Assembly (NCBI RefSeq): GCF_900115955.1
Contig: NZ_FOYL01000007.1
Span: 310,001 to 374,000, forward strand
Direction of reading: 5' to 3'
Length of the DNA: 64,000 nucleotides
DNA from: Lentzea waywayandensis
Lineage (GTDB): Bacteria > Actinomycetota > Actinomycetes > Mycobacteriales > Pseudonocardiaceae
How positions within the stretch are numbered: the stretch's first letter is position 1; every line of letters starts with the position of its first letter. The position numbers and the translations under genes were made by a program. Positions 1 through 64,000 of the stretch are shown here, piece after piece. The notes beneath the pieces are model-generated. The model made no database searches and had not been told where the DNA came from. It saw only the letters and a program-made list of their open reading frames with translations.

Positions 1-119
1 AGGCTCTCCCGCACTGCCCCGCAGTGCGGACATGAGCGCATGTGTTCGCCAGAGAGGTCGATCGCCTCCCAGACTTCTTCTACGTCCCGCCCGCACGGCA
101 GGACGTAGTCGGACGTCAC
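1..119 (-). CDS. Partial small cysteine-containing protein downstream of ECF sigma factor
   Basis: This reading frame runs off the left edge of the window; 39 residues are visible. The GTG start at 119-117 overlaps the sigma factor stop codon (GTGA), so the two genes look translationally coupled. The visible part has a single Cys in an LPCGRD motif near residue 9 and a CPHC pair near residues 30-33, which could bind a metal or be redox active. In actinomycetes, ECF sigma genes are often followed by a short cysteine-containing protein that modulates them. From position and motif I infer such a partner, but too little is visible to name a family. Confidence 0.55.
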   Translation of the reverse strand, partial: MTSDYVLPCGRDVEEVWEAIDLSGEHMRSCPHCGAVRES

Positions 120-673
120 CGCCACGGCGCCATCACCTCCGCGAGTTGTGCCCGTGCCCGCGCGAGCCTGCCGCGCACCGACTGCTGGGTCGTGCCGATC
201 GCCTCGGCGATCTCGTCGTAGGACCGGCCGTGGACCTCACGCAGCACCCAGCACGCCCGCTGTTCGGGGGTGAGACCGCGCAGTGCGGCTTGCAGCGCGT
301 CGAGCTGCGCGTTCACCTCCACCGCGCGGTCGGGCCGGGTGCGCGGCGCCGGCGACTCGTGCTCGTCGAGCTCGGTGTCGGCGTGCGGTTTGCGCTTGCG
401 CAGCACGTTCAGGCACTGGTTGGTGGTGGTGCGGTAGAGCCAGCCGATGAACGCCCTGTCGTCGTTGAGCTGTCCGAGACGCCGCCACGCCGTGAGGAAC
501 ACGTCCTGCACCGCGTCCTCGGCGTCGCCGGTGCTGCCCACGATGCGCAACGCCAGCCGGTACATCGGCCCCTGGTAACGGCGCACGAGCTGCTCATAAG
601 CCCTCATGTCGCCGTCGCGGGACCTTGCCACCAGCGTGGCGTCGTCGAGTGCGGCTGCTTCGGCCACGCTCAT
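116..673 (-). CDS. ECF-type RNA polymerase sigma factor
   Basis: A 185-residue sigma-70 family protein of the extracytoplasmic function group, which directs RNA polymerase to stress or envelope promoters. Region 2 is recognisable near residues 20-90 (YEQLVRRYQGPMYRLALRI, then DAEDAVQDVFLTAW and the WLYRTTTNQCLN segment). Region 4 is near residues 120-180, with LTPEQRACWVLREV and the helix-turn-helix SYDEIAEAIGTTQQSVRGRL. I chose the ATG at 673-671 because a G-rich ribosome site (GGCGGGGGG) lies just upstream; an in-frame reading up to 772 lacks homology-like sequence. It is co-transcribed with the partial gene to its left. Confidence 0.92.
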   Translation of the reverse strand: MSVAEAAALDDATLVARSRDGDMRAYEQLVRRYQGPMYRLALRIVGSTGDAEDAVQDVFLTAWRRLGQLNDDRAFIGWLYRTTTNQCLNVLRKRKPHADTELDEHESPAPRTRPDRAVEVNAQLDALQAALRGLTPEQRACWVLREVHGRSYDEIAEAIGTTQQSVRGRLARARAQLAEVMAPWR

Positions 674-726
674 GCGCACACCCCCCGCCCAATTTGCTTC
701 GTCGCCCGATGGACACGTTCGAACGC

Positions 727-744
727 GGAACGTCACGCGGTTCC
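727..744. promoter_or_regulatory. GGAAC/GTTCC inverted repeat upstream of the sigma gene
   Basis: GGAAC at 727-731 and GTTCC at 740-744 form a 5-bp inverted repeat in the gap between the sigma factor and the CsbD gene. GGAAC resembles the -35 box of ECF promoters and could support autoregulation in either direction. No clear matching -10 element lies at the usual distance, so this is only a candidate. Confidence 0.3.
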
Positions 745-856
745 CTGATTTCCCACCCGTGATCGCTCTCACCCGGTTTTCACCCGACCGTGGCGTGACG
801 AAGCTGCGGGGACGGGCATTGAACAGGCGTCAGACCAACCAGCTCAGGAGGACGCG

Positions 857-1063
857 ATGTCGCTGTCGGACAAGATCGGCAACAAGGCGGAAGAGCTCGG
901 CGGCAAGGCCAAGGAGACCGCGGGTGAGGTCACCGGCGACGAGCAGCTCGCCAACGAGGGCCGCGCCGATCAGGCGAAGGCGGCCGTGAAGGAAGGCGTG
1001 GAGAAGGTGAAGGACGCTGTCGGCGGGGTTGTCGACAGCGTTGCCAAGCACCTCAAGAAGTAG
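857..1063 (+). CDS. CsbD family stress-response protein
   Basis: A 68-residue, highly charged protein of the CsbD family (general stress proteins of unknown biochemistry, first seen in the Bacillus subtilis sigma-B regulon). The typical opening (SDKIGNKAEELGGKAKE), the central GEVTGDEQLANEGRADQAK segment and the Lys-rich amphipathic tail are all present. AGGAGG at 847-852 fixes the ATG at 857. It is divergent from the ECF sigma gene, which makes stress-induced expression plausible but unproven. Its last codons and stop lie in a 17-bp tandem duplication. Confidence 0.9.
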   Translation: MSLSDKIGNKAEELGGKAKETAGEVTGDEQLANEGRADQAKAAVKEGVEKVKDAVGGVVDSVAKHLKK

Positions 1064-1080
1064 AGCACCTCAAGAAGTAG
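1047..1080. repeat. 17-bp exact tandem duplication across the CsbD stop codon
   Basis: The 17-mer at 1047-1063, covering the last codons and TAG stop of the CsbD gene, is repeated exactly at 1064-1080. The second copy lies wholly downstream and does not alter the protein. This looks like a recent replication-slippage duplication. Confidence 0.95.
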
Positions 1081-1094
1081 TTAGAGGCTCTCAC

Positions 1095-2120
1095 TCACGT
1101 GAGACGGACCTCGCCCACGACGACGCCGTCGAGCTCGCGCACGAAGTCGGCGCCGAACGCGCTGGACGGCGTGTGCGAGCCGGGTGCCACGCCGTTGATC
1201 TTGCCGATGGCGCGGAGCACGGAGTCCGCGGTGAGGCTGTAGGCGTTCGGGGTGGTGATCGCGCATTCGACCTTCGTCTGCGCGTCCCACGCCTCGCCGA
1301 ACACCTCGGCCCTCGTGTTGGCGCGCTTGCGCTCGTCGGGGCCCTTCACCTTGCCGGCGACGGTCTTCGCGACGCTCTGCACGAACGGCGTCTGCAACAC
1401 GGGCGCGAACACCTGCTGCAGTTGCCCGAGCATGCCCGGCACGGTGGTGAACGTCGTGATGTTCGGAATCCCCGTCGAGCGGTAAGCGGTGCTCACATCG
1501 CCCCACGGGATGCTGCCGACCTCGCGCGGCCCGGACCGGAAGTAGGCGGTGCGCCGCCGATGCCCGATGCGGACGCTCCTCAGGTCACCGTTCACGCGGA
1601 TCCGCCCACCCACGGCCGCGGCCTCGACGGACGTCTTGGTCGTACCCGCGCTGGCTCCTCCCCCGACGACGAACGCGAGGTCGAGGTGCGTCGCGGACGG
1701 CAGGGCGTTCTTCAGGATCGCGGCGAGGCAGTCCGTGGGGACGACGTCGAACCCGGCGCCGGGCAACAGCACGATGCCGGCCTTGCGCGCGTCGATGTCC
1801 CTCAGGCCGATGGACTCGAAGACGTCGATCTCGCCCGTGATGTCGAGGTAGTGCGTGCGAGTCTTCAGGCAGGCGTCCACCATCGCGGTGGACGTGTGCG
1901 CGAACGGTCCCGCGCAGTGCACGACGGCGTCGACGTCCTCGAGATGCGCCCGCGCCTGGCTCAGGTCGAACGCCCGATGCTCCAGCCCGAGCGCGGCGGC
2001 GATCGGCTCGACCTTCTCGAGCGAGCGCCCGGCGAGGATCGGCCGTTCCCCGCGCTGGACCGCGAGCTCGGCGATGAGGCGTCCGGTGTAGCCGTTGGCG
2101 CCGTAGACCATCCACGTCAT
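1095..2120 (-). CDS. Saccharopine dehydrogenase-like NAD(P)-binding reductase
   Basis: A 341-residue cytosolic protein with an N-terminal Rossmann fold; GANGYTG at about residues 8-14 is the dinucleotide-binding loop, followed by AGRSLEKV. The middle (CAGPFAHTSTAMVDACL, HYLDITGE, LLPGAGFDVVPTDCLA) is characteristic of the saccharopine dehydrogenase-like / trans-acting enoyl reductase family. Mycobacterial members act in polyketide-derived lipid synthesis; most actinobacterial relatives are uncharacterised, so the substrate is unknown here. It starts 9 bp after the small membrane protein gene (2130-2423), which suggests one transcript. It converges with the CsbD gene. Confidence 0.82.
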   Translation of the reverse strand: MTWMVYGANGYTGRLIAELAVQRGERPILAGRSLEKVEPIAAALGLEHRAFDLSQARAHLEDVDAVVHCAGPFAHTSTAMVDACLKTRTHYLDITGEIDVFESIGLRDIDARKAGIVLLPGAGFDVVPTDCLAAILKNALPSATHLDLAFVVGGGASAGTTKTSVEAAAVGGRIRVNGDLRSVRIGHRRRTAYFRSGPREVGSIPWGDVSTAYRSTGIPNITTFTTVPGMLGQLQQVFAPVLQTPFVQSVAKTVAGKVKGPDERKRANTRAEVFGEAWDAQTKVECAITTPNAYSLTADSVLRAIGKINGVAPGSHTPSSAFGADFVRELDGVVVGEVRLT

Positions 2121-2129
2121 GCCGCGACC

Positions 2130-2423
2130 TTACCGGCGAGTAGGCCGTCGGGAACCGACCAAAGAGCCGATCAGCAGAAGTACGCCCACCGCGATCACCG
2201 GCAGTCCCCAGAGCAGGCGGCGATGCCTCAAATCGGCACAGATGTCCACATAGGCCGGACTGACCGCGGAGGCCGCGGGCTCGTCGAAGCCGAGCCCCAG
2301 GCTGTTGCCGCACGGGATCAGCGACCCGCTCGGTGCCTCGACGGCCAGCATCACGAACAGGATCGCACCCCCACCGAGCAAGAACGCGAGACCGACCACG
2401 ACGGCGAACGTGCGCACTGACAT
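2130..2423 (-). CDS. Small two-helix membrane protein
   Basis: A 97-residue protein with a hydrophobic helix near residues 5-28, an extracytoplasmic loop holding two cysteines (PCGNS, DICAD) that could form a disulfide, and a second helix near residues 70-90 followed by a basic tail. The topology suggests both ends in the cytoplasm. I recognise no family. ATG 2423 is preferred over the TTG two codons upstream because a TAACTT hexamer lies exactly six bases upstream, as expected for a leaderless transcript. The reductase gene follows after 9 bp. Confidence 0.65.
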   Translation of the reverse strand: MSVRTFAVVVGLAFLLGGGAILFVMLAVEAPSGSLIPCGNSLGLGFDEPAASAVSPAYVDICADLRHRRLLWGLPVIAVGVLLLIGSLVGSRRPTRR

Positions 2424-2429
2424 GAGCAA

Positions 2430-2435
2430 AAGTTA
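2430..2435 (-). promoter_or_regulatory. Candidate -10 hexamer TAACTT, leaderless promoter
   Basis: On the minus strand TAACTT ends six bases before the ATG at 2423. The same spacing recurs before several other genes in the window. Confidence 0.45.
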
Positions 2436-2509
2436 CGTCTCAAATGGACTTGGGGATAGCCCTGGTCAGACGCATTGGGGTTGATCCCCTAATCCCCAGC
2501 TAAACGCTC

Positions 2510-2995
2510 TCACGCCCCCGCATCCCACGATGCGGGCGAGAACGAGTAGCGCTGCTCCACACGGCCGTTGCGCGGATGCGGCGCGGGGGCGCCGACCTTG
2601 ATCCATCCGAGGCGTTCGTAGAGCCGCACGCCCCGGACGTTGTCGACGTAGACCAGCAACTCGGCCTTCTCGTATCCGTTCTTGATCAACACGTCGGGCA
2701 AGGCGCGCAACAACGCCTCACCGACACCTTTGCCCCACGCGTCCGGATGCACGCCCACGTAGTTGATGTAGGCGGTGTCCGTCTCTTGTGGACCTCCGGC
2801 GATGAAACCCACGGCCTCACCGCCTTCCTGCGCGATCAGCAGCAACGAAGGCTCGTTCACGAGAGCGCTCTCCACGCCGGGGCGCGCCGCTTCGAGCGAC
2901 GGAACCTCGTCGTAGCCATCCCTCCTGGCGACGGCGTGCGCCCAGATCAACGCGGCGGTGTCGACGTGTTCCGGTCCCCCTTGGATGATCTCCAT
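2510..2995 (-). CDS. GNAT family N-acetyltransferase
   Basis: A 161-residue single-domain GNAT acetyltransferase, which moves an acetyl group from acetyl-CoA to an amine. The acetyl-CoA-binding motif A is clear (VGVHPDAWGKGVGEALL, about residues 79-95), and motif B follows (VDNVRGVRLYERLGW). The acceptor cannot be predicted. It starts 13 bp downstream of the P450 gene on the same strand, so the two probably form an operon and may share a pathway. Confidence 0.88.
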   Translation of the reverse strand: MEIIQGGPEHVDTAALIWAHAVARRDGYDEVPSLEAARPGVESALVNEPSLLLIAQEGGEAVGFIAGGPQETDTAYINYVGVHPDAWGKGVGEALLRALPDVLIKNGYEKAELLVYVDNVRGVRLYERLGWIKVGAPAPHPRNGRVEQRYSFSPASWDAGA

Positions 2996-3008
2996 GCAGG
3001 CCAGCGTG

Positions 3009-4211
3009 TCAGCGCCGCAGCACGACCGGAAGCGATTTAAGGCTGGCCATGATGTCGTTGTGCGTCACCGCGGGCTGCTCGTCGCCCGAGTAGGTGGTGC
3101 GTGGGAACCGGCTCGTGAGGTGCCGCAGCACGGTTTCGGTCTCCAGGCGGGCGAGCGCCGATCCCAGGCAGAAGTGCGGGCCGTGCCCGAACGTCACATG
3201 GCCGGTCGTCTCGCGGTCGAGGCGGTACTCGTCGGCTTTCTCGTGTGCCCGCGGGCATCGTCCGGCGGCGCCGAGGTTGATCAGCAGCAGCGTGTTCTCC
3301 GGAACGGTCGTGCCGCCGATCTCGACCGGCTCGGTGGTGATGCGGTGCGTGGCGCTGCGGACCGGCGAGTTGTGGCGCAGCGTCTCCTCGACGAGGCGCG
3401 GCACCAGGTCGGGATCTTCGGCGGCCTTGTGCCACAGATCGTTGTCCAACGCGTCGTGCACGACGTTCGCGATGAGGCTCGCTGACGTCTCGTGTCCCGC
3501 AACGACGAGGAGGAACGCCATCGCCATCAGTTCGTCGTGGCTCAGGTGGTCGCCATCGTCGCCGGCGGCCGTGGCCAACGTGCCGAACAGCGATCGGGGG
3601 TCCAGGGCGTTGCTCGTGAGCAGCGCGTGGAAGTAGCCGCCCAGCTCGTCGCTCGCCGGCTGCGACACCTCGGGTTCCATCGACATCATCGTCTCGATCA
3701 ACTTGCGGACGTGCGCGCGATCTTGTGCCGGCAGCCCGAGGACCTCGCCGATGACGTGCATCGGCATCGGCACGGCCAGTTCGGCGACGAGGTCGATCTC
3801 TTCGTTCTCGGGGAGCCGGGCGATCAGTTCCGCGCTGATCTCCTCGATGCGCGGAGCGAGCCGCTGCACCGCCTTGCCGTTGAACGCCTTCACCGCGAGC
3901 GCCCTGAGCCGGGCGTGCTGCGGGTTGTCGCTGTTGAGCATGCTCGGCCCGAAGAGCCCGGCGAGGTCCGTCTGCGTGCTTCCCCGTTCGGCGAGCTGAC
4001 GCTTGATCTCACGTTGCAGAGCCGCGCTGTCCTTGGAGAGCCGCTGGTCGGTCAGCAGCTGACGAGCGAGCTCCAACCCGACCGTGACCACCTGCATCTC
4101 GACGCCGTTGGGCAACGTCACGGCATGCAGGGGCCCCTCTTCCCTTGCGTCGTCCTCGATCCGGTGGTGGTCACGTGCGCGCAAATCGCCGCCGGTCAAC
4201 AAGTTCGACAT
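3009..4211 (-). CDS. Cytochrome P450
   Basis: A 400-residue soluble bacterial P450 monooxygenase. The I-helix oxygen-activation motif AGHETS is near residue 238, the K-helix ExxR is in VEETLRHN, and the heme-binding loop FGHGPHFCLG near residues 338-348 supplies the Cys thiolate ligand. The meander before the heme loop (GRCPRAHEKADEYRLDR) lacks the usual NRDPxxF pattern and looks divergent. ATG 4211 gives the normal family length; an upstream extension to 4355 is not P450-like. No ferredoxin gene is adjacent, so electrons must come from elsewhere. Substrate unknown. Confidence 0.92.
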   Translation of the reverse strand: MSNLLTGGDLRARDHHRIEDDAREEGPLHAVTLPNGVEMQVVTVGLELARQLLTDQRLSKDSAALQREIKRQLAERGSTQTDLAGLFGPSMLNSDNPQHARLRALAVKAFNGKAVQRLAPRIEEISAELIARLPENEEIDLVAELAVPMPMHVIGEVLGLPAQDRAHVRKLIETMMSMEPEVSQPASDELGGYFHALLTSNALDPRSLFGTLATAAGDDGDHLSHDELMAMAFLLVVAGHETSASLIANVVHDALDNDLWHKAAEDPDLVPRLVEETLRHNSPVRSATHRITTEPVEIGGTTVPENTLLLINLGAAGRCPRAHEKADEYRLDRETTGHVTFGHGPHFCLGSALARLETETVLRHLTSRFPRTTYSGDEQPAVTHNDIMASLKSLPVVLRR

Positions 4212-4267
4212 GGCCGGTCTTCGCCTCCGTTTGGATTCGACTAAGACCGTTCTACCGTGATCGCCGT

Positions 4268-4639
4268 CTATTGGAACGAGTCCAACGCGCTGATCGTCTC
4301 CACAGAGGGCAACCTCGGCGGCTCCGAGGCGATGGCCTTGCGCCCCAGCACCCACTCCGGCAGGTGATGTCGGAGCGCGGCCCGCCCCTGAGCCGTGATG
4401 TCGACCGGCGCCGCCATCCCGTGGTCCATGGCGCGTTCAGGCGTGACCCACGTGATCCAGTCCCGCAGCCGCAGAACCTCGAGGTCGTCCGAGTCCCACT
4501 GCTTGGCGGGCCGGTGCTCCAGGTACCAGCGCGTGGCTCCGCGATGCACGCCTCCCTGCTCCACCAGGGCGAGCAGCTTGACCTGCTCCTGCGAGACGGT
4601 GGTGCTGACGGGTTTCGCGGCCTTGCCCTTGCGCTTCAC
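4268..4639 (-). CDS. Hypothetical protein, possible winged-helix
   Basis: About 123 residues from a GTG at 4639, with a purine-rich stretch upstream. A TTG at 4696 in the same frame would add 19 residues but has no ribosome site. The protein starts with a Lys-rich stretch (KRKGKAAKP). It then has helical segments (VSQEQVKLLALVEQGG) and an aromatic part (WYLEHRP, LRDWITWVTPE). It ends with PVDITAQGRAALRHHLPEW, which resembles the close of a winged-helix domain. I do not recognise a family, and any DNA-binding role is inference. Confidence 0.5.
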   Translation of the reverse strand: MKRKGKAAKPVSTTVSQEQVKLLALVEQGGVHRGATRWYLEHRPAKQWDSDDLEVLRLRDWITWVTPERAMDHGMAAPVDITAQGRAALRHHLPEWVLGRKAIASEPPRLPSVETISALDSFQ

Positions 4640-4727
4640 AGGCAGTCGTCGTCCTTCGGAGGTGGCAGGCCCAAACGTCCCGACAAACTCGAACAAGGTA
4701 CGTCACCGCACAGGTTCGTTCCAGAGG

Positions 4728-5591
4728 TCACGTGCAATAGAAGGGCTCAGCCATGTAGCACACAGCCGCGTTGGTGCTACTGGTCGTGCGGAACGGTTTC
4801 CCGTTGTTGCCGACGGTCTGCACTCCGCTCTTGCCGCCGGCCGACCAGTCGAGCTCGATCACCCAAGTGCAGTCGCACGAAGCCGTGCCGGCGACGACGG
4901 TGAAGACCTCCGGCTGGGTCGAGGAAACGCTGTAGGGGAGCCGGATCGGATCGGCCCGCAGTCCCTGGGCGGTCAGCTCGGCCGCGGTGTCCGGGGCGAG
5001 GTCGTCCGGAAAGCTGACCGGCTGCTCGCTGTCCAGATCGACTTCCACGTAATGCGCGTTCACGGGCTCGCCGCACTGACCGCTGAGCAACGTTCCCTTC
5101 AGCGGCGGCTTCCTCTCCAGCACCTTGACCCGGATACCGGTGATCACGACGTTGCTGGTCGCCTCGTGCCCCTGCGCGGTGACGGTGAACGTCGCCTTGC
5201 TCGCCTGCGCGCCATCCCTGCTGTGCTCCCACGTGGCGTACTGGTTCGGCCGGATCGACGGATCCGAGACCGGCGCGAGCTCCGTCGGCGACTTCGGTGA
5301 CACCCAGGACATCTGACACGCGTCCGTGACGGACTTGACGGCGACAGCCAGCGGTTCGGACGGCTTGGAAGGCGAGCTGCGGACGAACACCACGGCCACG
5401 GCGGCCGCCACCACGAGCAGGCAGACGATGATCACGACCGCCCACCGCGGCCCGAGGTTGAACATGAAGTTGTTGCCGCGGAAGAACCCGATGTTGCCGT
5501 GGCTGCTGCCGAGCTGGAAGACCTCCCCGGCGTCGCCCTCGACGGTGTTGGTGGTTCTGGAAGGTGGCTCCTGCTCACGTCTCTTGTGCAC
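4728..5591 (-). CDS. Single-pass membrane protein of unknown function
   Basis: A 287-residue protein from a GTG start with AGGAGG seven bases upstream. The cytoplasmic part (about residues 1-48) contains NTVEGDAGEVFQLGSSHGNI, similar to short Gly/His/Asn-rich motifs found in actinobacterial signalling proteins. One transmembrane helix follows (about 49-71, WAVVIIVCLLVVAAAVAVVF). The roughly 215-residue exterior has six cysteines, including CDC and a terminal CYMAEPFYCT, consistent with disulfides. No enzyme motif is seen. It may be a surface sensor. Confidence 0.7.
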   Translation of the reverse strand: MHKRREQEPPSRTTNTVEGDAGEVFQLGSSHGNIGFFRGNNFMFNLGPRWAVVIIVCLLVVAAAVAVVFVRSSPSKPSEPLAVAVKSVTDACQMSWVSPKSPTELAPVSDPSIRPNQYATWEHSRDGAQASKATFTVTAQGHEATSNVVITGIRVKVLERKPPLKGTLLSGQCGEPVNAHYVEVDLDSEQPVSFPDDLAPDTAAELTAQGLRADPIRLPYSVSSTQPEVFTVVAGTASCDCTWVIELDWSAGGKSGVQTVGNNGKPFRTTSSTNAAVCYMAEPFYCT

Positions 5592-5747
5592 GAAACGACC
5601 TCCTGCACCGCAGCGGGGTTCTACGCCCTTGCTGCTTCGACCGAGATCGTTCCGGCGTTACGGGATTCCACCTGAGAAGAGATGCTTGCGGTGGCGCGAC
5701 AGAGATCAGCAACAAGACAGCGAAGAACACCCCGGGAGCATCGGACC

Positions 5748-6218
5748 ATGACATCTCCGCACACGGTGGCGATACGGCAGACCGACGAACGCGACACCGC
5801 GGCGCTGGCGACCTTGCGGCGAGCGTGGTCAGAAGAACAGGCAGGACATCCGCTCGAGGACGATCTCTTCGAGGAAGACTTCGCTCAGTGGTACGCCATG
5901 GAAGCGCCGCGCCGGGCGACGTTCGTGGCCGAGCTCGCCGGCAAAGCCGTCGGCATGATGAACCTCGCCCTGTTCGAACGAATGCCCAAACCAGGACGGC
6001 CATCCAGCCGATGGGCATACCTGGGCAACGCGTTCGTGCTCGCCGCTCACCGCAACCGCGGCATCGGAACCACCCTGCTCAACGCAGGCATCGCGCACGC
6101 CCGCGACCGGCGCTGCGCCCGGATCGTCCTGTCGCCCAGCGAACGCTCGGTGCCCTTCTACCAACGAGCCGGCTTCGGCCCAGCCACCATGCTCCTCGCG
6201 CACGTCCTGGACAGTTGA
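5748..6218 (+). CDS. GNAT family N-acetyltransferase
   Basis: A 156-residue GNAT acetyltransferase. Motif A is NAFVLAAHRNRGIGTTLL (about residues 90-107, with the RNRGIG acetyl-CoA phosphate loop), and motif B ends in ERSVPFYQRAGF. ATG 5748 has GGGAG upstream and gives the family length; the frame is open further upstream without homology. It stands alone between a divergent membrane protein gene and the tRNA gene. Acceptor unknown. Confidence 0.87.
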   Translation: MTSPHTVAIRQTDERDTAALATLRRAWSEEQAGHPLEDDLFEEDFAQWYAMEAPRRATFVAELAGKAVGMMNLALFERMPKPGRPSSRWAYLGNAFVLAAHRNRGIGTTLLNAGIAHARDRRCARIVLSPSERSVPFYQRAGFGPATMLLAHVLDS

Positions 6219-6334
6219 CCGAGTCCGACGTTGCCATGTCACGTGCTGGACGAGACCGAAGGGCGGATGGCAGCCCGCATCACCCTGACTGATGTCAACG
6301 GCGCCTCTGACGCCCTCAGTGGCGCCGTGCTGGC

Positions 6335-6409
6335 TGGTGGGCGCGACAGGGATCGAACCTGCGACCGCTCGGGTGTAAACCGAGTGCTCTTCCGCTGAGC
6401 TACACGCCC
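6335..6409 (-). tRNA. tRNA-Val (anticodon TAC)
   Basis: Read on the minus strand the cloverleaf is complete. The acceptor arm is GGGCGTG paired with CGCGCCC (one G-U). The D arm is GCTC/GAGC. The anticodon arm is CTCGG/CCGAG with loop TTTACAC, giving anticodon TAC. The T arm contains GGTTCGATC. The 3' CCA is encoded. The tRNA would read GUA valine codons, which are rare in this GC-rich genome. Confidence 0.97.
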
Positions 6410-6445
6410 CGGCCCGGCGCCGCGAAGCGCTGGGGTACAGCTACA

Positions 6446-6910
6446 TCATGCCTTGAGGGAGGCTACGGCCTTCTTCCAGGCGTCCTGATCGCGGGCCTCA
6501 CCCGGCGCGTTCACCTCGGCGAAGCGGACGACGCCGGCGGTGTCGATCAGGAACGTGCCCCGCAGCGCCATGCCGACTGCCTCGTTGAACACGCCGTAGG
6601 ACTGCGCGACGGCTCCGTGCGGCCAGAAGTCGGACAGCAGCGGGAACTGGTAGCCCTCCTGGTTCGCCCACGCCTTCAGTGCGAACGGGGAGTCCACGGA
6701 CACGCCCAGCACCTGGACGTTCTCGTCCTCGTAGGTCGCCAGTTCGTCGCGCAGCTGACAGAGCTCGCCCTGGCAGGTGCCGCTGAACGCGAACGGGTAG
6801 AAGACCAGGAGCACGTTCTTCTCGCCACGGAACGACGACAACGTCACACGCTGCTTGTTGTAGTCGTTGAGCGTGAAGTCCGGGGCTTCCGAACCGACCT
6901 CGACCGCCAT
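6446..6910 (-). CDS. ahpE: AhpE-type peroxiredoxin
   Basis: A 154-residue peroxiredoxin of the AhpE class, which reduces hydroperoxides and peroxynitrite. The active-site stretch FYPFAFSGTCQGELCQLRDE carries the peroxidatic Cys (about residue 46) with the Pro and Thr of the family motif, plus a second Cys five residues on, as in mycobacterial AhpE. The start at ATG 6910 is set by GGAGGGG nine bases upstream. The DUF3052 gene upstream on the same strand and aceE beyond it match the order ahpE-Rv2239c-aceE in Mycobacterium tuberculosis. Mycothiol-dependent reductants are its likely partners. Confidence 0.93.
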   Translation of the reverse strand: MAVEVGSEAPDFTLNDYNKQRVTLSSFRGEKNVLLVFYPFAFSGTCQGELCQLRDELATYEDENVQVLGVSVDSPFALKAWANQEGYQFPLLSDFWPHGAVAQSYGVFNEAVGMALRGTFLIDTAGVVRFAEVNAPGEARDQDAWKKAVASLKA

Positions 6911-6995
6911 GAAAACAGACCCCTCCGGTCCAACCAGAACTGACCACGGGCCGGTAGCGCACCCGTGGTTCAACCCTATGTCAGCCCGATGAGGG

Positions 6996-7427
6996 TCAGC
7001 GCTTGGCCTTGGCCGACTTCGGCCACACCAGGCGGATGCCCGCCCAGTCGTCGGCGACGCTGATGTTGGAGGTCTGGGACAGGCCAGCGGTGGGGACCGC
7101 TTCGGCGACGTCGCTCGGCTCCACGTGGCCGGGGCGGCCGGTCTTCGGGGTGAGAACCCAGATCACGCCGTCCTCGGCGAGCACGCCGGTGGCCTCGAGA
7201 AGGGCGTCAACCAGGTCGCCGTCGTCCTCCCGCCACCAGAGCAGCACGACGCTCACGGTCTCGTCGGCCTCCTCGTCGAGGAGATCTCCCCCGATCCGCT
7301 CCTCGACTGAGGCACGCAAGGCGTCGTCGACGTCCTCGTCCCAGCCGAGTTCCTGGACGACCATGCCCGATTCGATCCCGAGCTTCTCGGCGACGCCGAT
7401 CTTGCCGGCGTCTTCCGCGGCGACCAC
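6996..7427 (-). CDS. DUF3052 family protein
   Basis: A roughly 143-residue acidic cytosolic protein of the DUF3052 family, conserved across actinobacteria beside ahpE and aceE but without an assigned function. Recognisable blocks are EKLGIESGMVVQELGWDEDVDDALR near the N-terminus and the C-terminal DDWAGIRLVWP. I place the start at GTG 7427, which has GGAG eight bases upstream; a GTG three codons earlier (7436) is possible but sits directly on that site. It is divergent from aceE. Confidence 0.85.
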   Translation of the reverse strand: MVAAEDAGKIGVAEKLGIESGMVVQELGWDEDVDDALRASVEERIGGDLLDEEADETVSVVLLWWREDDGDLVDALLEATGVLAEDGVIWVLTPKTGRPGHVEPSDVAEAVPTAGLSQTSNISVADDWAGIRLVWPKSAKAKR

Positions 7428-7746
7428 GGTTTTCACTCCTCCAACTACGCAAGAGCGACAGCCCTAAGACTGCCGCCAGAGTCCGTTACTCGGGCTAGCG
7501 AACACTGTCAGCTACCTCCGGCGCAACTGTTGACCACGTGACACGCCGTAACAGGTACCCCTGTGGAGTTCCCTAGACTGGCATGAGGCACGCTCTACAT
7601 ACCTCTTATCGCGCGCGCGTGAGCGACACGATCCAGAACTACCGACCGGTAGCGATGACGAAGTCGCCACGCAAGGACAACGATAGGAGCGCGTGGCACG
7701 GTTTCCGGGCCATCGCGTGTACCGCCAACGAAGCCGAGGAGACACC
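7428..7746. promoter_or_regulatory. Divergent control region between DUF3052 and aceE
   Basis: This 319-bp gap holds no gene I can support. Visible elements are TTGACC (7530-7535), a small palindrome ACAGG-TACC-CCTGT (7551-7564) and a TAGACT hexamer (7574-7579). None has clear promoter spacing to a partner. The aceE ribosome site GAGGAGA lies at the right end. The transcription start of aceE is probably in the middle of this stretch. Confidence 0.4.
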
Positions 7747-10506
<2,760 letters not shown>

Positions 10507-10523
10507 TCACTCGCTGAACCGAA

Positions 10524-10555
10524 GGGCCGCTCCGCACGCGCGGAGCGGCCCTTTT
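10524..10555. terminator. Rho-independent terminator after aceE
   Basis: A perfect 12-bp GC-rich stem (10524-10535 with 10540-10551), a 4-base loop and TTTT at 10552-10555. It ends aceE and also touches the end of the convergent acetyltransferase gene, so it may work both ways. Confidence 0.93.
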
Positions 10556-11781
10556 CACGCCCTGAGGGCGTACTCGGTGAACTGACCGGCGATGGTGAAC
10601 CCGAGACGCCGGTAGACGGCCTCACCGTCCTCAGAGGCCTGTAGGACGGCAATGCGGCACCCCTCGGCGCGTGCGGTGCGCAACGCGGCCAACGTGATCG
10701 CGCCGCCGTAGCCGCGTCGGCGTTCTCCGGCGAGCGTCGCGATGTTGTAGATCCCGGCGACGCCCGCGTGCGGGAACACCTCCGCCGTGCACACCGCCCT
10801 GCCGTCCACGTACCCGACGAGGTAGCGCGCCTGACCGGCCAATGCGTGCGACGCGGCCTCGGCGTAGAAGCGGCGGACCGTCGCGGCGGGAGGGTCCCAG
10901 TTCGCGGCGAGGATCGTGGCGTAGCCGGCGAGCTCCGCCTCGGTGCTCACCTGGCGGATCTCCAGCCCCTCGGCGGATGGCTCGGGCAGCGCGGCGTCAG
11001 CGAGGTCGATCCACATCGCGGCCTCGGTCTCCGCCGCCCGCACACCAACCTGGACCAGCACCGCACCGAGGTCTGACGGGGTCGACGCCGGGCCGACCCA
11101 CCACGAGTGCGGACGCCCCGTCGCCCGCACCGCGCTCACGGTCTCGACGACACGGGCGGTCACATCGTCCGGGGTGAACCGGGCCGCCGCGACGATGTTG
11201 AACGTGTCGTCGTCCAGGCCGCTGTCCGCGATCAGCAGATCGTCCGTCTCGGCCACGGTCGCGCCCGCGAGACTCCTGTGGAGGTGGCACGCGTGCTCGG
11301 CGAGGTTCTGCTCCATGCTCGTGAGCAGGGCCGTGGTGACCTGACGCAACGGCTCGTCGGCAGGCTCGACGTAGTCGTACTCGTCAACGTCGAGAGAGGC
11401 ACGCACCGACGCGAGGAAGGCGAGGGACTCGGTGGAGATCCACCAGCCGAGGCCGGTCCCGACGGCGCTGTCGCCGTCACGGCAGTAGCGCACGACGACC
11501 AGGCTGGCTGATATATCGGATATCGCCGTGAGTGCGACGAGTTCGTCGTGGACGGGACGCAGCCGGTCGACGACGTGCTCGATCTGCTCGTCGAGCCGCT
11601 TTGCACCGCGGTCGACGATCTTCCAGGCGTGCGCCCGCGGAATGTCGTACTCCGGCCGCTTGCTCCCTCGAACAAGCACCTCGTCCGGCTCCAGCCCTAG
11701 GCGCCGGGCGATCTCAGCGGCGGACACGGTGTCGCTCTCGAGGGCGAAGTAGGCGTACTGCTCGACACGCACAACGCCCAT
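10555..11781 (-). CDS. DUF4279 domain fused to GNAT acetyltransferase
   Basis: A 408-residue two-part protein. Residues 1-145 look like a DUF4279 domain ([23 protein letters not shown], then LGLEPDEV, the basic HAWKIVDRG and a [16 protein letters not shown] close). Residues 265-408 are a GNAT acetyltransferase with the acetyl-CoA loop in [18 protein letters not shown] and a terminal [10 protein letters not shown] motif B. The central part resembles a degenerate GNAT repeat. The start at ATG 11781 lacks a strong ribosome site. The gene contains a 14-base copy (11506-11519) of the arm of the palindrome that lies just upstream. Substrate unknown. Confidence 0.8.
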
Positions 11782-11826
11782 CGGACCACGTCGCCAAGAT
11801 CGCCCGCGACCGATATGTCGGGCCGG

Positions 11827-11896
11827 CTGATATATCGGTTATGCAAAAGACGTTTGCGGACGTCCGCAAACGTCTTTTGCATAACCGATATATCAG
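11827..11896. repeat. Perfect 70-bp palindrome
   Basis: Bases 11827-11861 are the exact reverse complement of 11862-11896, with no loop. Allowing two G-T pairs, the arms extend to 11821 and 11902, giving 82 bp. Each perfect 35-base arm has 15 G/C, well below the surrounding DNA. It lies between the carboxypeptidase stop and the DUF4279-GNAT start, both on the minus strand. It could terminate the upstream transcript, bind a dimeric protein or be a mobile palindromic element. The 14-mer at 11825-11838 recurs at 11506-11519. Confidence 0.95.
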
Positions 11897-11901
11897 TTGG
11901 C

Positions 11902-13074
11902 CTAGCACTGGGCGACGGGCTGTGCACTGAGGAGCGGGCCGTCGGCTCGGGCGTCCAGCACCAGCGGGACCAGGGCGCGGGCCTCCTGCTTCAGCGGCAC
12001 GATCCGGTCGCCGCCTCGCAGGTACTGGGACTTGATGCCGTGCAGGGCCAGTTCGTCCTGCACGTCGCGGTACTGGGCACCGGTCAGCACGTACCCGCAC
12101 GGCGGGGTGGTCACCACGTCCGAGGGATCCGGGGCCTGGTTGTCGGCGCCGCCGAAGTAGATCGGGCCGGTGCGGACCGCGCGCGACGCCGCGTTGGCCG
12201 TCTCGATGCCGGACCGGTTCGCGCGGACGAACGACTGGGTGCCGTCCACCGCGAGAAGGTGGGACTGGACGCGGTAGGCCGGGGTGTTGTCGACGTTGGT
12301 CTCGACCAGCAGGCCCATGCCGTGCTTGAGGCCGCCGGTGTTGCGCAGTATGCGTTCCTGGCCGTCGCCCGCCACCTGGCGCACGGGCTCGCCGGTCACC
12401 GGGTCGACGTAGATGCCGTAGACGCCGGACGTGCGACCGGCCGCTTCCACCGAGGGCCGGACATACGAGCGGGACAGCGACTCGGACAGGTCATGCACCC
12501 CAGGAGCGACGTTGAGATTGCGCGGCCACAGCCAGAGGACGTCCTTCACGTAGTAGGGCTCGGAGGGGCCGAACTCGTGCAGGTCGTGGATGACGTCGGG
12601 CTGCCAGTCGCGGATCACGGCGGCCATGGCGCGGGCCTCGGCGGAGCGCAGCAGCAGGTGGTCGCGGTTGATGTCGACGCCGAAGGAGTTGCCGCGAGTG
12701 TTGGCCACGCGGCCGTCCGGGTTGGCGTTCGGGACGAACAGGTAGGTCACGTCGGACGAGCGCGGCAGCGAGCGCATGCGGATCAGGCACGCCTCGCGGC
12801 CGGCGGGTTCGTCGCCGTGCTGGGAGCAGATGAAGAGAACCACCGTGCGCGCGGAGCGGGAGCCGACGCGCACGAGCTGGACGGGGCGGCCCTGGGCGGT
12901 GACGCCGATCTCCGAGACGGGGAGGCCGGTGGCGCGCAGGTAGGCCTGTTCCTCGGCCTCGGTGGTCCACTTGCCGGTGAGCTCGAATCCGGTGCGCGGC
13001 TCAGGTGCGGCGACGGCCGGAACGGCTACCAGCGACGAGACAGCGGTCAGTACAGCGATCAACAGTCCCCTCAT
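11902..13074 (-). CDS. Secreted M14 family zinc carboxypeptidase
   Basis: A 390-residue exported metallopeptidase. The N-terminus is a signal peptide (RGLLIAVLTAVSSLVAVPAVAAPEP). Zinc ligands are visible as HGDE in CSQHGDEPAGRE and as the His of HDLHEFGP; the likely catalytic Glu is in LLVETNVDN. It would trim C-terminal residues or act on cell-wall peptides outside the cell. ATG 13074 overlaps the stop of the PnuC-type gene by four bases (ATGA), so the two are translationally coupled. An in-frame upstream extension is only the shadow of that gene. A 70-bp palindrome follows the stop. Confidence 0.9.
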   Translation of the reverse strand: MRGLLIAVLTAVSSLVAVPAVAAPEPRTGFELTGKWTTEAEEQAYLRATGLPVSEIGVTAQGRPVQLVRVGSRSARTVVLFICSQHGDEPAGREACLIRMRSLPRSSDVTYLFVPNANPDGRVANTRGNSFGVDINRDHLLLRSAEARAMAAVIRDWQPDVIHDLHEFGPSEPYYVKDVLWLWPRNLNVAPGVHDLSESLSRSYVRPSVEAAGRTSGVYGIYVDPVTGEPVRQVAGDGQERILRNTGGLKHGMGLLVETNVDNTPAYRVQSHLLAVDGTQSFVRANRSGIETANAASRAVRTGPIYFGGADNQAPDPSDVVTTPPCGYVLTGAQYRDVQDELALHGIKSQYLRGGDRIVPLKQEARALVPLVLDARADGPLLSAQPVAQC

Positions 13075-13694
13075 AGAGGAGACTTTGCCGCCTGTGTCAA
13101 CCGGCGGGCGGTGCGGTTCCAGTCGATGAAACCGTGGATCACCAGGCCCGCGAAGATCACGTAGACGAACGCGCTGAAGTACAGGCCCGACTGGATCTGC
13201 AACGGCACGCCGACGGCGTCGACCACCAGCCACACCAGCCAGAACTCCACCAGCCCCAGGCCCTGCAACGCGAAGGCCAGGATCGTGCCGATGAAGATCG
13301 CGGCGTCCGGCCAGGGTGCCCACGAGGCGTCCAAGGCGTCCAGCACCAGCGCGAACGCGACCGTGCCGATGACGAACGCGGCGGCCACGGCGGCCCGTTC
13401 ACGCCAGGAACCCTTGCGCACCACCACACCGAAGACCGGGTCACGGCGACGCACCCACGCGTACCAGCCGTAGACGGCGATCGCGCCGACGGCGACCTGC
13501 CGGGTCGCCAGGCCGCCCAGGTGCGCCGACATGTAGACGGTGAACAGCAATGCGACCGAGACCAGCTGCACGGGCCAGGTCAACAGTGAACGGCGCTGCG
13601 CGAGGAACACCACCGCGAGCGCCAGCACCTGCCCGACCAGCTCCGTGTAAGCGATCTTCTGGCCGAAGAGCGTCAATCCCACGTCGTACCACAC
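13071..13694 (-). CDS. pnuC: PnuC family nicotinamide riboside transporter
   Basis: A 207-residue membrane protein with about seven helices. The family signatures YGWYAW (about residue 75) and WLVWLVVDAVGVPL (about residue 153) identify it as PnuC-like, a facilitator for vitamins such as nicotinamide riboside. The exact substrate cannot be read from the sequence, and no riboswitch is evident in the 55-bp divergent promoter gap. The start is GTG 13694. Coupling to a secreted carboxypeptidase is unusual and has no obvious metabolic explanation. Confidence 0.85.
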   Translation of the reverse strand: MWYDVGLTLFGQKIAYTELVGQVLALAVVFLAQRRSLLTWPVQLVSVALLFTVYMSAHLGGLATRQVAVGAIAVYGWYAWVRRRDPVFGVVVRKGSWRERAAVAAAFVIGTVAFALVLDALDASWAPWPDAAIFIGTILAFALQGLGLVEFWLVWLVVDAVGVPLQIQSGLYFSAFVYVIFAGLVIHGFIDWNRTARRLTQAAKSPL

Positions 13695-13737
13695 GGCTTG
13701 TTCCCCCGCGGTTCAGTCGCAGTACACCGGTGTTTCC

Positions 13738-13743
13738 TACGGT
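13738..13743 (+). promoter_or_regulatory. Candidate -10 hexamer TACGGT, leaderless phytase promoter
   Basis: TACGGT ends six bases before the phytase ATG (13750), with no ribosome site between, so the mRNA probably starts at or next to the start codon. Confidence 0.5.
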
Positions 13744-13749
13744 CCCACC

Positions 13750-14838
13750 ATGTCATCTTCCTTAGCACTGGCGCTCGTCCCTTTGTTCCTCACCGCCCCT
13801 GCGACGCCCGTCATCACACCGACGGTCATCACGCAGACGTTCGAGGAGCCTGCCGACGCGGACGACCCCGCCATCTGGGTGAACCCGCGCAACACCGAAC
13901 GCAGTGTGGTCCTGGGCACACTCAAGGAAGGCGGCTTGGCGGCGTTCGACCTGAACGGCCGCACGATCGGCGTCTACCCGGCGCCGCTGCCGCCCACGCC
14001 GGACGCGAAGCCCGGCCGCTTCAACAACGTCGACGTCCTGGGCGACCTGGCGTTCGTCAGCGACCGCGGCCGCGACCGCATCCGGGTGTTCCAAGTGGAC
14101 GAACGCGGCGCGAAGGACGTCACGAACCCCGCCACCAGGCCGGTGTTCAGCAAGACCGAGCAGGAGGTCGACGAGCAGCACACCGTCTACGGTCTGGCCG
14201 CCGGTCACGTCAACGGCAAGGACGTCGTCGTCACCAGCCGGCGCAGCGAGACCAGCATCGCGCTCCTCCAGGTCGTGAAGGGATCCAGGTACGACACCAG
14301 GAAGGTGTCCACTCTGGACCTTCCGAGCACCTTCACCCTGCCCGACGGCAAGAAGTGGACCGTGTGCGGCGAGCCCGGCGAGGGCCCGCAGATCGAGGGC
14401 ATGGTGATCGACGAACGCACGAACACCCTGTACGCCGCGCAGGAGGACGTCGGCATCTGGCGCATCCCGTTGCGTTCCAACGGGTTCGGCAAGCCGCAGC
14501 TCGTCGACAAGGTCCGCACGTGGGGCGCGCCGCAGAGGTACAACCCGGAGACCGAGGAGTGCGAGGCCGACGGCCCGAACCCCGGCTTCGGCGGCAAGTG
14601 GCTCGAGGCCGACGCCGAGGGCCTCACGATCGCGAACGACGTGCTGCTCGCGTCCAGCCAGGGCGACTCGCGGTTCGTGGCCTACCGCAAGGCGGACATG
14701 AAGCCGCTCAAGGACTTCAAGATCCAGGACGTCGAGCACTCCGACGGCGCCGACATCGTCCTGGGCAAGCTCAACCTGCTCGTCGTCCACGACGGCGAAC
14801 GTCCGAACGGCACCGGTTTCGCGTTCATCAGGTTCTAG
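13750..14838 (+). CDS. Secreted beta-propeller phytase
   Basis: A 362-residue exported 3-phytase of the calcium-dependent beta-propeller class, which releases phosphate from phytate. A short signal peptide (SSSLALALVPLFLTAPATP) precedes the mature domain. Typical motifs are DADDPAIWVNP, NNVDVLGDLAFVSDRG, YGLAAG and IEGMVIDERTNTLYAAQEDVGIW, followed by DAEGLTIAND. The acidic residues of these motifs would bind calcium and phosphate. The ATG is set by its leaderless promoter spacing. The stop codon TAG forms the start of the next gene's -10 hexamer. Confidence 0.92.
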   Translation: MSSSLALALVPLFLTAPATPVITPTVITQTFEEPADADDPAIWVNPRNTERSVVLGTLKEGGLAAFDLNGRTIGVYPAPLPPTPDAKPGRFNNVDVLGDLAFVSDRGRDRIRVFQVDERGAKDVTNPATRPVFSKTEQEVDEQHTVYGLAAGHVNGKDVVVTSRRSETSIALLQVVKGSRYDTRKVSTLDLPSTFTLPDGKKWTVCGEPGEGPQIEGMVIDERTNTLYAAQEDVGIWRIPLRSNGFGKPQLVDKVRTWGAPQRYNPETEECEADGPNPGFGGKWLEADAEGLTIANDVLLASSQGDSRFVAYRKADMKPLKDFKIQDVEHSDGADIVLGKLNLLVVHDGERPNGTGFAFIRF

Positions 14839-14841
14839 TCT
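14836..14841 (+). promoter_or_regulatory. Candidate -10 hexamer TAGTCT overlapping the phytase stop codon
   Basis: TAGTCT begins with the phytase TAG stop and ends six bases before the ATG at 14848. The downstream gene could thus have its own leaderless promoter despite the 9-bp gap. Confidence 0.45.
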
Positions 14842-14847
14842 GTCCCG

Positions 14848-15894
14848 ATGGGGACGACGCTCAGCCAGCACCAGCTCAACCGGGCACTGATCGAACGCCA
14901 GATGCTGCGCGAGCGCGCCGACCAGAGCGCGCTCGCCACCATCGAGCACCTCTTCGGCATCCAGGCGCAGGAACCGAAGTCGCCCTACGTCGGCCTCTGG
15001 ACGCGACTGAACGACTTCCAGCCGAGCGAGCTCGAAGACCTCCTGACCCACCGCGAAGCCGTCCGCATGCTCCTGATGCGCGGCACGATCCACCTCGTCA
15101 GCGCACGGGACGCGCTCGGTCTGCGGCCCCACACCCAGCTCCGGCTCGACCGCGAACTGCAGAGCGGCCCGTTCGCCGGCCGTCTGAAGGGCCTCGACTT
15201 CGACGAGATCGCCGAAGCGGGCCGCAAGATCCTCGACGAGACTCCGCAGGGCACCGCCGACGCCGGCAAGCAGCTCAAGCAACGCTGGCCCGACCGCGAA
15301 CACACCGTTCTCGGCAACGCGCTGCGCAACAAGCTCGCCCTCGTCCAACTCCCGCCGCGCGGCCTGTGGCACAGCAGCGGCAGGGCCGTCTGCACGACCG
15401 TCGAGAACTGGCTGGGCCGGCCTCAGAGCGCCATGGACAAGGAAGAGCTCGTCCTGCGCTACCTCAGGGCCTTCGGCCCGGCCACCGTCATGGACGCCCA
15501 GCAGTGGTCCGGTCTCACCAGGCTCGCCGAGACGTTCGCGGCACTGCGCCCGCGGCTCGTGACGTTCCGGAGCGAGTCGGGCAAGGAGCTCTTCGACCTC
15601 CCCGACGCCCCACGCCCCGACCCGGAGACCCCGGTCCCCGTCCGGCTTCTGCCCGAGTTCGACAACATCCTGCTCGCGCACGCCGACCGCAGGAGGGTCA
15701 TCGCCGACGACCGGCTCGGCGTCGTCATCGGCGGCAAGCCCACCGTCCTCGTCGACGGCTACGTCGCCGCCACCTGGGCCGTCTCCAAGGACAGGACCAT
15801 CACCGTCGACTACATCGACGAGCTGGACCGCAACAGGCAGAAGGCGGTCGCCGAGGAGTGCGACCGCCTTCAGGACTGGATCAAGAACAACTAG
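14848..15894 (+). CDS. AlkZ-like winged-helix protein (HTH_42 superfamily)
   Basis: A 348-residue protein of the HTH_42/AlkZ superfamily, built from tandem winged helices. Studied members such as AlkZ are DNA glycosylases that unhook alkylated bases or crosslinks using a Q-x-Q motif. That motif is present here (FGIQAQEPKSPYVGLWTRL, about residues 31-49). Other family blocks are LLMRGTIHLVSARDAL, FGPATVMDAQQWSGL and LLPEFDNILLAHADR. DNA repair is therefore likely, though some relatives have no tested activity. The stop codon is shared on opposite strands with the convergent nucleotidyltransferase stop. Confidence 0.85.
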   Translation: MGTTLSQHQLNRALIERQMLRERADQSALATIEHLFGIQAQEPKSPYVGLWTRLNDFQPSELEDLLTHREAVRMLLMRGTIHLVSARDALGLRPHTQLRLDRELQSGPFAGRLKGLDFDEIAEAGRKILDETPQGTADAGKQLKQRWPDREHTVLGNALRNKLALVQLPPRGLWHSSGRAVCTTVENWLGRPQSAMDKEELVLRYLRAFGPATVMDAQQWSGLTRLAETFAALRPRLVTFRSESGKELFDLPDAPRPDPETPVPVRLLPEFDNILLAHADRRRVIADDRLGVVIGGKPTVLVDGYVAATWAVSKDRTITVDYIDELDRNRQKAVAEECDRLQDWIKNN

Positions 15895-16934
15895 GCGGCG
15901 ACCTCGACGTGCGCGCCGTCACCGACGACCAGCCGGTGCTGGCGCGCCGAACCGACGCGGGCCCGGCGGCCGATCAGTGACGTCTCGATGCCCGAGACGT
16001 TGTGCACGGACGCCTCGTTCAGCACGATCGAGTCGGCCACCCCGGACTCGACGATCCGGCAGTCCGCGCCGATCGACGTGTACGGCCCGATGATCGACTC
16101 CTCGACCAGCGTCCCGGCGCCGATGATCACGGGCCCGACGATGCACGACCGCACCACGCGCGCACCCTCCTCGACCACGACGTCACCGATCAGCCGGGAC
16201 TCGTCGTCGACGATGCCTTGGATGTCGGTCCGCAGGCCCATCAGCAGCTCGCGGTTGCACTCCAGCACGTCCTCGACCTTGCCGGTGTCCTTCCAGAACC
16301 CCGAGTACATCCGCGCCCGCACGTCACGTTCGTGCGTCACCAGCCACTGCAGCGCGTCGGTGATCTCGAACTGGCCGCGCCACGACGGCTCGATCGCGTC
16401 GACGGCGGCGTGGATCGCGGGGGTGAAGAAGTAGACGCCGATCATCGCGAGGTCGCTGCGCGGCTCCTGGGGGTGCTCGATCAGCCGCGTCACGCGCGAG
16501 TTCTCGTCCACCTCCGCGACGCCGTACAGGCGCGGGTCCTCCACCTTGTCCACGAGCACCTGCGCGGACGGCCGCAGGCGGGCGAACTCGTCGGCGATCT
16601 GGCCGATGCCCTCGACGAGCACGTTGTCGCCCACGTACATCACGAAGTCGTCGTCACCGAGGAACGGCCGGGCGATCCGCACGCAGTGTGCGAGACCCAG
16701 CGCCACGTCCTGCTGGATGTAGGTGATCGAGACACCCAGGTACGCGCCATCACCGAACAGCTCGGAGATCTCCTGCGCGCCGTCACCCACGACGATGCCG
16801 ATGTCGGTGATCCCGACGTCCCGCAGGTTCTCCACGACGTACTCGAGCACCGGCTTGTTCGCGATGGGGACGATCTGCCGTGGCAGCGAGTATCCGGCCG
16901 GGCGTACGCCCGCGGACAGCACAAGGGCTTTCAT
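15891..16934 (-). CDS. Sugar-1-phosphate nucleotidyltransferase, RmlA/StrD-like, altered N-terminal loop
   Basis: A 347-residue protein of the long glucose-1-phosphate thymidylyltransferase type: a nucleotidyltransferase domain (about 1-235) and a left-handed beta-helix tail of hexapeptide repeats (about 245-345, IGDVVVEEGARVVRSCIVG and similar). ANKPVLEYV, MYVGDNV and FWKDTGKVEDVLECNR fit the family. The N-terminal signature usually reads GGxGTRLxPLT...PKQ. Here it is SAGVRPAGYSLPRQ, about four residues shorter with the catalytic Lys replaced by Arg. Activity or nucleotide choice may be changed. GGAGGACCT upstream sets ATG 16934. Confidence 0.82.
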   Translation of the reverse strand: MKALVLSAGVRPAGYSLPRQIVPIANKPVLEYVVENLRDVGITDIGIVVGDGAQEISELFGDGAYLGVSITYIQQDVALGLAHCVRIARPFLGDDDFVMYVGDNVLVEGIGQIADEFARLRPSAQVLVDKVEDPRLYGVAEVDENSRVTRLIEHPQEPRSDLAMIGVYFFTPAIHAAVDAIEPSWRGQFEITDALQWLVTHERDVRARMYSGFWKDTGKVEDVLECNRELLMGLRTDIQGIVDDESRLIGDVVVEEGARVVRSCIVGPVIIGAGTLVEESIIGPYTSIGADCRIVESGVADSIVLNEASVHNVSGIETSLIGRRARVGSARQHRLVVGDGAHVEVAA

Positions 16935-17023
16935 AGGTCCTCCACCGCGACGGAACAGTTCGGGTGGATACGAGGCTGCGGCCGGGCACTGGACCGAAAC
17001 TGGAGAACTGTCAGAACACCAGA

Positions 17024-17060
17024 AAGGGGCCCTACGCAAGATGTTTGCGCAGGGCCCCTT
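17024..17060. terminator. Terminator-like hairpin after the channel-like gene
   Basis: A 10-bp GC-rich stem (17024-17033 with 17051-17060) continues after one mismatch into a 5-bp stem (17035-17039 with 17045-17049). It lies just past the stop of the minus-strand gene at 17075 and ahead of the nucleotidyltransferase gene. A short T-rich stretch follows on the minus strand. Confidence 0.8.
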
Positions 17061-17074
17061 CCAGGAGGTGAGAA

Positions 17075-17845
17075 CTACCTCTCAGACATCGGAGTGCCCG
17101 ACGGAGGCGTCTGCATGTCACCCATGCGGCCGCCGACGTTCGCCGGCATCTCCTGCGACGCACGCGGCATCGGCGACTGGGCCTGCGCCTCGTCCTGCAC
17201 GCGGGTCAGCCAGCCCTCCCAGCGCTGCTGCATCGGGCGGACCAGGCCGCCACCCACACCGATGACGATCACGCCGGCGACGGTGGCGAGCACGGCGATC
17301 AGGACCGGCATGGTCACCGAGATCGCGATGCCCAGCTGGTTGAGCGCCGCGATGATGCCGAGCGCCATCACGAAGCCGTAGGTGATGTTGCCCATGAGCT
17401 TCGTGTACGTGCGCTGGCCCAGCGCACCGGAGACGAGACCCTTGAGCGCCGTGCCGATGGCCGATGCGACGATCACGAGCACCAGCGCCACGACGATGCG
17501 CGGCAGGTACGCGATGACCTCGTTGAGCAGCGTGCTGACCGGGTTCGAGGCGCCGAAGACGCCGAACGCCAGCTGGAGCGCGATGAGCAGCACGAAGTAG
17601 TACACGATCTTGGCGATCAGGCCGGACGCGTCCATCGACGACTGCCGCATGGCGCCGGTGAGGCCCGACTTCTCGACGAGCTTCTCGAAGCCGACGCGCT
17701 TGAGCAGGAACTGGACGCCCTTGGCGAGCGCCTTCGCGATGAACCAGCCGATGACCAGAACGAGCAGGAAGCCGAGCAGCTTCGGCACGAACGTGGCGAT
17801 CATCGCCCACGCCTGGCCCAGGCCCTCGGTGATTTGCGAGCCCAC
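17075..17845 (-). CDS. TM-helix repeat membrane protein, mechanosensitive channel-like
   Basis: A 256-residue integral membrane protein with four or five helices in repeated units (LLGFLLVLVIGWFIAKALAKGVQFLLKRVG near residue 22; YLPRIVVALVLVIVASAIGTALKGLV near residue 112; a third near residue 155). This is the TM-helix repeat found in CmpX/MscS-related proteins, but the MscS beta domain is absent. The C-terminal tail is polar and Pro/Met-rich. The start is GTG 17845 with GGAGG five bases upstream. It is probably an envelope-stress or osmotic membrane protein; channel activity is not shown. Confidence 0.82.
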   Translation of the reverse strand: MGSQITEGLGQAWAMIATFVPKLLGFLLVLVIGWFIAKALAKGVQFLLKRVGFEKLVEKSGLTGAMRQSSMDASGLIAKIVYYFVLLIALQLAFGVFGASNPVSTLLNEVIAYLPRIVVALVLVIVASAIGTALKGLVSGALGQRTYTKLMGNITYGFVMALGIIAALNQLGIAISVTMPVLIAVLATVAGVIVIGVGGGLVRPMQQRWEGWLTRVQDEAQAQSPMPRASQEMPANVGGRMGDMQTPPSGTPMSER

Positions 17846-18010
17846 GGGCCCTCCTAGAACAAAGTTGCGGTGAGTGAAGATCAGACGAGGTGATCGTTTC
17901 GTGGATCACACCGCTCCACAACTTCGACACCGCTACACGAAAGGGTGGCTGACGTGGATTTTTGTCGCAATACAGTCCAGAGTGGAACCACCGGTGGGGA
18001 CCGGGGAGAG

Positions 18011-18045
18011 GGAAGCGCCCGCCACGCTCCGTGGCGGGCGCTTCC
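18011..18045. terminator. Perfect 15-bp hairpin downstream of the secreted hydrolase
   Basis: Bases 18011-18025 pair perfectly with 18031-18045 across a 5-base loop. It lies seven bases past the stop of the minus-strand hydrolase gene. There is no T tract in the minus direction, so termination strength is uncertain. Confidence 0.8.
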
Positions 18046-18051
18046 ACATTT

Positions 18052-19608
18052 CTACGGTCGTGCGGAGAGCCCTCGGCCGTCGAGGTAGGCCTGGATCCCC
18101 TCGGGTGACAACGCCGGCGCCGCGCCGCCCTGACCGTCCTTCGGCACGTCCGGCCGCGGGTCACCGGTGCACTCGGAACTGCTGCCCGGCAGCGCCCCGT
18201 CGATCAGGTACCGGTTGACCTTGTCGTCGACGCACTTGTTGCCCCCGTTGTAGAGGCCGTGCTTGCCCTCGTCGGTGACGGTGATCAGGTTGTGCCCGAG
18301 CCGCTGGGCCATCGCCGGGCCGCTCGCGTACTGGGTCTGCGTGTCGCCCTCGGACTGCACGACGACGCCGATCGGGTAGCCGTTGCGGCCGATCCTGACC
18401 GCCGGCTCCGGCGGCGTGAACGAGCGGAACGTGCAGGTCATCGGCGCGGCCCTGACGATGCCGAAGCCGTACGGGTAGCGCTCGCGGAACATGCGCATGT
18501 CCTCGTAGTAGACGTGCAGGTCGGTCGGCCAGTCCGACTCGCAGGTGACCGTGTCGAACACGCCCGACCGCAGCTCCTCCAGCCCGGTCTTGGCGAGCAC
18601 CTGACCGGCCTTGGCGCCCTCGGCGTTGTCCGGCTTCTCCCCCGACCGGAGCTTGGTCACGATCGCCGCCAGGTCCGACCACAGTGGACGGTAGCGGGCA
18701 CCGACACCCGTTGCGCCGTCGAAGGAAGAGCGGTTGTGCTCACCGATCGGCGTCGCGTGCAGCTTCGCGGCGACCTTCTCGACCTCGGCCAGCACCTCGT
18801 CGCGTGACTTGCCCAGCCCGAACTTCTCGTTGCGCTCCCCCACCCACGCCGCCCACGCCTCGACGTCCATCCGGTACGCCACGGCCTGCTGGCGGAACTG
18901 CTCGTGCCAGATCCACTCCGGGTGCACGGCCGAGTCGAGCACGCTGCGGTCGAGCCGGTTCGGGAACAACGTCCCGTACACCGCGCCCAGGTACGTGCCG
19001 TAGGAGTAACCCAAGTAGTTGATCTTCTGCTCGCCCAGCACGGCGCGCACGACGTCCATGTCCCGCGCGGTGTTCGCGGTGCTGATGAACTGCCGGATCC
19101 CGCCGCCCGACTTCTGGCAGGCCTCCTCGGCCTCGCGCGCCTCGGCGGCCCACTTGCCGAACTCGCCGTCCGCGGGCCGGGACTCCGGCTCGGCGATCGC
19201 GGGCGCGGTGCGGCAGTTCAGCGCCGTCGAACCACCGACGCCGCGCGGGTCGATGCCGATCACGTCGTAGACCTGCGAGAGTTCGGACTTCGCCAGGAAC
19301 AACGGCAGGCCGAGGCCGGAACCGCCAGGTCCACCCGGATTGGTGAACAGCACGCCGCGCCTGCGGTCGGCCGCCACCGCCTTCTTGCGGCTGATCGTCA
19401 GGTTGATCCTGTCGCCGCCGGGTTTGGCGTAGTCGAGCGGCGCGACGAGCGTGGCGCATTCCAGTTCAGCGAGCTTTCCGCTGCACGGCGCCCACTTCAC
19501 CGGTTGGGCGTGGAACTCGGCGAGAGGGTCGGGAGGATCGGCCGCGGCGGTCACGCCCGTCGTCAGCAACGCCACCACGCTCAGGGCAAGGGCCGGGAAC
19601 CTACGCAA
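18052..19608 (-). CDS. Secreted alpha/beta hydrolase, tripeptidyl aminopeptidase-like
   Basis: A 518-residue exported hydrolase of the Streptomyces SlpD/SlpE (S33, TAP-like) group, which cuts tripeptides or short peptides from N-termini. The signal peptide (RRFPALALSVVALLTTGVTAAA) starts at TTG 19608, seven bases after GGAGG. The oxyanion motif TNPGGPGGSG (about residue 90), the nucleophile elbow GYSYGT (about residue 200) and the C-terminal TAP domain with the VTDEGKHGLYNGGNKCVD catalytic His region are present. Six or more cysteines suggest disulfides. It lies upstream of, and divergent from, fasR. Confidence 0.9.
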   Translation of the reverse strand: MRRFPALALSVVALLTTGVTAAADPPDPLAEFHAQPVKWAPCSGKLAELECATLVAPLDYAKPGGDRINLTISRKKAVAADRRRGVLFTNPGGPGGSGLGLPLFLAKSELSQVYDVIGIDPRGVGGSTALNCRTAPAIAEPESRPADGEFGKWAAEAREAEEACQKSGGGIRQFISTANTARDMDVVRAVLGEQKINYLGYSYGTYLGAVYGTLFPNRLDRSVLDSAVHPEWIWHEQFRQQAVAYRMDVEAWAAWVGERNEKFGLGKSRDEVLAEVEKVAAKLHATPIGEHNRSSFDGATGVGARYRPLWSDLAAIVTKLRSGEKPDNAEGAKAGQVLAKTGLEELRSGVFDTVTCESDWPTDLHVYYEDMRMFRERYPYGFGIVRAAPMTCTFRSFTPPEPAVRIGRNGYPIGVVVQSEGDTQTQYASGPAMAQRLGHNLITVTDEGKHGLYNGGNKCVDDKVNRYLIDGALPGSSSECTGDPRPDVPKDGQGGAAPALSPEGIQAYLDGRGLSARP

Positions 19609-19716
19609 GACGAACCTCCGCGCCGCACTGAAAGATCTCTGCCGCCCGACGGTATGGCCGCGCAAACAGCCACATGGGTTGTGTCACCCATCCCGGTGAT
19701 GTCCCCTCCTGAGCCC

Positions 19717-19722
19717 TAAGCT
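19717..19722 (+). promoter_or_regulatory. Candidate -10 hexamer TAAGCT, leaderless fasR promoter
   Basis: TAAGCT ends six bases before the ATG at 19729, with no Shine-Dalgarno sequence between. Confidence 0.5.
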
Positions 19723-19728
19723 GCGGGT

Positions 19729-20928
19729 ATGACCAGCAGCAAGGCGAAGGAGGAGCACCCGCCCACGCTCTCCGCCCGCACGATGCGCAAGATCGAACGC
19801 GCGTCGGGTTCGCTCGCCACCGCCAGCGTGGCCGAGATGGAACGGCGGCTGTCGTGGTTCGCGCGAATGCCCGCGGACCAGCGCGCGAGCGTGCTGCTGC
19901 TGATCCAGAACGGCGTGGCCGGGTTCGTCGAGTGGCTGCACGACCGGCAGCAGGCGATCCGGCTCACCGCGGACGCGTTCCGCAGCGCCCCCAAGGACAT
20001 CTCCCGCTGGGTCAGCCTGCGCCAGACCGTGGAACTGGTCCGGATAGCGCTGGAACTGTTCGAGGAGCAGATGCCGCAGATGGCGGCGGACGAGGCGGAG
20101 CGCGCGCTGCTGATGGAAGGCGTGCTGCGGTACGGGCGGGAGATCGCCTTCTCGGCCGCCACCTCGTACGCGACCGCCGCCGAGGCGCGCGGCGCCTGGG
20201 ACGCACGGCTGGAAGCGCTGGTCGTGGACGGCATCGTGCGTGGCGACCCCGAGGAGTCGCTGCTGTCCCGCGCCGCCGCGCTCGGCTGGGACCCGGCGAT
20301 CGAGGCGACGGTGCTGGTCGGCAACCCCGGCGGCGAGGACCCTCCGACGATCATCTACTCGGTGCGCAGCAAGGCCGCCCGCGCGGGCAGGCCGGTGCTG
20401 CTGTCCGTGCAGGGCTCCCGGCTCGTCGTCGTGCTCGGTGGCCCGACCGAGACAGGCGACGACGTGCTGGGCCGCATCTCCGAGGGCTTCGGCGAGGGCC
20501 CCGTGGTCGCCGGACCCACCGTGACCAACCTTTCTGAGGCTCATCGCAGCGCCAGCGACGCGCTGAGCGGCCTGCGCGCGGTCGTCGGCTGGCCCGCCGC
20601 GCCCCGGCCCGTTCGGTCGCTGGACCTGCTGCCGGAACGGGCGCTGGCCGGTGATCCGGAGGCCGAGTGGCAGCTCGTCGACAGGGTCGCGCGGCCGCTG
20701 GAGGACGCCGGCGGGGCGCTGCTGGAGACCGTGGACGCCTTCCTGGAGGTCGGGGGCGTGCTGGAGACGTGCGCGAAAAGACTGTTCGTGCACCCGAACA
20801 CGGTCAGATATCGCCTTCGGCGCGTTCAGGAAATGACGGGAAGAAATGCACATGACGCTCGAGACGCGCTTGTGCTTCGCGTCGCTTTGTCTGTAGGACG
20901 CCTTGCTCGCGCCCGGGGCCTGTGGTAG
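19729..20928 (+). CDS. fasR: PucR-type transcriptional activator of fatty acid synthesis
   Basis: A 399-residue regulator with a central GGDEF-like PucR domain and a C-terminal PucR helix-turn-helix (about residues 335-395, LETCAKRLFVHPNTVRYRLRRVQEMTG). Its place immediately upstream of fabD matches fasR of Streptomyces coelicolor, an activator of the fab operon, and Rv2242 (FasR) of M. tuberculosis, which answers to acyl-CoA levels. The same role is likely here. It has its own leaderless-type promoter and is separated from fabD by 195 bp containing a candidate operator. Confidence 0.9.
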   Translation: MTSSKAKEEHPPTLSARTMRKIERASGSLATASVAEMERRLSWFARMPADQRASVLLLIQNGVAGFVEWLHDRQQAIRLTADAFRSAPKDISRWVSLRQTVELVRIALELFEEQMPQMAADEAERALLMEGVLRYGREIAFSAATSYATAAEARGAWDARLEALVVDGIVRGDPEESLLSRAAALGWDPAIEATVLVGNPGGEDPPTIIYSVRSKAARAGRPVLLSVQGSRLVVVLGGPTETGDDVLGRISEGFGEGPVVAGPTVTNLSEAHRSASDALSGLRAVVGWPAAPRPVRSLDLLPERALAGDPEAEWQLVDRVARPLEDAGGALLETVDAFLEVGGVLETCAKRLFVHPNTVRYRLRRVQEMTGRNAHDARDALVLRVALSVGRLARARGLW

Positions 20929-21037
20929 CCGAACGGGCTGTGACGGACTTCGCACACATCCGTTAGGGTGAGGGCCAAACGACCCCCCACCGCGCTGAGC
21001 TGGGCTTACGTCGCGGAGCGTTCACCTGGCAGACACT

Positions 21038-21056
21038 TTTGTAGGGTCTCTACAAA
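21038..21056. promoter_or_regulatory. Inverted repeat upstream of fabD, candidate FasR operator
   Basis: TTTGTAG (21038-21044) and CTACAAA (21050-21056) form a perfect 7-bp inverted repeat with a 5-base spacer, in the AT-richer gap between fasR and fabD. Its position about 70 bp before the fabD start fits a site for the activator encoded just upstream. Confidence 0.45.
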
Positions 21057-21123
21057 TACGATCGCAGTACTTCGTTCTTTACAGCATGGGGTACCGGTGG
21101 GTTCACCAGCTTTAGTAATCGAC

Positions 21124-22053
21124 GTGATCGCACTCCTCGCGCCCGGACAAGGGTCCCAGACGCCCGGCATGCTCACCCCCTGGCTCGAACTGGAGGGGGC
21201 CGAGAAGCAGGTCCGGGCGTGGTCGGAGATCACGGGCCTCGACCTCGTGCGTCTCGGCACCACCGCGGAGGCTGACGAGATCGTCGACACCGCGATCACC
21301 CAGCCGCTCGTCGTGGCTCTCGCGCTGCTCGCGTTCGGTGAGCTGCGCCGCCGCGTCGAACTGCCCTCCGCCGTGATCGTCGGCGGCCACTCGGTCGGCG
21401 AGCTCGCCGCCGCGTCGGTCGCGGGCGTCATCAGCGCCGACGACGCCGTCGCGCTGGCCGCCGTGCGCGGTGCCGCGATGGCCGAGGCCTGCGCCCAGGA
21501 GCCGACCGGCATGGCCGCGGTGCTCGGTGGCGACGAGCCGGAGGTGCTCGCGCGCCTCGAGGAGCTCGGTCTCGTGCCCGCCAACCGCAACGGCGCCGGC
21601 CAGATCGTCGCCGCCGGTCCGCGTGCCGCACTCGACGAGCTCGCGGAGAACCCTCCGGGCACGGCGAAGGTCCGCAAGCTGGCCGTCGCGGGCGCGTTCC
21701 ACACCAAGTACATGGCGCCGGCCGAAGACGCCGTGCGCGCGCGTGCCGCCGAAGTCACCACGCACGACCCGTTGCTGCCGCTGCTGTCCAACAAGGACGG
21801 TCAGGTCGTCACCGAGGGCACCGAGGTCCTGCGCCGCCTGGTCTCCCAGGTCACGAGCCCGGTCCGCTGGGACGTCTGCCAGGCCACCCTCGTCGAGAAG
21901 GGCATCGCCGGCTCGATCGAGCTGCCGCCCGCCGGCGCGCTCACGGGTCTCGCCAAGCGTGCGATGAAGGGCACCGCCACCCTCGCCCTGAAGACCCCAG
22001 ACCAGTTCGAGAAGGTCGCGGAGCTCTTCGACACCGTTGGAGCCGATAAGTGA
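21124..22053 (+). CDS. fabD: Malonyl-CoA:ACP transacylase
   Basis: A 309-residue cytosolic enzyme that moves malonyl groups from CoA to acyl carrier protein, supplying the elongation unit of type II fatty acid synthesis. The opening ALLAPGQGSQTPGML, the nucleophile motif GGHSVGELAAASVAG (catalytic Ser about residue 87) and the AGAFHTKYM segment with the catalytic His are present. The start is most likely GTG 21124, with TAGTAA just upstream and no ribosome site, suggesting a leaderless mRNA; a GTG at 21098 is also in frame. The stop overlaps the fabH start. Confidence 0.94.
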   Translation: MIALLAPGQGSQTPGMLTPWLELEGAEKQVRAWSEITGLDLVRLGTTAEADEIVDTAITQPLVVALALLAFGELRRRVELPSAVIVGGHSVGELAAASVAGVISADDAVALAAVRGAAMAEACAQEPTGMAAVLGGDEPEVLARLEELGLVPANRNGAGQIVAAGPRAALDELAENPPGTAKVRKLAVAGAFHTKYMAPAEDAVRARAAEVTTHDPLLPLLSNKDGQVVTEGTEVLRRLVSQVTSPVRWDVCQATLVEKGIAGSIELPPAGALTGLAKRAMKGTATLALKTPDQFEKVAELFDTVGADK

Positions 22054-23027
22054 CGACCTTCCAGGCCCCGCACGCGGCTGCGGGTAGCCGCATCATCGGT
22101 CTCGGCAGCTACCAGCCCGAGACGGTGGTGAGCAACCACGACCTCGCCCAGCGCATGGACACCTCGGACGAGTGGGTCCGCGAGCGCGTCGGCATCGTCA
22201 ACCGGCACGTGGCGGCCAAGGACGAGGGCGTCGTGGACATGTCCGTCGCGGCGGGCACCAAGGCGATCGCGGACGCGGGCCTCACCGCGGCCGACATCGG
22301 TGGCGTGATCGTGGCGACGTGCACCATGCCGTCGACCATCCCGAACGCCGCCGCGCAGGTCGCCACCCGGCTGGGCATCAAGGCCGCGGCCGCGTTCGAC
22401 CTGAACGCCGCGTGCGCGGGCTTCTGCTACGCCGTCGCGACCGCCGCGGACATCGTTCGCGGCGGCGCGGTGAAGAACTTCCTCGTCATCGGCGCGGAGA
22501 AGCTCACCGACTGGACCCACCCCGACGACCGCTCGACCGCGATCATCTTCGCGGACGGCGCGGGTGCCGTCGTCGTCGGTGCCAGCGACGAGAACCACAT
22601 CGGCCCCGTCGCCTGGGGCTCGGACGGCTCGATGTCCGAGGTCATCAGGATCGACGACCGCGACTCGTTCATCCACCAGGAAGGCCAGACGGTCTTCCGG
22701 TGGGCGACGACCCAGATCGCACCGGTAGCGCTCCGTGCCGCCGAACTCGCGGGTGTCGAACTGTCCGAAGTGGACGTGTTCGCCCCGCACCAGGCCAACC
22801 TCAGGATCATCGAGGCCATCGCCAAGCGCCTGCGCAACAATGGTGCGCGCGAGGACCTGAAGGTCGCTCGAGACATCGTCGAATCCGGCAACACCTCCTC
22901 GGCCTCGATCCCCATGGCGCTGGACCACATGAGGTCGGCGGGCGAGATCTCCTCCGGAGACGTGGTGCTGATGGTCGGGTTCGGCGCTGGCCTGTCCTAC
23001 GCGGGCCAGGTGATCCGGTGCCCGTGA
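22050..23027 (+). CDS. fabH: Beta-ketoacyl-ACP synthase III
   Basis: A 325-residue condensing enzyme that starts fatty acid synthesis by joining an acyl-CoA primer to malonyl-ACP. The catalytic triad is visible: Cys in NAACAGFCYAVA (about residue 122), His in APHQANLRIIEA and Asn in ESGNTSSASIPMAL. Actinobacterial FabH enzymes often use branched primers. The GTG at 22050 overlaps the fabD stop (GTGA). Mycobacteria lack fabH at this point in the operon, so the order here is the Streptomyces one. Confidence 0.95.
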   Translation: MTTFQAPHAAAGSRIIGLGSYQPETVVSNHDLAQRMDTSDEWVRERVGIVNRHVAAKDEGVVDMSVAAGTKAIADAGLTAADIGGVIVATCTMPSTIPNAAAQVATRLGIKAAAAFDLNAACAGFCYAVATAADIVRGGAVKNFLVIGAEKLTDWTHPDDRSTAIIFADGAGAVVVGASDENHIGPVAWGSDGSMSEVIRIDDRDSFIHQEGQTVFRWATTQIAPVALRAAELAGVELSEVDVFAPHQANLRIIEAIAKRLRNNGAREDLKVARDIVESGNTSSASIPMALDHMRSAGEISSGDVVLMVGFGAGLSYAGQVIRCP

Positions 23028-23073
23028 GCACCACCCCGAGTTTTTCCATCGTTTCAATCGAAAGGGAACTTCA

Positions 23074-23310
23074 GTGAGCGACAACGTCCTGTCCGGTCTT
23101 GCCGAGATCGTCGAAGAGGTCGCCGGCGTTGCCGCCGACGACGTCACCGCTGAGAAGTCCTTCGTGGACGACCTCGACATCGACTCGCTGTCGATGGTCG
23201 AGATCGCCGTCCAGGCTGAGGACAAGTTCGGCGTGAAGATCCCGGACGACGAGCTGGCCAACCTCAAGACCGTTGGTGACGCGGTGAACTACATCACCAG
23301 CAACAAGTGA
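23074..23310 (+). CDS. acpP: Acyl carrier protein
   Basis: A 78-residue acidic four-helix carrier protein. The phosphopantetheine attachment site is the Ser of DLDIDSLSMVE (about residue 38). It shuttles growing acyl chains among the Fab enzymes. The start is GTG 23074 with GGGAA nearby; the gap from fabH is 46 bp, the largest inside the operon, which may allow separate ribosome loading for this abundant protein. Its stop overlaps the fabF start. Confidence 0.96.
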   Translation: MSDNVLSGLAEIVEEVAGVAADDVTAEKSFVDDLDIDSLSMVEIAVQAEDKFGVKIPDDELANLKTVGDAVNYITSNK

Positions 23311-24542
23311 GTTCGGGCATCGAGGTCGTCATCACCGGGCTGGGTGCCACCACCCCGCTCGGTGGTGATGTCACGTCCACCTGGGACGCGCTTCTGGCAG
23401 GCAAGAGCGGGGTCGGCCCCATGACCCACGAGTGGGTCGCGAAGTACGACCTGCCTGTCAAGATCGCGTCCGAGCTCGTGGTGGACCCGACCGAGGTGCT
23501 CCCCCGAGTGGAAGCTCGACGCCTGGACCGCTCCGAGCAGGTCGCCATCGTGGCGTCCCGCCAGGCGTGGTCCGACGCGGGACACAACGACGACACCGTC
23601 GACAAACAGCGCCTCGCCGTGATCATCGGCACGGGCATCGGCGGCGCGATCACCCTGCTGACCCAGGACGACCTCCTGGAGCAGCACGGCCTGCGCAAGG
23701 TGTCGCCGCTGACCGTCCCCATGCTCATGCCGAACGGACCGGCCGCGCACGTGGGCCTGGAACTGAAGGCACAGGCGGGCGTGCACGCCCCGGTCTCCGC
23801 CTGCGCGTCAGGCGCGGAGGCCATCGCGTGGGCCTACCGCATGATCATGTCCGGCGAAGCCGACGTGGTCGTGGCAGGCGGCGCGGAAGCGTGCATCACG
23901 GCGATCCCGGTCGCGGGCTTCTCGCAGGCCCGCACCATGAGCACCCGCAACGACGAGCCGGAGAAGGCCTCGCGACCGTTCGACACGGCCCGCGACGGCT
24001 TCGTCCTCGGCGAGGGCGCGGGCGTCATGGTCCTGGAACGCCGCGAGTTCGCAGAGGCCCGCGGAGCCAAGATCTACGGCCGTCTCGCCGGTATCGGCAC
24101 GTCGGCCGACGGCTACCACATCACCGCCCCGGACCCCGAGGGCGTCGGCCAGTCGCGCGCCATCGCCGCAGCCCTGCGCTCCGGCGGCATCGACCCGTCC
24201 GACGTCGGCCACGTGAACTGCCACGCCACGTCCACCCCGGTGGGCGACGTCGCGGAGACCGTGGCGATCCGCAAGGCGATCGGCGACCACCCGGTCCTGA
24301 CCGCCCCGAAGGGCTCCCTGGGCCACCTGCTGGGAGCAGCAGGCGCGGTCGAGGCCATCATCACCGTCCTCTCGATCCGCGACGGCATCGTTCCCCAGAC
24401 GCTCAACCTGGAGAACCTCGACCCGGCCGTCACGCTGGACGTGGTGGCGGGCGAACCCCGCAAGATCAAGCTGGACGCCGCGGTGAACGACTCGTTCGGG
24501 TTCGGCGGCCACAACGTGGCCCTGGCCTTCACCCCGGCCTAA
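23307..24542 (+). CDS. fabF: Beta-ketoacyl-ACP synthase II
   Basis: A 411-residue elongation condensing enzyme (KasA/FabF type) that extends acyl-ACP with malonyl-ACP. The catalytic Cys is in SACASGAEAIAWAY (about residue 166), the two His are in NCHATSTPVGD and GSLGHLLGAAGAVE, and the Gly-rich close is NDSFGFGGHN. GTG 23307 overlaps the acpP stop (GTGA). A terminator follows, ending the fasR-fabD-fabH-acpP-fabF block. Confidence 0.95.
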   Translation: MSSGIEVVITGLGATTPLGGDVTSTWDALLAGKSGVGPMTHEWVAKYDLPVKIASELVVDPTEVLPRVEARRLDRSEQVAIVASRQAWSDAGHNDDTVDKQRLAVIIGTGIGGAITLLTQDDLLEQHGLRKVSPLTVPMLMPNGPAAHVGLELKAQAGVHAPVSACASGAEAIAWAYRMIMSGEADVVVAGGAEACITAIPVAGFSQARTMSTRNDEPEKASRPFDTARDGFVLGEGAGVMVLERREFAEARGAKIYGRLAGIGTSADGYHITAPDPEGVGQSRAIAAALRSGGIDPSDVGHVNCHATSTPVGDVAETVAIRKAIGDHPVLTAPKGSLGHLLGAAGAVEAIITVLSIRDGIVPQTLNLENLDPAVTLDVVAGEPRKIKLDAAVNDSFGFGGHNVALAFTPA

Positions 24543-24561
24543 GCACCACCGTTCCACCGCA

Positions 24562-24592
24562 CGCCCCGGTCCGCCCAGCGGCCCGGGGCGTT
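24562..24592 (+). terminator. Terminator of the fatty acid operon
   Basis: A 9-bp stem (24562-24570 with 24584-24592) encloses a 4-bp inner stem CCGC/GCGG and is followed by GCGCTTT. It lies 20 bases after the fabF stop. Confidence 0.8.
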
Positions 24593-24602
24593 GCGCTTTC
24601 CC

Positions 24603-25251
24603 GGCCAGGGATTCGGCACGCTCGCGCAGGGGTCCCCTTGGATTCAGCGTCCCCGCGACCCAACGTAGCGAGCGGGTCTGACAGTCCCGCGAGGACGAGA
24701 GCGAGAGCCGGAGCGAGCGTGGGGCAACGCGGGAGCAGGGGGAGCAGAGCGGGGAGTGATGCGAGGCGCGGAGCGGGCGAGGCGAGGGTGGGACCGAGCT
24801 GGCAGCCCGCACGCCCACCCGATCGCAGATCGCACGCGATGCCGAAGGCGAGCCGTCCTTACCGCGCGGTCAGGGTGGGGTGGTCCCGTCACGAGTCGCA
24901 CCTCAGCACTTGCTGCATCTGAGGAGGAGGGGCAAGTCGACACGCTTTTCGTCGACTTGCCCCTCCTCCTCAGATGTGGCCCGCTCGGGTGCGACTCGTG
25001 ACGGGACCACCCCACCAACGCACCCCAGCTACGCAACGCGCCTCCGCCCAACGCAACAGGCGTGCCATCAACCTGCGCGTGGCGTGGGCCGGTCTTTGAT
25101 CAGATTGTGGGGGTCTGGGGGCGGAGTCCCCAGGAAGCAGCAGCCACACCCGCACTCAACGCACCCACCTACGAACGACAAACCGCCGCCCGCCAACGAA
25201 ACAGGGGGACGACCTACGCAACCGACGCGCCAACGCCGAAGGCGAGGCGCC
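24603..25251. other. Gene-free 650-bp region with purine-rich tract and giant inverted repeat
   Basis: No credible gene is present; the open frames are low-complexity Arg/Ser/Pro translations. About 24691-24798 the plus strand is strikingly rich in G and A (GAG, GCGAG, GGAG units). It is followed by the 143-bp inverted repeat at 24874-25016. The rest, up to 25251, contains degenerate repeats of motifs such as ACGCAAC and CGCCAACG. The region separates convergent transcripts of fabF and the gene at 25252. Confidence 0.8.
24874..25016. repeat. 143-bp inverted repeat with two perfect stems
   Basis: The outer stem is 29 bp and perfect (24874-24902 with 24988-25016). The inner stem is 26 bp and perfect (24916-24941 with 24951-24976), with a 9-base loop ACGCTTTTC. 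Between them is an asymmetric internal loop of 13 and 11 bases. As DNA it could extrude a cruciform; as RNA it would stop transcription or RNase access from both sides. The segment 24901-24924 also resembles the 3' end of the adjacent gene (25250-25272). Confidence 0.95.
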
Positions 25252-25824
25252 TCAGCACTTCTCCATCTGAGGGTTCCGGTTCTCCGCGGCCTCATCCACC
25301 TTCAAAACCCCACCCTCCCAGACCAACACATAAACCACCCGCCACCGAATACACCCTTCAGGCAACGCAGGCGGAGCCTTGGCAACATCCTGAGTGGACA
25401 CGAACGAGATCAACGCCCGCAGCCGCCGAGCAACCACATCGGACTCGATCCGCTGCACCACCATCCCGCCGTCCTCAGTGGTCTCGTAAGCCGCGACCCA
25501 GGAAGCCTCAGGCGTGGACGAAACCCGCCGAGCCGACACCACCCCGCGCCAGGCATCGAAGTCCCGCGAGTTGATCGCGTCGAAGTAGGCCTGCAACACC
25601 CGCTGCACAGCCGTCCGATCCGGATGCGTGAACGAGTCCGGGCTGAGCCGGACCTCCGCGGACCCGGGCACCGGCCCCGCGACGGACGAGGACGCGACCA
25701 CGGGCGCCCCCTTGGCCTCGGCCGGACGCGAGTACACGGTCCGGCCCACCATTCCTGCCGCCACCGCGGCACCGGTGATCACCACCACGGCCGGCACCAG
25801 CCAGCGGCTTGCCACGCTCCCCAC
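25252..25824 (-). CDS. Exported or membrane-anchored NTF2-like protein
   Basis: A 190-residue protein with one N-terminal hydrophobic segment (WLVPAVVVITGAAVAAGMVG, about residues 8-27), a Pro/Ala/Ser linker and a C-terminal alpha-plus-beta domain. The domain's AVQRVLQAYFDAINSRDFDAWRGVV resembles SnoaL/NTF2-type domains found in Mce-associated and other extracytoplasmic actinobacterial proteins. No catalytic residues are evident. The GTG start has TAGGCT exactly six bases upstream, suggesting a leaderless mRNA. Its last codons lie in a sequence echoed inside the 143-bp inverted repeat. Confidence 0.65.
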   Translation of the reverse strand: MGSVASRWLVPAVVVITGAAVAAGMVGRTVYSRPAEAKGAPVVASSSVAGPVPGSAEVRLSPDSFTHPDRTAVQRVLQAYFDAINSRDFDAWRGVVSARRVSSTPEASWVAAYETTEDGGMVVQRIESDVVARRLRALISFVSTQDVAKAPPALPEGCIRWRVVYVLVWEGGVLKVDEAAENRNPQMEKC

Positions 25825-25830
25825 ACGCGC

Positions 25831-25836
25831 AGCCTA
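25831..25836 (-). promoter_or_regulatory. Candidate -10 hexamer TAGGCT, leaderless promoter
   Basis: On the minus strand TAGGCT ends six bases before the GTG at 25824. Confidence 0.45.
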
Positions 25837-26427
25837 GCCGCACGGCACGCCGGGGAGCAGAGGGCCGCTCACAAAACGTGTCTCGTTACAACAAAACACG
25901 GATTTCACTCGAACGATTACATCACATAGGGATTTGCCCAGTTGCATGTAGCAAGACAATGTTTGATACATAAAAAGTCGGTGCCCAATCTCATCCTACG
26001 AATGGGTTCCTACGGGCTACGCCATACCGCCGTTCGGCCGTATCAAACACGCAATGGCAGCCAATTTTTGCTTCACTCGTAAAGAGCAACCGACACAGCG
26101 CGTACACGACGTTTGCACACACCTAACTATACGTCGGGATCGAACTGGAATACCGCAGCTCAGAGGCACCCATGATCAGGAACGCCTCGGTGCCGTTTAG
26201 CGAAAACGCGGGATACGCCGGACAAACCGTCCGGCAGCAAACATCTCAACCGGGTGAGACGGACCCAAACCTCATGACTCGACGTCACATACGCACCGGT
26301 AACCGATGTTCTTTCGGACACGAACGGGGTACCCATATGACCCTAACGGCGGATTCCCCATAGCCTCGAGATTGTGCGGAAATATGCGGCATCAAAGAAA
26401 CGAAAACGAGTCAGGGAGGGGAATTCG
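25837..26427. promoter_or_regulatory. AT-richer 590-bp region upstream of the lanthipeptide operon
   Basis: Base composition drops visibly here, with runs such as AAAACACGG, TACATAAAAAG and CCAATTTTTGC that are rare elsewhere in the window. It holds the divergent promoters of the NTF2-like gene and the lanthipeptide cluster. A perfect inverted repeat GCCGGAC-AAACC-GTCCGGC (26217-26235) is a possible operator. A 63-codon frame (26172-26363) has a fair ribosome site but non-actinobacterial codon use, so I do not call it. AGGGAGGGG before 26428 is the lanKC ribosome site. Confidence 0.6.
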
Positions 26428-28989
26428 GTGGACCTCAGATACGAGGCGTACTGCTTCGCCGATCGGCAGTTCTACGATCTGCAGAGCAGCACCGAAAGCA
26501 CTCCCAAGGACGACTTTTCCACCGAACTCCCCGCGCTCCCACCCGACTGGGCGACGGTTGAGCGCAACGTGTGGCGACACCACCACCCGATGGGGGTACA
26601 GCTTCCCAACCAAGGGTGGAAAATCCACGTTTCCGCTGGACTCGACAACGCCGGCCGGGTACTGAAGGCCACTTACGACTATTGCGTCGAGCGGCGCATC
26701 AGTTTCAAGTACCTGCAGACGATGTCGATCGTGCTGGCGCGAAACTCGAAGTACGCGCCCCGTGAGGGCAGCGGCAAGCTGGTCACGATCTACCCGCTCG
26801 ACTCCGCGCACCTCGAAGCGATCCTCACCGGGCTCGCCCACGTGCTCGAAGGCGAGCACGGCGCGTACATCCTGAGCGACCTGCGGTTCGGCAAGGGGCC
26901 GCTGTACGTGCGCTACGGCGGGTTCGCCGAGCAGTGGCTGGAGGTCGACGGGCAGCAGGTGCTCGCGATCGAAGGGGCCGACGGCACGCTCATCCCGGAC
27001 AGGCGCAAGCCCGTCTTCAGCCTGCCCGAGTGGATCGAGCTGCCGGCGTTCCTCAAGCCGCACCTCGCCGAGCGCAACGCCGGTGACCCGGCCCGGTTCC
27101 AGTACCAGATCAAGAGCTCGCTGCACTTCTCCAACGGCGGCGGCGTCTACCTCGCGACTCGGAAGTCCGACGGCAAGGAGGTCGTGCTCAAGGAAGCGCG
27201 GCCGCACGCCGGGCTCGACCGCGAGGGCGAGGACGCGGTGGCACGGCTGGACCGCGAGTACGAGATCCTGACGAAGCTCCAGGGCATCAAGGGCGTGCCG
27301 GAGGTGTACGACCGCTTCACCGAGTGGGAGCACCTCTTCGTCGCCATGGAGTTCATGCCCGGCCGCTCGCTCGGGCAGTGGCTCGGCAGGCACTACCCGT
27401 TGACGCACAAGGACGTCAGCGACGAGACGATCACCGAGTACAAGGCACGCGCACTCGCCATGGTCGACCGGGTCGAGAGCCTGATGGCCGAGGTCCACGA
27501 GCGCGGCGTCGTGTTCGGTGACCTGCACACGCTCAACATCCTCGTGGACGACGAGGACGAGATCTCGCTCATCGACTTCGAGCTGAGCTCGACGATCGAC
27601 GCCGTCCGCAAGCCCACGCTCGGCGCGCCGGGGTTCCAGGCGCCGCGGGACCGCGACGGGTTCGACATCGACGCGCACCCGCTCGCCGCTCTCCGGCTCT
27701 GGATCTTCCTGCCGCTCAACACGGTGCTGGAACTCGCGCCGGCCAAGATCAGGCAGCACGTCAGGGTCATCCAGCAGCGTTTCGGGCTCACCGACGAGTA
27801 CTGCGCGCCGATCGTCGACGTGCTGACCCCGCGGGTCGACCCTCCGACGGACCCGGCGTTCACCGAGTTCGACGAGGAGACGCCGGACTGGGCGTTGGTG
27901 CGCAAGGAGATCGCCACGGCGATCCTGCACAGCGCCACGCCCCACCGCCAGGACCGGCTGTTCCCCGGCGACATCGAGCAGTTCGAGACCGGTGGCGCGG
28001 GCTTCGGGTACGGCGCGGCGGGAGTGCTGCACGCACTCGCGGAGTCCGGCGAGGGCCGCTTCCCCGAGCACGAGGAGTGGTTGCTCGACGCGCTCAGGAA
28101 AGACCCGCCGAAGCAGCCCGGTTTCTACGTCGGTGCCCACGGCATCGCGCACGTGCTGGAGAACTTCGGCCACCACGACGCCGCGACCGAGATCGTCGAG
28201 AGCTACGCCGAGCTCGTTCCGTCCACTCAGGACCACGGACTGAGCGCGGGCCTGTCCGGCATAGGCCTGAACCTGTTGCACTTCGCGAACTCCCGCGAGG
28301 ACGACAGCTTCGCGGCCCAGGCCGAGCACCTCGCGCAACGGCTCGCGAAGCAGCTCGCGGACGCGCCGGGCCCGGCGGACAAGGCGAAGGCGGGCCTGCT
28401 GCACGGCTGGTCCGGACCGGCGCTGTTCTTCCTGCGGATGTTCGAGCACACCGGTGAACGCCGCTGGCTCAAGCTGTCCGAGCAGGCACTGGAACGCGAC
28501 CTGGCCGAGACGATGATCGCGCTCGACGGTTCGTTGCAGGTGCGCGACGGCACGCTGCGAAGCCTTCCGTACGTGGGCATCGGCGGCGCCGGCATCGCTC
28601 TCGTGCTGACCGAGTTCGCCCAGCAGGCGCCGGAACGGCCGTGCGTCGAGAAGCTGCCCGAACTGCTCACCGGCTGCACCGGCGAGTTCGTCATCCAGCC
28701 CGCGTTCACGCTGGGCAGGGCCGGACTGCTCGCCACCCTGGCGCACGCCACGCGTCACCGGCCGAACGAGCGCTTCGAGCGCGCCATCGGGCAGCACCTC
28801 AAAGCCCTGGGCTGGCACGCCACGCGCTACGGCGGCGGGCTCGCGTTCCCCGGTGTGCAGCTGCGCCGGCTCTCCATGGACCTCAACACCGGCGGCGCGG
28901 GCGTTCTGCTCGCCCTGGCGTCCACAGTGGACGGCCGTGCACCACTGCCCTTCCTGGGCTCACGAACGCCGGTCCTCGCGGACCGGTAG
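26428..28989 (+). CDS. lanKC: Class III lanthipeptide synthetase LanKC
   Basis: An 853-residue three-domain enzyme of the RamC/AmfT type. It phosphorylates Ser/Thr in the precursor, eliminates phosphate to form dehydro residues and closes lanthionine or labionin rings. The N-terminal lyase-type domain covers about residues 1-225. The protein kinase domain runs about 230-500, with GGGVYLATRKSDGKEVVLKEA, the catalytic loop FGDLHTLNILV (about 363) and the metal-binding DFE. The LanC-like cyclase domain covers about 525-853 (GGAGFGYGAAGV, GLLHGWSGPALF) and lacks the Cys-Cys-His zinc ligands, as class III enzymes do. The start is GTG 26428 after AGGGAGGGG. Confidence 0.93.
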   Translation: MDLRYEAYCFADRQFYDLQSSTESTPKDDFSTELPALPPDWATVERNVWRHHHPMGVQLPNQGWKIHVSAGLDNAGRVLKATYDYCVERRISFKYLQTMSIVLARNSKYAPREGSGKLVTIYPLDSAHLEAILTGLAHVLEGEHGAYILSDLRFGKGPLYVRYGGFAEQWLEVDGQQVLAIEGADGTLIPDRRKPVFSLPEWIELPAFLKPHLAERNAGDPARFQYQIKSSLHFSNGGGVYLATRKSDGKEVVLKEARPHAGLDREGEDAVARLDREYEILTKLQGIKGVPEVYDRFTEWEHLFVAMEFMPGRSLGQWLGRHYPLTHKDVSDETITEYKARALAMVDRVESLMAEVHERGVVFGDLHTLNILVDDEDEISLIDFELSSTIDAVRKPTLGAPGFQAPRDRDGFDIDAHPLAALRLWIFLPLNTVLELAPAKIRQHVRVIQQRFGLTDEYCAPIVDVLTPRVDPPTDPAFTEFDEETPDWALVRKEIATAILHSATPHRQDRLFPGDIEQFETGGAGFGYGAAGVLHALAESGEGRFPEHEEWLLDALRKDPPKQPGFYVGAHGIAHVLENFGHHDAATEIVESYAELVPSTQDHGLSAGLSGIGLNLLHFANSREDDSFAAQAEHLAQRLAKQLADAPGPADKAKAGLLHGWSGPALFFLRMFEHTGERRWLKLSEQALERDLAETMIALDGSLQVRDGTLRSLPYVGIGGAGIALVLTEFAQQAPERPCVEKLPELLTGCTGEFVIQPAFTLGRAGLLATLAHATRHRPNERFERAIGQHLKALGWHATRYGGGLAFPGVQLRRLSMDLNTGGAGVLLALASTVDGRAPLPFLGSRTPVLADR

Positions 28990-29029
28990 CAGTAAAGAGA
29001 TCGATCCCTCGAAACTAGGAGATAGCGTC

Positions 29030-29191
29030 ATGGGCTTCATCCTTGACATGCAGGACCTCGAGACGCCCGAGGCCCCCGCCAACATGATGGCCGGCGGTTC
29101 CGGTGGTGGCGGCGGCGGTTCGACCACCGCGTCGAGCGCCTCCCTGCTGCTCCCGTGCAGCCACAGCAGCGCGTCCCTGCTGCTGTGCTGA
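29030..29191 (+). CDS. lanA: Class III lanthipeptide precursor (SapB/AmfS-like)
   Basis: A 53-residue precursor with AGGAG upstream of ATG 29030. The leader opens GFILDMQDLETPE, matching the (I/L)LDxQ recognition motif of class III leaders such as RamS and AmfS. A Gly-rich hinge (residues 22-30, six glycines in a row) precedes the core. The core holds two ring motifs: S35-S38-C43 (SSASLLLPC) and S46-S49-C53 (SSASLLLC), each fitting the Ser-x2-Ser-xn-Cys pattern for labionin or lanthionine. The hydrophobic LLL faces resemble morphogenetic SapB peptides, so a surfactant role in aerial growth is plausible. Confidence 0.92.
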   Translation: MGFILDMQDLETPEAPANMMAGGSGGGGGGSTTASSASLLLPCSHSSASLLLC

Positions 29192-29218
29192 TCTGGCTTC
29201 ACCAGCACGTGATCGGCC

Positions 29219-29251
29219 GGTGAGCGGCATAGGCGAAGTATGCCGCTCACC
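29219..29251 (+). terminator. Hairpin between precursor and exporter genes
   Basis: A perfect 12-bp stem (29219-29230 with 29240-29251) with a 9-base loop, 27 bases after the precursor stop. No T tract follows. Such a structure commonly stabilises precursor mRNA or attenuates read-through into transporter genes. Confidence 0.75.
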
Positions 29252-29260
29252 CGCCTGAAG

Positions 29261-29294
29261 AGGGGCTCGGCAGCCGGCCAGCTGTCGGGCCCCT
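29261..29294 (+). terminator. Second hairpin between precursor and exporter genes
   Basis: A 14-bp stem (29261-29274 with 29281-29294), with two positions that pair as G-U in RNA and a 6-base loop. It follows the first hairpin directly and may lower transporter expression relative to the precursor. Confidence 0.65.
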
Positions 29295-29335
29295 CGCTTC
29301 ATGATGGGCCCAGATGAGCCTCGGAGGAACAGCCG

Positions 29336-30952
29336 ATGACCAAACCCGGTGACCAGCTGTTGTTCTCCACCGTCAAACGCGACTACCGCCCGTGGTTGCT
29401 GCTTCTCAACGCCGCCGTCGCCACGACCGGCGGCCTTCTGCTTCCCGCCGCCCTCGCCGGGGCCGTCGACATGGCCCTGAGCGGCACGTTCGTGCTGGCC
29501 ACGATCGTGTTCCTGCTGGTGCTGGCGGGTGTCGAGATCCTCGGCGACGCGATCGGCATCATCCTCGCCGCGAGCATCACCGCCCGCGCCACGGCCTGGC
29601 TCCGGCGCCGCCTGACCCGGCGTTTGCTCACTCTCGGTCACCCGTCACCGTTCGCCGCAGGGGACGCCGTCAGCCGCGTCACCGGCGACTGCGGCAACGC
29701 GGGCAGCGTCGCGGTGACCGTGATCAGTCTCGCCGTCACCGCCGTGTCGTCGGTCGGCTCGGTGATCGCACTGGCCCTTCTGGACTGGCGGCTCGCGGCC
29801 GTGTTCCTGGTGAGCGCCCCTCTCGCGGGCTATCTCGTCCGCACGCACATGCGCCTCACCGCCGACGACGTCCTGGCGTACCAGGAGGTGTCCGGCGAGG
29901 TGTCCGCGCGGCTGCTCGACTCGGTGTCCGGCCTGCGCACGATCGCCGCCGCCGGCATCGCCGATCGCGAGACGAACCGCGTGCTGGAGCCGCTCCCCCG
30001 GCTCGCCGCGGCGGGCGCCGGCATGTGGCGCACCCAGGCGAAGATGATGTGGCGGGCCGGGTTGTTGCTGCCCGCCGTCGAGGTCGCGGTGCTCACCGCC
30101 GCCGGTTTCGGTGTGATGGAAGGCAGGCTGAGCACCGGTGACGTGCTCGCCGCCCTCGGGTACGCGGCGCTCGGCATGGGCATCGTCGGCCAGATGACCC
30201 AGCTGACCGTGCTGGAACGGACCCGCGCCAGCGCCGGCAGGATCGCCGAGGTCCTCGACACCCCGGCACCGAAACGCCCAGCCCCGAAGCCGTCCAACGG
30301 AGTCATCGAACTCCGGCACGTCAGCGTCGGCGACGCGCTGCACGACGTGAACCTGATGATCCCGGCCGGCACGTTCGCCGCGATCGTCGGCAGTTCCGGC
30401 GCGGGCAAGTCGACGCTGGCCGCCGTGCTCGGCGGACTGTCCGCTGTGGACGCGGGCGAGGTGGTGGGAGACGACGCGGTCGGATACGCCTTCGAACGCC
30501 CCGCGCTGCTCGGCGCCACGATCGGTCGTTCTATCGGCTATGGAACGGACGCCGACGAGATCCAGGTGCGCGACGCCGCCGTCGCCGCCCAGGTGCACGA
30601 CGTGCTGATCCGTCTGCCGCAGGGATACGAGACGCCGATGGCCGACGCACCGTTGTCCGGCGGTGAGGCGCAACGAGTCGGCCTGGCCCGCGCGATCATC
30701 CGGGATCCCGAGGTGCTCGTGCTCGACGACGCCACCGCGAGTCTGGACACCGTGACCGAGGCCAAAGTGGACAAGGCGCTCACCACGGCACTGCCCGGCC
30801 GGACCCGCGTGGTCGTGACGCACCGCCCGGCCACAGCCGCGAGAGCGGATCTCGTGGTGTGGCTGGAAGACGGCCGGGTCCGCGGCACCGGCACCCATCA
30901 GGAGCTGTGGAACGACGAGGACTACCGCGCTGTGTTCACCGGGGGCGAGTGA
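29336..30952 (+). CDS. ABC exporter, fused membrane and ATPase domains (RamA/AmfB-like)
   Basis: A 538-residue half-transporter with about six membrane helices in residues 15-300 and a C-terminal ATPase. Walker A is GSSGAGKST (about 350), the signature is LSGGEAQRVG (about 440), Walker B is VLVLDDATASLD, and the switch His is in VVTHRPAT. GGAGGAA precedes the ATG. It probably pairs with the next gene product as a heterodimer that exports the modified lanthipeptide, as in ram and amf loci. There is no peptidase domain, so leader removal needs a separate protease. Confidence 0.88.
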   Translation: MTKPGDQLLFSTVKRDYRPWLLLLNAAVATTGGLLLPAALAGAVDMALSGTFVLATIVFLLVLAGVEILGDAIGIILAASITARATAWLRRRLTRRLLTLGHPSPFAAGDAVSRVTGDCGNAGSVAVTVISLAVTAVSSVGSVIALALLDWRLAAVFLVSAPLAGYLVRTHMRLTADDVLAYQEVSGEVSARLLDSVSGLRTIAAAGIADRETNRVLEPLPRLAAAGAGMWRTQAKMMWRAGLLLPAVEVAVLTAAGFGVMEGRLSTGDVLAALGYAALGMGIVGQMTQLTVLERTRASAGRIAEVLDTPAPKRPAPKPSNGVIELRHVSVGDALHDVNLMIPAGTFAAIVGSSGAGKSTLAAVLGGLSAVDAGEVVGDDAVGYAFERPALLGATIGRSIGYGTDADEIQVRDAAVAAQVHDVLIRLPQGYETPMADAPLSGGEAQRVGLARAIIRDPEVLVLDDATASLDTVTEAKVDKALTTALPGRTRVVVTHRPATAARADLVVWLEDGRVRGTGTHQELWNDEDYRAVFTGGE

Positions 30953-32670
30953 TGCGTTTCTACCTCTCCACGCTGGCAGGACACCGCAGGGGCGTCCTGA
31001 TCCTGCTCGGCTGGTCCATGCTCGAAGGCATCCCGGCGTTCTTCGGTGGCAGGCTCGTCGGCACCGCCGTCGACCAGGGCTTCGCGGCAGGAGATCCGCT
31101 GGCCGGCGTGCTGTGGCTGCTCGCGTTCGCGGCGCTCGCGGTGGCGGGCGCGCTCGGCCAGCGGCAGGTGTTCGCACGGCTCGGAGCCGTCGTCGAACCG
31201 ATGCGCGACGCCCTGGTCACGCGGGTCGTGAAGGGCGTGCTGAACGACCCGTCGCACCGCCGCACACCGGACGCCAGCGCGGTCGCCATGATCACCCGGC
31301 ACGTCGAGGTGGTCCGCGACGCCACTGCGGGCGTTCTGGTGCAGGCTCGCGCACTTCTGGTCACGACGATCGCCGCGCTCATCGGTCTCGCGACCACGGC
31401 CGCCGCGCTGATCTGGCTGGTCGTGCTGCCGATCGTGGCGGCGCTGCTGCTCTTCGGGTTGATGCTTCCCTCGCTGGCCAAACGACAGCGCGACGCCGTC
31501 ATGGCCGACGAACGCACGGCGGAGGCGTCCGGTGCGGTGCTGACCGGACTGCGTGACGTCGCCGCCTGCGACGCGGCCGCCGAGGCGTACGGGGACGTCG
31601 CGAAGCAGATCAACCTGCAGGCCAGGGCCACGGTCACGGTCGCGTGGGCGAACTCGTTGCGCGCCACGGTGATCGCGATCGGCGGCTTCACGCCCGTCGT
31701 GCTGCTGGTGGCGTTCGCTCCCCCGCTGGTCGCTTCCGGTCAGCTCACCACGGGTGCCGTCCTGGCGGCGGTCGTCTACCTGACCAACAGCGTGAACCCC
31801 GCGCTGCACGGCCTCGCCCGCACCACCAGCACCGTCGTGATGCGGCTGATGGTCGCGCTCAAACGACTTCAGGAGGCCGCGCCGCGCACCGGCAAGGAGA
31901 TCGGCACCGAAATTCCGGCCAACGGCGAGTTCGTGCTGCGGGACGTCACGTTCGGCTGGAGCCCGGACGCGGAACCGGTGCTGCGCGGCCTGTCACTCGA
32001 CCTGCGTCCCGGCGACCACCTGGCGGTGGTCGGCCCGTCCGGCATCGGCAAGTCCACAATGGCCAGTCTGCTCACCGGTCTGATGCCACCGGACAACGGC
32101 TGCGTCCTGTTCGGTGGCGCGCCGGTCGACCGGGTAGCGCCGACGGTCAGGCACCACGCGATCGCACTGATTCCGCAGGAGACGTACCTGTTCACGGGCA
32201 CTGTGCGCGAGAACCTCACGCTTCTCGCGCCGTGGGCGACCGACGAGGATCTCGTCGACGCAGTGAAAAAGGTTGGCGCCAAACCACTTCTGGACGGACT
32301 GGGTGGCCTGGACGCCGCGCTCGGCCATGGCGGAGAAGGACTTTCCGCTGGTGAGGCGCAGCTTCTGGCACTCGCGCGGGTCTACGTCACGTCCGCGGGC
32401 GTCGTCATCCTCGACGAGGCGACCTCACATCTGGATCCCGCCGCCGAGGCCCGGGTCGAACGGGCTTTCGCGCAACGGAACGGAATTCTCGTGGTGATCG
32501 CGCACCGGCTGAGCTCGGCTCTGCGAGCGAACCGCGTGCTGGTCATGGACGGCGGCAAGCCGTTGCTCGGCTCCCACGAACACCTGCTCAAGACGTCCGC
32601 GCTCTACGGGCAGCTCATGCTGGCCTGGGATCCCACGCACCGGAAGGAAACCCCGCTGCCCAAACGGTGA
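30952..32670 (+). CDS. ABC exporter, fused membrane and ATPase domains (RamB/AmfA-like)
   Basis: A 572-residue half-transporter whose ATG overlaps the previous stop by one base (TGATG). The membrane domain covers about residues 10-300. The ATPase has Walker A GPSGIGKST (about 361), signature LSAGEAQL (about 463), Walker B VVILDEATSHLD and switch His in VIAHRLSSA. The signature Gly-to-Ala change (LSAGE instead of LSGGE) and the intact catalytic Glu suggest asymmetry between the two ATP sites. It is the last gene of the lanthipeptide operon; a hairpin overlaps its stop. Confidence 0.88.
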   Translation: MRFYLSTLAGHRRGVLILLGWSMLEGIPAFFGGRLVGTAVDQGFAAGDPLAGVLWLLAFAALAVAGALGQRQVFARLGAVVEPMRDALVTRVVKGVLNDPSHRRTPDASAVAMITRHVEVVRDATAGVLVQARALLVTTIAALIGLATTAAALIWLVVLPIVAALLLFGLMLPSLAKRQRDAVMADERTAEASGAVLTGLRDVAACDAAAEAYGDVAKQINLQARATVTVAWANSLRATVIAIGGFTPVVLLVAFAPPLVASGQLTTGAVLAAVVYLTNSVNPALHGLARTTSTVVMRLMVALKRLQEAAPRTGKEIGTEIPANGEFVLRDVTFGWSPDAEPVLRGLSLDLRPGDHLAVVGPSGIGKSTMASLLTGLMPPDNGCVLFGGAPVDRVAPTVRHHAIALIPQETYLFTGTVRENLTLLAPWATDEDLVDAVKKVGAKPLLDGLGGLDAALGHGGEGLSAGEAQLLALARVYVTSAGVVILDEATSHLDPAAEARVERAFAQRNGILVVIAHRLSSALRANRVLVMDGGKPLLGSHEHLLKTSALYGQLMLAWDPTHRKETPLPKR

Positions 32671-32676
32671 GCGGGG
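32651..32676 (+). terminator. Hairpin overlapping the exporter stop codon
   Basis: CCCCGCT (32651-32657) pairs with AGCGGGG (32670-32676). A second small repeat, GGACT-AAAC-AGTCC, lies at 32685-32698. Together they probably end the lanthipeptide operon before the convergent DUF3145 gene. Confidence 0.55.
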
Positions 32677-32700
32677 TCCACACAGGACTAAACAGTCCCG

Positions 32701-33204
32701 TTAGCCGACACGGTGCAGCCAGGTCACCGGAGCGCCGTCGCCCGCGCGACGGAACGGTTCCAGCGCGTCGTCCCACGCGGCGCCGAGCAGCTCATCAACG
32801 CCGTGCGCGAAGGATTCGCCGCCTCTGGCACGTACAGCCAGTGACCGCAGCTGGTCCTCGTTCACGACGATGTCGCCGTTCGCCGACGTGCGGGCGTGCC
32901 ACAGCCCCAAAACGGGCGCGAAGCAGAAGCGCTCGCCGTCCTGACCGGAGGACGGTTCCTCGGTCACCTCGAACCTGAGCATGGGCCACGCGCGCAGCGC
33001 AGCCACGAGTTTGGCGCCGGTGCCGGCGTCTCCGGTCCATGCGCATTCAGCGCGCAACTGGCCTGGTGCCGCGGGTTGCGCTGCCCACCTGAGGTCTACC
33101 CGGACACCGAGGGTGCCCGAGATCGCCCACTCGACGTGCGGACAGACCGCAGACGGCGACGAGTGGACGTAAACCACGCCACTGGTGCTGCCACGGGTGC
33201 TCAC
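32701..33204 (-). CDS. DUF3145 family protein
   Basis: A 167-residue cytosolic protein of the DUF3145 family, conserved in actinobacteria and without known function. Family blocks include GVVYVHSSPSAVCPHVEWAI near the N-terminus, a Trp-rich central strand and LLGAAWDDALEPFRRAGDGAPVTWLHRVG at the end. The start is GTG 33204 with GGAGG six bases upstream. In Streptomyces a DUF3145 gene directly follows fabF. Here it is about 8 kb away, which marks the intervening region as an insertion into an old gene order. Confidence 0.87.
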   Translation of the reverse strand: MSTRGSTSGVVYVHSSPSAVCPHVEWAISGTLGVRVDLRWAAQPAAPGQLRAECAWTGDAGTGAKLVAALRAWPMLRFEVTEEPSSGQDGERFCFAPVLGLWHARTSANGDIVVNEDQLRSLAVRARGGESFAHGVDELLGAAWDDALEPFRRAGDGAPVTWLHRVG

Positions 33205-33404
33205 TGCTGACCTCCGCTACTCGACGAGGGACGTCTTCCCCTACGCCTTTGTCGAGAGTGAGGTGATCACCGCGAAACCCGTTCGCTGCATTCTGCCTCG
33301 ACTTGAGGCATGTCCGCCATAAGAACCAGCTCGATCATCACCCGACCGGGGCAGATACAGGTCTTAAGTCCCGATCTCCCGGCCGAGTGATGCCTGATCG
33401 TGAT

Positions 33405-34745
33405 CTACAGAGCGTTTACCGCGGCCACCACGTCGACTAGACCCGTCCCCTTGTCGAACGACGAGGTGAAGGGGCCGACGGGCCCGTAACCGGTGCCGTA
33501 CTTGTAGGCCGTCGACTTCAGCGCCCGCTCGATGTCGGCCGGGGTCGCGGAAGGCTTGGCCTGGAACAGCTGTGCGACGATCCCGGCGATGTGCGGTGCC
33601 GCCATCGACGTGCCGCTGATCGTGTTGAACGTGCCGAGGTCGAGCAGTCCGGGCCCGTTCTGCGGCTTCAGGCCGGTCGCGCAGATCGGCAGGTAGAGCC
33701 GGCACGACGAGGTGATGTTCTCCCCCGGCGCCGAGATGTCCGGCCACGTCGCGGAGTTCGTGGCGAGACCACGGGACGAGAAGTCCGACACGGCGCCGTC
33801 GCGAGTACCGGTCTCCTGGTCGTTGTAGGAGGCCACCGAGATCACGCCGGGCGTCGGGTCGATGCCGGGCGGGTTCGACAGGTTCGCTGAACCATCGCCG
33901 CCGTCGTTGCCGTTCGCCCACACCACGACGACGCCTTCGGCCACGAGCTGTCGTTGCAGCTTGACAGTGACCGACTCAGGGTCGAACGCACCGCCGCCAG
34001 ATGGCCCATAGGAGTTGTTGATCACCTTGATCGGCGGGCAGGTCGAGGCGGGCACGCCGGCGCCGCACGGGGCCTGGTGGTTCTCCAGCACCCAGTTCAG
34101 CGCGGCGTCCGCGCCGAGGATGAGGATCGCCGCGCCGGTCGAGATCACGACGCCCTTCGCGCCCGGCGCCGCGCCGTGGATCACCGGTCCGCCGGTGGTC
34201 TGCACGTCGCCGCCGATCGCGATGCCGGTGACGTGGGTGCCGTGGCCGCCCAGCGAGGTCGTGTCGGTGTCGACGAAGTTCGGCACCGGCACGATGCAGT
34301 TCGTCTGCGTCGAGCCGTCCAGGCACAGGCTCTTCAGGTTGCGGACGATCCGGCCGCCGAACGACGGGTGGTTCGGGTCGACGCCCGAGTCGATCACCGC
34401 GACCGACACGCCCGCGCCGGTCAGCCCGAGGCTGTTGCGGGCGTCCAGGCCGCGCGTGGCGGTGTGCGAGGTCGACCCGAGGAACTTGATCGGCTTCTGG
34501 ACCTCGACGCGCGTCACGCCCGCTTTGGCCCTGGCGGAGGAGATCTGCGCGGAGTCACCCCGCGCGGCTACGACGCCGATCTTGCGGAAGCTCGTGAGCT
34601 TCTGCAGACCAGCCGCTTCGACCGCCTGTTCCGCGGCGGTGATGTCGGCTCCGTGGACGTAGACCGTGGAGGTCGGCGCGGCCGTCGCGACAGGGGATGC
34701 GGCGGCCACCAGCAGTGCGGCGAGCAGTGCAGCGCGTGTGTACAT
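33405..34745 (-). CDS. Secreted subtilisin-like serine protease (S8)
   Basis: A 446-residue exported protease. A signal peptide (YTRAALLAALLVAAASPVATAAP) is followed by a short propeptide region and the S8 catalytic domain. The triad is visible: Asp in VAVIDSGVDPNHP (about residue 118), His in GHGTHVTGIAIGG (about 168) and Ser in SGTSMAAPHIAG (about 388), with the oxyanion Asn in VINNSYGP. Paired cysteines suggest disulfides. GGAGGGTCC sets ATG 34745. It is a possible candidate for extracellular leader-peptide removal, but only by location and class. Confidence 0.92.
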   Translation of the reverse strand: MYTRAALLAALLVAAASPVATAAPTSTVYVHGADITAAEQAVEAAGLQKLTSFRKIGVVAARGDSAQISSARAKAGVTRVEVQKPIKFLGSTSHTATRGLDARNSLGLTGAGVSVAVIDSGVDPNHPSFGGRIVRNLKSLCLDGSTQTNCIVPVPNFVDTDTTSLGGHGTHVTGIAIGGDVQTTGGPVIHGAAPGAKGVVISTGAAILILGADAALNWVLENHQAPCGAGVPASTCPPIKVINNSYGPSGGGAFDPESVTVKLQRQLVAEGVVVVWANGNDGGDGSANLSNPPGIDPTPGVISVASYNDQETGTRDGAVSDFSSRGLATNSATWPDISAPGENITSSCRLYLPICATGLKPQNGPGLLDLGTFNTISGTSMAAPHIAGIVAQLFQAKPSATPADIERALKSTAYKYGTGYGPVGPFTSSFDKGTGLVDVVAAVNAL

Positions 34746-34888
34746 GGACCCTCCGTGAACATTGGCAGGCAATCCATCTAACGAGTGATCCACTTATCGG
34801 TGACGGCCATCACGCAATGTCTCGACCGGCTGCGTTGGGACGACCCCGGACCGCTACGGTGTCCCCCCGTGCGGAAAGGTAGGGACTC

Positions 34889-36121
34889 GTGCGGCTGATC
34901 CGTCTGGGCGCTGAACCTTCGGCCATTGGGGCGGACGTCCGTGCCGCCCTCACGGCCTGCGGCGCGGGTACCCAAGCTCTGGGTGGCGTTGCGCTCATCG
35001 GCGTGCAACCACCCGACTGTCCGATGCCGCTGGACGCGATCGTCGTGCTGCCCAAGGGCGTTCTCGTGATCGTCGGTGTCGATCTGCCCGACCCCGCGCT
35101 GAAGCTGGAGGCACCGCTCGGCGGTCAGTGGACGATCGACGGCTGGCCGCTGGTCGCCCAGGACGGCGCGCCCAACCCGGCGACCGAGGCCGTGGCGGCG
35201 GCGACCGCGGTGGCGCAGCGGATCCAGGCGATGCGCGCGGAACCGCTCCCGGTGAGCACCGTCGTGGCGGTCGGCCCGTTCGTGGACCAGGTCGTGCAGC
35301 CGACGGTCGACCTCAACCGAGGCGTGCGGGTGCTGCACCCCAAACCGTCCACTTTGCTCAGTGCGGCCCGTGAGCTCGCGACCTCGACGGTGCCCTGCAC
35401 GGCCGACCACGCCGTGAAGCTCCTCGCGATCCTGCAGACCACCGGCACGCCACCGGACGCGCGGTCGTTGCTCTCCGAGGGCTTCAGCGACGCGGTGTCG
35501 GATCTCGCGTCCGCCAACACGATGCTGATCCCCAAGGCCGCGATGAGGCCGATGCTCTCGCGCAAACGCTTGCCCGGCAAGCTGACCTGGCCGTACCTCG
35601 CGGTCGCGGCGGTGGTCGCGCTGATCCTCGTCGGGTGGCTGGTGGTGGCGCTGCCCGGCGACGACAAGCCGGCCGACGCGACGCCCGCGCCGACCTCGAC
35701 GCAGCCGACGACGGTGGTCGTGGACGGCACGACGTTCGTGCCGAAGGAGATGAAGAAGGACCAGGACTGCCAGTCGCAGGCGTTCGGCGACGTGAAGGCG
35801 TGGCTGATCGCGAACGACTGCGGCGTGCTGCTGCGCGCCACCTACGAGACGTCGGTGCAGGGCAAGGCGGCGACCGTGCTGGTGGCGGACATGGACCTGT
35901 ACGACGCGCCCAGCGCGAAGTCGTTGCACGCGGTCGTCGTGCTGCCGGGATCCGGTGGCGTGCACGGACTGGACGGCAAGCCGCTGGAGAACGCGGCTTT
36001 CGCGAACGGCACCAAGGGCAGCCACGTGACGCTGGCGTTCGCGGTGTGGTCGGGTGGCGCGGGCGATCGGACGCTCGACCCGATCGCCAAGCAGGCGTTG
36101 CGGCTTCCTGCCACCCGGTAG
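34889..36121 (+). CDS. Single-pass membrane protein, possible NERD-like N-terminal domain
   Basis: A 410-residue protein from GTG 34889. The cytoplasmic N-terminal domain (about 1-230) contains PLDAIVVLPKGVLVIVGVDLP, followed by a Trp-containing strand and a Pro-Ala-Thr helix. This order recalls NERD (nuclease-related) domains, although the catalytic residues are not clear. One transmembrane helix lies near residues 232-254. A Thr/Pro-rich linker leads to an outer domain of about 140 residues with two cysteines. No family is certain. It stands between a divergent protease gene and a VOC gene 12 bp downstream. Confidence 0.6.
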   Translation: MRLIRLGAEPSAIGADVRAALTACGAGTQALGGVALIGVQPPDCPMPLDAIVVLPKGVLVIVGVDLPDPALKLEAPLGGQWTIDGWPLVAQDGAPNPATEAVAAATAVAQRIQAMRAEPLPVSTVVAVGPFVDQVVQPTVDLNRGVRVLHPKPSTLLSAARELATSTVPCTADHAVKLLAILQTTGTPPDARSLLSEGFSDAVSDLASANTMLIPKAAMRPMLSRKRLPGKLTWPYLAVAAVVALILVGWLVVALPGDDKPADATPAPTSTQPTTVVVDGTTFVPKEMKKDQDCQSQAFGDVKAWLIANDCGVLLRATYETSVQGKAATVLVADMDLYDAPSAKSLHAVVVLPGSGGVHGLDGKPLENAAFANGTKGSHVTLAFAVWSGGAGDRTLDPIAKQALRLPATR

Positions 36122-36133
36122 AGGCTGGAGGGC

Positions 36134-36493
36134 ATGGTCGGACAACTTCGTTCTGTCGTGCTCGACTGCCCGAATCCCGCGGAGCTCGCGTCGTTCTACG
36201 AAGACCTGCTCGGCGCCGAACGTCTTCCCTACGGCGACGACACGTGGGTCGTGATCGTCGCCAACGGCACACGGCTCGCGTTCCAGCTCGCCCCCGAGTA
36301 CGTGGCGCCGGTGTTCCCTGATCCGCACGCGTCTCAGCAGGTCCATCTCGACGTCGTGGTCGACGACGTCGAGAAGGCGGAGCCGAAGGTGCTGGCACTC
36401 GGCGCGCGGCTGCTGCAGAAGGACACCGGCGGCTGGTTCCGGGTCTACGCGGACCCGGTCGGGCACCCTTTCTGCCTCGTGTGGCTTTCCTGA
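36134..36493 (+). CDS. VOC superfamily (glyoxalase-like) protein
   Basis: A 119-residue single VOC domain with paired beta-alpha-beta-beta-beta units. It opens SVVLDCPNPAELASFYEDLLG and closes FRVYADPVGHPFCLVW, typical of the Glyoxalase_6 group. Likely metal ligands are the His in QQVHLDVVV and the acidic and aromatic residues of the second half, but the usual Glu is not obvious. The function could be a lyase, dioxygenase or antibiotic-binding protein. GGAGG precedes the ATG. It is probably co-transcribed with the membrane protein upstream. Confidence 0.82.
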   Translation: MVGQLRSVVLDCPNPAELASFYEDLLGAERLPYGDDTWVVIVANGTRLAFQLAPEYVAPVFPDPHASQQVHLDVVVDDVEKAEPKVLALGARLLQKDTGGWFRVYADPVGHPFCLVWLS

Positions 36494-36500
36494 TCCGGGC

Positions 36501-36667
36501 AGGCCCTGCGCCGCGGGTCTCGTTCGACGAAAGTCGCGGCTGAGGTGGTTCCTGGTGGTGCGGGCGGCTGACCTGCACACCGGTGTTGTGTTCGGGTCGG
36601 CCGCCCGTGCCGTCAGGGGCCGCCTCAGCCCCGGCTTTCGCGAACACGGACCTGCGGCGCAGGGCCT
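36501..36667. repeat. 167-bp imperfect palindromic element, copy A
   Basis: The outer arms AGGCCCTGCGCCGC (36501-36514) and its complement (36654-36667) pair perfectly. The next 55-60 bases on each side also pair, with mismatches that are mostly C/T, that is G-U in RNA. The segments 36522-36548 and 36617-36642 match 59725-59751 and 59751-59777 in copy B. Its right end is also the first base of the -10 hexamer of the next gene. Confidence 0.85.
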
Positions 36668-36672
36668 AATGT
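36667..36672 (+). promoter_or_regulatory. Candidate -10 hexamer TAATGT, leaderless promoter
   Basis: TAATGT ends six bases before the ATG at 36679 and abuts palindromic element A, so the palindrome would cover the -35 region. Confidence 0.5.
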
Positions 36673-36678
36673 GGCGCC

Positions 36679-38019
36679 ATGGACTTCGACGTCATCGTCA
36701 TCGGTGGTGGCCCCGTAGGTGAGAACGTGGCTTGGCGGACGGCCGCGGGGGGCCTGTCCACCGCCATGATCGAGAAGGAGCTCGTCGGCGGCGAGTGTTC
36801 GTACTGGGCGTGCATGCCTTCGAAGGCGCTGCTGCGTTCGGGGCACGCGCTCGCCGCCGCGAAGCGGGTCAAGGGTGTGGTCGGCGGGTCGCTCGACGCG
36901 GCCGCGGTGCTGGAGCGGCGCACCGGCTTCACCTCCAACTGGGACGACACCGGCCAGGTCAAGTGGGCCGAGTCGGAGAACATCCACGTCATCCGCGGCG
37001 ACGGTGAGGTCACCGGCGAACGCGAGGTCACCGTCGGTGGTGAGGTGTACCGCGCTCGCCAGGCCGTGGTGGTGTGCACCGGCAGCGTGCCGAAGATGCC
37101 GCCGCTGGAGGGCCTCGCCGACACTCCTGTGTGGACTTCGCGCGAGGCCACGTCGGCCCGTGAAGTGCCCGAGTCGCTGGTCGTGCTCGGCGGCGGGGTC
37201 GTCGGTGTCGAGATGGCGCAGGCGTGGGCGCGGCTCGGCTCGAAGGTGAAGCTGGTGGTGTCCGGTGACCGGCCGCTGCCGAGGCTGGAGGATTTCGTCG
37301 GCCCGCTGGTCGTGGAGGGCCTGCGGGAGGACGGCGTCGAGGTGCTGCTCAACGGGCGTGCCTCGTCGATCAAGCCGGGCGAGCTGACGTTGCAGGACGG
37401 CCGGGTCGTGCAGGGGTCGCACATCCTCGTCGCGACCGGGCGGGTACCGGCGACCAAAGACGGCAAGCCGCTGACCATCGACGACTCCGGTCTGGTGTCC
37501 GGTGTGGACGGCCGCTGGCTGTACGCGGCCGGTGACGTGACCGGCCGGGCGTTGCTGACGCACCAGGGCAAGTACCAGGGGCGGGCGGTCGGCACGGCGA
37601 TCCTGGAGCGGTCCCGCGGGTTCGAGCCGAAGCAGTGGTCGGCTGGCCAGGCGTGGGCTGATCACGTGGCGGTGCCGCAGGTCGTGTTCACCGACCCGGA
37701 GGTGGCGTTCGTCGGGCACACCGCCGAGGAGGCGCGGGCTCAGGGCCGTGACATCAAGGTGGTCGACCTGGACATCGCGGTCGCCGGGTCGTCGCTGCAC
37801 GCCGACGGGTACAAGGGCAAGGCTCGGATGGTGGTGGACGAGCGCACGCGGACGCTCGTCGGTGTCACGTTCGTCGGTCAGGACGTCGCCGAGCTGCTGC
37901 ACTCGGCCACCGTCGCGATCGTCGGGGAGGTCACCGTGGACCGGTTGTGGCACGCGGTGCCCTCGTACCCGACGATCAGCGAGGTGTGGCTGCGGTTGCT
38001 GGAGTCCTACGGGCTCTGA
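36679..38019 (+). CDS. Class I pyridine nucleotide-disulfide oxidoreductase
   Basis: A 446-residue flavoenzyme related to dihydrolipoamide dehydrogenase and mercuric reductase. FAD binds at VIGGGPVGENVAW; the redox disulfide is GGECSYWACMPSK (Cys about 40 and 45); the NAD(P) fold has VVLGGGVVGVEMAQ; the second FAD motif is YAAGDVTG. In the classical enzymes the C-terminal active-site base is His in HPTxSE, but here the motif is SYPTISE, with Tyr in place of His. This may be normal for its subgroup but argues against simple lipoamide chemistry. Substrate unknown. Its 3' end overlaps the TetR gene by 13 bp. Confidence 0.87.
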   Translation: MDFDVIVIGGGPVGENVAWRTAAGGLSTAMIEKELVGGECSYWACMPSKALLRSGHALAAAKRVKGVVGGSLDAAAVLERRTGFTSNWDDTGQVKWAESENIHVIRGDGEVTGEREVTVGGEVYRARQAVVVCTGSVPKMPPLEGLADTPVWTSREATSAREVPESLVVLGGGVVGVEMAQAWARLGSKVKLVVSGDRPLPRLEDFVGPLVVEGLREDGVEVLLNGRASSIKPGELTLQDGRVVQGSHILVATGRVPATKDGKPLTIDDSGLVSGVDGRWLYAAGDVTGRALLTHQGKYQGRAVGTAILERSRGFEPKQWSAGQAWADHVAVPQVVFTDPEVAFVGHTAEEARAQGRDIKVVDLDIAVAGSSLHADGYKGKARMVVDERTRTLVGVTFVGQDVAELLHSATVAIVGEVTVDRLWHAVPSYPTISEVWLRLLESYGL

Positions 38020-38690
38020 ATCGGGTCCTGGGGCTCTTCGAGCACGGACCCGAGCATGCCGGTGAGCAGTTCGTTCGCCGTGCCGATCACGTACGCGCGG
38101 TCGTCCTCGTCGACTCGTTCGGCGAGCTTGAACAGCGCGTCCGCGGTCTGCACGGCGATCCGGAACGTCAGCATCACCGGGGCGTCGCCGTGGGCGCCGA
38201 ACCGGTTGACGAACATCTCCGCCAGCCGTTCGGCCATCAGCTCGTACTGGTCGACGCTGGAGTCGAGCCGGTGGCTGTCCAGCATGTCGCTGAACCGCAC
38301 CCGGCCGAAGCCCGGCACGTCCGTCAGCATCCGCATGTACACCGCGACGATCTGCGTCATGGCCCCGCGCCACGTGTCCGCGATCAGATCCGCGGCGAAC
38401 AGCTCCTCGATCTCGCGGAGATAGGTCTCCATACCGCGAAGTGCCAGAGCGTGCACAACGGATCGTTTGTCGGGAAAGTACTGATAGAAGGAACCAATGG
38501 GCACTCCGGCCACATCGACGATGCGAGCCGTGGTGATGTCGTCGTAGTCGTATTCGTTCAGCAGGCTCGCACAAGCGTCCAGGATCGCGGAGACAGTCGC
38601 CGCGCCGCGCTGTTGCACAGGCTGCCGGCGCATCACCCTGGCTAACCTGCCTTTTGCCGGATCTTCATGCACACGAACATCTTTATCCAT
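38007..38690 (-). CDS. TetR family transcriptional regulator
   Basis: A 227-residue TetR-type repressor. The helix-turn-helix is near residues 38-62 (TARIVDVAGVPIGSFYQYFPDK), and the C-terminal half is an all-helical ligand-binding domain. ATG 38690 starts a basic N-terminal extension (KDVRVHEDPAKGRLARVMRRQPVQQRG). It overlaps the convergent oxidoreductase gene by 13 bp and may control it or the membrane genes next to it; no operator was identified. Confidence 0.88.
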   Translation of the reverse strand: MDKDVRVHEDPAKGRLARVMRRQPVQQRGAATVSAILDACASLLNEYDYDDITTARIVDVAGVPIGSFYQYFPDKRSVVHALALRGMETYLREIEELFAADLIADTWRGAMTQIVAVYMRMLTDVPGFGRVRFSDMLDSHRLDSSVDQYELMAERLAEMFVNRFGAHGDAPVMLTFRIAVQTADALFKLAERVDEDDRAYVIGTANELLTGMLGSVLEEPQDPIQSP

Positions 38691-38727
38691 AAGAGTGCTT
38701 ATTGCCCAGCACAGGTTGCCGACAGGT

Positions 38728-38946
38728 TCAGCCCGGATCTCCGCGCCGTTTGCGATGAACGACCCAACCGAAGTCCACGAGGCAGACGACGGCGAGTAGT
38801 AAAAGCAGGATTCCAAGCCAGACGAGGTCAGCTCGCAGCGCCAGCCAGCCCGCCACCGAGTTGAAGACCAGGCCGAACCCGGCCAGCCACAACCGCAAGG
38901 TCAGCGCGCTGCGCGGGGGCGCAGGGGGTGGCAGGTAGTCGCTCAC
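38728..38946 (-). CDS. Small membrane protein, DUF6343-like
   Basis: A 72-residue protein: a Pro-rich start (SDYLPPPAPPRSALTLRL), two hydrophobic helices (about residues 18-36 and 40-60) and a basic tail (HRKRRGDPG). The layout resembles DUF6343 proteins of actinobacteria, function unknown. GTG 38946 begins one base after the stop of the upstream gene, indicating coupled translation. The longer in-frame reading adds Cys-rich sequence unlikely to be real. Confidence 0.65.
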   Translation of the reverse strand: MSDYLPPPAPPRSALTLRLWLAGFGLVFNSVAGWLALRADLVWLGILLLLLAVVCLVDFGWVVHRKRRGDPG

Positions 38947-38947
38947 C

Positions 38948-39550
38948 TCACCCGGTTTCCCGCAGCAACGGTGCCTCAACCCGCCTCAGCCGGCGCGGGG
39001 GTTTCGTCACGTAGGGCCTGACGAGACGCGTCACGGCCAGACCAGGGGCGATGAGCGGGACCACGGCGGTCAGCACGGCGGCGGTGATGCCCGCTCGCAC
39101 GACGTCCTTCGGCATGACGGCGACGCGGTCGACGACGAACGCGCGCCGTCCGGTGATCGACACGGCCGCGAGGACGAGCAGGAACACGACCATGCTGAGC
39201 ATCGCCCGCTGGACCGCGTGCTCGTACCCGGCTGCTTCTCCCGCGACGAGCACCGCGAACCACCCGGCGAGAGCGGGCAGCTGACCCTGTTCGGTGGTGG
39301 CCGCCCAGCTCAGGCCGCCGAGCGTGGCGAACCAGACGAGGACCTCAGCGCGCTCCTGAGCCCATAGGGATGCCGAATCGAGGGGAATGCCGGTCCAGGC
39401 GAGTAGCCCGAGCGGGCTCAGGGGATCATCGGCGAGCTGGCCGAGCACCCAGGCGAGCGTCCACGCGGACAGCAGGACCGCCACGACGAGCTGCCACCGG
39501 GGCCGGCGCACCACGCAACGGGCGAGCCGGACGATCTCCGCACGCGTCAT
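38948..39550 (-). CDS. Polytopic membrane protein of unknown function
   Basis: A 200-residue membrane protein with about four or five hydrophobic segments (near residues 20-38, 70-83, 92-108, 116-132 and 150-172) and a basic C-terminus (PPRRLRRVEAP). I recognise no family. It is coupled to the small membrane protein downstream and divergent from a MarR regulator 135 bp away, which may control it. Confidence 0.65.
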   Translation of the reverse strand: MTRAEIVRLARCVVRRPRWQLVVAVLLSAWTLAWVLGQLADDPLSPLGLLAWTGIPLDSASLWAQERAEVLVWFATLGGLSWAATTEQGQLPALAGWFAVLVAGEAAGYEHAVQRAMLSMVVFLLVLAAVSITGRRAFVVDRVAVMPKDVVRAGITAAVLTAVVPLIAPGLAVTRLVRPYVTKPPRRLRRVEAPLLRETG

Positions 39551-39673
39551 ACCCCCACCTTGCCGTTTCCTGGTGGTTTGCGGAGAAACGTCACCCCAAC
39601 GCTCACCCTGTCGGCCCCCGTCCGGGGCGGTTCATCACGGAGCGCTATCCACGATCGGGGGACAGATCTTTTC

Positions 39674-39679
39674 TAGACT
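39674..39679 (+). promoter_or_regulatory. Candidate -10 hexamer TAGACT, leaderless MarR promoter
   Basis: TAGACT ends six bases before the ATG at 39686, with no ribosome site between. Confidence 0.5.
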
Positions 39680-39685
39680 GACGAC

Positions 39686-40114
39686 ATGAGCATTGATCAG
39701 CTTCTGTGCCTTCCCAGCTACCTGATGCTCGGGCTGGTGCGGGAAGCGCGCCGGATCGGGCGAGCGGATCTGCGGGGGCCTCACCTGACGGTGCTCGCGT
39801 ACCTGTCCGAGCAGGAGGCGGTGGCGCAGAAGCGGATCAGCGACCGGGTGCGGATGGACCCGAGCGACCTCGTGTCGGTGCTCGACGAGCTCGAGGGGTT
39901 CGGGTTCGCCCAGCGCAGACGCGACGAGAGAGACCGGCGGCGGTTCACCGTGTCGATCACCGACGGGGGCAGACAGGCGTTGCGCGAGCGACTGGAGGCG
40001 GCTCGGGCGCATGAGGACGAGCTGCTGGCACCGTTGACCCCGCACGAGCGCGATACGTTGGCCACACTGCTGCGTAAGGCGTACCTGCATCACGCTGATA
40101 TGCGTGTAGATTAG
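39686..40114 (+). CDS. MarR family transcriptional regulator
   Basis: A 142-residue MarR-type winged-helix regulator. The recognition helix is in KRISDRVRMDPSDLVSVLDELE (about residues 50-71) and the wing in RRDERDRRRFTVSITDGG. No ligand can be predicted. It is divergent from a membrane-protein gene and lies upstream of the HelR-like gene, with 107 bp between. Members often repress the neighbouring divergent gene. Confidence 0.88.
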   Translation: MSIDQLLCLPSYLMLGLVREARRIGRADLRGPHLTVLAYLSEQEAVAQKRISDRVRMDPSDLVSVLDELEGFGFAQRRRDERDRRRFTVSITDGGRQALRERLEAARAHEDELLAPLTPHERDTLATLLRKAYLHHADMRVD

Positions 40115-40221
40115 ACAGTCTGCGCTCACGCGAACCCGGCGCGGGCAGCCTGTTTTTGTACAACTACAGCGCGAATCGGAATAACAATCCGACGTCGCAT
40201 TGTATCGAGAAATGAGGCAAG

Positions 40222-42489
40222 TTGTCAAGCCCCTCCGATGACCTCCGGCTCGCCGAAATGGAGCCGGAGCAGGAATACGTGGCCATGTTGTACGGCCGGC
40301 TCGACGACCTCCGCGAACAGACGTCGAAACGACTCGCACAATCGTTGCGACAAACCGGCGGCACGCATCAGATGCGGTCCGAGCGCGACACGTCCGTCGC
40401 GATGTACACAGATCAATTGGCCCAGTACAGCGCCGTCGAGAACGGACTCGCGTTCGGCCGGCTCGATTTCCACAACGAGGACCGCTTCTACATCGGCCGA
40501 ATCGGTCTCTTCGACGAGGACAAGGAATACGAGCCGCTGCTGATGGACTGGCGGGCGCCCGCCGCCAGGCCGTTCTACCTCGCCACCGCCGCCTCCCCTG
40601 ACGGCGTGCGGCGGCGCAGGCACCTGCGGACCCGCTCGCGCAAGGTGATCGGCCTCGACGACGAGGTGCTCGACATCAACTCGGCCGACGTGAGCCGCAG
40701 CGAGTCGCTGACCGGCGAGGCGACGCTGCTCGCCGCGCTGAACGAGTCGCGCACCGGCCAGATGAGCGACATCGTCGCGACCATCCAGGCCGAGCAGGAC
40801 AGGATCATCCGGTCCGAGCTCAACGGCGTCGTCGTCGTACAGGGCGGACCCGGCACCGGCAAGACCGCCGTGGCCCTGCACCGAGCCGCATACCTGCTGT
40901 ATACACACCGTCGACAGCTGGCGAAACGCGGCGTTCTCGTCGTGGGCCCGAACACGACGTTCCTGCGATACATCAGTCAGGTCCTCCCGTCGCTGGGCGA
41001 GACCGGCGTCCTGCTGTCCACGGTCGGCGAGCTCTACCCGAACCTGACCGCCACCGGCCGCGAGTCGGCCGCTGCGGCAGCGGTCAAGGGCCGCATCCAG
41101 ATGGCCGACGTGATCGCCGCGGCCGTGCGGGACCGCCAGGAGGCACCGCCGTCCGTCGAGATCCGCTTCGACAACGACGTGCTGCGCCTGGACCGCCGTG
41201 CGATCTCCGAAGCGCGAGGCAGGGCACGCCGGACCCGCCGCGCGCACAACGAGGCGCGCCGCACGTTCGCCCGCGAGATCATCTCGACGCTGTCGGGCAT
41301 GGTGGCTTCGAGGCTGGGCGGGCACCTGCTCGACAAGGCTGACATGGACGACATCCGCCGCGAACTGCGCGAGTCCGAGGAGGTCCAGGCCGCGATCTCG
41401 TCGCTGTGGCCGGTGCTGACGCCGTTCTCGCTGCTCTCGGAGCTCTACGCGAACCCGAAGCGCCGCAACCGCGCGATGTCGAAGTTCACCCGCGAAGAGC
41501 GCGACCTGCTCCAGCGTTCGACGGACGACTGGACACCCGCCGACGTCCCGTTGCTGGACGAGGCGGCCGAACTGCTCGGCGAGGACGACACGGAGGCCAA
41601 GGCCCGCGCCGAACGTCAGCGCCGCCAGGCCATCGAGTACGCGCAGGGAGTTCTCGACATCCTCGACCTGGAGGACGACGCGGACCCCGACATCCTGATG
41701 GCCACGGACCTGATGGACGCGTACCGCCTGGCCGAGCGCCACGGCGTCGACCGCTACGAGACCGCGGCGGAACGTGCCGCGGCCGACCGCACCTGGACGT
41801 TCGGCCACATCATCGTGGACGAGGCCCAGGAACTGTCGGCGATGGCGTGGCGCACGCTGATGCGCCGCTGCCCCAGCAAGTCCATGACGGTCGTGGGCGA
41901 CATCGCACAGACTGGCGACATCGGCGGCGCCACCTCGTGGGGCTCCGTGCTGTCGCCGTACGTGCAGAACCGCTGGCGCCTCACGGAACTGACGGTCAAC
42001 TACCGCACGCCGGCCGAGATCATGGAGGTGGCCGCGGACGTGCTCGCCTCGGTCGACGCCTCCCTGGTGCCGCCGACGTCGGTGCGGGAAACCGGTGTGG
42101 CACCTTGGGTCTCCACGGTGTCGTCGTACCCGTCCGAGGTGCCCGCGCTGATCGCCGGCGAGGTCACGGCGGTCGGCGACGGCAAGATCGCGGTGATCGT
42201 GCCGGCCGCGCTGCTGTCGTCGGTGGGTTCCGCCGTGGCGTCGTCGGTCCCGGGTTCCTCCGTCGGCAACGAGCTGGAAGAGGCCCAGGTCGTCGTGCTC
42301 GGCGTGACCGACGCGAAGGGCCTGGAGTTCGACTCGGTGGTCGTCGTCGACCCGGACGGCATCCTCGACGAGTCGCCGCGCGGCGCGTCGGACCTGTACG
42401 TCGCGCTGACCCGTGCCACGCAACGGCTCAGCGTCGTGCACACCGGAACGCTGCCGGACATGTTGTCCCGCCTGAAGGACGTTTCGTAG
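40222..42489 (+). CDS. helR: HelD/HelR family RNA polymerase recycling ATPase
   Basis: A 755-residue UvrD-like superfamily 1 ATPase. It has an N-terminal coiled-coil (about 1-60), Walker A GGPGTGKTA (about residue 209), motif II IIVDEAQELS and C-terminal motif VI VALTRATQRLSV. HelD proteins remove RNA polymerase from stalled complexes; HelR in Streptomyces displaces rifamycin and gives tolerance. The length and domain order fit the actinobacterial class II group. The start is TTG 40222 with GAGG five bases upstream. CAAGCCCC just after the start resembles half of the rifamycin-associated element, but the full palindrome is absent. Confidence 0.85.
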   Translation: MSSPSDDLRLAEMEPEQEYVAMLYGRLDDLREQTSKRLAQSLRQTGGTHQMRSERDTSVAMYTDQLAQYSAVENGLAFGRLDFHNEDRFYIGRIGLFDEDKEYEPLLMDWRAPAARPFYLATAASPDGVRRRRHLRTRSRKVIGLDDEVLDINSADVSRSESLTGEATLLAALNESRTGQMSDIVATIQAEQDRIIRSELNGVVVVQGGPGTGKTAVALHRAAYLLYTHRRQLAKRGVLVVGPNTTFLRYISQVLPSLGETGVLLSTVGELYPNLTATGRESAAAAAVKGRIQMADVIAAAVRDRQEAPPSVEIRFDNDVLRLDRRAISEARGRARRTRRAHNEARRTFAREIISTLSGMVASRLGGHLLDKADMDDIRRELRESEEVQAAISSLWPVLTPFSLLSELYANPKRRNRAMSKFTREERDLLQRSTDDWTPADVPLLDEAAELLGEDDTEAKARAERQRRQAIEYAQGVLDILDLEDDADPDILMATDLMDAYRLAERHGVDRYETAAERAAADRTWTFGHIIVDEAQELSAMAWRTLMRRCPSKSMTVVGDIAQTGDIGGATSWGSVLSPYVQNRWRLTELTVNYRTPAEIMEVAADVLASVDASLVPPTSVRETGVAPWVSTVSSYPSEVPALIAGEVTAVGDGKIAVIVPAALLSSVGSAVASSVPGSSVGNELEEAQVVVLGVTDAKGLEFDSVVVVDPDGILDESPRGASDLYVALTRATQRLSVVHTGTLPDMLSRLKDVS

Positions 42490-42541
42490 CGACCGACCGG
42501 AAGCCTGGGTGGCGGTTGTTCGCCCCCAGGCTCTCCCGAGG

Positions 42542-42880
42542 TCAGTGCGCCAGAGCGAGACCTACCGCCGCCGCGCCGACACCGAGCACCACGCTGACGA
42601 TGACGTTCAGCAACGCGGACCGGTACTTCTCGGCCTCCAGCAGCCTCACCGTCTCGTAGCTGAACGTCGAGTACGTGGTGAGCCCACCGCAGAACCCGAC
42701 CCCGAGCAGCGGCATCCAGGACGTCCCAACGACGAACCCGATGAGCAGGCATCCCACGACGTTCACCGTCAAGGTGCCCCAGGGGAAGTCCGACGGGTGC
42801 CGCGACTGCACGAACCGGTCGAGCAGATACCGCGCCGGAGCACCCAAAGCAGCCCCGAGGAACACCACGAGCACCGTCAC
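42542..42880 (-). CDS. crcB: Fluoride channel subunit, CrcB/Fluc family
   Basis: A 112-residue four-helix protein of the Fluc family, which lets fluoride leave the cell. The family motif GGLTTYSTFSYE (about residues 71-82) and the early GAPARYLLDRF are present. GTG 42880 overlaps the stop of the other crcB gene (GTGA). Paired crcB genes encode oppositely oriented subunits that form a heterodimer. No fluoride riboswitch is visible because the operon begins inside the MarR gene. Confidence 0.92.
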   Translation of the reverse strand: MTVLVVFLGAALGAPARYLLDRFVQSRHPSDFPWGTLTVNVVGCLLIGFVVGTSWMPLLGVGFCGGLTTYSTFSYETVRLLEAEKYRSALLNVIVSVVLGVGAAAVGLALAH

Positions 42881-43251
42881 CGCTTCACCCGCAACCCGAG
42901 AAACGCCGCCAGCACAGCACAAACCGGCGTGGCCAGCAGCGCCCACGACCACGAAGCCGCGTACGACGAGAACGTCGTGAACCCGCCGAGGATCCCCACC
43001 CCGAAGAAGGCGCGCACCAATGGCTTGGGCACCAGCCCCATCAGCACGCCGATGAGGAACGACCCCAGCACGTTGATGACGAACAGCCCCCACGCGCCCG
43101 GAACCCAACCCGACAGGCCGTAGCGCGCCACTCCCCCGAGTCCGCCACCCAGCGACACCAGCGCGACGAACGGCAGCCCGAGCTCGGCGCGCTGTGCCGG
43201 GACGTGGAGGTCGACGTCCGGGTCCACCGGTTCAGGCTGTGGGCTCTGCAA
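42877..43251 (-). CDS. crcB: Fluoride channel subunit, CrcB/Fluc family
   Basis: A 124-residue second Fluc subunit with GGLGGVARYGLSGW and the pore motif GGFTTFSSYAAS (about residues 88-99). An N-terminal acidic extension precedes the first helix. The start is TTG 43251 with GGAG four bases upstream; GTG 43227 is an alternative. The start lies 20 bp inside the end of the MarR gene, so MarR and both crcB genes probably share one transcript. Confidence 0.9.
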   Translation of the reverse strand: MQSPQPEPVDPDVDLHVPAQRAELGLPFVALVSLGGGLGGVARYGLSGWVPGAWGLFVINVLGSFLIGVLMGLVPKPLVRAFFGVGILGGFTTFSSYAASWSWALLATPVCAVLAAFLGLRVKR

Positions 43252-43675
43252 GGTGCTCCACCAGGTGGTCCAGGGCCTTCAACGCGCGCACGACGTCCTC
43301 ACGCTCCGAGGACTCCAGCTTGCCCAGTGCGGCACCGATCCGCTTCTCGTGTTCGCGCTGCCAGACGAGCAGCTGTTCGTGTCCACGGGGTGAGACGGAT
43401 AGCCGCGCTACCCGTCTGTCCTTGGGGTCTCCGCCGCGCACGACCAGGCCTGAGTCGATCAGTTGGGACACCAGTCCGGACACCGTGTTGGGGGCCAGCC
43501 GCAGCGCCGCGGCGAGGTCGCCGACCTTCATCGGCGGGCGCTCCGCGAGGGTCTGCAGCAGCTCTACCTGCGCCATCGGCAGGGACTCCCACGGCCAGTC
43601 GGCCCGGATGCTCGTCCGCAACGCCCGGCGCAGGCGAGTGACGACGTCGGTGAGCGTGCGGGCTTCGTCTGACAT
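43232..43675 (-). CDS. MarR family transcriptional regulator
   Basis: A 147-residue MarR-type regulator with the recognition helix in KVGDLAAALRLAPNTVSGLVSQL (about residues 50-72) and the wing GDPKDRRVARLSVSPRG. It is divergent from an MFS exporter across a 57-bp gap, the usual arrangement for a repressor of its own exporter. It overlaps the first crcB gene by 20 bp. Confidence 0.9.
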   Translation of the reverse strand: MSDEARTLTDVVTRLRRALRTSIRADWPWESLPMAQVELLQTLAERPPMKVGDLAAALRLAPNTVSGLVSQLIDSGLVVRGGDPKDRRVARLSVSPRGHEQLLVWQREHEKRIGAALGKLESSEREDVVRALKALDHLVEHLAEPTA

Positions 43676-43717
43676 GCGGAAATCTTACTGGGCTCACGAC
43701 AATAGCTCTGTGTCAGA

Positions 43718-43723
43718 TATAAT
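43718..43723 (+). promoter_or_regulatory. Consensus -10 TATAAT for the MFS exporter
   Basis: A perfect TATAAT ends nine bases before the ATG at 43733. The -35 position (CACGAC at 17-base spacing) is poor, which suggests an activator or a strong repressor-controlled promoter. It lies in the shared gap with the divergent MarR gene. Confidence 0.65.
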
Positions 43724-43732
43724 CGGACCACG

Positions 43733-44767
43733 ATGAACTGGTTCGTCACGGAGTCGCCCAGACCGGCGTGGATCGCCCGCCGGTCGTACGCGCCTTGGCT
43801 GGTCATCGCGACGGTCTGCTTCGGTGCGTTCATGGGGCAGCTCGACGCCTCGATCGTCACGCTGGCGTTCCCCGCGATGAGCGCGCACTTCCAGGCCGAC
43901 CCGGAGTGGATCTCGCTCAGTTACCTGATCACGCTCGTGGCGCTGCTCGTCCCAATGGGCAGGATCGCGGACCGGATCGGCCGCAAGATCGTCTACATCT
44001 ACGGCTTCGCGTTGTTCACCGGTGCGTCCATCGCGTGCGTGTACGCGCCGGGGTTCGACTCGCTCATCGCCGCCCGGATCGCTCAGGCCGTGGGTGCGGC
44101 GATGTTGCAGGCGAACAGCGTCGCGCTGGTCACCACGGCGGTCGCGCCGGAGCAGCGGCGCAGGGCGCTCGGGGTGCAGGCCGCGGCTCAAGCCACCGGA
44201 CTGGCGGCCGGGCCGTTGCTCGGCGGGTACCTCACGGAGAATTACGGATGGCAGGCCGTGTTCGCCATCAACGTGCCCATCGGTGTCGTCGCGATGGTCA
44301 TGGGTCACTACCTGCTGCCCCGCACGAAAACCGCGCGTGACAAGGGAAAACCGTCGTGGCAGGTCCTGCCGGGGCTGGTGGGCGTGCTGCTCACCTATGC
44401 CGCGTTGTTCGCGCCGATGACGTTGCTGCCGTTCACCATGAAACAACCCTTGGCACATATAGGACTCACGGTCGCCGCGTTGCCGCTCGGGTTCGCGATC
44501 GCGGCGACGGTGCTGAGCAGGCCGGGCATCAGGACCGGAGCGCTGATCACGGCCGTCGCGCTGATCCTGCCTGTGCCGCAGGTGATTCAGCTCGTCGTCG
44601 CGGGCGTCGGGCTCGGGATCATCGCGCCGGCCTGCACGAAACGGGTGATGGGCGCGCTGCCGGAGGGGTCGGCGGGGGTCGGGAGCGGGTTGGTCAACGT
44701 CGCGCGGGGACTCGGCACGGCACTGGGCGTCGCCGTGGCGACGCTGCTGATTCACACTTTCCAGTGA
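43733..44767 (+). CDS. MFS drug exporter, shortened DHA2-like
   Basis: A 344-residue major facilitator protein with about ten helices. Motif A is MGRIADRIGRKIVY (about residue 75), motif D1 is QLDASIVTLAFPAM and motif C is AAQATGLAAGPLLGGYL. These fit the EmrB/QacA drug:proton antiporters, which usually have 14 helices and over 450 residues; here the C-terminal helices are fewer. It may be a naturally short form. The divergent MarR gene probably represses it. Substrate unknown. Confidence 0.87.
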   Translation: MNWFVTESPRPAWIARRSYAPWLVIATVCFGAFMGQLDASIVTLAFPAMSAHFQADPEWISLSYLITLVALLVPMGRIADRIGRKIVYIYGFALFTGASIACVYAPGFDSLIAARIAQAVGAAMLQANSVALVTTAVAPEQRRRALGVQAAAQATGLAAGPLLGGYLTENYGWQAVFAINVPIGVVAMVMGHYLLPRTKTARDKGKPSWQVLPGLVGVLLTYAALFAPMTLLPFTMKQPLAHIGLTVAALPLGFAIAATVLSRPGIRTGALITAVALILPVPQVIQLVVAGVGLGIIAPACTKRVMGALPEGSAGVGSGLVNVARGLGTALGVAVATLLIHTFQ

Positions 44768-44828
44768 TAGCAGCGGTTCTGTTGGAGCAATGGGACTCAA
44801 GCGCCGCCGTACGCGTGTGGCGTCTCAG

Positions 44829-44834
44829 TAGCCT
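44829..44834 (+). promoter_or_regulatory. Candidate -10 hexamer TAGCCT, leaderless promoter
   Basis: TAGCCT ends six bases before the ATG at 44841. Confidence 0.45.
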
Positions 44835-44840
44835 GGTCAC

Positions 44841-45644
44841 ATGTCTGAACGGGTGAGCTGGGTTCCGGAAGGCGTCGACGTGGGCAGGCCGAGCGCGGCG
44901 CGCCTCTACGACTACCTGCTCGGGGGAGGGCACAACTTCGCGGCCGATCGGGCACTCGCGGAGAAGTTCCTCCAGGCCCAGCCGAACGCCCGCACGATCG
45001 CCCGGCTGAACAGGGCGTTCCTGCGCCGGGCCGTGCTGCTCATGATCGACGAGGGCATCCGCCAGTTCCTCGACCTCGGCTCCGGCATCCCGACGGTCGG
45101 CAACGTGCACGAGATCGCCCGGAAGGCCGATCCGGAGGCGCACGTCGTCTACGTGGACTTCGAGGAGGTCGCGGTCGCGCACAGCCAGCTCATCCTGGAG
45201 GGCGACCCGCGCGCGACGATCATCCAGGAGGACATGACCAGGCCCGACGCGGTGCTGCGGTCGGCGCGGCACAGCGGCCTGATCGACTTCTCGCAGCCTG
45301 TCGGGGTGCTCACGGCCGGTGTCTTCCACTTCGTGCCGCCGCAGGCAGACCCGAACTCGATCGTGGCGGCCTATCGCGACGCCGTGCCCACGGGCAGCTA
45401 CCTCGCGGTCTCGCAGTTCACGCAGGACCTCCAGCCCGAGGAGATGGCCGGGATCGTCGAGGTCATGAAGAAGAGCCAGAACCCGATGTACCCGCGCACG
45501 AAGAGCGAGATCGAGGCGCTCTTCAGCGGGTTCGAACTTCTCGAGCCCGGCATCGTGCCGACGCCGTTGTGGCGGCCGGAGGGCACGAACACCGACGATC
45601 CGGACAGGGCGGGCATCTACGCCGCCGTCGGCCGGAAGTTGTAG
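44841..45644 (+). CDS. SAM-dependent methyltransferase (Methyltransf_19 / DUF574 type)
   Basis: A 267-residue protein of the actinobacterial family once called DUF574. The opening VDVGRPSAARLYDYLLGGGHNFAADR is diagnostic. The SAM-binding loop is FLDLGSGIPTVGNVHEIAR (about residues 76-94), followed by the acidic strand VVYVDFE. Substrates are unknown, and many copies occur per Streptomyces genome. It appears to be a single-gene unit with a leaderless-type promoter. Confidence 0.9.
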   Translation: MSERVSWVPEGVDVGRPSAARLYDYLLGGGHNFAADRALAEKFLQAQPNARTIARLNRAFLRRAVLLMIDEGIRQFLDLGSGIPTVGNVHEIARKADPEAHVVYVDFEEVAVAHSQLILEGDPRATIIQEDMTRPDAVLRSARHSGLIDFSQPVGVLTAGVFHFVPPQADPNSIVAAYRDAVPTGSYLAVSQFTQDLQPEEMAGIVEVMKKSQNPMYPRTKSEIEALFSGFELLEPGIVPTPLWRPEGTNTDDPDRAGIYAAVGRKL

Positions 45645-45690
45645 TGCGCCTGTCGTTGTTGGCCGTGGGAGCGGTGAATCCGTACGCTCT

Positions 45691-47673
45691 GTGAACAGGA
45701 TGGAACTACCGGAACTCGCCGCCCGCTGGATGCACGCGCTGACTCCAACCGCGTACATCCCGCTGTCCCACGCCGAAATCGAGCAGGCGCTGCTCGACTC
45801 GCTGCGGGAACTGCCGGAGTCACCCGAATCGGTCGCCTATCGATTGGTGTCACTGCACGCGACCGGACCCGACTCGTTGCGTGCCACGATCGAGGTTCTC
45901 TCGCCCACGTTCGAACTACCCGTGCTGGCCCGCATGGCCTCCGCGTACGCCCAGGCCATGCGGATGGACGCGTTCGACCAGCAGGAGGAGATCAAGGTCG
46001 CGATCGTGCGGGCCAAACAGCGGGTCGAGCGCACGCTGATGGTCAGCCAGGCGCGGTTCCAGGAGGTGTTCGACTCCGCGGCGCTGGGCATCGCGATCAC
46101 CGACTTCACCGGCAGGTGCGTCCAGGCGAACGACGCGCTCGCCGAGATCGTGGGGCTGGAGTCGGGCGCCGACGTCAACGACCGCGACCTGCGCGAGTTC
46201 TACCACCCCGAGGACGTGGCCGCCCTGGGCGCCTCGTACCGGAAGGTGCAGGAAGGGCACATCGACAGGTTCCGCGACCAGCGCAAGCTGGTCCGCGTGG
46301 ACGGCGAACCGGTGTGGGTGTACCTCGCGGTGTCGGTGCTGCGCGACGCGGACGGCCGGCCGACGCACCACGTGACGATGGTCGAGGACATCAGCGAGCT
46401 GCACCTGTTGCAGCGCAACCTCGACCACCAGCTGCTGCACGACTCGCTCACCGGCCTGTCGAACCGCCAGCACTTCATCTCCCAGGTGGAACGGCAGCTC
46501 GACGGCCGGCCGATCACGTTGTACCACCTGGGTCTGGACGCGTTCTCGGTCGTGAACATCGGCCTCGGCCAGGAGACCGGCGACAAGCTGCTCAAGATCG
46601 TCGCGACCAGGCTGAGCAGGTTCGCCGCCGAGAAGAACGCGGTGCTGGCGCGGGTCGGCGGTGACGAGTTCGCGATCATGGTCAACGCGGACACCGTCAC
46701 GTCGACCGTCGAGGAGATCCAGGAGGTCCTCGGCGAACCGACCTTTGTGGACGATCACGGCATCGCGCTGTCGGCGAGCATCGGTGTGGTGGACCGGCCG
46801 CCGGCGTTCGTGACGGCCTCCGAGCTCATGCGCTGCGCGAACTCCGCGCTGCGCCAGGCGAAAGCGCGCGGCAAACGGCAGTGGGCGTTGCACGACCCGC
46901 ATGACGACGCCCGCCGCCGCGGCAAGTACGCGCTGGCCGCGTCGATGCCGGGGGCGTGGGAGCACGGTGAGATCGAGATCGTCTACGCGCCCGTGCACGA
47001 CCTGGAGACGAGCGAGGTGCTCGGCGCCGTCGCCCGCCTGCACTGGGACGACCTGAGCCACAACGACACCATGGCGCTCGCCGACTCGACGGGCCTGTCG
47101 CTGCCGATCGGCCGGTGGCTGCTGCGGGAGGCGTGCGCGCAGGCCGCGAGATGGGTGGAGGAGTTCGGCGACCGGGCGCCCACGCTGCACATCGCGTTGG
47201 GCGCCTTGCAGTCTCGCGACGAGGACCTGGTCGCCGACGTCAAGCGGGCGCTCGACGAGACAGGTCTGCCGCCCGAACGGCTGCGGCTCGCCCTGGACAT
47301 CTCGTCGGTGCTCGCGGGCGACGACAACGCGGTGGTGCTGCACGACAGCGGCATCGTCACGGCCCTGGACGGGTTCCACGGCGGCCACGACGAACTGGCC
47401 GTCCTGACCGAGGTGCCGGTCCGCTCGGTGATCACCCGTGCGCCCGCGCCCGACCCGGACTCCCCGCTGCACCAGGCGATGCGCGCCCTGATCGCGACCG
47501 TGCACAGCTTCGGAGTGCGGTTCGGCGTCGACGAGGTGCACACCCTCACCGACGCCGAGCACTGGAGACAGGCGGGCGCGGACGGCGTGATCGGGTTGCT
47601 GCCCGCTCTGACCGCGGAAGAGGTGACCGAACTGCTGGCTACAGCTGCTTCACCGCCGCCAGCAGCTTCGTGA
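45691..47673 (+). CDS. PAS-GGDEF protein with degenerate EAL domain
   Basis: A 660-residue cyclic-di-GMP signalling protein. An N-terminal helical region (about 1-115) precedes a PAS domain (about 120-240), a GGDEF domain (about 250-410) with intact RVGGDEFAIM near residue 320, and an EAL-like domain (about 415-650). The EAL motif itself is replaced (GAVARLHW) and other catalytic acids are missing, so phosphodiesterase activity is unlikely; it may only bind the nucleotide. In the GGDEF half the usual ND pair reads NI, so cyclase activity is uncertain too. GTG 45691 or ATG 45700 could be the start. Its 3' end overlaps pntB by 35 bp. Confidence 0.87.
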   Translation: MNRMELPELAARWMHALTPTAYIPLSHAEIEQALLDSLRELPESPESVAYRLVSLHATGPDSLRATIEVLSPTFELPVLARMASAYAQAMRMDAFDQQEEIKVAIVRAKQRVERTLMVSQARFQEVFDSAALGIAITDFTGRCVQANDALAEIVGLESGADVNDRDLREFYHPEDVAALGASYRKVQEGHIDRFRDQRKLVRVDGEPVWVYLAVSVLRDADGRPTHHVTMVEDISELHLLQRNLDHQLLHDSLTGLSNRQHFISQVERQLDGRPITLYHLGLDAFSVVNIGLGQETGDKLLKIVATRLSRFAAEKNAVLARVGGDEFAIMVNADTVTSTVEEIQEVLGEPTFVDDHGIALSASIGVVDRPPAFVTASELMRCANSALRQAKARGKRQWALHDPHDDARRRGKYALAASMPGAWEHGEIEIVYAPVHDLETSEVLGAVARLHWDDLSHNDTMALADSTGLSLPIGRWLLREACAQAARWVEEFGDRAPTLHIALGALQSRDEDLVADVKRALDETGLPPERLRLALDISSVLAGDDNAVVLHDSGIVTALDGFHGGHDELAVLTEVPVRSVITRAPAPDPDSPLHQAMRALIATVHSFGVRFGVDEVHTLTDAEHWRQAGADGVIGLLPALTAEEVTELLATAASPPPAAS

Positions 47674-48993
47674 GCGAGTCCTTCGCGTCCCCGAACAGCA
47701 GCGTCGTCTTCGGGTTGTAGAGCAGTTCGTTGTCGACGCCCGCGAACCCCGGCCGCATCGAGCGCTTCATGAACACCACGGACTTCGCGCGGTCCACGTC
47801 GAAGATCGGCATGCCGTAGATCGGGCTGGACGGCTCGTCCCGCGCGCCCGGATTCACCACGTCGTTCGCGCCGACCACCACGGCCACGTCGACCGACGTG
47901 ATGCCGGGGTTGACGTCGTCGAGCTCCTTGAGCTGCTCGTACGGCACGTCCGCCTCGGCCAGCAGCACGTTCATGTGCCCCGGCATGCGGCCCGCGACGG
48001 GATGGATCCCGTACGCGACCGAGACTCCACGCCGTTCGAGCTGCGACACGAGCTCGCGCACGGCGTGCTGCGCCTGCGCGACCGCGAGCCCGTACCCCGG
48101 GACAACGACCACGTTGTTCGCGTATCCCAGCAGGATCGCGACGTCCTCGACCGTGCCCGACTTGACCGTCCGCTGCTCTTCTCCGTGCACCGCAACGGTT
48201 GTCGCCTTGAACGCGCCGAACAGGATGTTCGTGAGCGACCGCCCCATGGCCTGCGCCATCAGCCGGGTCAGGATGGTGCCGGACGCGCCGACGAGCGTGC
48301 CCGCGACGATCAGCAGCGTGTTCGCCAGCACGTACCCGGACGCGGCGACCGCGAGGCCGGTGAACGCGTTGAGCAACGAGATCGCGATCGGCACGTCCGC
48401 GCCACCGACGGGCAGCACGAACAACACGCCCAAAGCGAGCCCGACGACCGCCAGCAACCACAGCAGGAACCCGTTCGGCACCGCTGTCGTCAAGGCGCAC
48501 AGGGCAACCGACGACACACCGGCCGCGATCGCGAGCTGCTGCCCGGCCGGCAACAGCACCGGGCGGGTCGTCATCAGCTCCTGAAGCTTGAGGAACGTGA
48601 CCACCGAACCGGAGAAGCTGACCGAGCCGATCAGCACCGTCAGCACGGTCGCGAGCCGGAACAGGAAGTCGGTGTCCGGCACCGCGAAGAACTCCGCCAG
48701 TGCCACCAGCGCCGCCGCCGCGCCACCGACTCCGTTGAACAGCGCCACCATCTGCGGGATGGCCGTCATCTTCACCGACCGCGCGGCCGGAATGCCCACC
48801 ACGACACCGAGTGCGACGGCGATCAGGATCCACAGTCCGTTGTGGACGACGCCGTGCACGTACGCGGTGATGACGGCGACCAGCATGCCGAACGCGCCGA
48901 TGAAGTTGCCGTAGCGCGCGTACTTGGGCGAGCTCAGGCCTTTCAGCGCCAGGATGAAGCACACCGACGCGACGAGGTACATCAACTGGACCG

Positions 48994-48997
<4 letters not shown>
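47639..48997 (-). CDS. pntB: NAD(P) transhydrogenase subunit beta
   Basis: A 452-residue membrane subunit with about eight helices in the first 260 residues and a cytoplasmic NADP(H)-binding domain (PGYGLAVAQAQHAV, then HPVAGRMPGHMNVLLAEA and ANDVVNP). With PntAA and PntAB it couples proton entry to hydride transfer from NADH to NADP+, supplying NADPH. The start overlaps the pntAB stop by four bases. Its 3' end runs 35 bp into the convergent GGDEF gene. Confidence 0.94.
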
Positions 48998-49256
<259 letters not shown>

Positions 49257-49260
<4 letters not shown>

Positions 49261-50363
49261 GGCAACTCCTTGCGGATCTGACCGTCGTGGGTGAGGCAGC
49301 AGCCGTCGAGCACCTCGTCGGAGAGGTCCGGCCGCACCGACCCGTCCGCGATCATCAGCTTGAGCAGGTTCAGCACGTTGCGCGAGTAGAGCTTGCTCGC
49401 GTGCACCGGCATCGACGACGGCAGGTTCAACGCGCCGTGCACGAGCACCTCGCCGACCCAGGTCTCCTGTCCCACAACGGAAGCCGCGCAGTTGCCGCCG
49501 GACTCCGCCGCCAGGTCGACCAGCACGGAACCGGGGGTCATGGCCTTGAGCATGTCGGTCGTGACGAGCACCGGGGCCTTGCGGCCGGGGATCGCGGCCG
49601 TGGTGATCACGACGTCGGACGCCGCGACGTGCTCGCCGATGAGTTCTCGTTGGCGTTCCAGGAACTCCTCGGACTGCGCGGACGCGTAGACGCCGGACTG
49701 GGTCTCCAGTTCGAGTTCGAGGAACTTCGCGCCGAGGCTGCGCACCTCCTCGCCCGCGGCCTTGCGCACGTCGTAGGCCTCCACGACGGCGCCGAGCCTG
49801 CGTGCGGTCGCGATCGCTTGCAGACCAGCCACTCCGGCCCCCAGCACCAGCACCTTCGCGGGCGGCACGGTGCCGGCGGCGGTGGTGAACATCGGCAGGA
49901 ACCGCGGCAGTCGTTCGGCGGCGACCAGGACGGCCCGATAACCGGCGACCAACGCCTGCGAGGACAGGGCGTCCGCGCTCTGGGCACGGGTGACCCGGGG
50001 CAGCAGGTCGAAGCTGAACGACGTGACGTTCCGCCGCGCATAGACCTCTAGTAGTTCCCGCTCGCCTTGGGGCTGCAGAAAACTGATGGTGACCGCGCCG
50101 GGTTTGAGCTTCTCGGCCTGGTCGATGGTCAGCGGTTGCACGGACACGACGACGTCGGATTCCGGCGTCGGGTCCTCGGGCGTCACGGTCGCCCCGGCCG
50201 CGCGGTAGGCGGCGTCGGGGGCGTGGGCATGACGCCCGGCGTTTTCTTGGACGTGCACGGTCAGTCCAGCGTCGACCAACGACGACACCGTTTCCGGTAC
50301 GCAGGCGACTCGGCGCTCGGCGGGCCGCGACTCTGCGGGGGTTCCCACTTTCACCGTACGCAC
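49257..50363 (-). CDS. pntAA: NAD(P) transhydrogenase subunit alpha part 1
   Basis: A 368-residue soluble NAD(H)-binding subunit. KVGTPAESRPAERRVACVPETV opens the domain; the dinucleotide fold is VLGAGVAGLQAIATARRLGA (about residues 170-189), and VDLAAESGGN follows. It is the first gene of the pntAA-pntAB-pntB operon, the three genes joined by four-base overlaps. The transhydrogenase provides NADPH for biosynthesis such as fatty acids. Confidence 0.94.
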
Positions 50364-50393
50364 GTTACGCGATCAAAGGTGACCTGGGCCACA

Positions 50394-51464
50394 TCACAGT
50401 TGCCAGAGCACTGCACCGGCCAGCGTCAGGCACCCCACCAGCCCAATCGCGGGTACGACGCGCTTACCGAGCGTCCACGCGCTGGCGTTGGCGATCGCGT
50501 AGTAGAGCAGCACGCAGAACGAGCTGAACACGATCGCGCGCGTGACGTCGACGGTGAGCACCAGTGCGATCGCGGCCAGTCCGGTGGCGATCTCGGCGGC
50601 GCGCAGGTCGGCCAGCAGGCCGGGTAGCCGGCGGTCGCGCGCCATCGCCAGCGCGGTCCGGCTGACCCCCAGTTGCAGCGAGAGCAACGAACCGAGAGCG
50701 GCCAGGCAGGCGGCGACCCGGATGACGGGCGCGAGCGAGGGCGACACGTCAGCGAGCGTGCTCTGGGCCAGATCGCCGCCCAGCGCGTTCAACGCCACGA
50801 GAGCCACGGTCGCGTAGACGACCAGCGTGATCGCCAACGAGATGACGACGGCGCGTGGAATCGTCCGTGCGGGTTCTCGCACCTCCTCTCCGAGGGTGGC
50901 GATGCGCGCGTAGCCGGCGAACGCGAAGAACAGCAGCGCGGCGGCGGGAAGGATTCCTGACGGCAGGAACTCCGCCGGCTGCACGGCGTCGCGAGCCGTG
51001 ACCGCGGTCGACGCCAGCACGAGCAGCACCGCGACCACGATGATCCGGGTGACCAGCGCGGACTTCTGGACACCGGTCAGGTTCAGCACGGTCAACGCCA
51101 CGATCGCCGCCACCGCAACGGATTTCGGCGCACCGGCGTAGGTGCCGACCGTCAACGCCATGGCGGCGCACGACGCCGTCTTGCCCAGCACGAACGCCCA
51201 CCCGGCCAGATCGCCCCACACACGCCCGAGGCGTTCGCGACCGTAGACGTACGTGCCGCCGGACTGCGGGTACCTGGCGGCGAGCCAGGCGCTCGACAAC
51301 GCGTTGCAGCAGGCGATCACGCCCGCCACCACCAGGCTGACGAGCAACGCGGACCCGGCCGCGGCGGCGGCCGGGGCGAACACCACGAACACACCGGCTC
51401 CGACCATGGAGCCGAGCCCCACGAAGACGGCGTCGGTCAGGCTCAGGCTCCGGGTCAGTTGCAC
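50394..51464 (-). CDS. APC family amino acid permease
   Basis: A 356-residue membrane protein with about ten to twelve helices. It has the APC opening SLTDAVFVGLGSMVGAGVFVV and the motif FFAFAGYARIATLGEEVREPARTIPRA. It is slightly short for the family. GTG 51464 lies four bases past the stop of the nitric oxide synthase gene, so the two genes are probably co-transcribed. Import of arginine, the synthase substrate, is an attractive but unproven role. Confidence 0.85.
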   Translation of the reverse strand: MQLTRSLSLTDAVFVGLGSMVGAGVFVVFAPAAAAAGSALLVSLVVAGVIACCNALSSAWLAARYPQSGGTYVYGRERLGRVWGDLAGWAFVLGKTASCAAMALTVGTYAGAPKSVAVAAIVALTVLNLTGVQKSALVTRIIVVAVLLVLASTAVTARDAVQPAEFLPSGILPAAALLFFAFAGYARIATLGEEVREPARTIPRAVVISLAITLVVYATVALVALNALGGDLAQSTLADVSPSLAPVIRVAACLAALGSLLSLQLGVSRTALAMARDRRLPGLLADLRAAEIATGLAAIALVLTVDVTRAIVFSSFCVLLYYAIANASAWTLGKRVVPAIGLVGCLTLAGAVLWQL

Positions 51465-51468
51465 CCGG

Positions 51469-52644
51469 TCAGTGTGGAACAGGGCATCCGGTCGGCTTGT
51501 CGGCGGGGAAGAAGTTCGGCAGCAGTTCACCGGAGTCGTAGTAGCGGTGGTAGACCGGCGTCACCCCGCCCGACACGGGTGGCACGATCCAGGACCAGTC
51601 GGCGGGGCAGGATCGTCCCGCGGCCTCCTCCTTCTCCAGGTGCGTCAGGAACCTCTTCGACTCGGTGTGGTGGTCGGTGATCGTCACGCCGGCCTCGCCG
51701 AACGAGTGCAGGACGGCGCGGTTGAGCTCCACGAGAGCTCGGTCGCGCCACAACGTCGCCTCCGACGACATGTCCAGGCCCATTCGCTTGGCGAGGTACG
51801 GCAGCAGGTCGTAGCGGTCGTGGTCGGCCAGGTTGCGGGCGCCGATCTCGGTGCCCATGTACCAGCCGTTGAACGGCGCCGACGGGTAGTCGATGCCGCC
51901 GATGCGCAGGCGCATGTTGCTGATGGCGGGAACGGCGTGCCACTTCACGCCGAGCGCCCCGAGCCACGGGAAGTCCGGGTGTGTCAGCGGGACCTCGAGC
52001 ACGGCGTCGGCGGGGATCTCGACGAGCGCGGGGTCGTGGCCCTTGCAGGACACCATCAGCGGCAGCACGTCGAACGGGCCGCGCGTCGCGGGTGGTTGCC
52101 AGCCGCGCTTCAACGCGAGGTCGGTGAGCGCCAGGTTCCGCGCGTCGCCGAGCACGCCGCCGTCGGTGCCGCGGTAGGCGGCGTAGCGGATGACCTGCTC
52201 GTTGATGATCTGCGGCGCGTCCATGCCCGGCTCGGCGGGGGCGAAGATCGTGATGACGGGCCGGATCTTGCCCTTGTTCGTGGCGACGCGGAGGTGCTCG
52301 ACGCAGTCCGCCGCCACGTCGGCGGGGGCCGAGACCTCGCGCTGGTCACGCACTTTCAAGCTCCGCCAGTACAGGCGGCCGATGCAGCGTGAGCTGTTGC
52401 GCCAGGCCACGCGGGCGCCGAAGGTCAGTTCGGCGGTCGTGTGGCGGTAGGTGCCGGTCGCGGCGATCTCCGCGTGCACCTCGGCCAGCCTGGCCTCGAC
52501 GGGACCGAGTTCCGGATGTTCGGCGTGGTGCTGCCGGACGAAGTCCTCAGCCTCGGAGATGTCGATCTCGCCGATGTTCTCGACCTGCGCCGGGGGAAGC
52601 GCCCTGAGGGAACGTGGCATCACATCAGTCGGGACGGGGGTCAT
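51469..52644 (-). CDS. nos: Bacterial nitric oxide synthase, oxygenase domain
   Basis: A 391-residue heme protein that oxidises L-arginine to citrulline and nitric oxide. The heme thiolate is Cys87 in WRNSSRCIGRL. The substrate-binding region FNGWYMGTEIGARNL carries the conserved Glu that holds arginine, and the pterin site lies near the C-terminal WSWIVPP. No reductase domain is fused, as usual in bacteria, so general reductases serve. A TACGGT hexamer lies eight bases before the ATG on the minus strand. In bacteria NO serves stress defence, signalling or nitration of metabolites; no nitrating P450 is adjacent. Confidence 0.95.
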   Translation of the reverse strand: MTPVPTDVMPRSLRALPPAQVENIGEIDISEAEDFVRQHHAEHPELGPVEARLAEVHAEIAATGTYRHTTAELTFGARVAWRNSSRCIGRLYWRSLKVRDQREVSAPADVAADCVEHLRVATNKGKIRPVITIFAPAEPGMDAPQIINEQVIRYAAYRGTDGGVLGDARNLALTDLALKRGWQPPATRGPFDVLPLMVSCKGHDPALVEIPADAVLEVPLTHPDFPWLGALGVKWHAVPAISNMRLRIGGIDYPSAPFNGWYMGTEIGARNLADHDRYDLLPYLAKRMGLDMSSEATLWRDRALVELNRAVLHSFGEAGVTITDHHTESKRFLTHLEKEEAAGRSCPADWSWIVPPVSGGVTPVYHRYYDSGELLPNFFPADKPTGCPVPH

Positions 52645-52826
52645 GGCGAGGCACCGTAGTTGCGCTTTCGTGGAGCGGGAACCGCCTGTCGCGTTACGCC
52701 ATCTGGATCACTTGAGCGCGTCCGATACGCACAGCGATTACTTGATACCGCAACCGGGTGACAATGGGCGCTACAAAGGGTGGTTCTCGACCGTTATCGC
52801 GCCGACATCAAACATTGACCAGTGAT

Positions 52827-53486
52827 TCACTTCACCGCTGGATTCGACCCGTTCGAGTGAACTTCACGAATGGTCCGCTCGCGCAGCCGGGTGGACGCCG
52901 CACGCGCCAGCCGATTCCACCGCACGCCGTAACCGATCGCCAGCGCGACGAGAACGACTCCGCCGCCGCGGAAGAACGCGATGTCCAGCCACGAACGGGA
53001 AACCACCTCGGAGTGGTCGGACGCGAGCACCTCGATCGCGACCTCGTGCCCGGCCGGCACCGACCGCACGGGCATCTCGCCGGCGTACGCGACACCGTCC
53101 ACTGTGTACTCGCCCGCACAGGTCCTCGTGCGGCCGCTGTACCCGCACGCCATCACTTCGGCGGTCACCGAAATCGTGGGCTGAAGTGCGAGAACCGTGT
53201 GCTGAAGCCCTATTCCGCCGATGAACCCCGCGAAGAGCACGAACAGGAACACCGGCAGCGGACCGCGTGTGTCGATGCCGTCGCCCGCCACGGCGAACTT
53301 CATCGTGCGGACCGCGGCGAACACCAGTCCCAGCACGATCGCGCTTCCGGCCAGCCACAACGTCAGCCCGGTCGGGTGCCCGCCCGCCACCGCGCCGAGC
53401 ACGGCCGTCACCAGGAACGCGACCATCAGCAGCACCATCACCGCCGTGCTCACGCGGCGGAACAACACGAGGTCCACGAACGTCAT
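52827..53486 (-). CDS. Membrane protein of unknown function
   Basis: A 219-residue protein with two helices near residues 12-55, further hydrophobic segments near 75-90 and 175-192, and a central exterior portion with two cysteines (MACGYSGRTRTCAGEYTVDG). No family is recognised. ATG 53486 overlaps the monooxygenase stop (ATGA), so it is translated after that gene and probably controlled by the same TetR regulator. Confidence 0.7.
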   Translation of the reverse strand: MTFVDLVLFRRVSTAVMVLLMVAFLVTAVLGAVAGGHPTGLTLWLAGSAIVLGLVFAAVRTMKFAVAGDGIDTRGPLPVFLFVLFAGFIGGIGLQHTVLALQPTISVTAEVMACGYSGRTRTCAGEYTVDGVAYAGEMPVRSVPAGHEVAIEVLASDHSEVVSRSWLDIAFFRGGGVVLVALAIGYGVRWNRLARAASTRLRERTIREVHSNGSNPAVK

Positions 53487-54529
53487 CGTGGCATCGCGGG
53501 GACCTCCCACGCGGTGAAACGGGTCATTCCCCGCACCGCCAGCGACGACGGCAACGCGCGGAAGGCGAAGTTCCGCAACGCCAGCGCGATCGGCGACCGC
53601 ACCTCGATGCCGAACCGGCCCGCCATCAGCGATCCCTTCCACACCGACCGCGTGCGGGGGCGGCGCACCGCGTCGTACCGAGCCAGATCACCGTCGACCG
53701 AGGCCAGCGTGACCGCGTCCTCCAGCGCCATGCACGCCCCCTGCCCGAGGTACGGCGTCATCGCGTGCGCCGCGTCGCCCAGCAACGCCACCCGGCCTTT
53801 CACGAACGTCGGCAGCAAAGGCAGTTGGTAGATGTCGTGCCGGATCACGTCGGCGGTCGAGGCGATCAGCTCCGGCAGCGGGTCGTGCCAGCCCGCGAAC
53901 AACGACACCGGGTCGAGATCGGCCTGCGCGGGAGCGACGGTCGCGACGTACCAGCAGACTCTGCCGTCCCCGAGCGGCAGGACACCCGCCTCGCCGCCGG
54001 GGCCGAGCGTCTGCGAGAGGGGCAGGTCGCAGGGGCCCGGCGCCACCCCTCGCCACGCCGTCGCCCCCGCGTACACCGGTCCCGGCGCGTCGGGCAGCAG
54101 TTCCGCGCGCAGGCGGCTGTTGATGCCGTCCGCCGCCACCACCAGGTCCGCGTCCAGGTCGTCGGCGCTGGTCACCTCGGTGTCGGTGAAGAGGATCTCG
54201 GACGGGAGTGCGCGCAGCAGGACGCCGTGCAGGTCGGCGCGGTGCATCGCGATGACCTTCTCCTGGCCGACGTCGGGCAGGTGCACGAGCCAGCGGCCGT
54301 CGACCGCCCTGACGCCGCCCGACACGCGCGGCGTGCCCAGCCGCCGGACCTCGTCGGCGACACCCATCCACTCCAGCGCCCGCAGCGCGTTCGGCATCAC
54401 GCCCACGCCGGCGCCGATCTCACCGAAGGCGGCCGCGCGTTCGTGGACGACGACCTCCCAGCCGACGCGTCGCAACGACACCGCCGCCGCCAGCCCGCCG
54501 ATGCCACCGCCCACCACGATCGCCTTCAT
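53483..54529 (-). CDS. FAD-dependent monooxygenase, class A
   Basis: A 348-residue flavin hydroxylase. The FAD motif is VVGGGIGGLAAAVSLRR (about residues 5-21), the NAD(P)H/FAD motif is DLVVAADGINSRLR, and the second FAD contact is ALLGDAAHAMTPYLGQGA (about 265). Such enzymes hydroxylate aromatic or polyketide substrates and also inactivate antibiotics such as tetracyclines and rifamycin. It is divergent from a TetR gene across three tandem palindromes, so it is probably induced by its substrate. Confidence 0.9.
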   Translation of the reverse strand: MKAIVVGGGIGGLAAAVSLRRVGWEVVVHERAAAFGEIGAGVGVMPNALRALEWMGVADEVRRLGTPRVSGGVRAVDGRWLVHLPDVGQEKVIAMHRADLHGVLLRALPSEILFTDTEVTSADDLDADLVVAADGINSRLRAELLPDAPGPVYAGATAWRGVAPGPCDLPLSQTLGPGGEAGVLPLGDGRVCWYVATVAPAQADLDPVSLFAGWHDPLPELIASTADVIRHDIYQLPLLPTFVKGRVALLGDAAHAMTPYLGQGACMALEDAVTLASVDGDLARYDAVRRPRTRSVWKGSLMAGRFGIEVRSPIALALRNFAFRALPSSLAVRGMTRFTAWEVPAMPR

Positions 54530-54539
54530 CGCATCCTCC

Positions 54540-54584
54540 TCTACAGGTGTAGAAGACTCTACATCTGTAGACTACAGCTGTAGA
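54540..54584. promoter_or_regulatory. Three tandem CTACA-N2-TGTAG palindromes, TetR operators
   Basis: Perfect 12-bp palindromes CTACAggTGTAG (54541-54552), CTACAtcTGTAG (54559-54570) and CTACAgcTGTAG (54572-54583) stand between the monooxygenase and TetR genes. The first two extend to 14 bp with flanking T and A. The centres are 18 and 13 bp apart. They fit a TetR dimer site that controls both divergent genes. Confidence 0.88.
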
Positions 54585-54599
54585 GAGATGAGGAGCACA

Positions 54600-55136
54600 G
54601 TGCGCAGGGACCTGATCACCGACGCCGCGATCCAGCTCGTCGCCGAGCAGGGCATGCGCGGGCTCACCCACCGCGCGGTCGACCGTCGGGCCGGGTTGCC
54701 GGAAGGCTCCACCAGCGCGTACTTCCGCACGCGCAAGGCGTTGATCGAGGGGTTCGTGGCACGGCTCGCGGACCAGGAACGGCTGGACGTCGTGCCCGAT
54801 CCCGACGACGTCGCGGGCAGCATCGCGAGGACGCTCGACAGCTGGCTGGTCGAGCGGAACAGGACGCTCGCGAGGTACGCGGCGATGCTGGAGGCCACGC
54901 ACCACCCCGAACTGAAGTCGATCATGGTCCACTCGCCGCGCGAGCAGGCCACCGCGATCGCGAAGATGCTGGGGCACGAGGATCCCGAACGGGCGGGCGC
55001 GCACTTCACGGCGTTCCTGGAGGGCCTGCTCTTCTACCGGCTCGTCGGCGGCGGCAGCACGGTCGGGCCGACGCCCGGCACCGAGGAGAGCGTGCGGGAC
55101 CTCCGCAAGGCCGTCGAAAAAGCGTTGCGGCCGTAA
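54600..55136 (+). CDS. TetR family transcriptional regulator
   Basis: A 178-residue TetR-type repressor with the DNA-binding helices at the N-terminus (TDAAIQLVAEQGMRGLTHRAVDRR, about 6-29, then GLPEGSTSAYFRTRKALIEGF). GTG 54600 is preferred because GAGGAG lies immediately upstream; an in-frame ATG at 54588 would place that site inside the gene. Three matching palindromes lie 15-60 bp upstream. It probably represses itself and the divergent monooxygenase/membrane protein pair. Confidence 0.9.
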   Translation: MRRDLITDAAIQLVAEQGMRGLTHRAVDRRAGLPEGSTSAYFRTRKALIEGFVARLADQERLDVVPDPDDVAGSIARTLDSWLVERNRTLARYAAMLEATHHPELKSIMVHSPREQATAIAKMLGHEDPERAGAHFTAFLEGLLFYRLVGGGSTVGPTPGTEESVRDLRKAVEKALRP

Positions 55137-55150
55137 GTACCGTGGGTTTC

Positions 55151-55183
55151 ATGGGATTCGGGTACGGGGTCTTCTACCTCTGA
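55151..55183 (+). CDS. Putative 10-residue leader peptide of the ABC-F gene
   Basis: The frame reads MGFGYGVFYL and stops at TGA 55181-55183, 60 bases before the ABC-F start. The ribosome site is weak. The aromatic, hydrophobic end resembles stalling leaders of antibiotic-resistance genes. Codons 4-9 lie in the strand that can pair with the ABC-F start region, which is the geometry needed for attenuation. Confidence 0.5.
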   Translation: MGFGYGVFYL

Positions 55184-55243
55184 TCACGGACGTGTGCCAC
55201 CGCGCAACACGTCCTGATTTCGCGTACCCAGAAGAGGATCCCC

Positions 55244-55247
<4 letters not shown>
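55160..55247 (+). promoter_or_regulatory. Predicted translational attenuator sequestering the ABC-F start
   Basis: Bases 55162-55175 can pair with 55240-55247 (8 pairs, one G-U, covering the GTG start) and 55230-55235 (6 pairs, covering part of the ribosome site), leaving a 4-base bulge. Inside this is an 8-bp hairpin (55188-55195 with 55207-55214). A ribosome stalled on the leader peptide would cover 55162-55175 and free the start. An alternative helix GGGTAC/GTACCC (55160-55165 with 55224-55229) is mutually exclusive with it. Confidence 0.6.
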
Positions 55248-56803
<1,556 letters not shown>

Positions 56804-56834
56804 GTCTTCTGCCAAGCACTGGGAGGTGTGCGAG

Positions 56835-58046
56835 ATGACCGAACTGATCTCCGAGAAACTGCCAACCACGCGCCAGAACCCGTTCGACCCGCCCGCCGAG
56901 GTCACGCGGATCCGCGAGCAGGCCCGCATCAGCAGGCTGAGGTTCGCCGACGGTCACCTCGGCTGGCTCGTCACCGGCCACCACCAGGTGCGCGAAGTCC
57001 TGGGGAGCCCGAAGTTCACGACCGACCCGGCCAAGCACCACCAGCTGGACGCCAGGTTCCAGGGCGAGGCGCCCGAGGAAGGCCGCAAGGTCGAACCGGG
57101 CATGTTCCTGAGCCAGGACGCACCGGACCACACCCGGCTGCGCAAGATGCTTCAGGGCCAGTTCACGGTCCGGCGGATGAACCAGCTGTCCGAGTGGATC
57201 GGCACGATCGTCGACGACCAGCTCAAGCACCTGCGGTCGTTCGAAGGCAGAGCGGACCTGGTGAAGGAGTTCGCGCTGCCGGTGCCGTCACTGGTGATCT
57301 GCGCGCTGCTCGGCGTCGACTACGACGAGCGGCACAGGTTCCAGGAGGACACGGCGAAGATGCTCAGCCTGGAGTCGACCTTCAAGGAGGCCATGGAGGC
57401 CATCAGGCGCATCCAGGACTTCATGCGCGAGCTGATCGAGCGCAAGAAGGCGAACCCCGGTGGCGACGACATGATCAGCGATCTGCTGGCCACCGGGGAG
57501 CCGACCGACGAGGAAGCGTCGAACATGGCGCTGCTGCTCCTGCTGGCCGGCCACGAGACCACGGCGAACATGCTGGGAATCGGCGCGTTCACGCTCCTTC
57601 AGCACCCGGACCAGCTGAAGATCCTGCGCGACGAGCCCGAGGTCGTCGACAACGCCGTCGAGGAGCTGATGCGCTACCTGTCGATCATCCACTTCGGACC
57701 GGTGCGCACCGCCACCGAGGACGTGGAGATCGACGGCCACCTGATCAAGGCGGGCGACACCGTGCTGATGCACGTGCCGGTCGCGAACCGCGACCCGGAG
57801 AAGTTCCCCGGCAACCCCGAGGAGCTCGACCTGCGGCGTCCGGCCGGCGGCCACGTGGCGTTCGGGCACGGCATCCACCAGTGCCTGGGTCAGCAGCTCG
57901 CCCGCATCGAGATGCGGATCGGTTTCTCCAGGCTGTTCCAGGAGTTCCCGGACCTCCGCCTCGACATCGACCCCGAGGAGGTGCCGCTGCGCACCGACAT
58001 GGGGATCTACGGGGTCCACTCGCTGCCAGTAGCGTGGTCGGCATGA
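56835..58046 (+). CDS. Cytochrome P450
   Basis: A 403-residue soluble P450. The I-helix motif AGHETTAN (about 237), the K-helix EELMRY, NRDPEKFPGNPEELDLRRP and the heme loop FGHGIHQCLGQQLAR (about 342-356) are all canonical, close to CYP105-type enzymes that tailor macrolides or degrade xenobiotics. ATG 56835 is fixed by GGGAGG eight bases upstream. The stop overlaps the ferredoxin start (ATGA), so its electron donor is made together with it. Its position after an ABC-F gene hints at handling of an antibiotic. Confidence 0.94.
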   Translation: MTELISEKLPTTRQNPFDPPAEVTRIREQARISRLRFADGHLGWLVTGHHQVREVLGSPKFTTDPAKHHQLDARFQGEAPEEGRKVEPGMFLSQDAPDHTRLRKMLQGQFTVRRMNQLSEWIGTIVDDQLKHLRSFEGRADLVKEFALPVPSLVICALLGVDYDERHRFQEDTAKMLSLESTFKEAMEAIRRIQDFMRELIERKKANPGGDDMISDLLATGEPTDEEASNMALLLLLAGHETTANMLGIGAFTLLQHPDQLKILRDEPEVVDNAVEELMRYLSIIHFGPVRTATEDVEIDGHLIKAGDTVLMHVPVANRDPEKFPGNPEELDLRRPAGGHVAFGHGIHQCLGQQLARIEMRIGFSRLFQEFPDLRLDIDPEEVPLRTDMGIYGVHSLPVAWSA

Positions 58047-58234
58047 AGATCTCCGTCGACCAGACGAAGTGCTGCGGTTCGGGAATGTGCGTTCTGACCG
58101 ACCCGGACCTCTTCGACCAGAGCGAAGACGACGGCACCGTCGTACTGCTGCAAGAGCACCCCGACGCCGCGCACGAGGCCACCGCGAAGGAGGCGGCGGG
58201 CCTGTGCCCGGCGGGCGCGATCACGATCAGTTGA
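58043..58234 (+). CDS. [3Fe-4S]-type ferredoxin
   Basis: A 63-residue ferredoxin of the kind that feeds actinobacterial P450s. Cluster ligands are in TKCCGSGMCVLT (Cys about 9 or 10 and 15) and GLCPAGAITI near the C-terminus; one position of the usual 4Fe-4S motif is non-Cys, which gives a 3Fe-4S cluster. It overlaps the P450 stop by four bases and ends 8 bp inside the convergent TNT gene. Confidence 0.93.
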   Translation: MKISVDQTKCCGSGMCVLTDPDLFDQSEDDGTVVLLQEHPDAAHEATAKEAAGLCPAGAITIS

Positions 58235-58856
58235 TCCGCACGAGGTAGCCGTTGGAGAGCAGCCAGGCGACGTTCAGTGCCCCGTCGCCTGGCACCAGCG
58301 CCCTGTCCAGCTTCTGCTGGAGCCCGCCGCCGGGCTGCTCGAACCAGGGCGCGATGGGTCCCTCCCACACCGCGAACGCCTTGGTCACCTTGTAGGCGTG
58401 GTAGTTGCACCGGTACGCGGCATCGAACGTATAGAGGCTCTGCGGCGGAATCGCCCTGCTCGAGTAGTGCGAACCCTTGTACGCCAGGAACCCGCCGAAC
58501 TCGCTGCCGAACCGGTCGAGCCTGGTCTCGGGGCGCAACGTCGTCCTGTACTTGATCGGCTCACCGTCGGGCCGCAGCCAGAACCCGTCCTGCGGCGGGT
58601 AGTTCCACCCCGTGCCGTTCCAGTACCTGGCCAGGAACGCGTCCTGCCCGAGCGAGCCGAACCGCTGGTACCCGGCGACCAGCGGCCCCACCGGCTGCTG
58701 CCACGGCCGCGGCAACGTCTCCGGCCCGAGCCTGCTGTCGTTCTGGTAGGCGCCCGCGCACGCTTCCGGTGCGGCACCAGCGATTCCGGCATTGACGCCG
58801 AACAGGACGAGTACCGCGGCCAGCAACGCCGCGAAGAATCGTTTGCCTACGAACAT
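58227..58856 (-). CDS. Secreted TNT-domain NAD(P)+ glycohydrolase
   Basis: A 209-residue exported protein: signal peptide (KRFFAALLAAVLVLFGVNAGIAGAAP), then a short lead-in and a TNT domain, the fold of tuberculosis necrotizing toxin, which destroys NAD+. Family features are RLDRFGSEFGGFLAYKG (with the catalytic Arg region), SRAIPPQSL, YHAYKV, and the substrate-binding Gln in APWFEQPGGGLQQ. No antitoxin gene like IFT is adjacent, consistent with outright secretion. AGGA eight bases upstream supports ATG 58856. Confidence 0.88.
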   Translation of the reverse strand: MFVGKRFFAALLAAVLVLFGVNAGIAGAAPEACAGAYQNDSRLGPETLPRPWQQPVGPLVAGYQRFGSLGQDAFLARYWNGTGWNYPPQDGFWLRPDGEPIKYRTTLRPETRLDRFGSEFGGFLAYKGSHYSSRAIPPQSLYTFDAAYRCNYHAYKVTKAFAVWEGPIAPWFEQPGGGLQQKLDRALVPGDGALNVAWLLSNGYLVRIN

Positions 58857-58892
58857 GCTCCCGATCCTGACGCAGTTCCGCGACCGGCGCAC

Positions 58893-58898
58893 TACTCT
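58893..58898 (+). promoter_or_regulatory. Candidate -10 hexamer TACTCT, leaderless promoter
   Basis: TACTCT ends seven bases before the GTG at 58906. Confidence 0.4.
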
Positions 58899-58905
58899 CA
58901 TCGGT

Positions 58906-59706
58906 GTGAACTTCGCGCCAGGCTGGTACCCGGACAACGCCGACCAGCGCTTCGTCCGCTGGTGGGACGGCACCCAGTGGACGCCCCACGTGCAGCCACG
59001 CCAGGAGCAGTCCGACGCCCACCACGCCGAGGTGCAGATGGGCGGCACCGGCCAGGACCGCGTGGCGCGGCAGGTGCAGCGCGCCGGCGTCCAGGGCGTC
59101 GTCGGCGGCGGTGGCGGCACCCTGTTCACCGAGCCGGTCCTGGTCGTGAACCAGAAGGCGAAGCTCGTCGAGATGTCGAACTCCTACGTCGTCTACGACC
59201 AGCACGCCCGCCACATCGGCACCGTGGAACAGGTCGGCCAGTCCGGTGCCGCCAAAGCCCTGCGCGCCTTCACCAAGATGGACGCGATGCTCGACGTCCG
59301 CCTGGAGATCCGCGACGTGCAGGGACTTCCGCTGCTGCGCATCACCCGCCCCGCGACGATGTGGAAGTCCAAGGTCCTGGTCGAGCGCGGCGACGGCATG
59401 CCGATCGGGGAGATCGTGCAGGAGAACGTCTTCGGCAAGGTCCGTTTCTCCTACATGTGCAACGGGATGAAGGTCGGCGGCATCTACGCGGAGAACTGGC
59501 GCGCGTGGAACTTCTCGTTGCAGGACCACACCGACACCGAGGTCGCGCGCATCACGAAGACCTGGCAGGGCATGGCGAAAGCCATGTTCTCGACGGCGGA
59601 CAACTACGTCGTGCAGTTCCACCGCCAGGTGCCGGACCCGTTGCTCAGCATGATCATCGCGTCCGGGGTCACGGTCGACACGGTGCTCAGCCAGAACCAG
59701 GGCTAG
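58906..59706 (+). CDS. DUF2510 plus scramblase-like (LURP-one-related) protein
   Basis: A 266-residue protein. Residues 1-30 form a DUF2510 motif (APGWYPDNADQRFVRWWDGTQW), common at the ends of actinobacterial membrane-associated proteins. From about residue 65 the protein is a phospholipid scramblase/LURP-one-like beta-barrel domain, with FTEPVLVVNQKAKLVEMSNSYVVYD opening it and repeated MKVGGIYAENW-type strands. There is no strong transmembrane helix apart from a weak hydrophobic C-terminus. Lipid or membrane association is likely; scrambling itself is unproven. Its stop lies in palindromic element B. Confidence 0.8.
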   Translation: MNFAPGWYPDNADQRFVRWWDGTQWTPHVQPRQEQSDAHHAEVQMGGTGQDRVARQVQRAGVQGVVGGGGGTLFTEPVLVVNQKAKLVEMSNSYVVYDQHARHIGTVEQVGQSGAAKALRAFTKMDAMLDVRLEIRDVQGLPLLRITRPATMWKSKVLVERGDGMPIGEIVQENVFGKVRFSYMCNGMKVGGIYAENWRAWNFSLQDHTDTEVARITKTWQGMAKAMFSTADNYVVQFHRQVPDPLLSMIIASGVTVDTVLSQNQG

Positions 59707-59800
59707 GGCCTGTGTCGAAGTCTGGTTCGATGAGAGTCGCGCTTGAGGTGGGGCCGCCTCGGGCCCCGGCTGTCGCGGACCAGACTTCGATTCAGGCCCT
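59705..59800. repeat. 96-bp imperfect palindromic element, copy B
   Basis: AGGGCCTG (59705-59712) pairs with CAGGCCCT (59793-59800), and the 11-mer 59715-59725 pairs perfectly with 59780-59790. The inner halves 59725-59751 and 59751-59777 match copy A (23 of 27 and about 24 of 26 bases). It spans the stop codons of both convergent genes and probably terminates both. Confidence 0.85.
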
Positions 59801-62719
59801 GGTGGCGAGGCGGAGTTCGTCGACCTCGGCCTGGAACCCCGCCGCCGTCAGCGTTTCCTCCGCCAGCTGCCAGTGCTCGCGCGCCTCCTCCAGCCGCCCG
59901 GTCCGCGCCAGGGCGTCGCCCAGCACCCGCAACGACCGCCCGAACTCCGGCGGCGACCCCATCTTCCTGGCCTGTTCCATCGCCAGCGAGGCCAGCGTCA
60001 GTGCCTCCTCCGCCGAAGAGGCCATCCCGGACCTCAGGCGCCACACCCAGATGCGGCCCTGCCGGTCGTCGTGCTCGTCGAAGAACTCCCAGGCCTGCCG
60101 CAACTGGTCCTCGGCGAGGGAGTCCTGCCCGGATCGCACCAGTGTGTCCGCCAGGAACAGCCGGATGTTCGCGGCCAGGTCCGGATCGCCGAACTTCTGC
60201 GCGGCGGCGAGAGACGACCTCAGGAACTCCACCGACAGCGTCAGCTCGCCGGTGAACTGGTGCAACCTCCCCAGTTCCAGCTTGGCCATCAACTCGCTCT
60301 GCGAGTCCCCCATCGACCCGGCGAGCCGGCAGGCCCGCTCCAGGTAGCCCTGCGCGGCGACCAGCCCGCCGGCCCGGCGCTCGATGGCTCCCAGCGAGCA
60401 CAACACCTCGATCTCGCCGTGCGGGTTGTCGGAGGCGGCGAAACGCGCCATGGCCTCGCGATGGGCCTCACGGGCCTCCGCGGACCGTCCGCTCCACTCA
60501 TGCATCCAGCCCACGCCGTACCAGGCGTAGGCCTCACCCCACACGTCTCCGGCGGCGGCGAAACCCTCCTGCGCGGCCTGGAAATGAGCGGAAGCCGCGG
60601 CGTAGTCGTGCAGTCGCGCGCTCAGGATCCCGCGCTGCTGGAACAGCATCGGCCGGTGCGACTCGGGCGCGCACGACAGGCCGAGGTCGTTGATCTGTCC
60701 CCAGTCGTCGAACCGGGCCCGCAGGTCGCAGAACGCCGCCGACCGGATCGCCAGCTCGGCGGCCAGGACTCCCAGCCCCAGCGCCGCGGCCTGGGTGATC
60801 ACGGCGTGGATGTTCAGCCACTCCGCGTCGAACCAGTCGGCCGCGTCGCCGAGGTCGAACCGTTCCAGCGCAAGGGGTTCCAGCCGGACGCCCTGGTGCG
60901 GCAGCTCCGCGTCGGCCCGCGTCGCGAGATCGAGCCAGTGCTCGAACAACGCCTGGAGCGCGATGGCCGGATCCTCGGAGGCGGCCTCCCGTCCGAAGGC
61001 GCGCAACAGGTCGTGCAGCCGGTACCGCACCTGCCCCAGCGCGTCACGACCCGCGTAGTCGACCAGCCGGGCGTCGACCAGTGCCTCGACGTGGTCCTCG
61101 GCGTCGTCGAGGTCGAGGCCCAGCAACGGGGACGCGACCCACGCCGGGAAGTCCGGGGTGTCCACCAGGGACAGCAGCCGGAAAGCGGTCTGGTGCGTCT
61201 TGTCCAGGCCGTCGTAGGACAACGCGAGGGAAGCCCGCACGTCGAGGTCGCCCAGCGACAGCTCGTCGAACCGGCGGCGTTCGTCGGACAACCGGCCGGC
61301 GAGTTTCGCGAGCTGCCAGTGCGGACGTGCCACGAGGCGGGCCGCGGCCACCCGCAGCGCCAGCGGCAGCTTGCCGCAGTAGGTCACGATCTCCTGCGCC
61401 GCGGCGGGTTCGGCGGCACAGCGGGCCTCACCGACCGCGGCCCGCAGCAACGCCAGCGCGTCCGCGGACGGCAGCACGTCCAGCGGCACGACGTGCGCGG
61501 CTTCCAGCCCGGCCAGCGCGGCCCGCGAGGTGACCAGGGCGGCACCCGAGGTGGTCCCCGGCAGCAGCGGCCGGACCTGGGCCTCGTTCACGGCGTTGTC
61601 CAGCACGACGAGGATCCGCCGGTCCGACAACAGGTCCCGATAGAGATCGACCCGATCCTCCACAGAGGACGGAATGGCGCCGCCCGACACGCCGAGACCG
61701 CGCAGCAACCGGTCCAGCGCGGCAGCGGGTTCGACGGACTTCTGCTCGCCGCCGCGCAGGTTCAGGTACAGCTGCCCGTCCGGGAAGGCGTCCCGGACGG
61801 CGTGAGCGCACTGCACGGCCAACGAGGTCTTGCCGACGCCACCGGGCCCGGTGATCGTCCACGTGCCCCCGGCGCGCAACCCGGCGGTCAGCCGCACGAC
61901 CTCGTCGGACCGCCCGGAGAAGTCGCCGACCGCGGGCGGCAGCCAGGAAGGTCCGGACTGGACCGCGACCGGCGCCGAAGAACCCGCCAGGACCTCCATG
62001 TGCAGAGCGCGGAGCTCGGCGTTCGGGTCGATGCCGAGCTCGTCGGCGAGCACGTCGCTGGCCCGGCGGTAGACGTCCAGCGCCTGGGCCTGCTGGCCGG
62101 TGCGGTGCAGCGCGAGCATGAGCTGGTACCAGAAGCGTTCGCGCAGCGGATGTTCCGCGACGAGCGAGCGCAGCTCGTCGACGATCTGGTCGTGCCGGCC
62201 CAGCTGGAGCTCGGCGTCGTTGCGGCGTTCCAGCACCTCCCAGCGCTGTTCGTTCAGGCGCTGCACGTCGGTCTGTTCCATCCGCAGCGACGACACCTGG
62301 TCGAGGGCCGGTCCGCGCCACAACGCCGCGGCCTCGCCCAGAAGCCGCGCCTCCGTCTCCAGGTCGGGCGCGCGGCGGGCCTCGGCGCGCAGCCGCTGGA
62401 ACGTCAGCAGGTCGAGCTGGTCGTCCTCGACGTGGATCGAGTAGCCGGTGGGCCACGTGCGGACGAGTTTGCGGTCGGCCAGGTCGTCCAGCGACTGTCT
62501 CAACCGCATGACGTACGTCTGCAGGGTCGCGCGCGCCGCACCTGACGGCTCCTCGCCCCAGAGGTGTTCCATCAGCTCGTAGGACGAGACCGGCGCGTTC
62601 GCCTTCATCAGCAACGCGGCGAGCAGGACACGCTGTTTGGCCGAGCGCAGCTCCACCGCCCGGCCCGAGTCGATGACCTGCAACGATCCGAGAACTCTGA
62701 ACTCCCACCGCCGTTGCAT
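59792..62719 (-). CDS. AfsR-type SARP transcriptional regulator with NB-ARC and TPR domains
   Basis: A 975-residue regulator. An OmpR-type winged helix (about 8-95, KQRVLLAALLMKANAPVSSYELMEHLWG) and a BTAD domain (about 100-245) form the SARP part, which binds direct repeats and recruits RNA polymerase. An NB-ARC ATPase follows, with GPGGVGKTS near residue 290 and VLDNAV as the Walker B-like site; tetratricopeptide repeats fill about 640-975. The large AfsR group controls antibiotic synthesis. Its start faces a small secreted-protein gene across 73 bp holding 11-bp direct repeats. Its stop lies in element B. Confidence 0.92.
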   Translation of the reverse strand: MQRRWEFRVLGSLQVIDSGRAVELRSAKQRVLLAALLMKANAPVSSYELMEHLWGEEPSGAARATLQTYVMRLRQSLDDLADRKLVRTWPTGYSIHVEDDQLDLLTFQRLRAEARRAPDLETEARLLGEAAALWRGPALDQVSSLRMEQTDVQRLNEQRWEVLERRNDAELQLGRHDQIVDELRSLVAEHPLRERFWYQLMLALHRTGQQAQALDVYRRASDVLADELGIDPNAELRALHMEVLAGSSAPVAVQSGPSWLPPAVGDFSGRSDEVVRLTAGLRAGGTWTITGPGGVGKTSLAVQCAHAVRDAFPDGQLYLNLRGGEQKSVEPAAALDRLLRGLGVSGGAIPSSVEDRVDLYRDLLSDRRILVVLDNAVNEAQVRPLLPGTTSGAALVTSRAALAGLEAAHVVPLDVLPSADALALLRAAVGEARCAAEPAAAQEIVTYCGKLPLALRVAAARLVARPHWQLAKLAGRLSDERRRFDELSLGDLDVRASLALSYDGLDKTHQTAFRLLSLVDTPDFPAWVASPLLGLDLDDAEDHVEALVDARLVDYAGRDALGQVRYRLHDLLRAFGREAASEDPAIALQALFEHWLDLATRADAELPHQGVRLEPLALERFDLGDAADWFDAEWLNIHAVITQAAALGLGVLAAELAIRSAAFCDLRARFDDWGQINDLGLSCAPESHRPMLFQQRGILSARLHDYAAASAHFQAAQEGFAAAGDVWGEAYAWYGVGWMHEWSGRSAEAREAHREAMARFAASDNPHGEIEVLCSLGAIERRAGGLVAAQGYLERACRLAGSMGDSQSELMAKLELGRLHQFTGELTLSVEFLRSSLAAAQKFGDPDLAANIRLFLADTLVRSGQDSLAEDQLRQAWEFFDEHDDRQGRIWVWRLRSGMASSAEEALTLASLAMEQARKMGSPPEFGRSLRVLGDALARTGRLEEAREHWQLAEETLTAAGFQAEVDELRLATRA

Positions 62720-62751
62720 GGAGCCGATCCTAACCAGCCGGTAACCCGAGG

Positions 62752-62770
62752 TGTCAGCGAAATGTCAGCG
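62752..62770 (+). promoter_or_regulatory. 11-bp-spaced direct repeat, candidate SARP site
   Basis: TGTCAGCG occurs at 62752-62759 and again at 62763-62770, exactly 11 bp apart. SARP regulators bind direct repeats with one-turn spacing just upstream of the -10 region, so this may be the target of the regulator encoded next to it. Confidence 0.55.
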
Positions 62771-62792
62771 GGCCGCGTGATGCTTCTCGCCC

Positions 62793-63043
62793 ATGAGCAG
62801 GACAACCTTCGTCGCCGCCGCGGCGTTGCTATTGGGAGTGGTGACCTCCGGCCAGGCTCAGGCCGAGAGCGCACCGGCCGCAGACCGGTGATGCAGATCG
62901 GCATGACCGCCCACATCGGTTCCAGCGGGCAGAAGAAGCTGTGGTCCGGCGGTGCCGCCACGCTCGACGTGCGCACGTCCGCCCACGGTGAGCGGACTGT
63001 CGACGGCACGCTCTACCAGGTCAGCACCGAGATTCGCTGCTGA
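62793..63043 (+). pseudogene. Small secreted protein gene broken by a frameshift
   Basis: The first frame (ATG 62793) gives a clean signal peptide (SRTTFVAAAALLLGVVTSGQAQAES) and stops at TGA 62889-62891 after 32 residues. A second frame, opened by ATG 62891 that overlaps this stop (TGATG), gives a 50-residue Ser/Gly/Thr-rich domain ending VSTEIRC. Adding one base near 62884-62886 would join the two into one secreted protein of about 82 residues. It is either a true frameshift, a sequencing error or a coupled pair. The mature part by itself has no export signal. Confidence 0.6.
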
Positions 63044-63044
63044 C

Positions 63045-63069
63045 GCCAAGACAGGAGCGGCGTCTTGGC
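63045..63069 (+). terminator. Hairpin after the small secreted-protein gene
   Basis: GCCAAGAC (63045-63052) pairs with GTCTTGGC (63062-63069), immediately past the stop codon. A C-rich run, not a T tract, follows. Confidence 0.6.
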
Positions 63070-63102
63070 CCCCCAGCGGGGCGTCGCTCCTCCCCAGACG
63101 GT

Positions 63103-63147
63103 GTCGCCGGGGCTCGAAGCCCAAACCTCTCCTCGGGCCCCGGCGAC
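63103..63147 (-). terminator. Hairpin after the TPR regulator gene
   Basis: An 11-bp perfect stem (63103-63113 with 63137-63147) with a 23-base loop, located 12 bp past the stop of the minus-strand regulator. Confidence 0.6.
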
Positions 63148-63159
63148 GCCTCCACGATC

Positions 63160-64000
63160 TCAGGCCGCGCCTTGTGACGTCGTCATGAACTTCCCCAGAC
63201 GTGACGCCAGATCGTCCGCGGCCTCGTTGCCCCGCAACCGTTCCGCCTCCTGCTTCAACGGCCGCATGCGATCCCGGGTGCGGGCCGAGCGGATGGGACC
63301 GGACACCGCGATCGCCTGTTCCCCGACCTCGCGGGCGCGTTCGGTGTCGTTCTGCACCATGTAGTTCATCGCCAGTGCGGCCAGCCGGAACGACTGGCTG
63401 CGCGACGTTTCCTCTCCCCCGGCGGAAATGGCCCTGGTGAGCAGCGGGATCGCCGACCGCGCGTACTTCACGTCGCAGGTGCGCGCGAGTTCGGTGTGCA
63501 CCATGCCGCCGATGGACACCAGGTCGGCGAGGTCGAAGAACCGCGTCCACGGCGGTGCGTCCTCCGCGACGGACCGTCCGAACTCGTCCTCAGCGCGCGC
63601 GAACTGGCGCAACGCCCGCCTTTCCGCGCCCATCTTCGCCAACGCCCACGCCTCGTTGGCGTGCAGGATCGACACGGCCAACGTGGACCCACTGGCCTGC
63701 GCGATGGGCAGACCTCGTTGGAACGAGGCCAAAGCGTCCTCGGCAAGCTCGTAGTGCAGGTGCACCCGGCCCATCCGGTAGTGGATGTTCGCCTCCAGCG
63801 CGCTGTTGCCCGACGCGCGCGCGAGGCCCATCGCACGGCCGAAGTGCAGGTGCGCCGACTCGAGGAGTCCCATGTCGAACGACGCCCAGCCGGCCAGGTT
63901 GTGCAGGTCGGCGATCGCCACCTGGAGGCGGTGCAGCACCCGTCCGCTGGAGCCGGTGTCGAGCAACGGGTTCGCCCAGTTCAGCAATGCGACACAAGCG
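63160..64000 (-). CDS. C-terminal part of a TPR-containing regulator (partial)
   Basis: The frame is open to the right edge of the window, so the N-terminus is missing. The visible 279 residues are helical repeats, with TPR-like units such as AEDALASFQRGLPIAQASGST and RALRQFARAEDEF, and a conserved opening (ALLNWANPLLDTG). This is the C-terminal layout of many Streptomyces-type XRE regulators that carry an N-terminal helix-turn-helix, but that part cannot be seen. It converges with the frameshifted small gene. Confidence 0.7.
   Translation of the reverse strand, partial: ACVALLNWANPLLDTGSSGRVLHRLQVAIADLHNLAGWASFDMGLLESAHLHFGRAMGLARASGNSALEANIHYRMGRVHLHYELAEDALASFQRGLPIAQASGSTLAVSILHANEAWALAKMGAERRALRQFARAEDEFGRSVAEDAPPWTRFFDLADLVSIGGMVHTELARTCDVKYARSAIPLLTRAISAGGEETSRSQSFRLAALAMNYMVQNDTERAREVGEQAIAVSGPIRSARTRDRMRPLKQEAERLRGNEAADDLASRLGKFMTTSQGAA

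Follow-up and report, generated by a model that had tools for sequence, protein, structure and literature searches.

A leader open reading frame of ten codons, encoding MGFGYGVFYL, precedes an ABC-F gene in Lentzea waywayandensis, and we consider it probable, at about 0.7, that the two form a ribosome-mediated, mainly translational attenuator. The window analyzed was a stretch of 64,000 nucleotides (contig NZ_FOYL01000007.1, positions 310,001 to 374,000 of the forward strand), and all coordinates below are those of this window (Table 1). At about even odds, the leader also belongs to an undescribed class of drug-sensing leaders that share an aromatic/hydrophobic-[F/Y]-Leu-stop end, are leaderless, and stand before one unnamed ABC-F clade in several Actinomycetes families at least. 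Such leaders would be the older sensor of the clade, replaced by an R-L-R leader in one derived subclade, and would arrest the ribosome at or just before termination with tunnel-binding drugs. What is new is the leader motif, the probable leaderless start and the unnamed ABC-F clade; ribosome-mediated attenuation of ABC-F genes is known.

Table 1. Features of the leader region and of the genes behind it, in window coordinates
Feature	Coordinates	Strand	Remarks
-10-like TANNNT box, TACCGT	55138-55143	+	7 nt before leader ATG; putative promoter
Leader ORF ATGGGATTCGGGTACGGGGTCTTCTACCTCTGA, MGFGYGVFYL and stop	55151-55183	+	Probably translated without a Shine-Dalgarno (SD) sequence
Anti-SD arm GGGUCUUCU, leader codons 6-9	55167-55175	+	Pairs with 55233-55241
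SD-containing arm AGAGGAUCC, SD core 55233-55238	55233-55241	+	Consensus fold, helix conservation
Alternative state B, 5' arms	55153-55166	+	55153-55159 with 55236-55242; 55160-55166 with 55223-55229
State B, 3' arm CGUACCC	55223-55229	+	
Inner hairpin	55188-55214	+	Stem 55188-55195 with 55207-55214, 8 bp
Local 5-bp hairpin holding the ABC-F start codon	55243-55256	+	Consensus fold
ABC-F ATPase, 519 aa, predicted resistance type	55244-56803	+	NCBIfam
Cytochrome P450	56826-58046	+	22 nt after ABC-F stop; GTG 56826 or internal ATG 56835
Small ferredoxin-like protein	58043-58234	+	ATG overlaps P450 stop; presumably a ferredoxin, from its Cys pattern

The ten-codon frame had been proposed in a sequence-only reading of the window. 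It is indeed present, and the peptide is conserved upstream of orthologues: the ORF was retained in all 24 Lentzea genomes searched, with 30 of its 33 columns invariant and single-base deviations, one each, in rows L012, L014 and L028. In an alignment of approximately 2.3 kb, covering 700 nt before the ABC-F coding sequence and 1500 nt within it, the leader was the most conserved 33-nt window. At least 30 invariant columns were reached by none of the 1468 coding windows and none of the 640 upstream windows of this length, the best coding window having 28. Third codon positions were invariant in 10 of 11 leader codons versus 22.8% in the ABC-F coding sequence. With silent positions of the leader so constrained, selection seems to act on RNA pairing or codon choice besides the peptide. 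The 12-mer TTCTACCTCTGA, searched for on its own, occurred 25 times in the 24 genomes, 24 times at the leader. A literature search covering mainly open-access articles found no mention of the peptides MHLYFL, MQYLYFL, MQQLLFL, MQHLFFL, MGFGYGVFYL and MQHLYFL. Searches on leader peptides in Pseudonocardiaceae, on leaderless macrolide leaders, and on Lentzea ABC-F genes or upstream ORFs (uORFs) likewise showed nothing on the present system among the papers listed, which does not in itself prove novelty.

The region before the leader points to initiation without a ribosome binding site. All 24 Lentzea genomes share the TANNNT box, always 7 nt ahead of the leader ATG, and its three defining bases (T, A and final T) do not vary. 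All 82 leader-bearing non-Lentzea relatives (see below) have a TANNNT 6-7 nt ahead of an in-frame start codon of the leader, a count over related sequences rather than independent events (300 shuffles: mean 1.6, maximum 6). A four-base SD core at -15 to -4 before the leader was found in none of the 106 leader-bearing sequences; at the background frequency of 9.5% of upstream 12-nt windows, approximately 10 would be expected. The TANNNT box and the lack of an SD core make it probable that the mRNA is leaderless, starting at or next to 55151, and that the leader is translated from its very 5' end. A sigma-70 consensus scan of 54900-55400 found no promoter. A candidate -35/-10 pair, TTGCGG/TTTCAT, placing the transcription start within the leader, was rejected: L030 and L031 deviate at the T of TTTCAT, whereas the TANNNT box is constant.

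In 68 of the 82 non-Lentzea relatives, an A-rich triplet precedes the TANNNT box by approximately 31 nt, against a mean of 0.9 and at most 2 in control windows. This fits the published WhiB7 motif, in which AT-rich sequence lies 3 bp before the -35 element (PMC10727445). A WhiB7/WblC-type promoter in the window itself was rejected, as GAAAAA lies at -22 to -17 from TACCGT and not at about -31. Lentzea has instead a conserved GAAAA..GTTGCG at 55116-55129, the A-rich triplet being absent at approximately 31 nt.

The sequence-only reading had further proposed a 14-pair helix with a bulge, closing over both the ribosome site and the GTG start of the ABC-F gene. When the RNA is folded from the leader ATG, this helix (55162-55175 with 55230-55247, 4-nt bulge) is part of the minimum free energy structure: 55151-55260 folds at -46.3 kcal/mol (z = -2.95), as low as which fell 1 of 200 shuffles, and the fold of 55151-55275 resembles it. 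With a longer 5' end (55137-55260), a competing 5' hairpin appears and the SD is still paired (z = -2.73, 3 of 200 shuffles). Across Lentzea, 87.8% of cells in one main part of the bulged helix and 91.7% in the other were kept, but 13 of the 21 distinct rows cannot form a standard pair at C55174:G55231 and one further row is gapped there. The exact bulged form was accordingly replaced by a contiguous 9-bp helix, 55167-55175:55233-55241, kept in 97.9% of cells over the 21 distinct rows. When the partners of the whole structure were slid by 1-3 columns as a control, only 42-65% of cells paired. The pairing over the ribosome site is thus retained in modified form.

The nested 8-bp hairpin of the same reading was recovered unchanged, with 97.0% of cells paired and six of its eight pairs never varying. 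A local hairpin of five pairs holds the start codon in the consensus fold. An SD-like core lies at -15 to -4 of the ABC-F gene in 23 of 24 Lentzea genomes when AGAAG is allowed, and the folds predict that leader codons sequester this SD. Covariation is nearly nil in Lentzea because the leader hardly varies: RNAalifold gave double changes at 0 of 36 pairs, and the 9-bp helix had none within the genus, its shuffle control being uninformative. A 5-bp CCUCU:AGAGG helix (H3) was discarded, its ensemble probability being 0.00 in all 24 rows.

A second arrangement, state B, was likewise kept (55153-55159:55236-55242 in 91.8% and 55160-55166:55223-55229 in 97.3% of cells) and carries one compensatory change, in L028, a number equaled by 42 of 500 shuffles. 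State B and the 9-bp helix are mutually exclusive, and folding ensembles favor one or the other depending on the species. Several Lentzea ensembles favor state B, in which the SD is only partly paired.

These data also bear on where the leader would act. The same leader could sense a drug and control transcription, its stalled ribosome preventing premature termination, either intrinsic or Rho-dependent. Most characterized ABC-F leaders, such as those of lmrC and msrD, do work on transcription, and one weak terminator-like site was found against 0.3 expected. However, this site, 55243-55256, is the 5-bp stem over the start codon, its tail TTCATTTGAC has no T run, and the SD itself lies inside the best-kept helix. 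We therefore regard transcriptional control as unlikely. An Rfam scan of the whole 64-kb window matched only a tRNA at 6338-6409.

The effect of a stalled ribosome was modeled in 24 Lentzea RNAs by blocking a footprint of -14 to +16 around the P site, or a narrower one of -12 to +12. Using the wider footprint, mean SD accessibility rose from 0.18 to 0.55-0.63 with codons 5-8 in the P site, and reached just 0.29-0.35 at codons 9-10; L031 was an outlier. Using the narrower footprint, accessibility was 0.46-0.68 at codons 6-10 versus 0.19 without a ribosome. Stalls at early codons changed SD accessibility little. The ABC-F start codon was paired in nearly all models, with a mean accessibility of 0.02-0.07 at every stall. 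For a sister group with MQ-type leaders (33 rows; L116, which is without GGAGG, was left out), the model never freed the SD (accessibility 0.00-0.06). The modeling supports SD opening in Lentzea when stalling occurs past the middle of the leader, and not in the MQ-type group. In MQ-type relatives, the SD GGAGGC pairs with an invariant GCCUCC just past the leader stop in 33-34 of 34 rows.

Related leaders precede most relatives' ABC-F genes. We examined 115 upstream regions: those of 86 of the 89 non-Lentzea family matches (excluding G103, G268 and G273), 28 class loci (excluding L157, which repeats L122, and class matches without a locus) and L053, one metagenome-assembled genome being included. 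Family and class matches were 48-64% identical to the query protein, and L053 approximately 50%; gene starts were set by BLAST rather than annotation, so distances are approximate. In 82 of the 115 regions, related sequences and not independent events, a uORF of 6-10 codons ends in F-L-stop (61) or Y-L-stop (21), the stop being UGA in 79 and UAA in three. Within the family set, a uORF ending in [FYW]L-stop was found in 65 of 86 regions, whereas 200 Markov control sets averaged 0.4 and never exceeded 3; the reverse strand of the same 86 gave none. The ten-codon leaders of the nearest outgroups, L055-L058, align with that of Lentzea (MVPPFFVFYL, MGSPFGVFYL, MVPPFFVLYL and MCLGFAVYYL). F and Y codons swap within the motif, while the reading frame and stop persist. 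The part of the leader conserved throughout the clade is the C-terminal [F/Y]L-stop. In the distant compact relatives L059, L111 and L053, leader codons pair with the SD region using other letters (z = -2.3 to -3.6).

Of the 33 regions lacking the motif, two carry near-variants (L068, ending LFFV, and L120, ending LLFH). In 22 others, a CGGCG stem sequence comes immediately after a uORF; the same scan found nothing in the remaining nine. Eight of the 22 CGGCG-stem uORFs contain R-L-R, known as a motif of macrolide arrest, as in MLIQSMRLRTRR and MLTASMRLRFRA, each followed by its stop, and five contain K-V-R. The R-L-R leaders with the conserved CGGCG stem belong to L121, L123, L124, L160, L162 and L164-L166. 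In a tree of 45 rows, from which the rest of the 22 sequences were left out, the six rows labeled RLR form one group with support of 100/99; five of them have R-L-R, and L159 has RPWTRA. This group is nested in a 24-row branch (98/99) that otherwise holds 17 F/Y-L-stop rows and one row without the motif. In a clade nearer CarA/TlrC, L167-L170 have minimal leaders read by eye as M[E/K]L-stop, ATGGAGCTCTGA or ATGAAGCTCTGA. As a positive control, the paralogue at C20:272263 of the same genome is preceded by a uORF ending LVGEDDISG-stop, close to the published tiaA leader, given as MVGDDDISG in PMC12421871. In this genome, the ABC-F genes at C20:272263 and C20:273824 (loci L006 and L002) stand in tandem.

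The composition of these leaders would also suit an attenuator responding to Phe, Tyr or Leu charging instead of a drug: they abound in aromatic residues and close with an aromatic residue and Leu, 55 of the 82 non-Lentzea leaders ending in two aromatics plus Leu. Yet the regulated gene encodes an ABC-F protein and no biosynthetic enzyme, and related ABC-F genes have R-L-R or K-V-R leaders without the motif. An amino acid sensor is quite improbable on these grounds.

The ABC-F gene was found in 24 of 24 Lentzea genomes, starting with ATG in 10 and GTG in 14. It is the single close copy in its own genome, the next best match being 49% identical. NCBIfam matches span residues 7-499, consistent with two ABC domains in one soluble chain, and PDB matches comprise YheS, EttA, YbiT and VmlR/ExpZ. 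The best NCBIfam model, TlrC/CarA/OleB/SrmB (ARE4), scored 339 bits, below its cut-off of 800, and the ribosomal protection-like ABC-F model (NF000355) scored 322 bits, below its cut-off of 380. As the best model is of the macrolide type yet below cut-off, we infer that the protein is an unnamed relative of macrolide-type ABC-F proteins, with a predicted function in resistance. The P450 and ferredoxin-like genes follow it in 21 of 21 loci, L032-L052 (20 Lentzea and one Nocardia sp.), and also in L055-L057. This conserved order suggests that both share the control of the ABC-F gene. The two encoded proteins (56826-58234) may act on the inducing compound. Elsewhere in the window, an ORF at 51469-52644 (-), which we take to resemble bacterial nitric oxide synthase oxygenase by its WRNSSRCIGR motif, and a large ORF at 59792-62719 (-), presumably similar to SARP/AfsR-type regulators, were noted.

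Upstream, a TetR-type gene ends 14 nt before the leader and is present in 20 of the 21 loci L032-L052; L050 (Lentzea xinjiangensis) has neither it nor a FAD-monooxygenase gene in its flank. The proximity of this gene and the inverted repeat of the inner hairpin allow the conserved block to be read as a DNA element, namely the promoter/operator of TetR with the hairpin as palindromic operator. Against this, L050, with the same upstream sequence as L029, keeps the leader and hairpin without TetR; leaders of this type occur at L058-L060 and from L142 on, where no such TetR gene was found in 1.5-kb flanks; and F/Y codons exchange while frame and stop persist. A DNA element is accordingly a remote prospect. 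Equally remote is a role without drug sensing, whether by translational coupling through a short ORF or as a 5' region conserved incidentally: leaderless short ORFs are common in mycobacteria (PMC4633059), but here the peptide end and stop are conserved across families, 53-61 nt separate the leader stop from the ABC-F start in Lentzea, and the SD is predicted to be sequestered.

Returning to translational attenuation, the mechanism that we propose is as follows. The TANNNT promoter would start transcription at the leader's start codon, so that every transcript begins with the leader. Without drug, ribosomes would read MGFGYGVFYL and depart. Codons 6-9 could then pair with the ABC-F SD, or codons 1-6 with the same region in the second state, as folding and conservation suggest, and with the SD paired, little ABC-F protein would be made. 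A ribosome stalled by a drug near F-Y-L-stop would cover the anti-SD arm and free the SD, allowing synthesis of the ABC-F protein and probably also of the P450 and ferredoxin. The inducer would most likely be a drug that acts at the peptide tunnel or the peptidyl transferase center. Macrolide-like drugs are named first mainly because of the R-L-R leaders in the sister subclade, together with the macrolide-type family nearest this ABC-F protein. The erm-type architecture put forward in the sequence-only reading holds as to the conserved leader, the sequestered SD, the inner hairpin and the genus-wide ABC-F gene; the erm name fits the logic only.

If this reading is true, more than 100 naturally varied short arrest peptides with one common end stand before one ABC-F clade, and comparing them could test which peptide rules govern drug-dependent arrest. 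Drug sensing would be freed from SD-led initiation by leaderless translation of the sensor, and the R-L-R leaders of sister genes suggest that sensors can be exchanged while the resistance gene stays. The reading also predicts an inducible operon of ABC-F, P450 and ferredoxin in a genus of antibiotic-rich soils.

Among known systems, macrolide arrest leaders of the SMRLR type occur at msr(A) and ermD. Similar leaders stand before sister-clade ABC-F genes, such as MLTASMRLRFRA and its stop at L165, and are absent from Lentzea, whose leader is without R-L-R. ABC-F genes using uORF attenuation include lmrC, tiaA, are5sc, cplR and msrD (PMC8546547, PMC12421871, PMC10201436, PMC10314930). MsrDL (MYLIFM) of Streptococcus, which stalls at its own stop codon, also precedes a macrolide-type ABC-F gene and is likewise very short and hydrophobic/aromatic (PMC10314930). 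However, MsrDL has a ribosome binding site, prefers UAA and acts on transcription through a Rho-independent terminator (PMC10314930), whereas the present leaders have UGA in 79 of 82 relatives and are probably leaderless, and no clear terminator was seen. The lmrC, tiaA and are5sc systems of Streptomyces also place an actinobacterial ABC-F gene under ribosome-mediated uORF attenuation (PMC8546547, PMC12421871), but their leaders (MLV, MVGDDDISG) differ, they use terminator/antiterminator structures, and their uORFs have ribosome binding sites (PMC8546547, PMC12421871). Compared to cplR of Clostridioides, the three-codon uORF MR[I/M], the intrinsic terminator and the sequestration of the SD by the terminator stem are different (PMC10201436); the translational attenuation, in which only ribosome stalling on the uORF makes the SD available, is alike (PMC10201436). 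The present case differs from ermC-type attenuation, as generally understood, in its target gene, its leader sequence and its probable leaderless start. What it would have in common with ermC-type translational attenuation is the central step, in which stalling on the leader shifts the RNA pairing and exposes the SD (PMC10219788).
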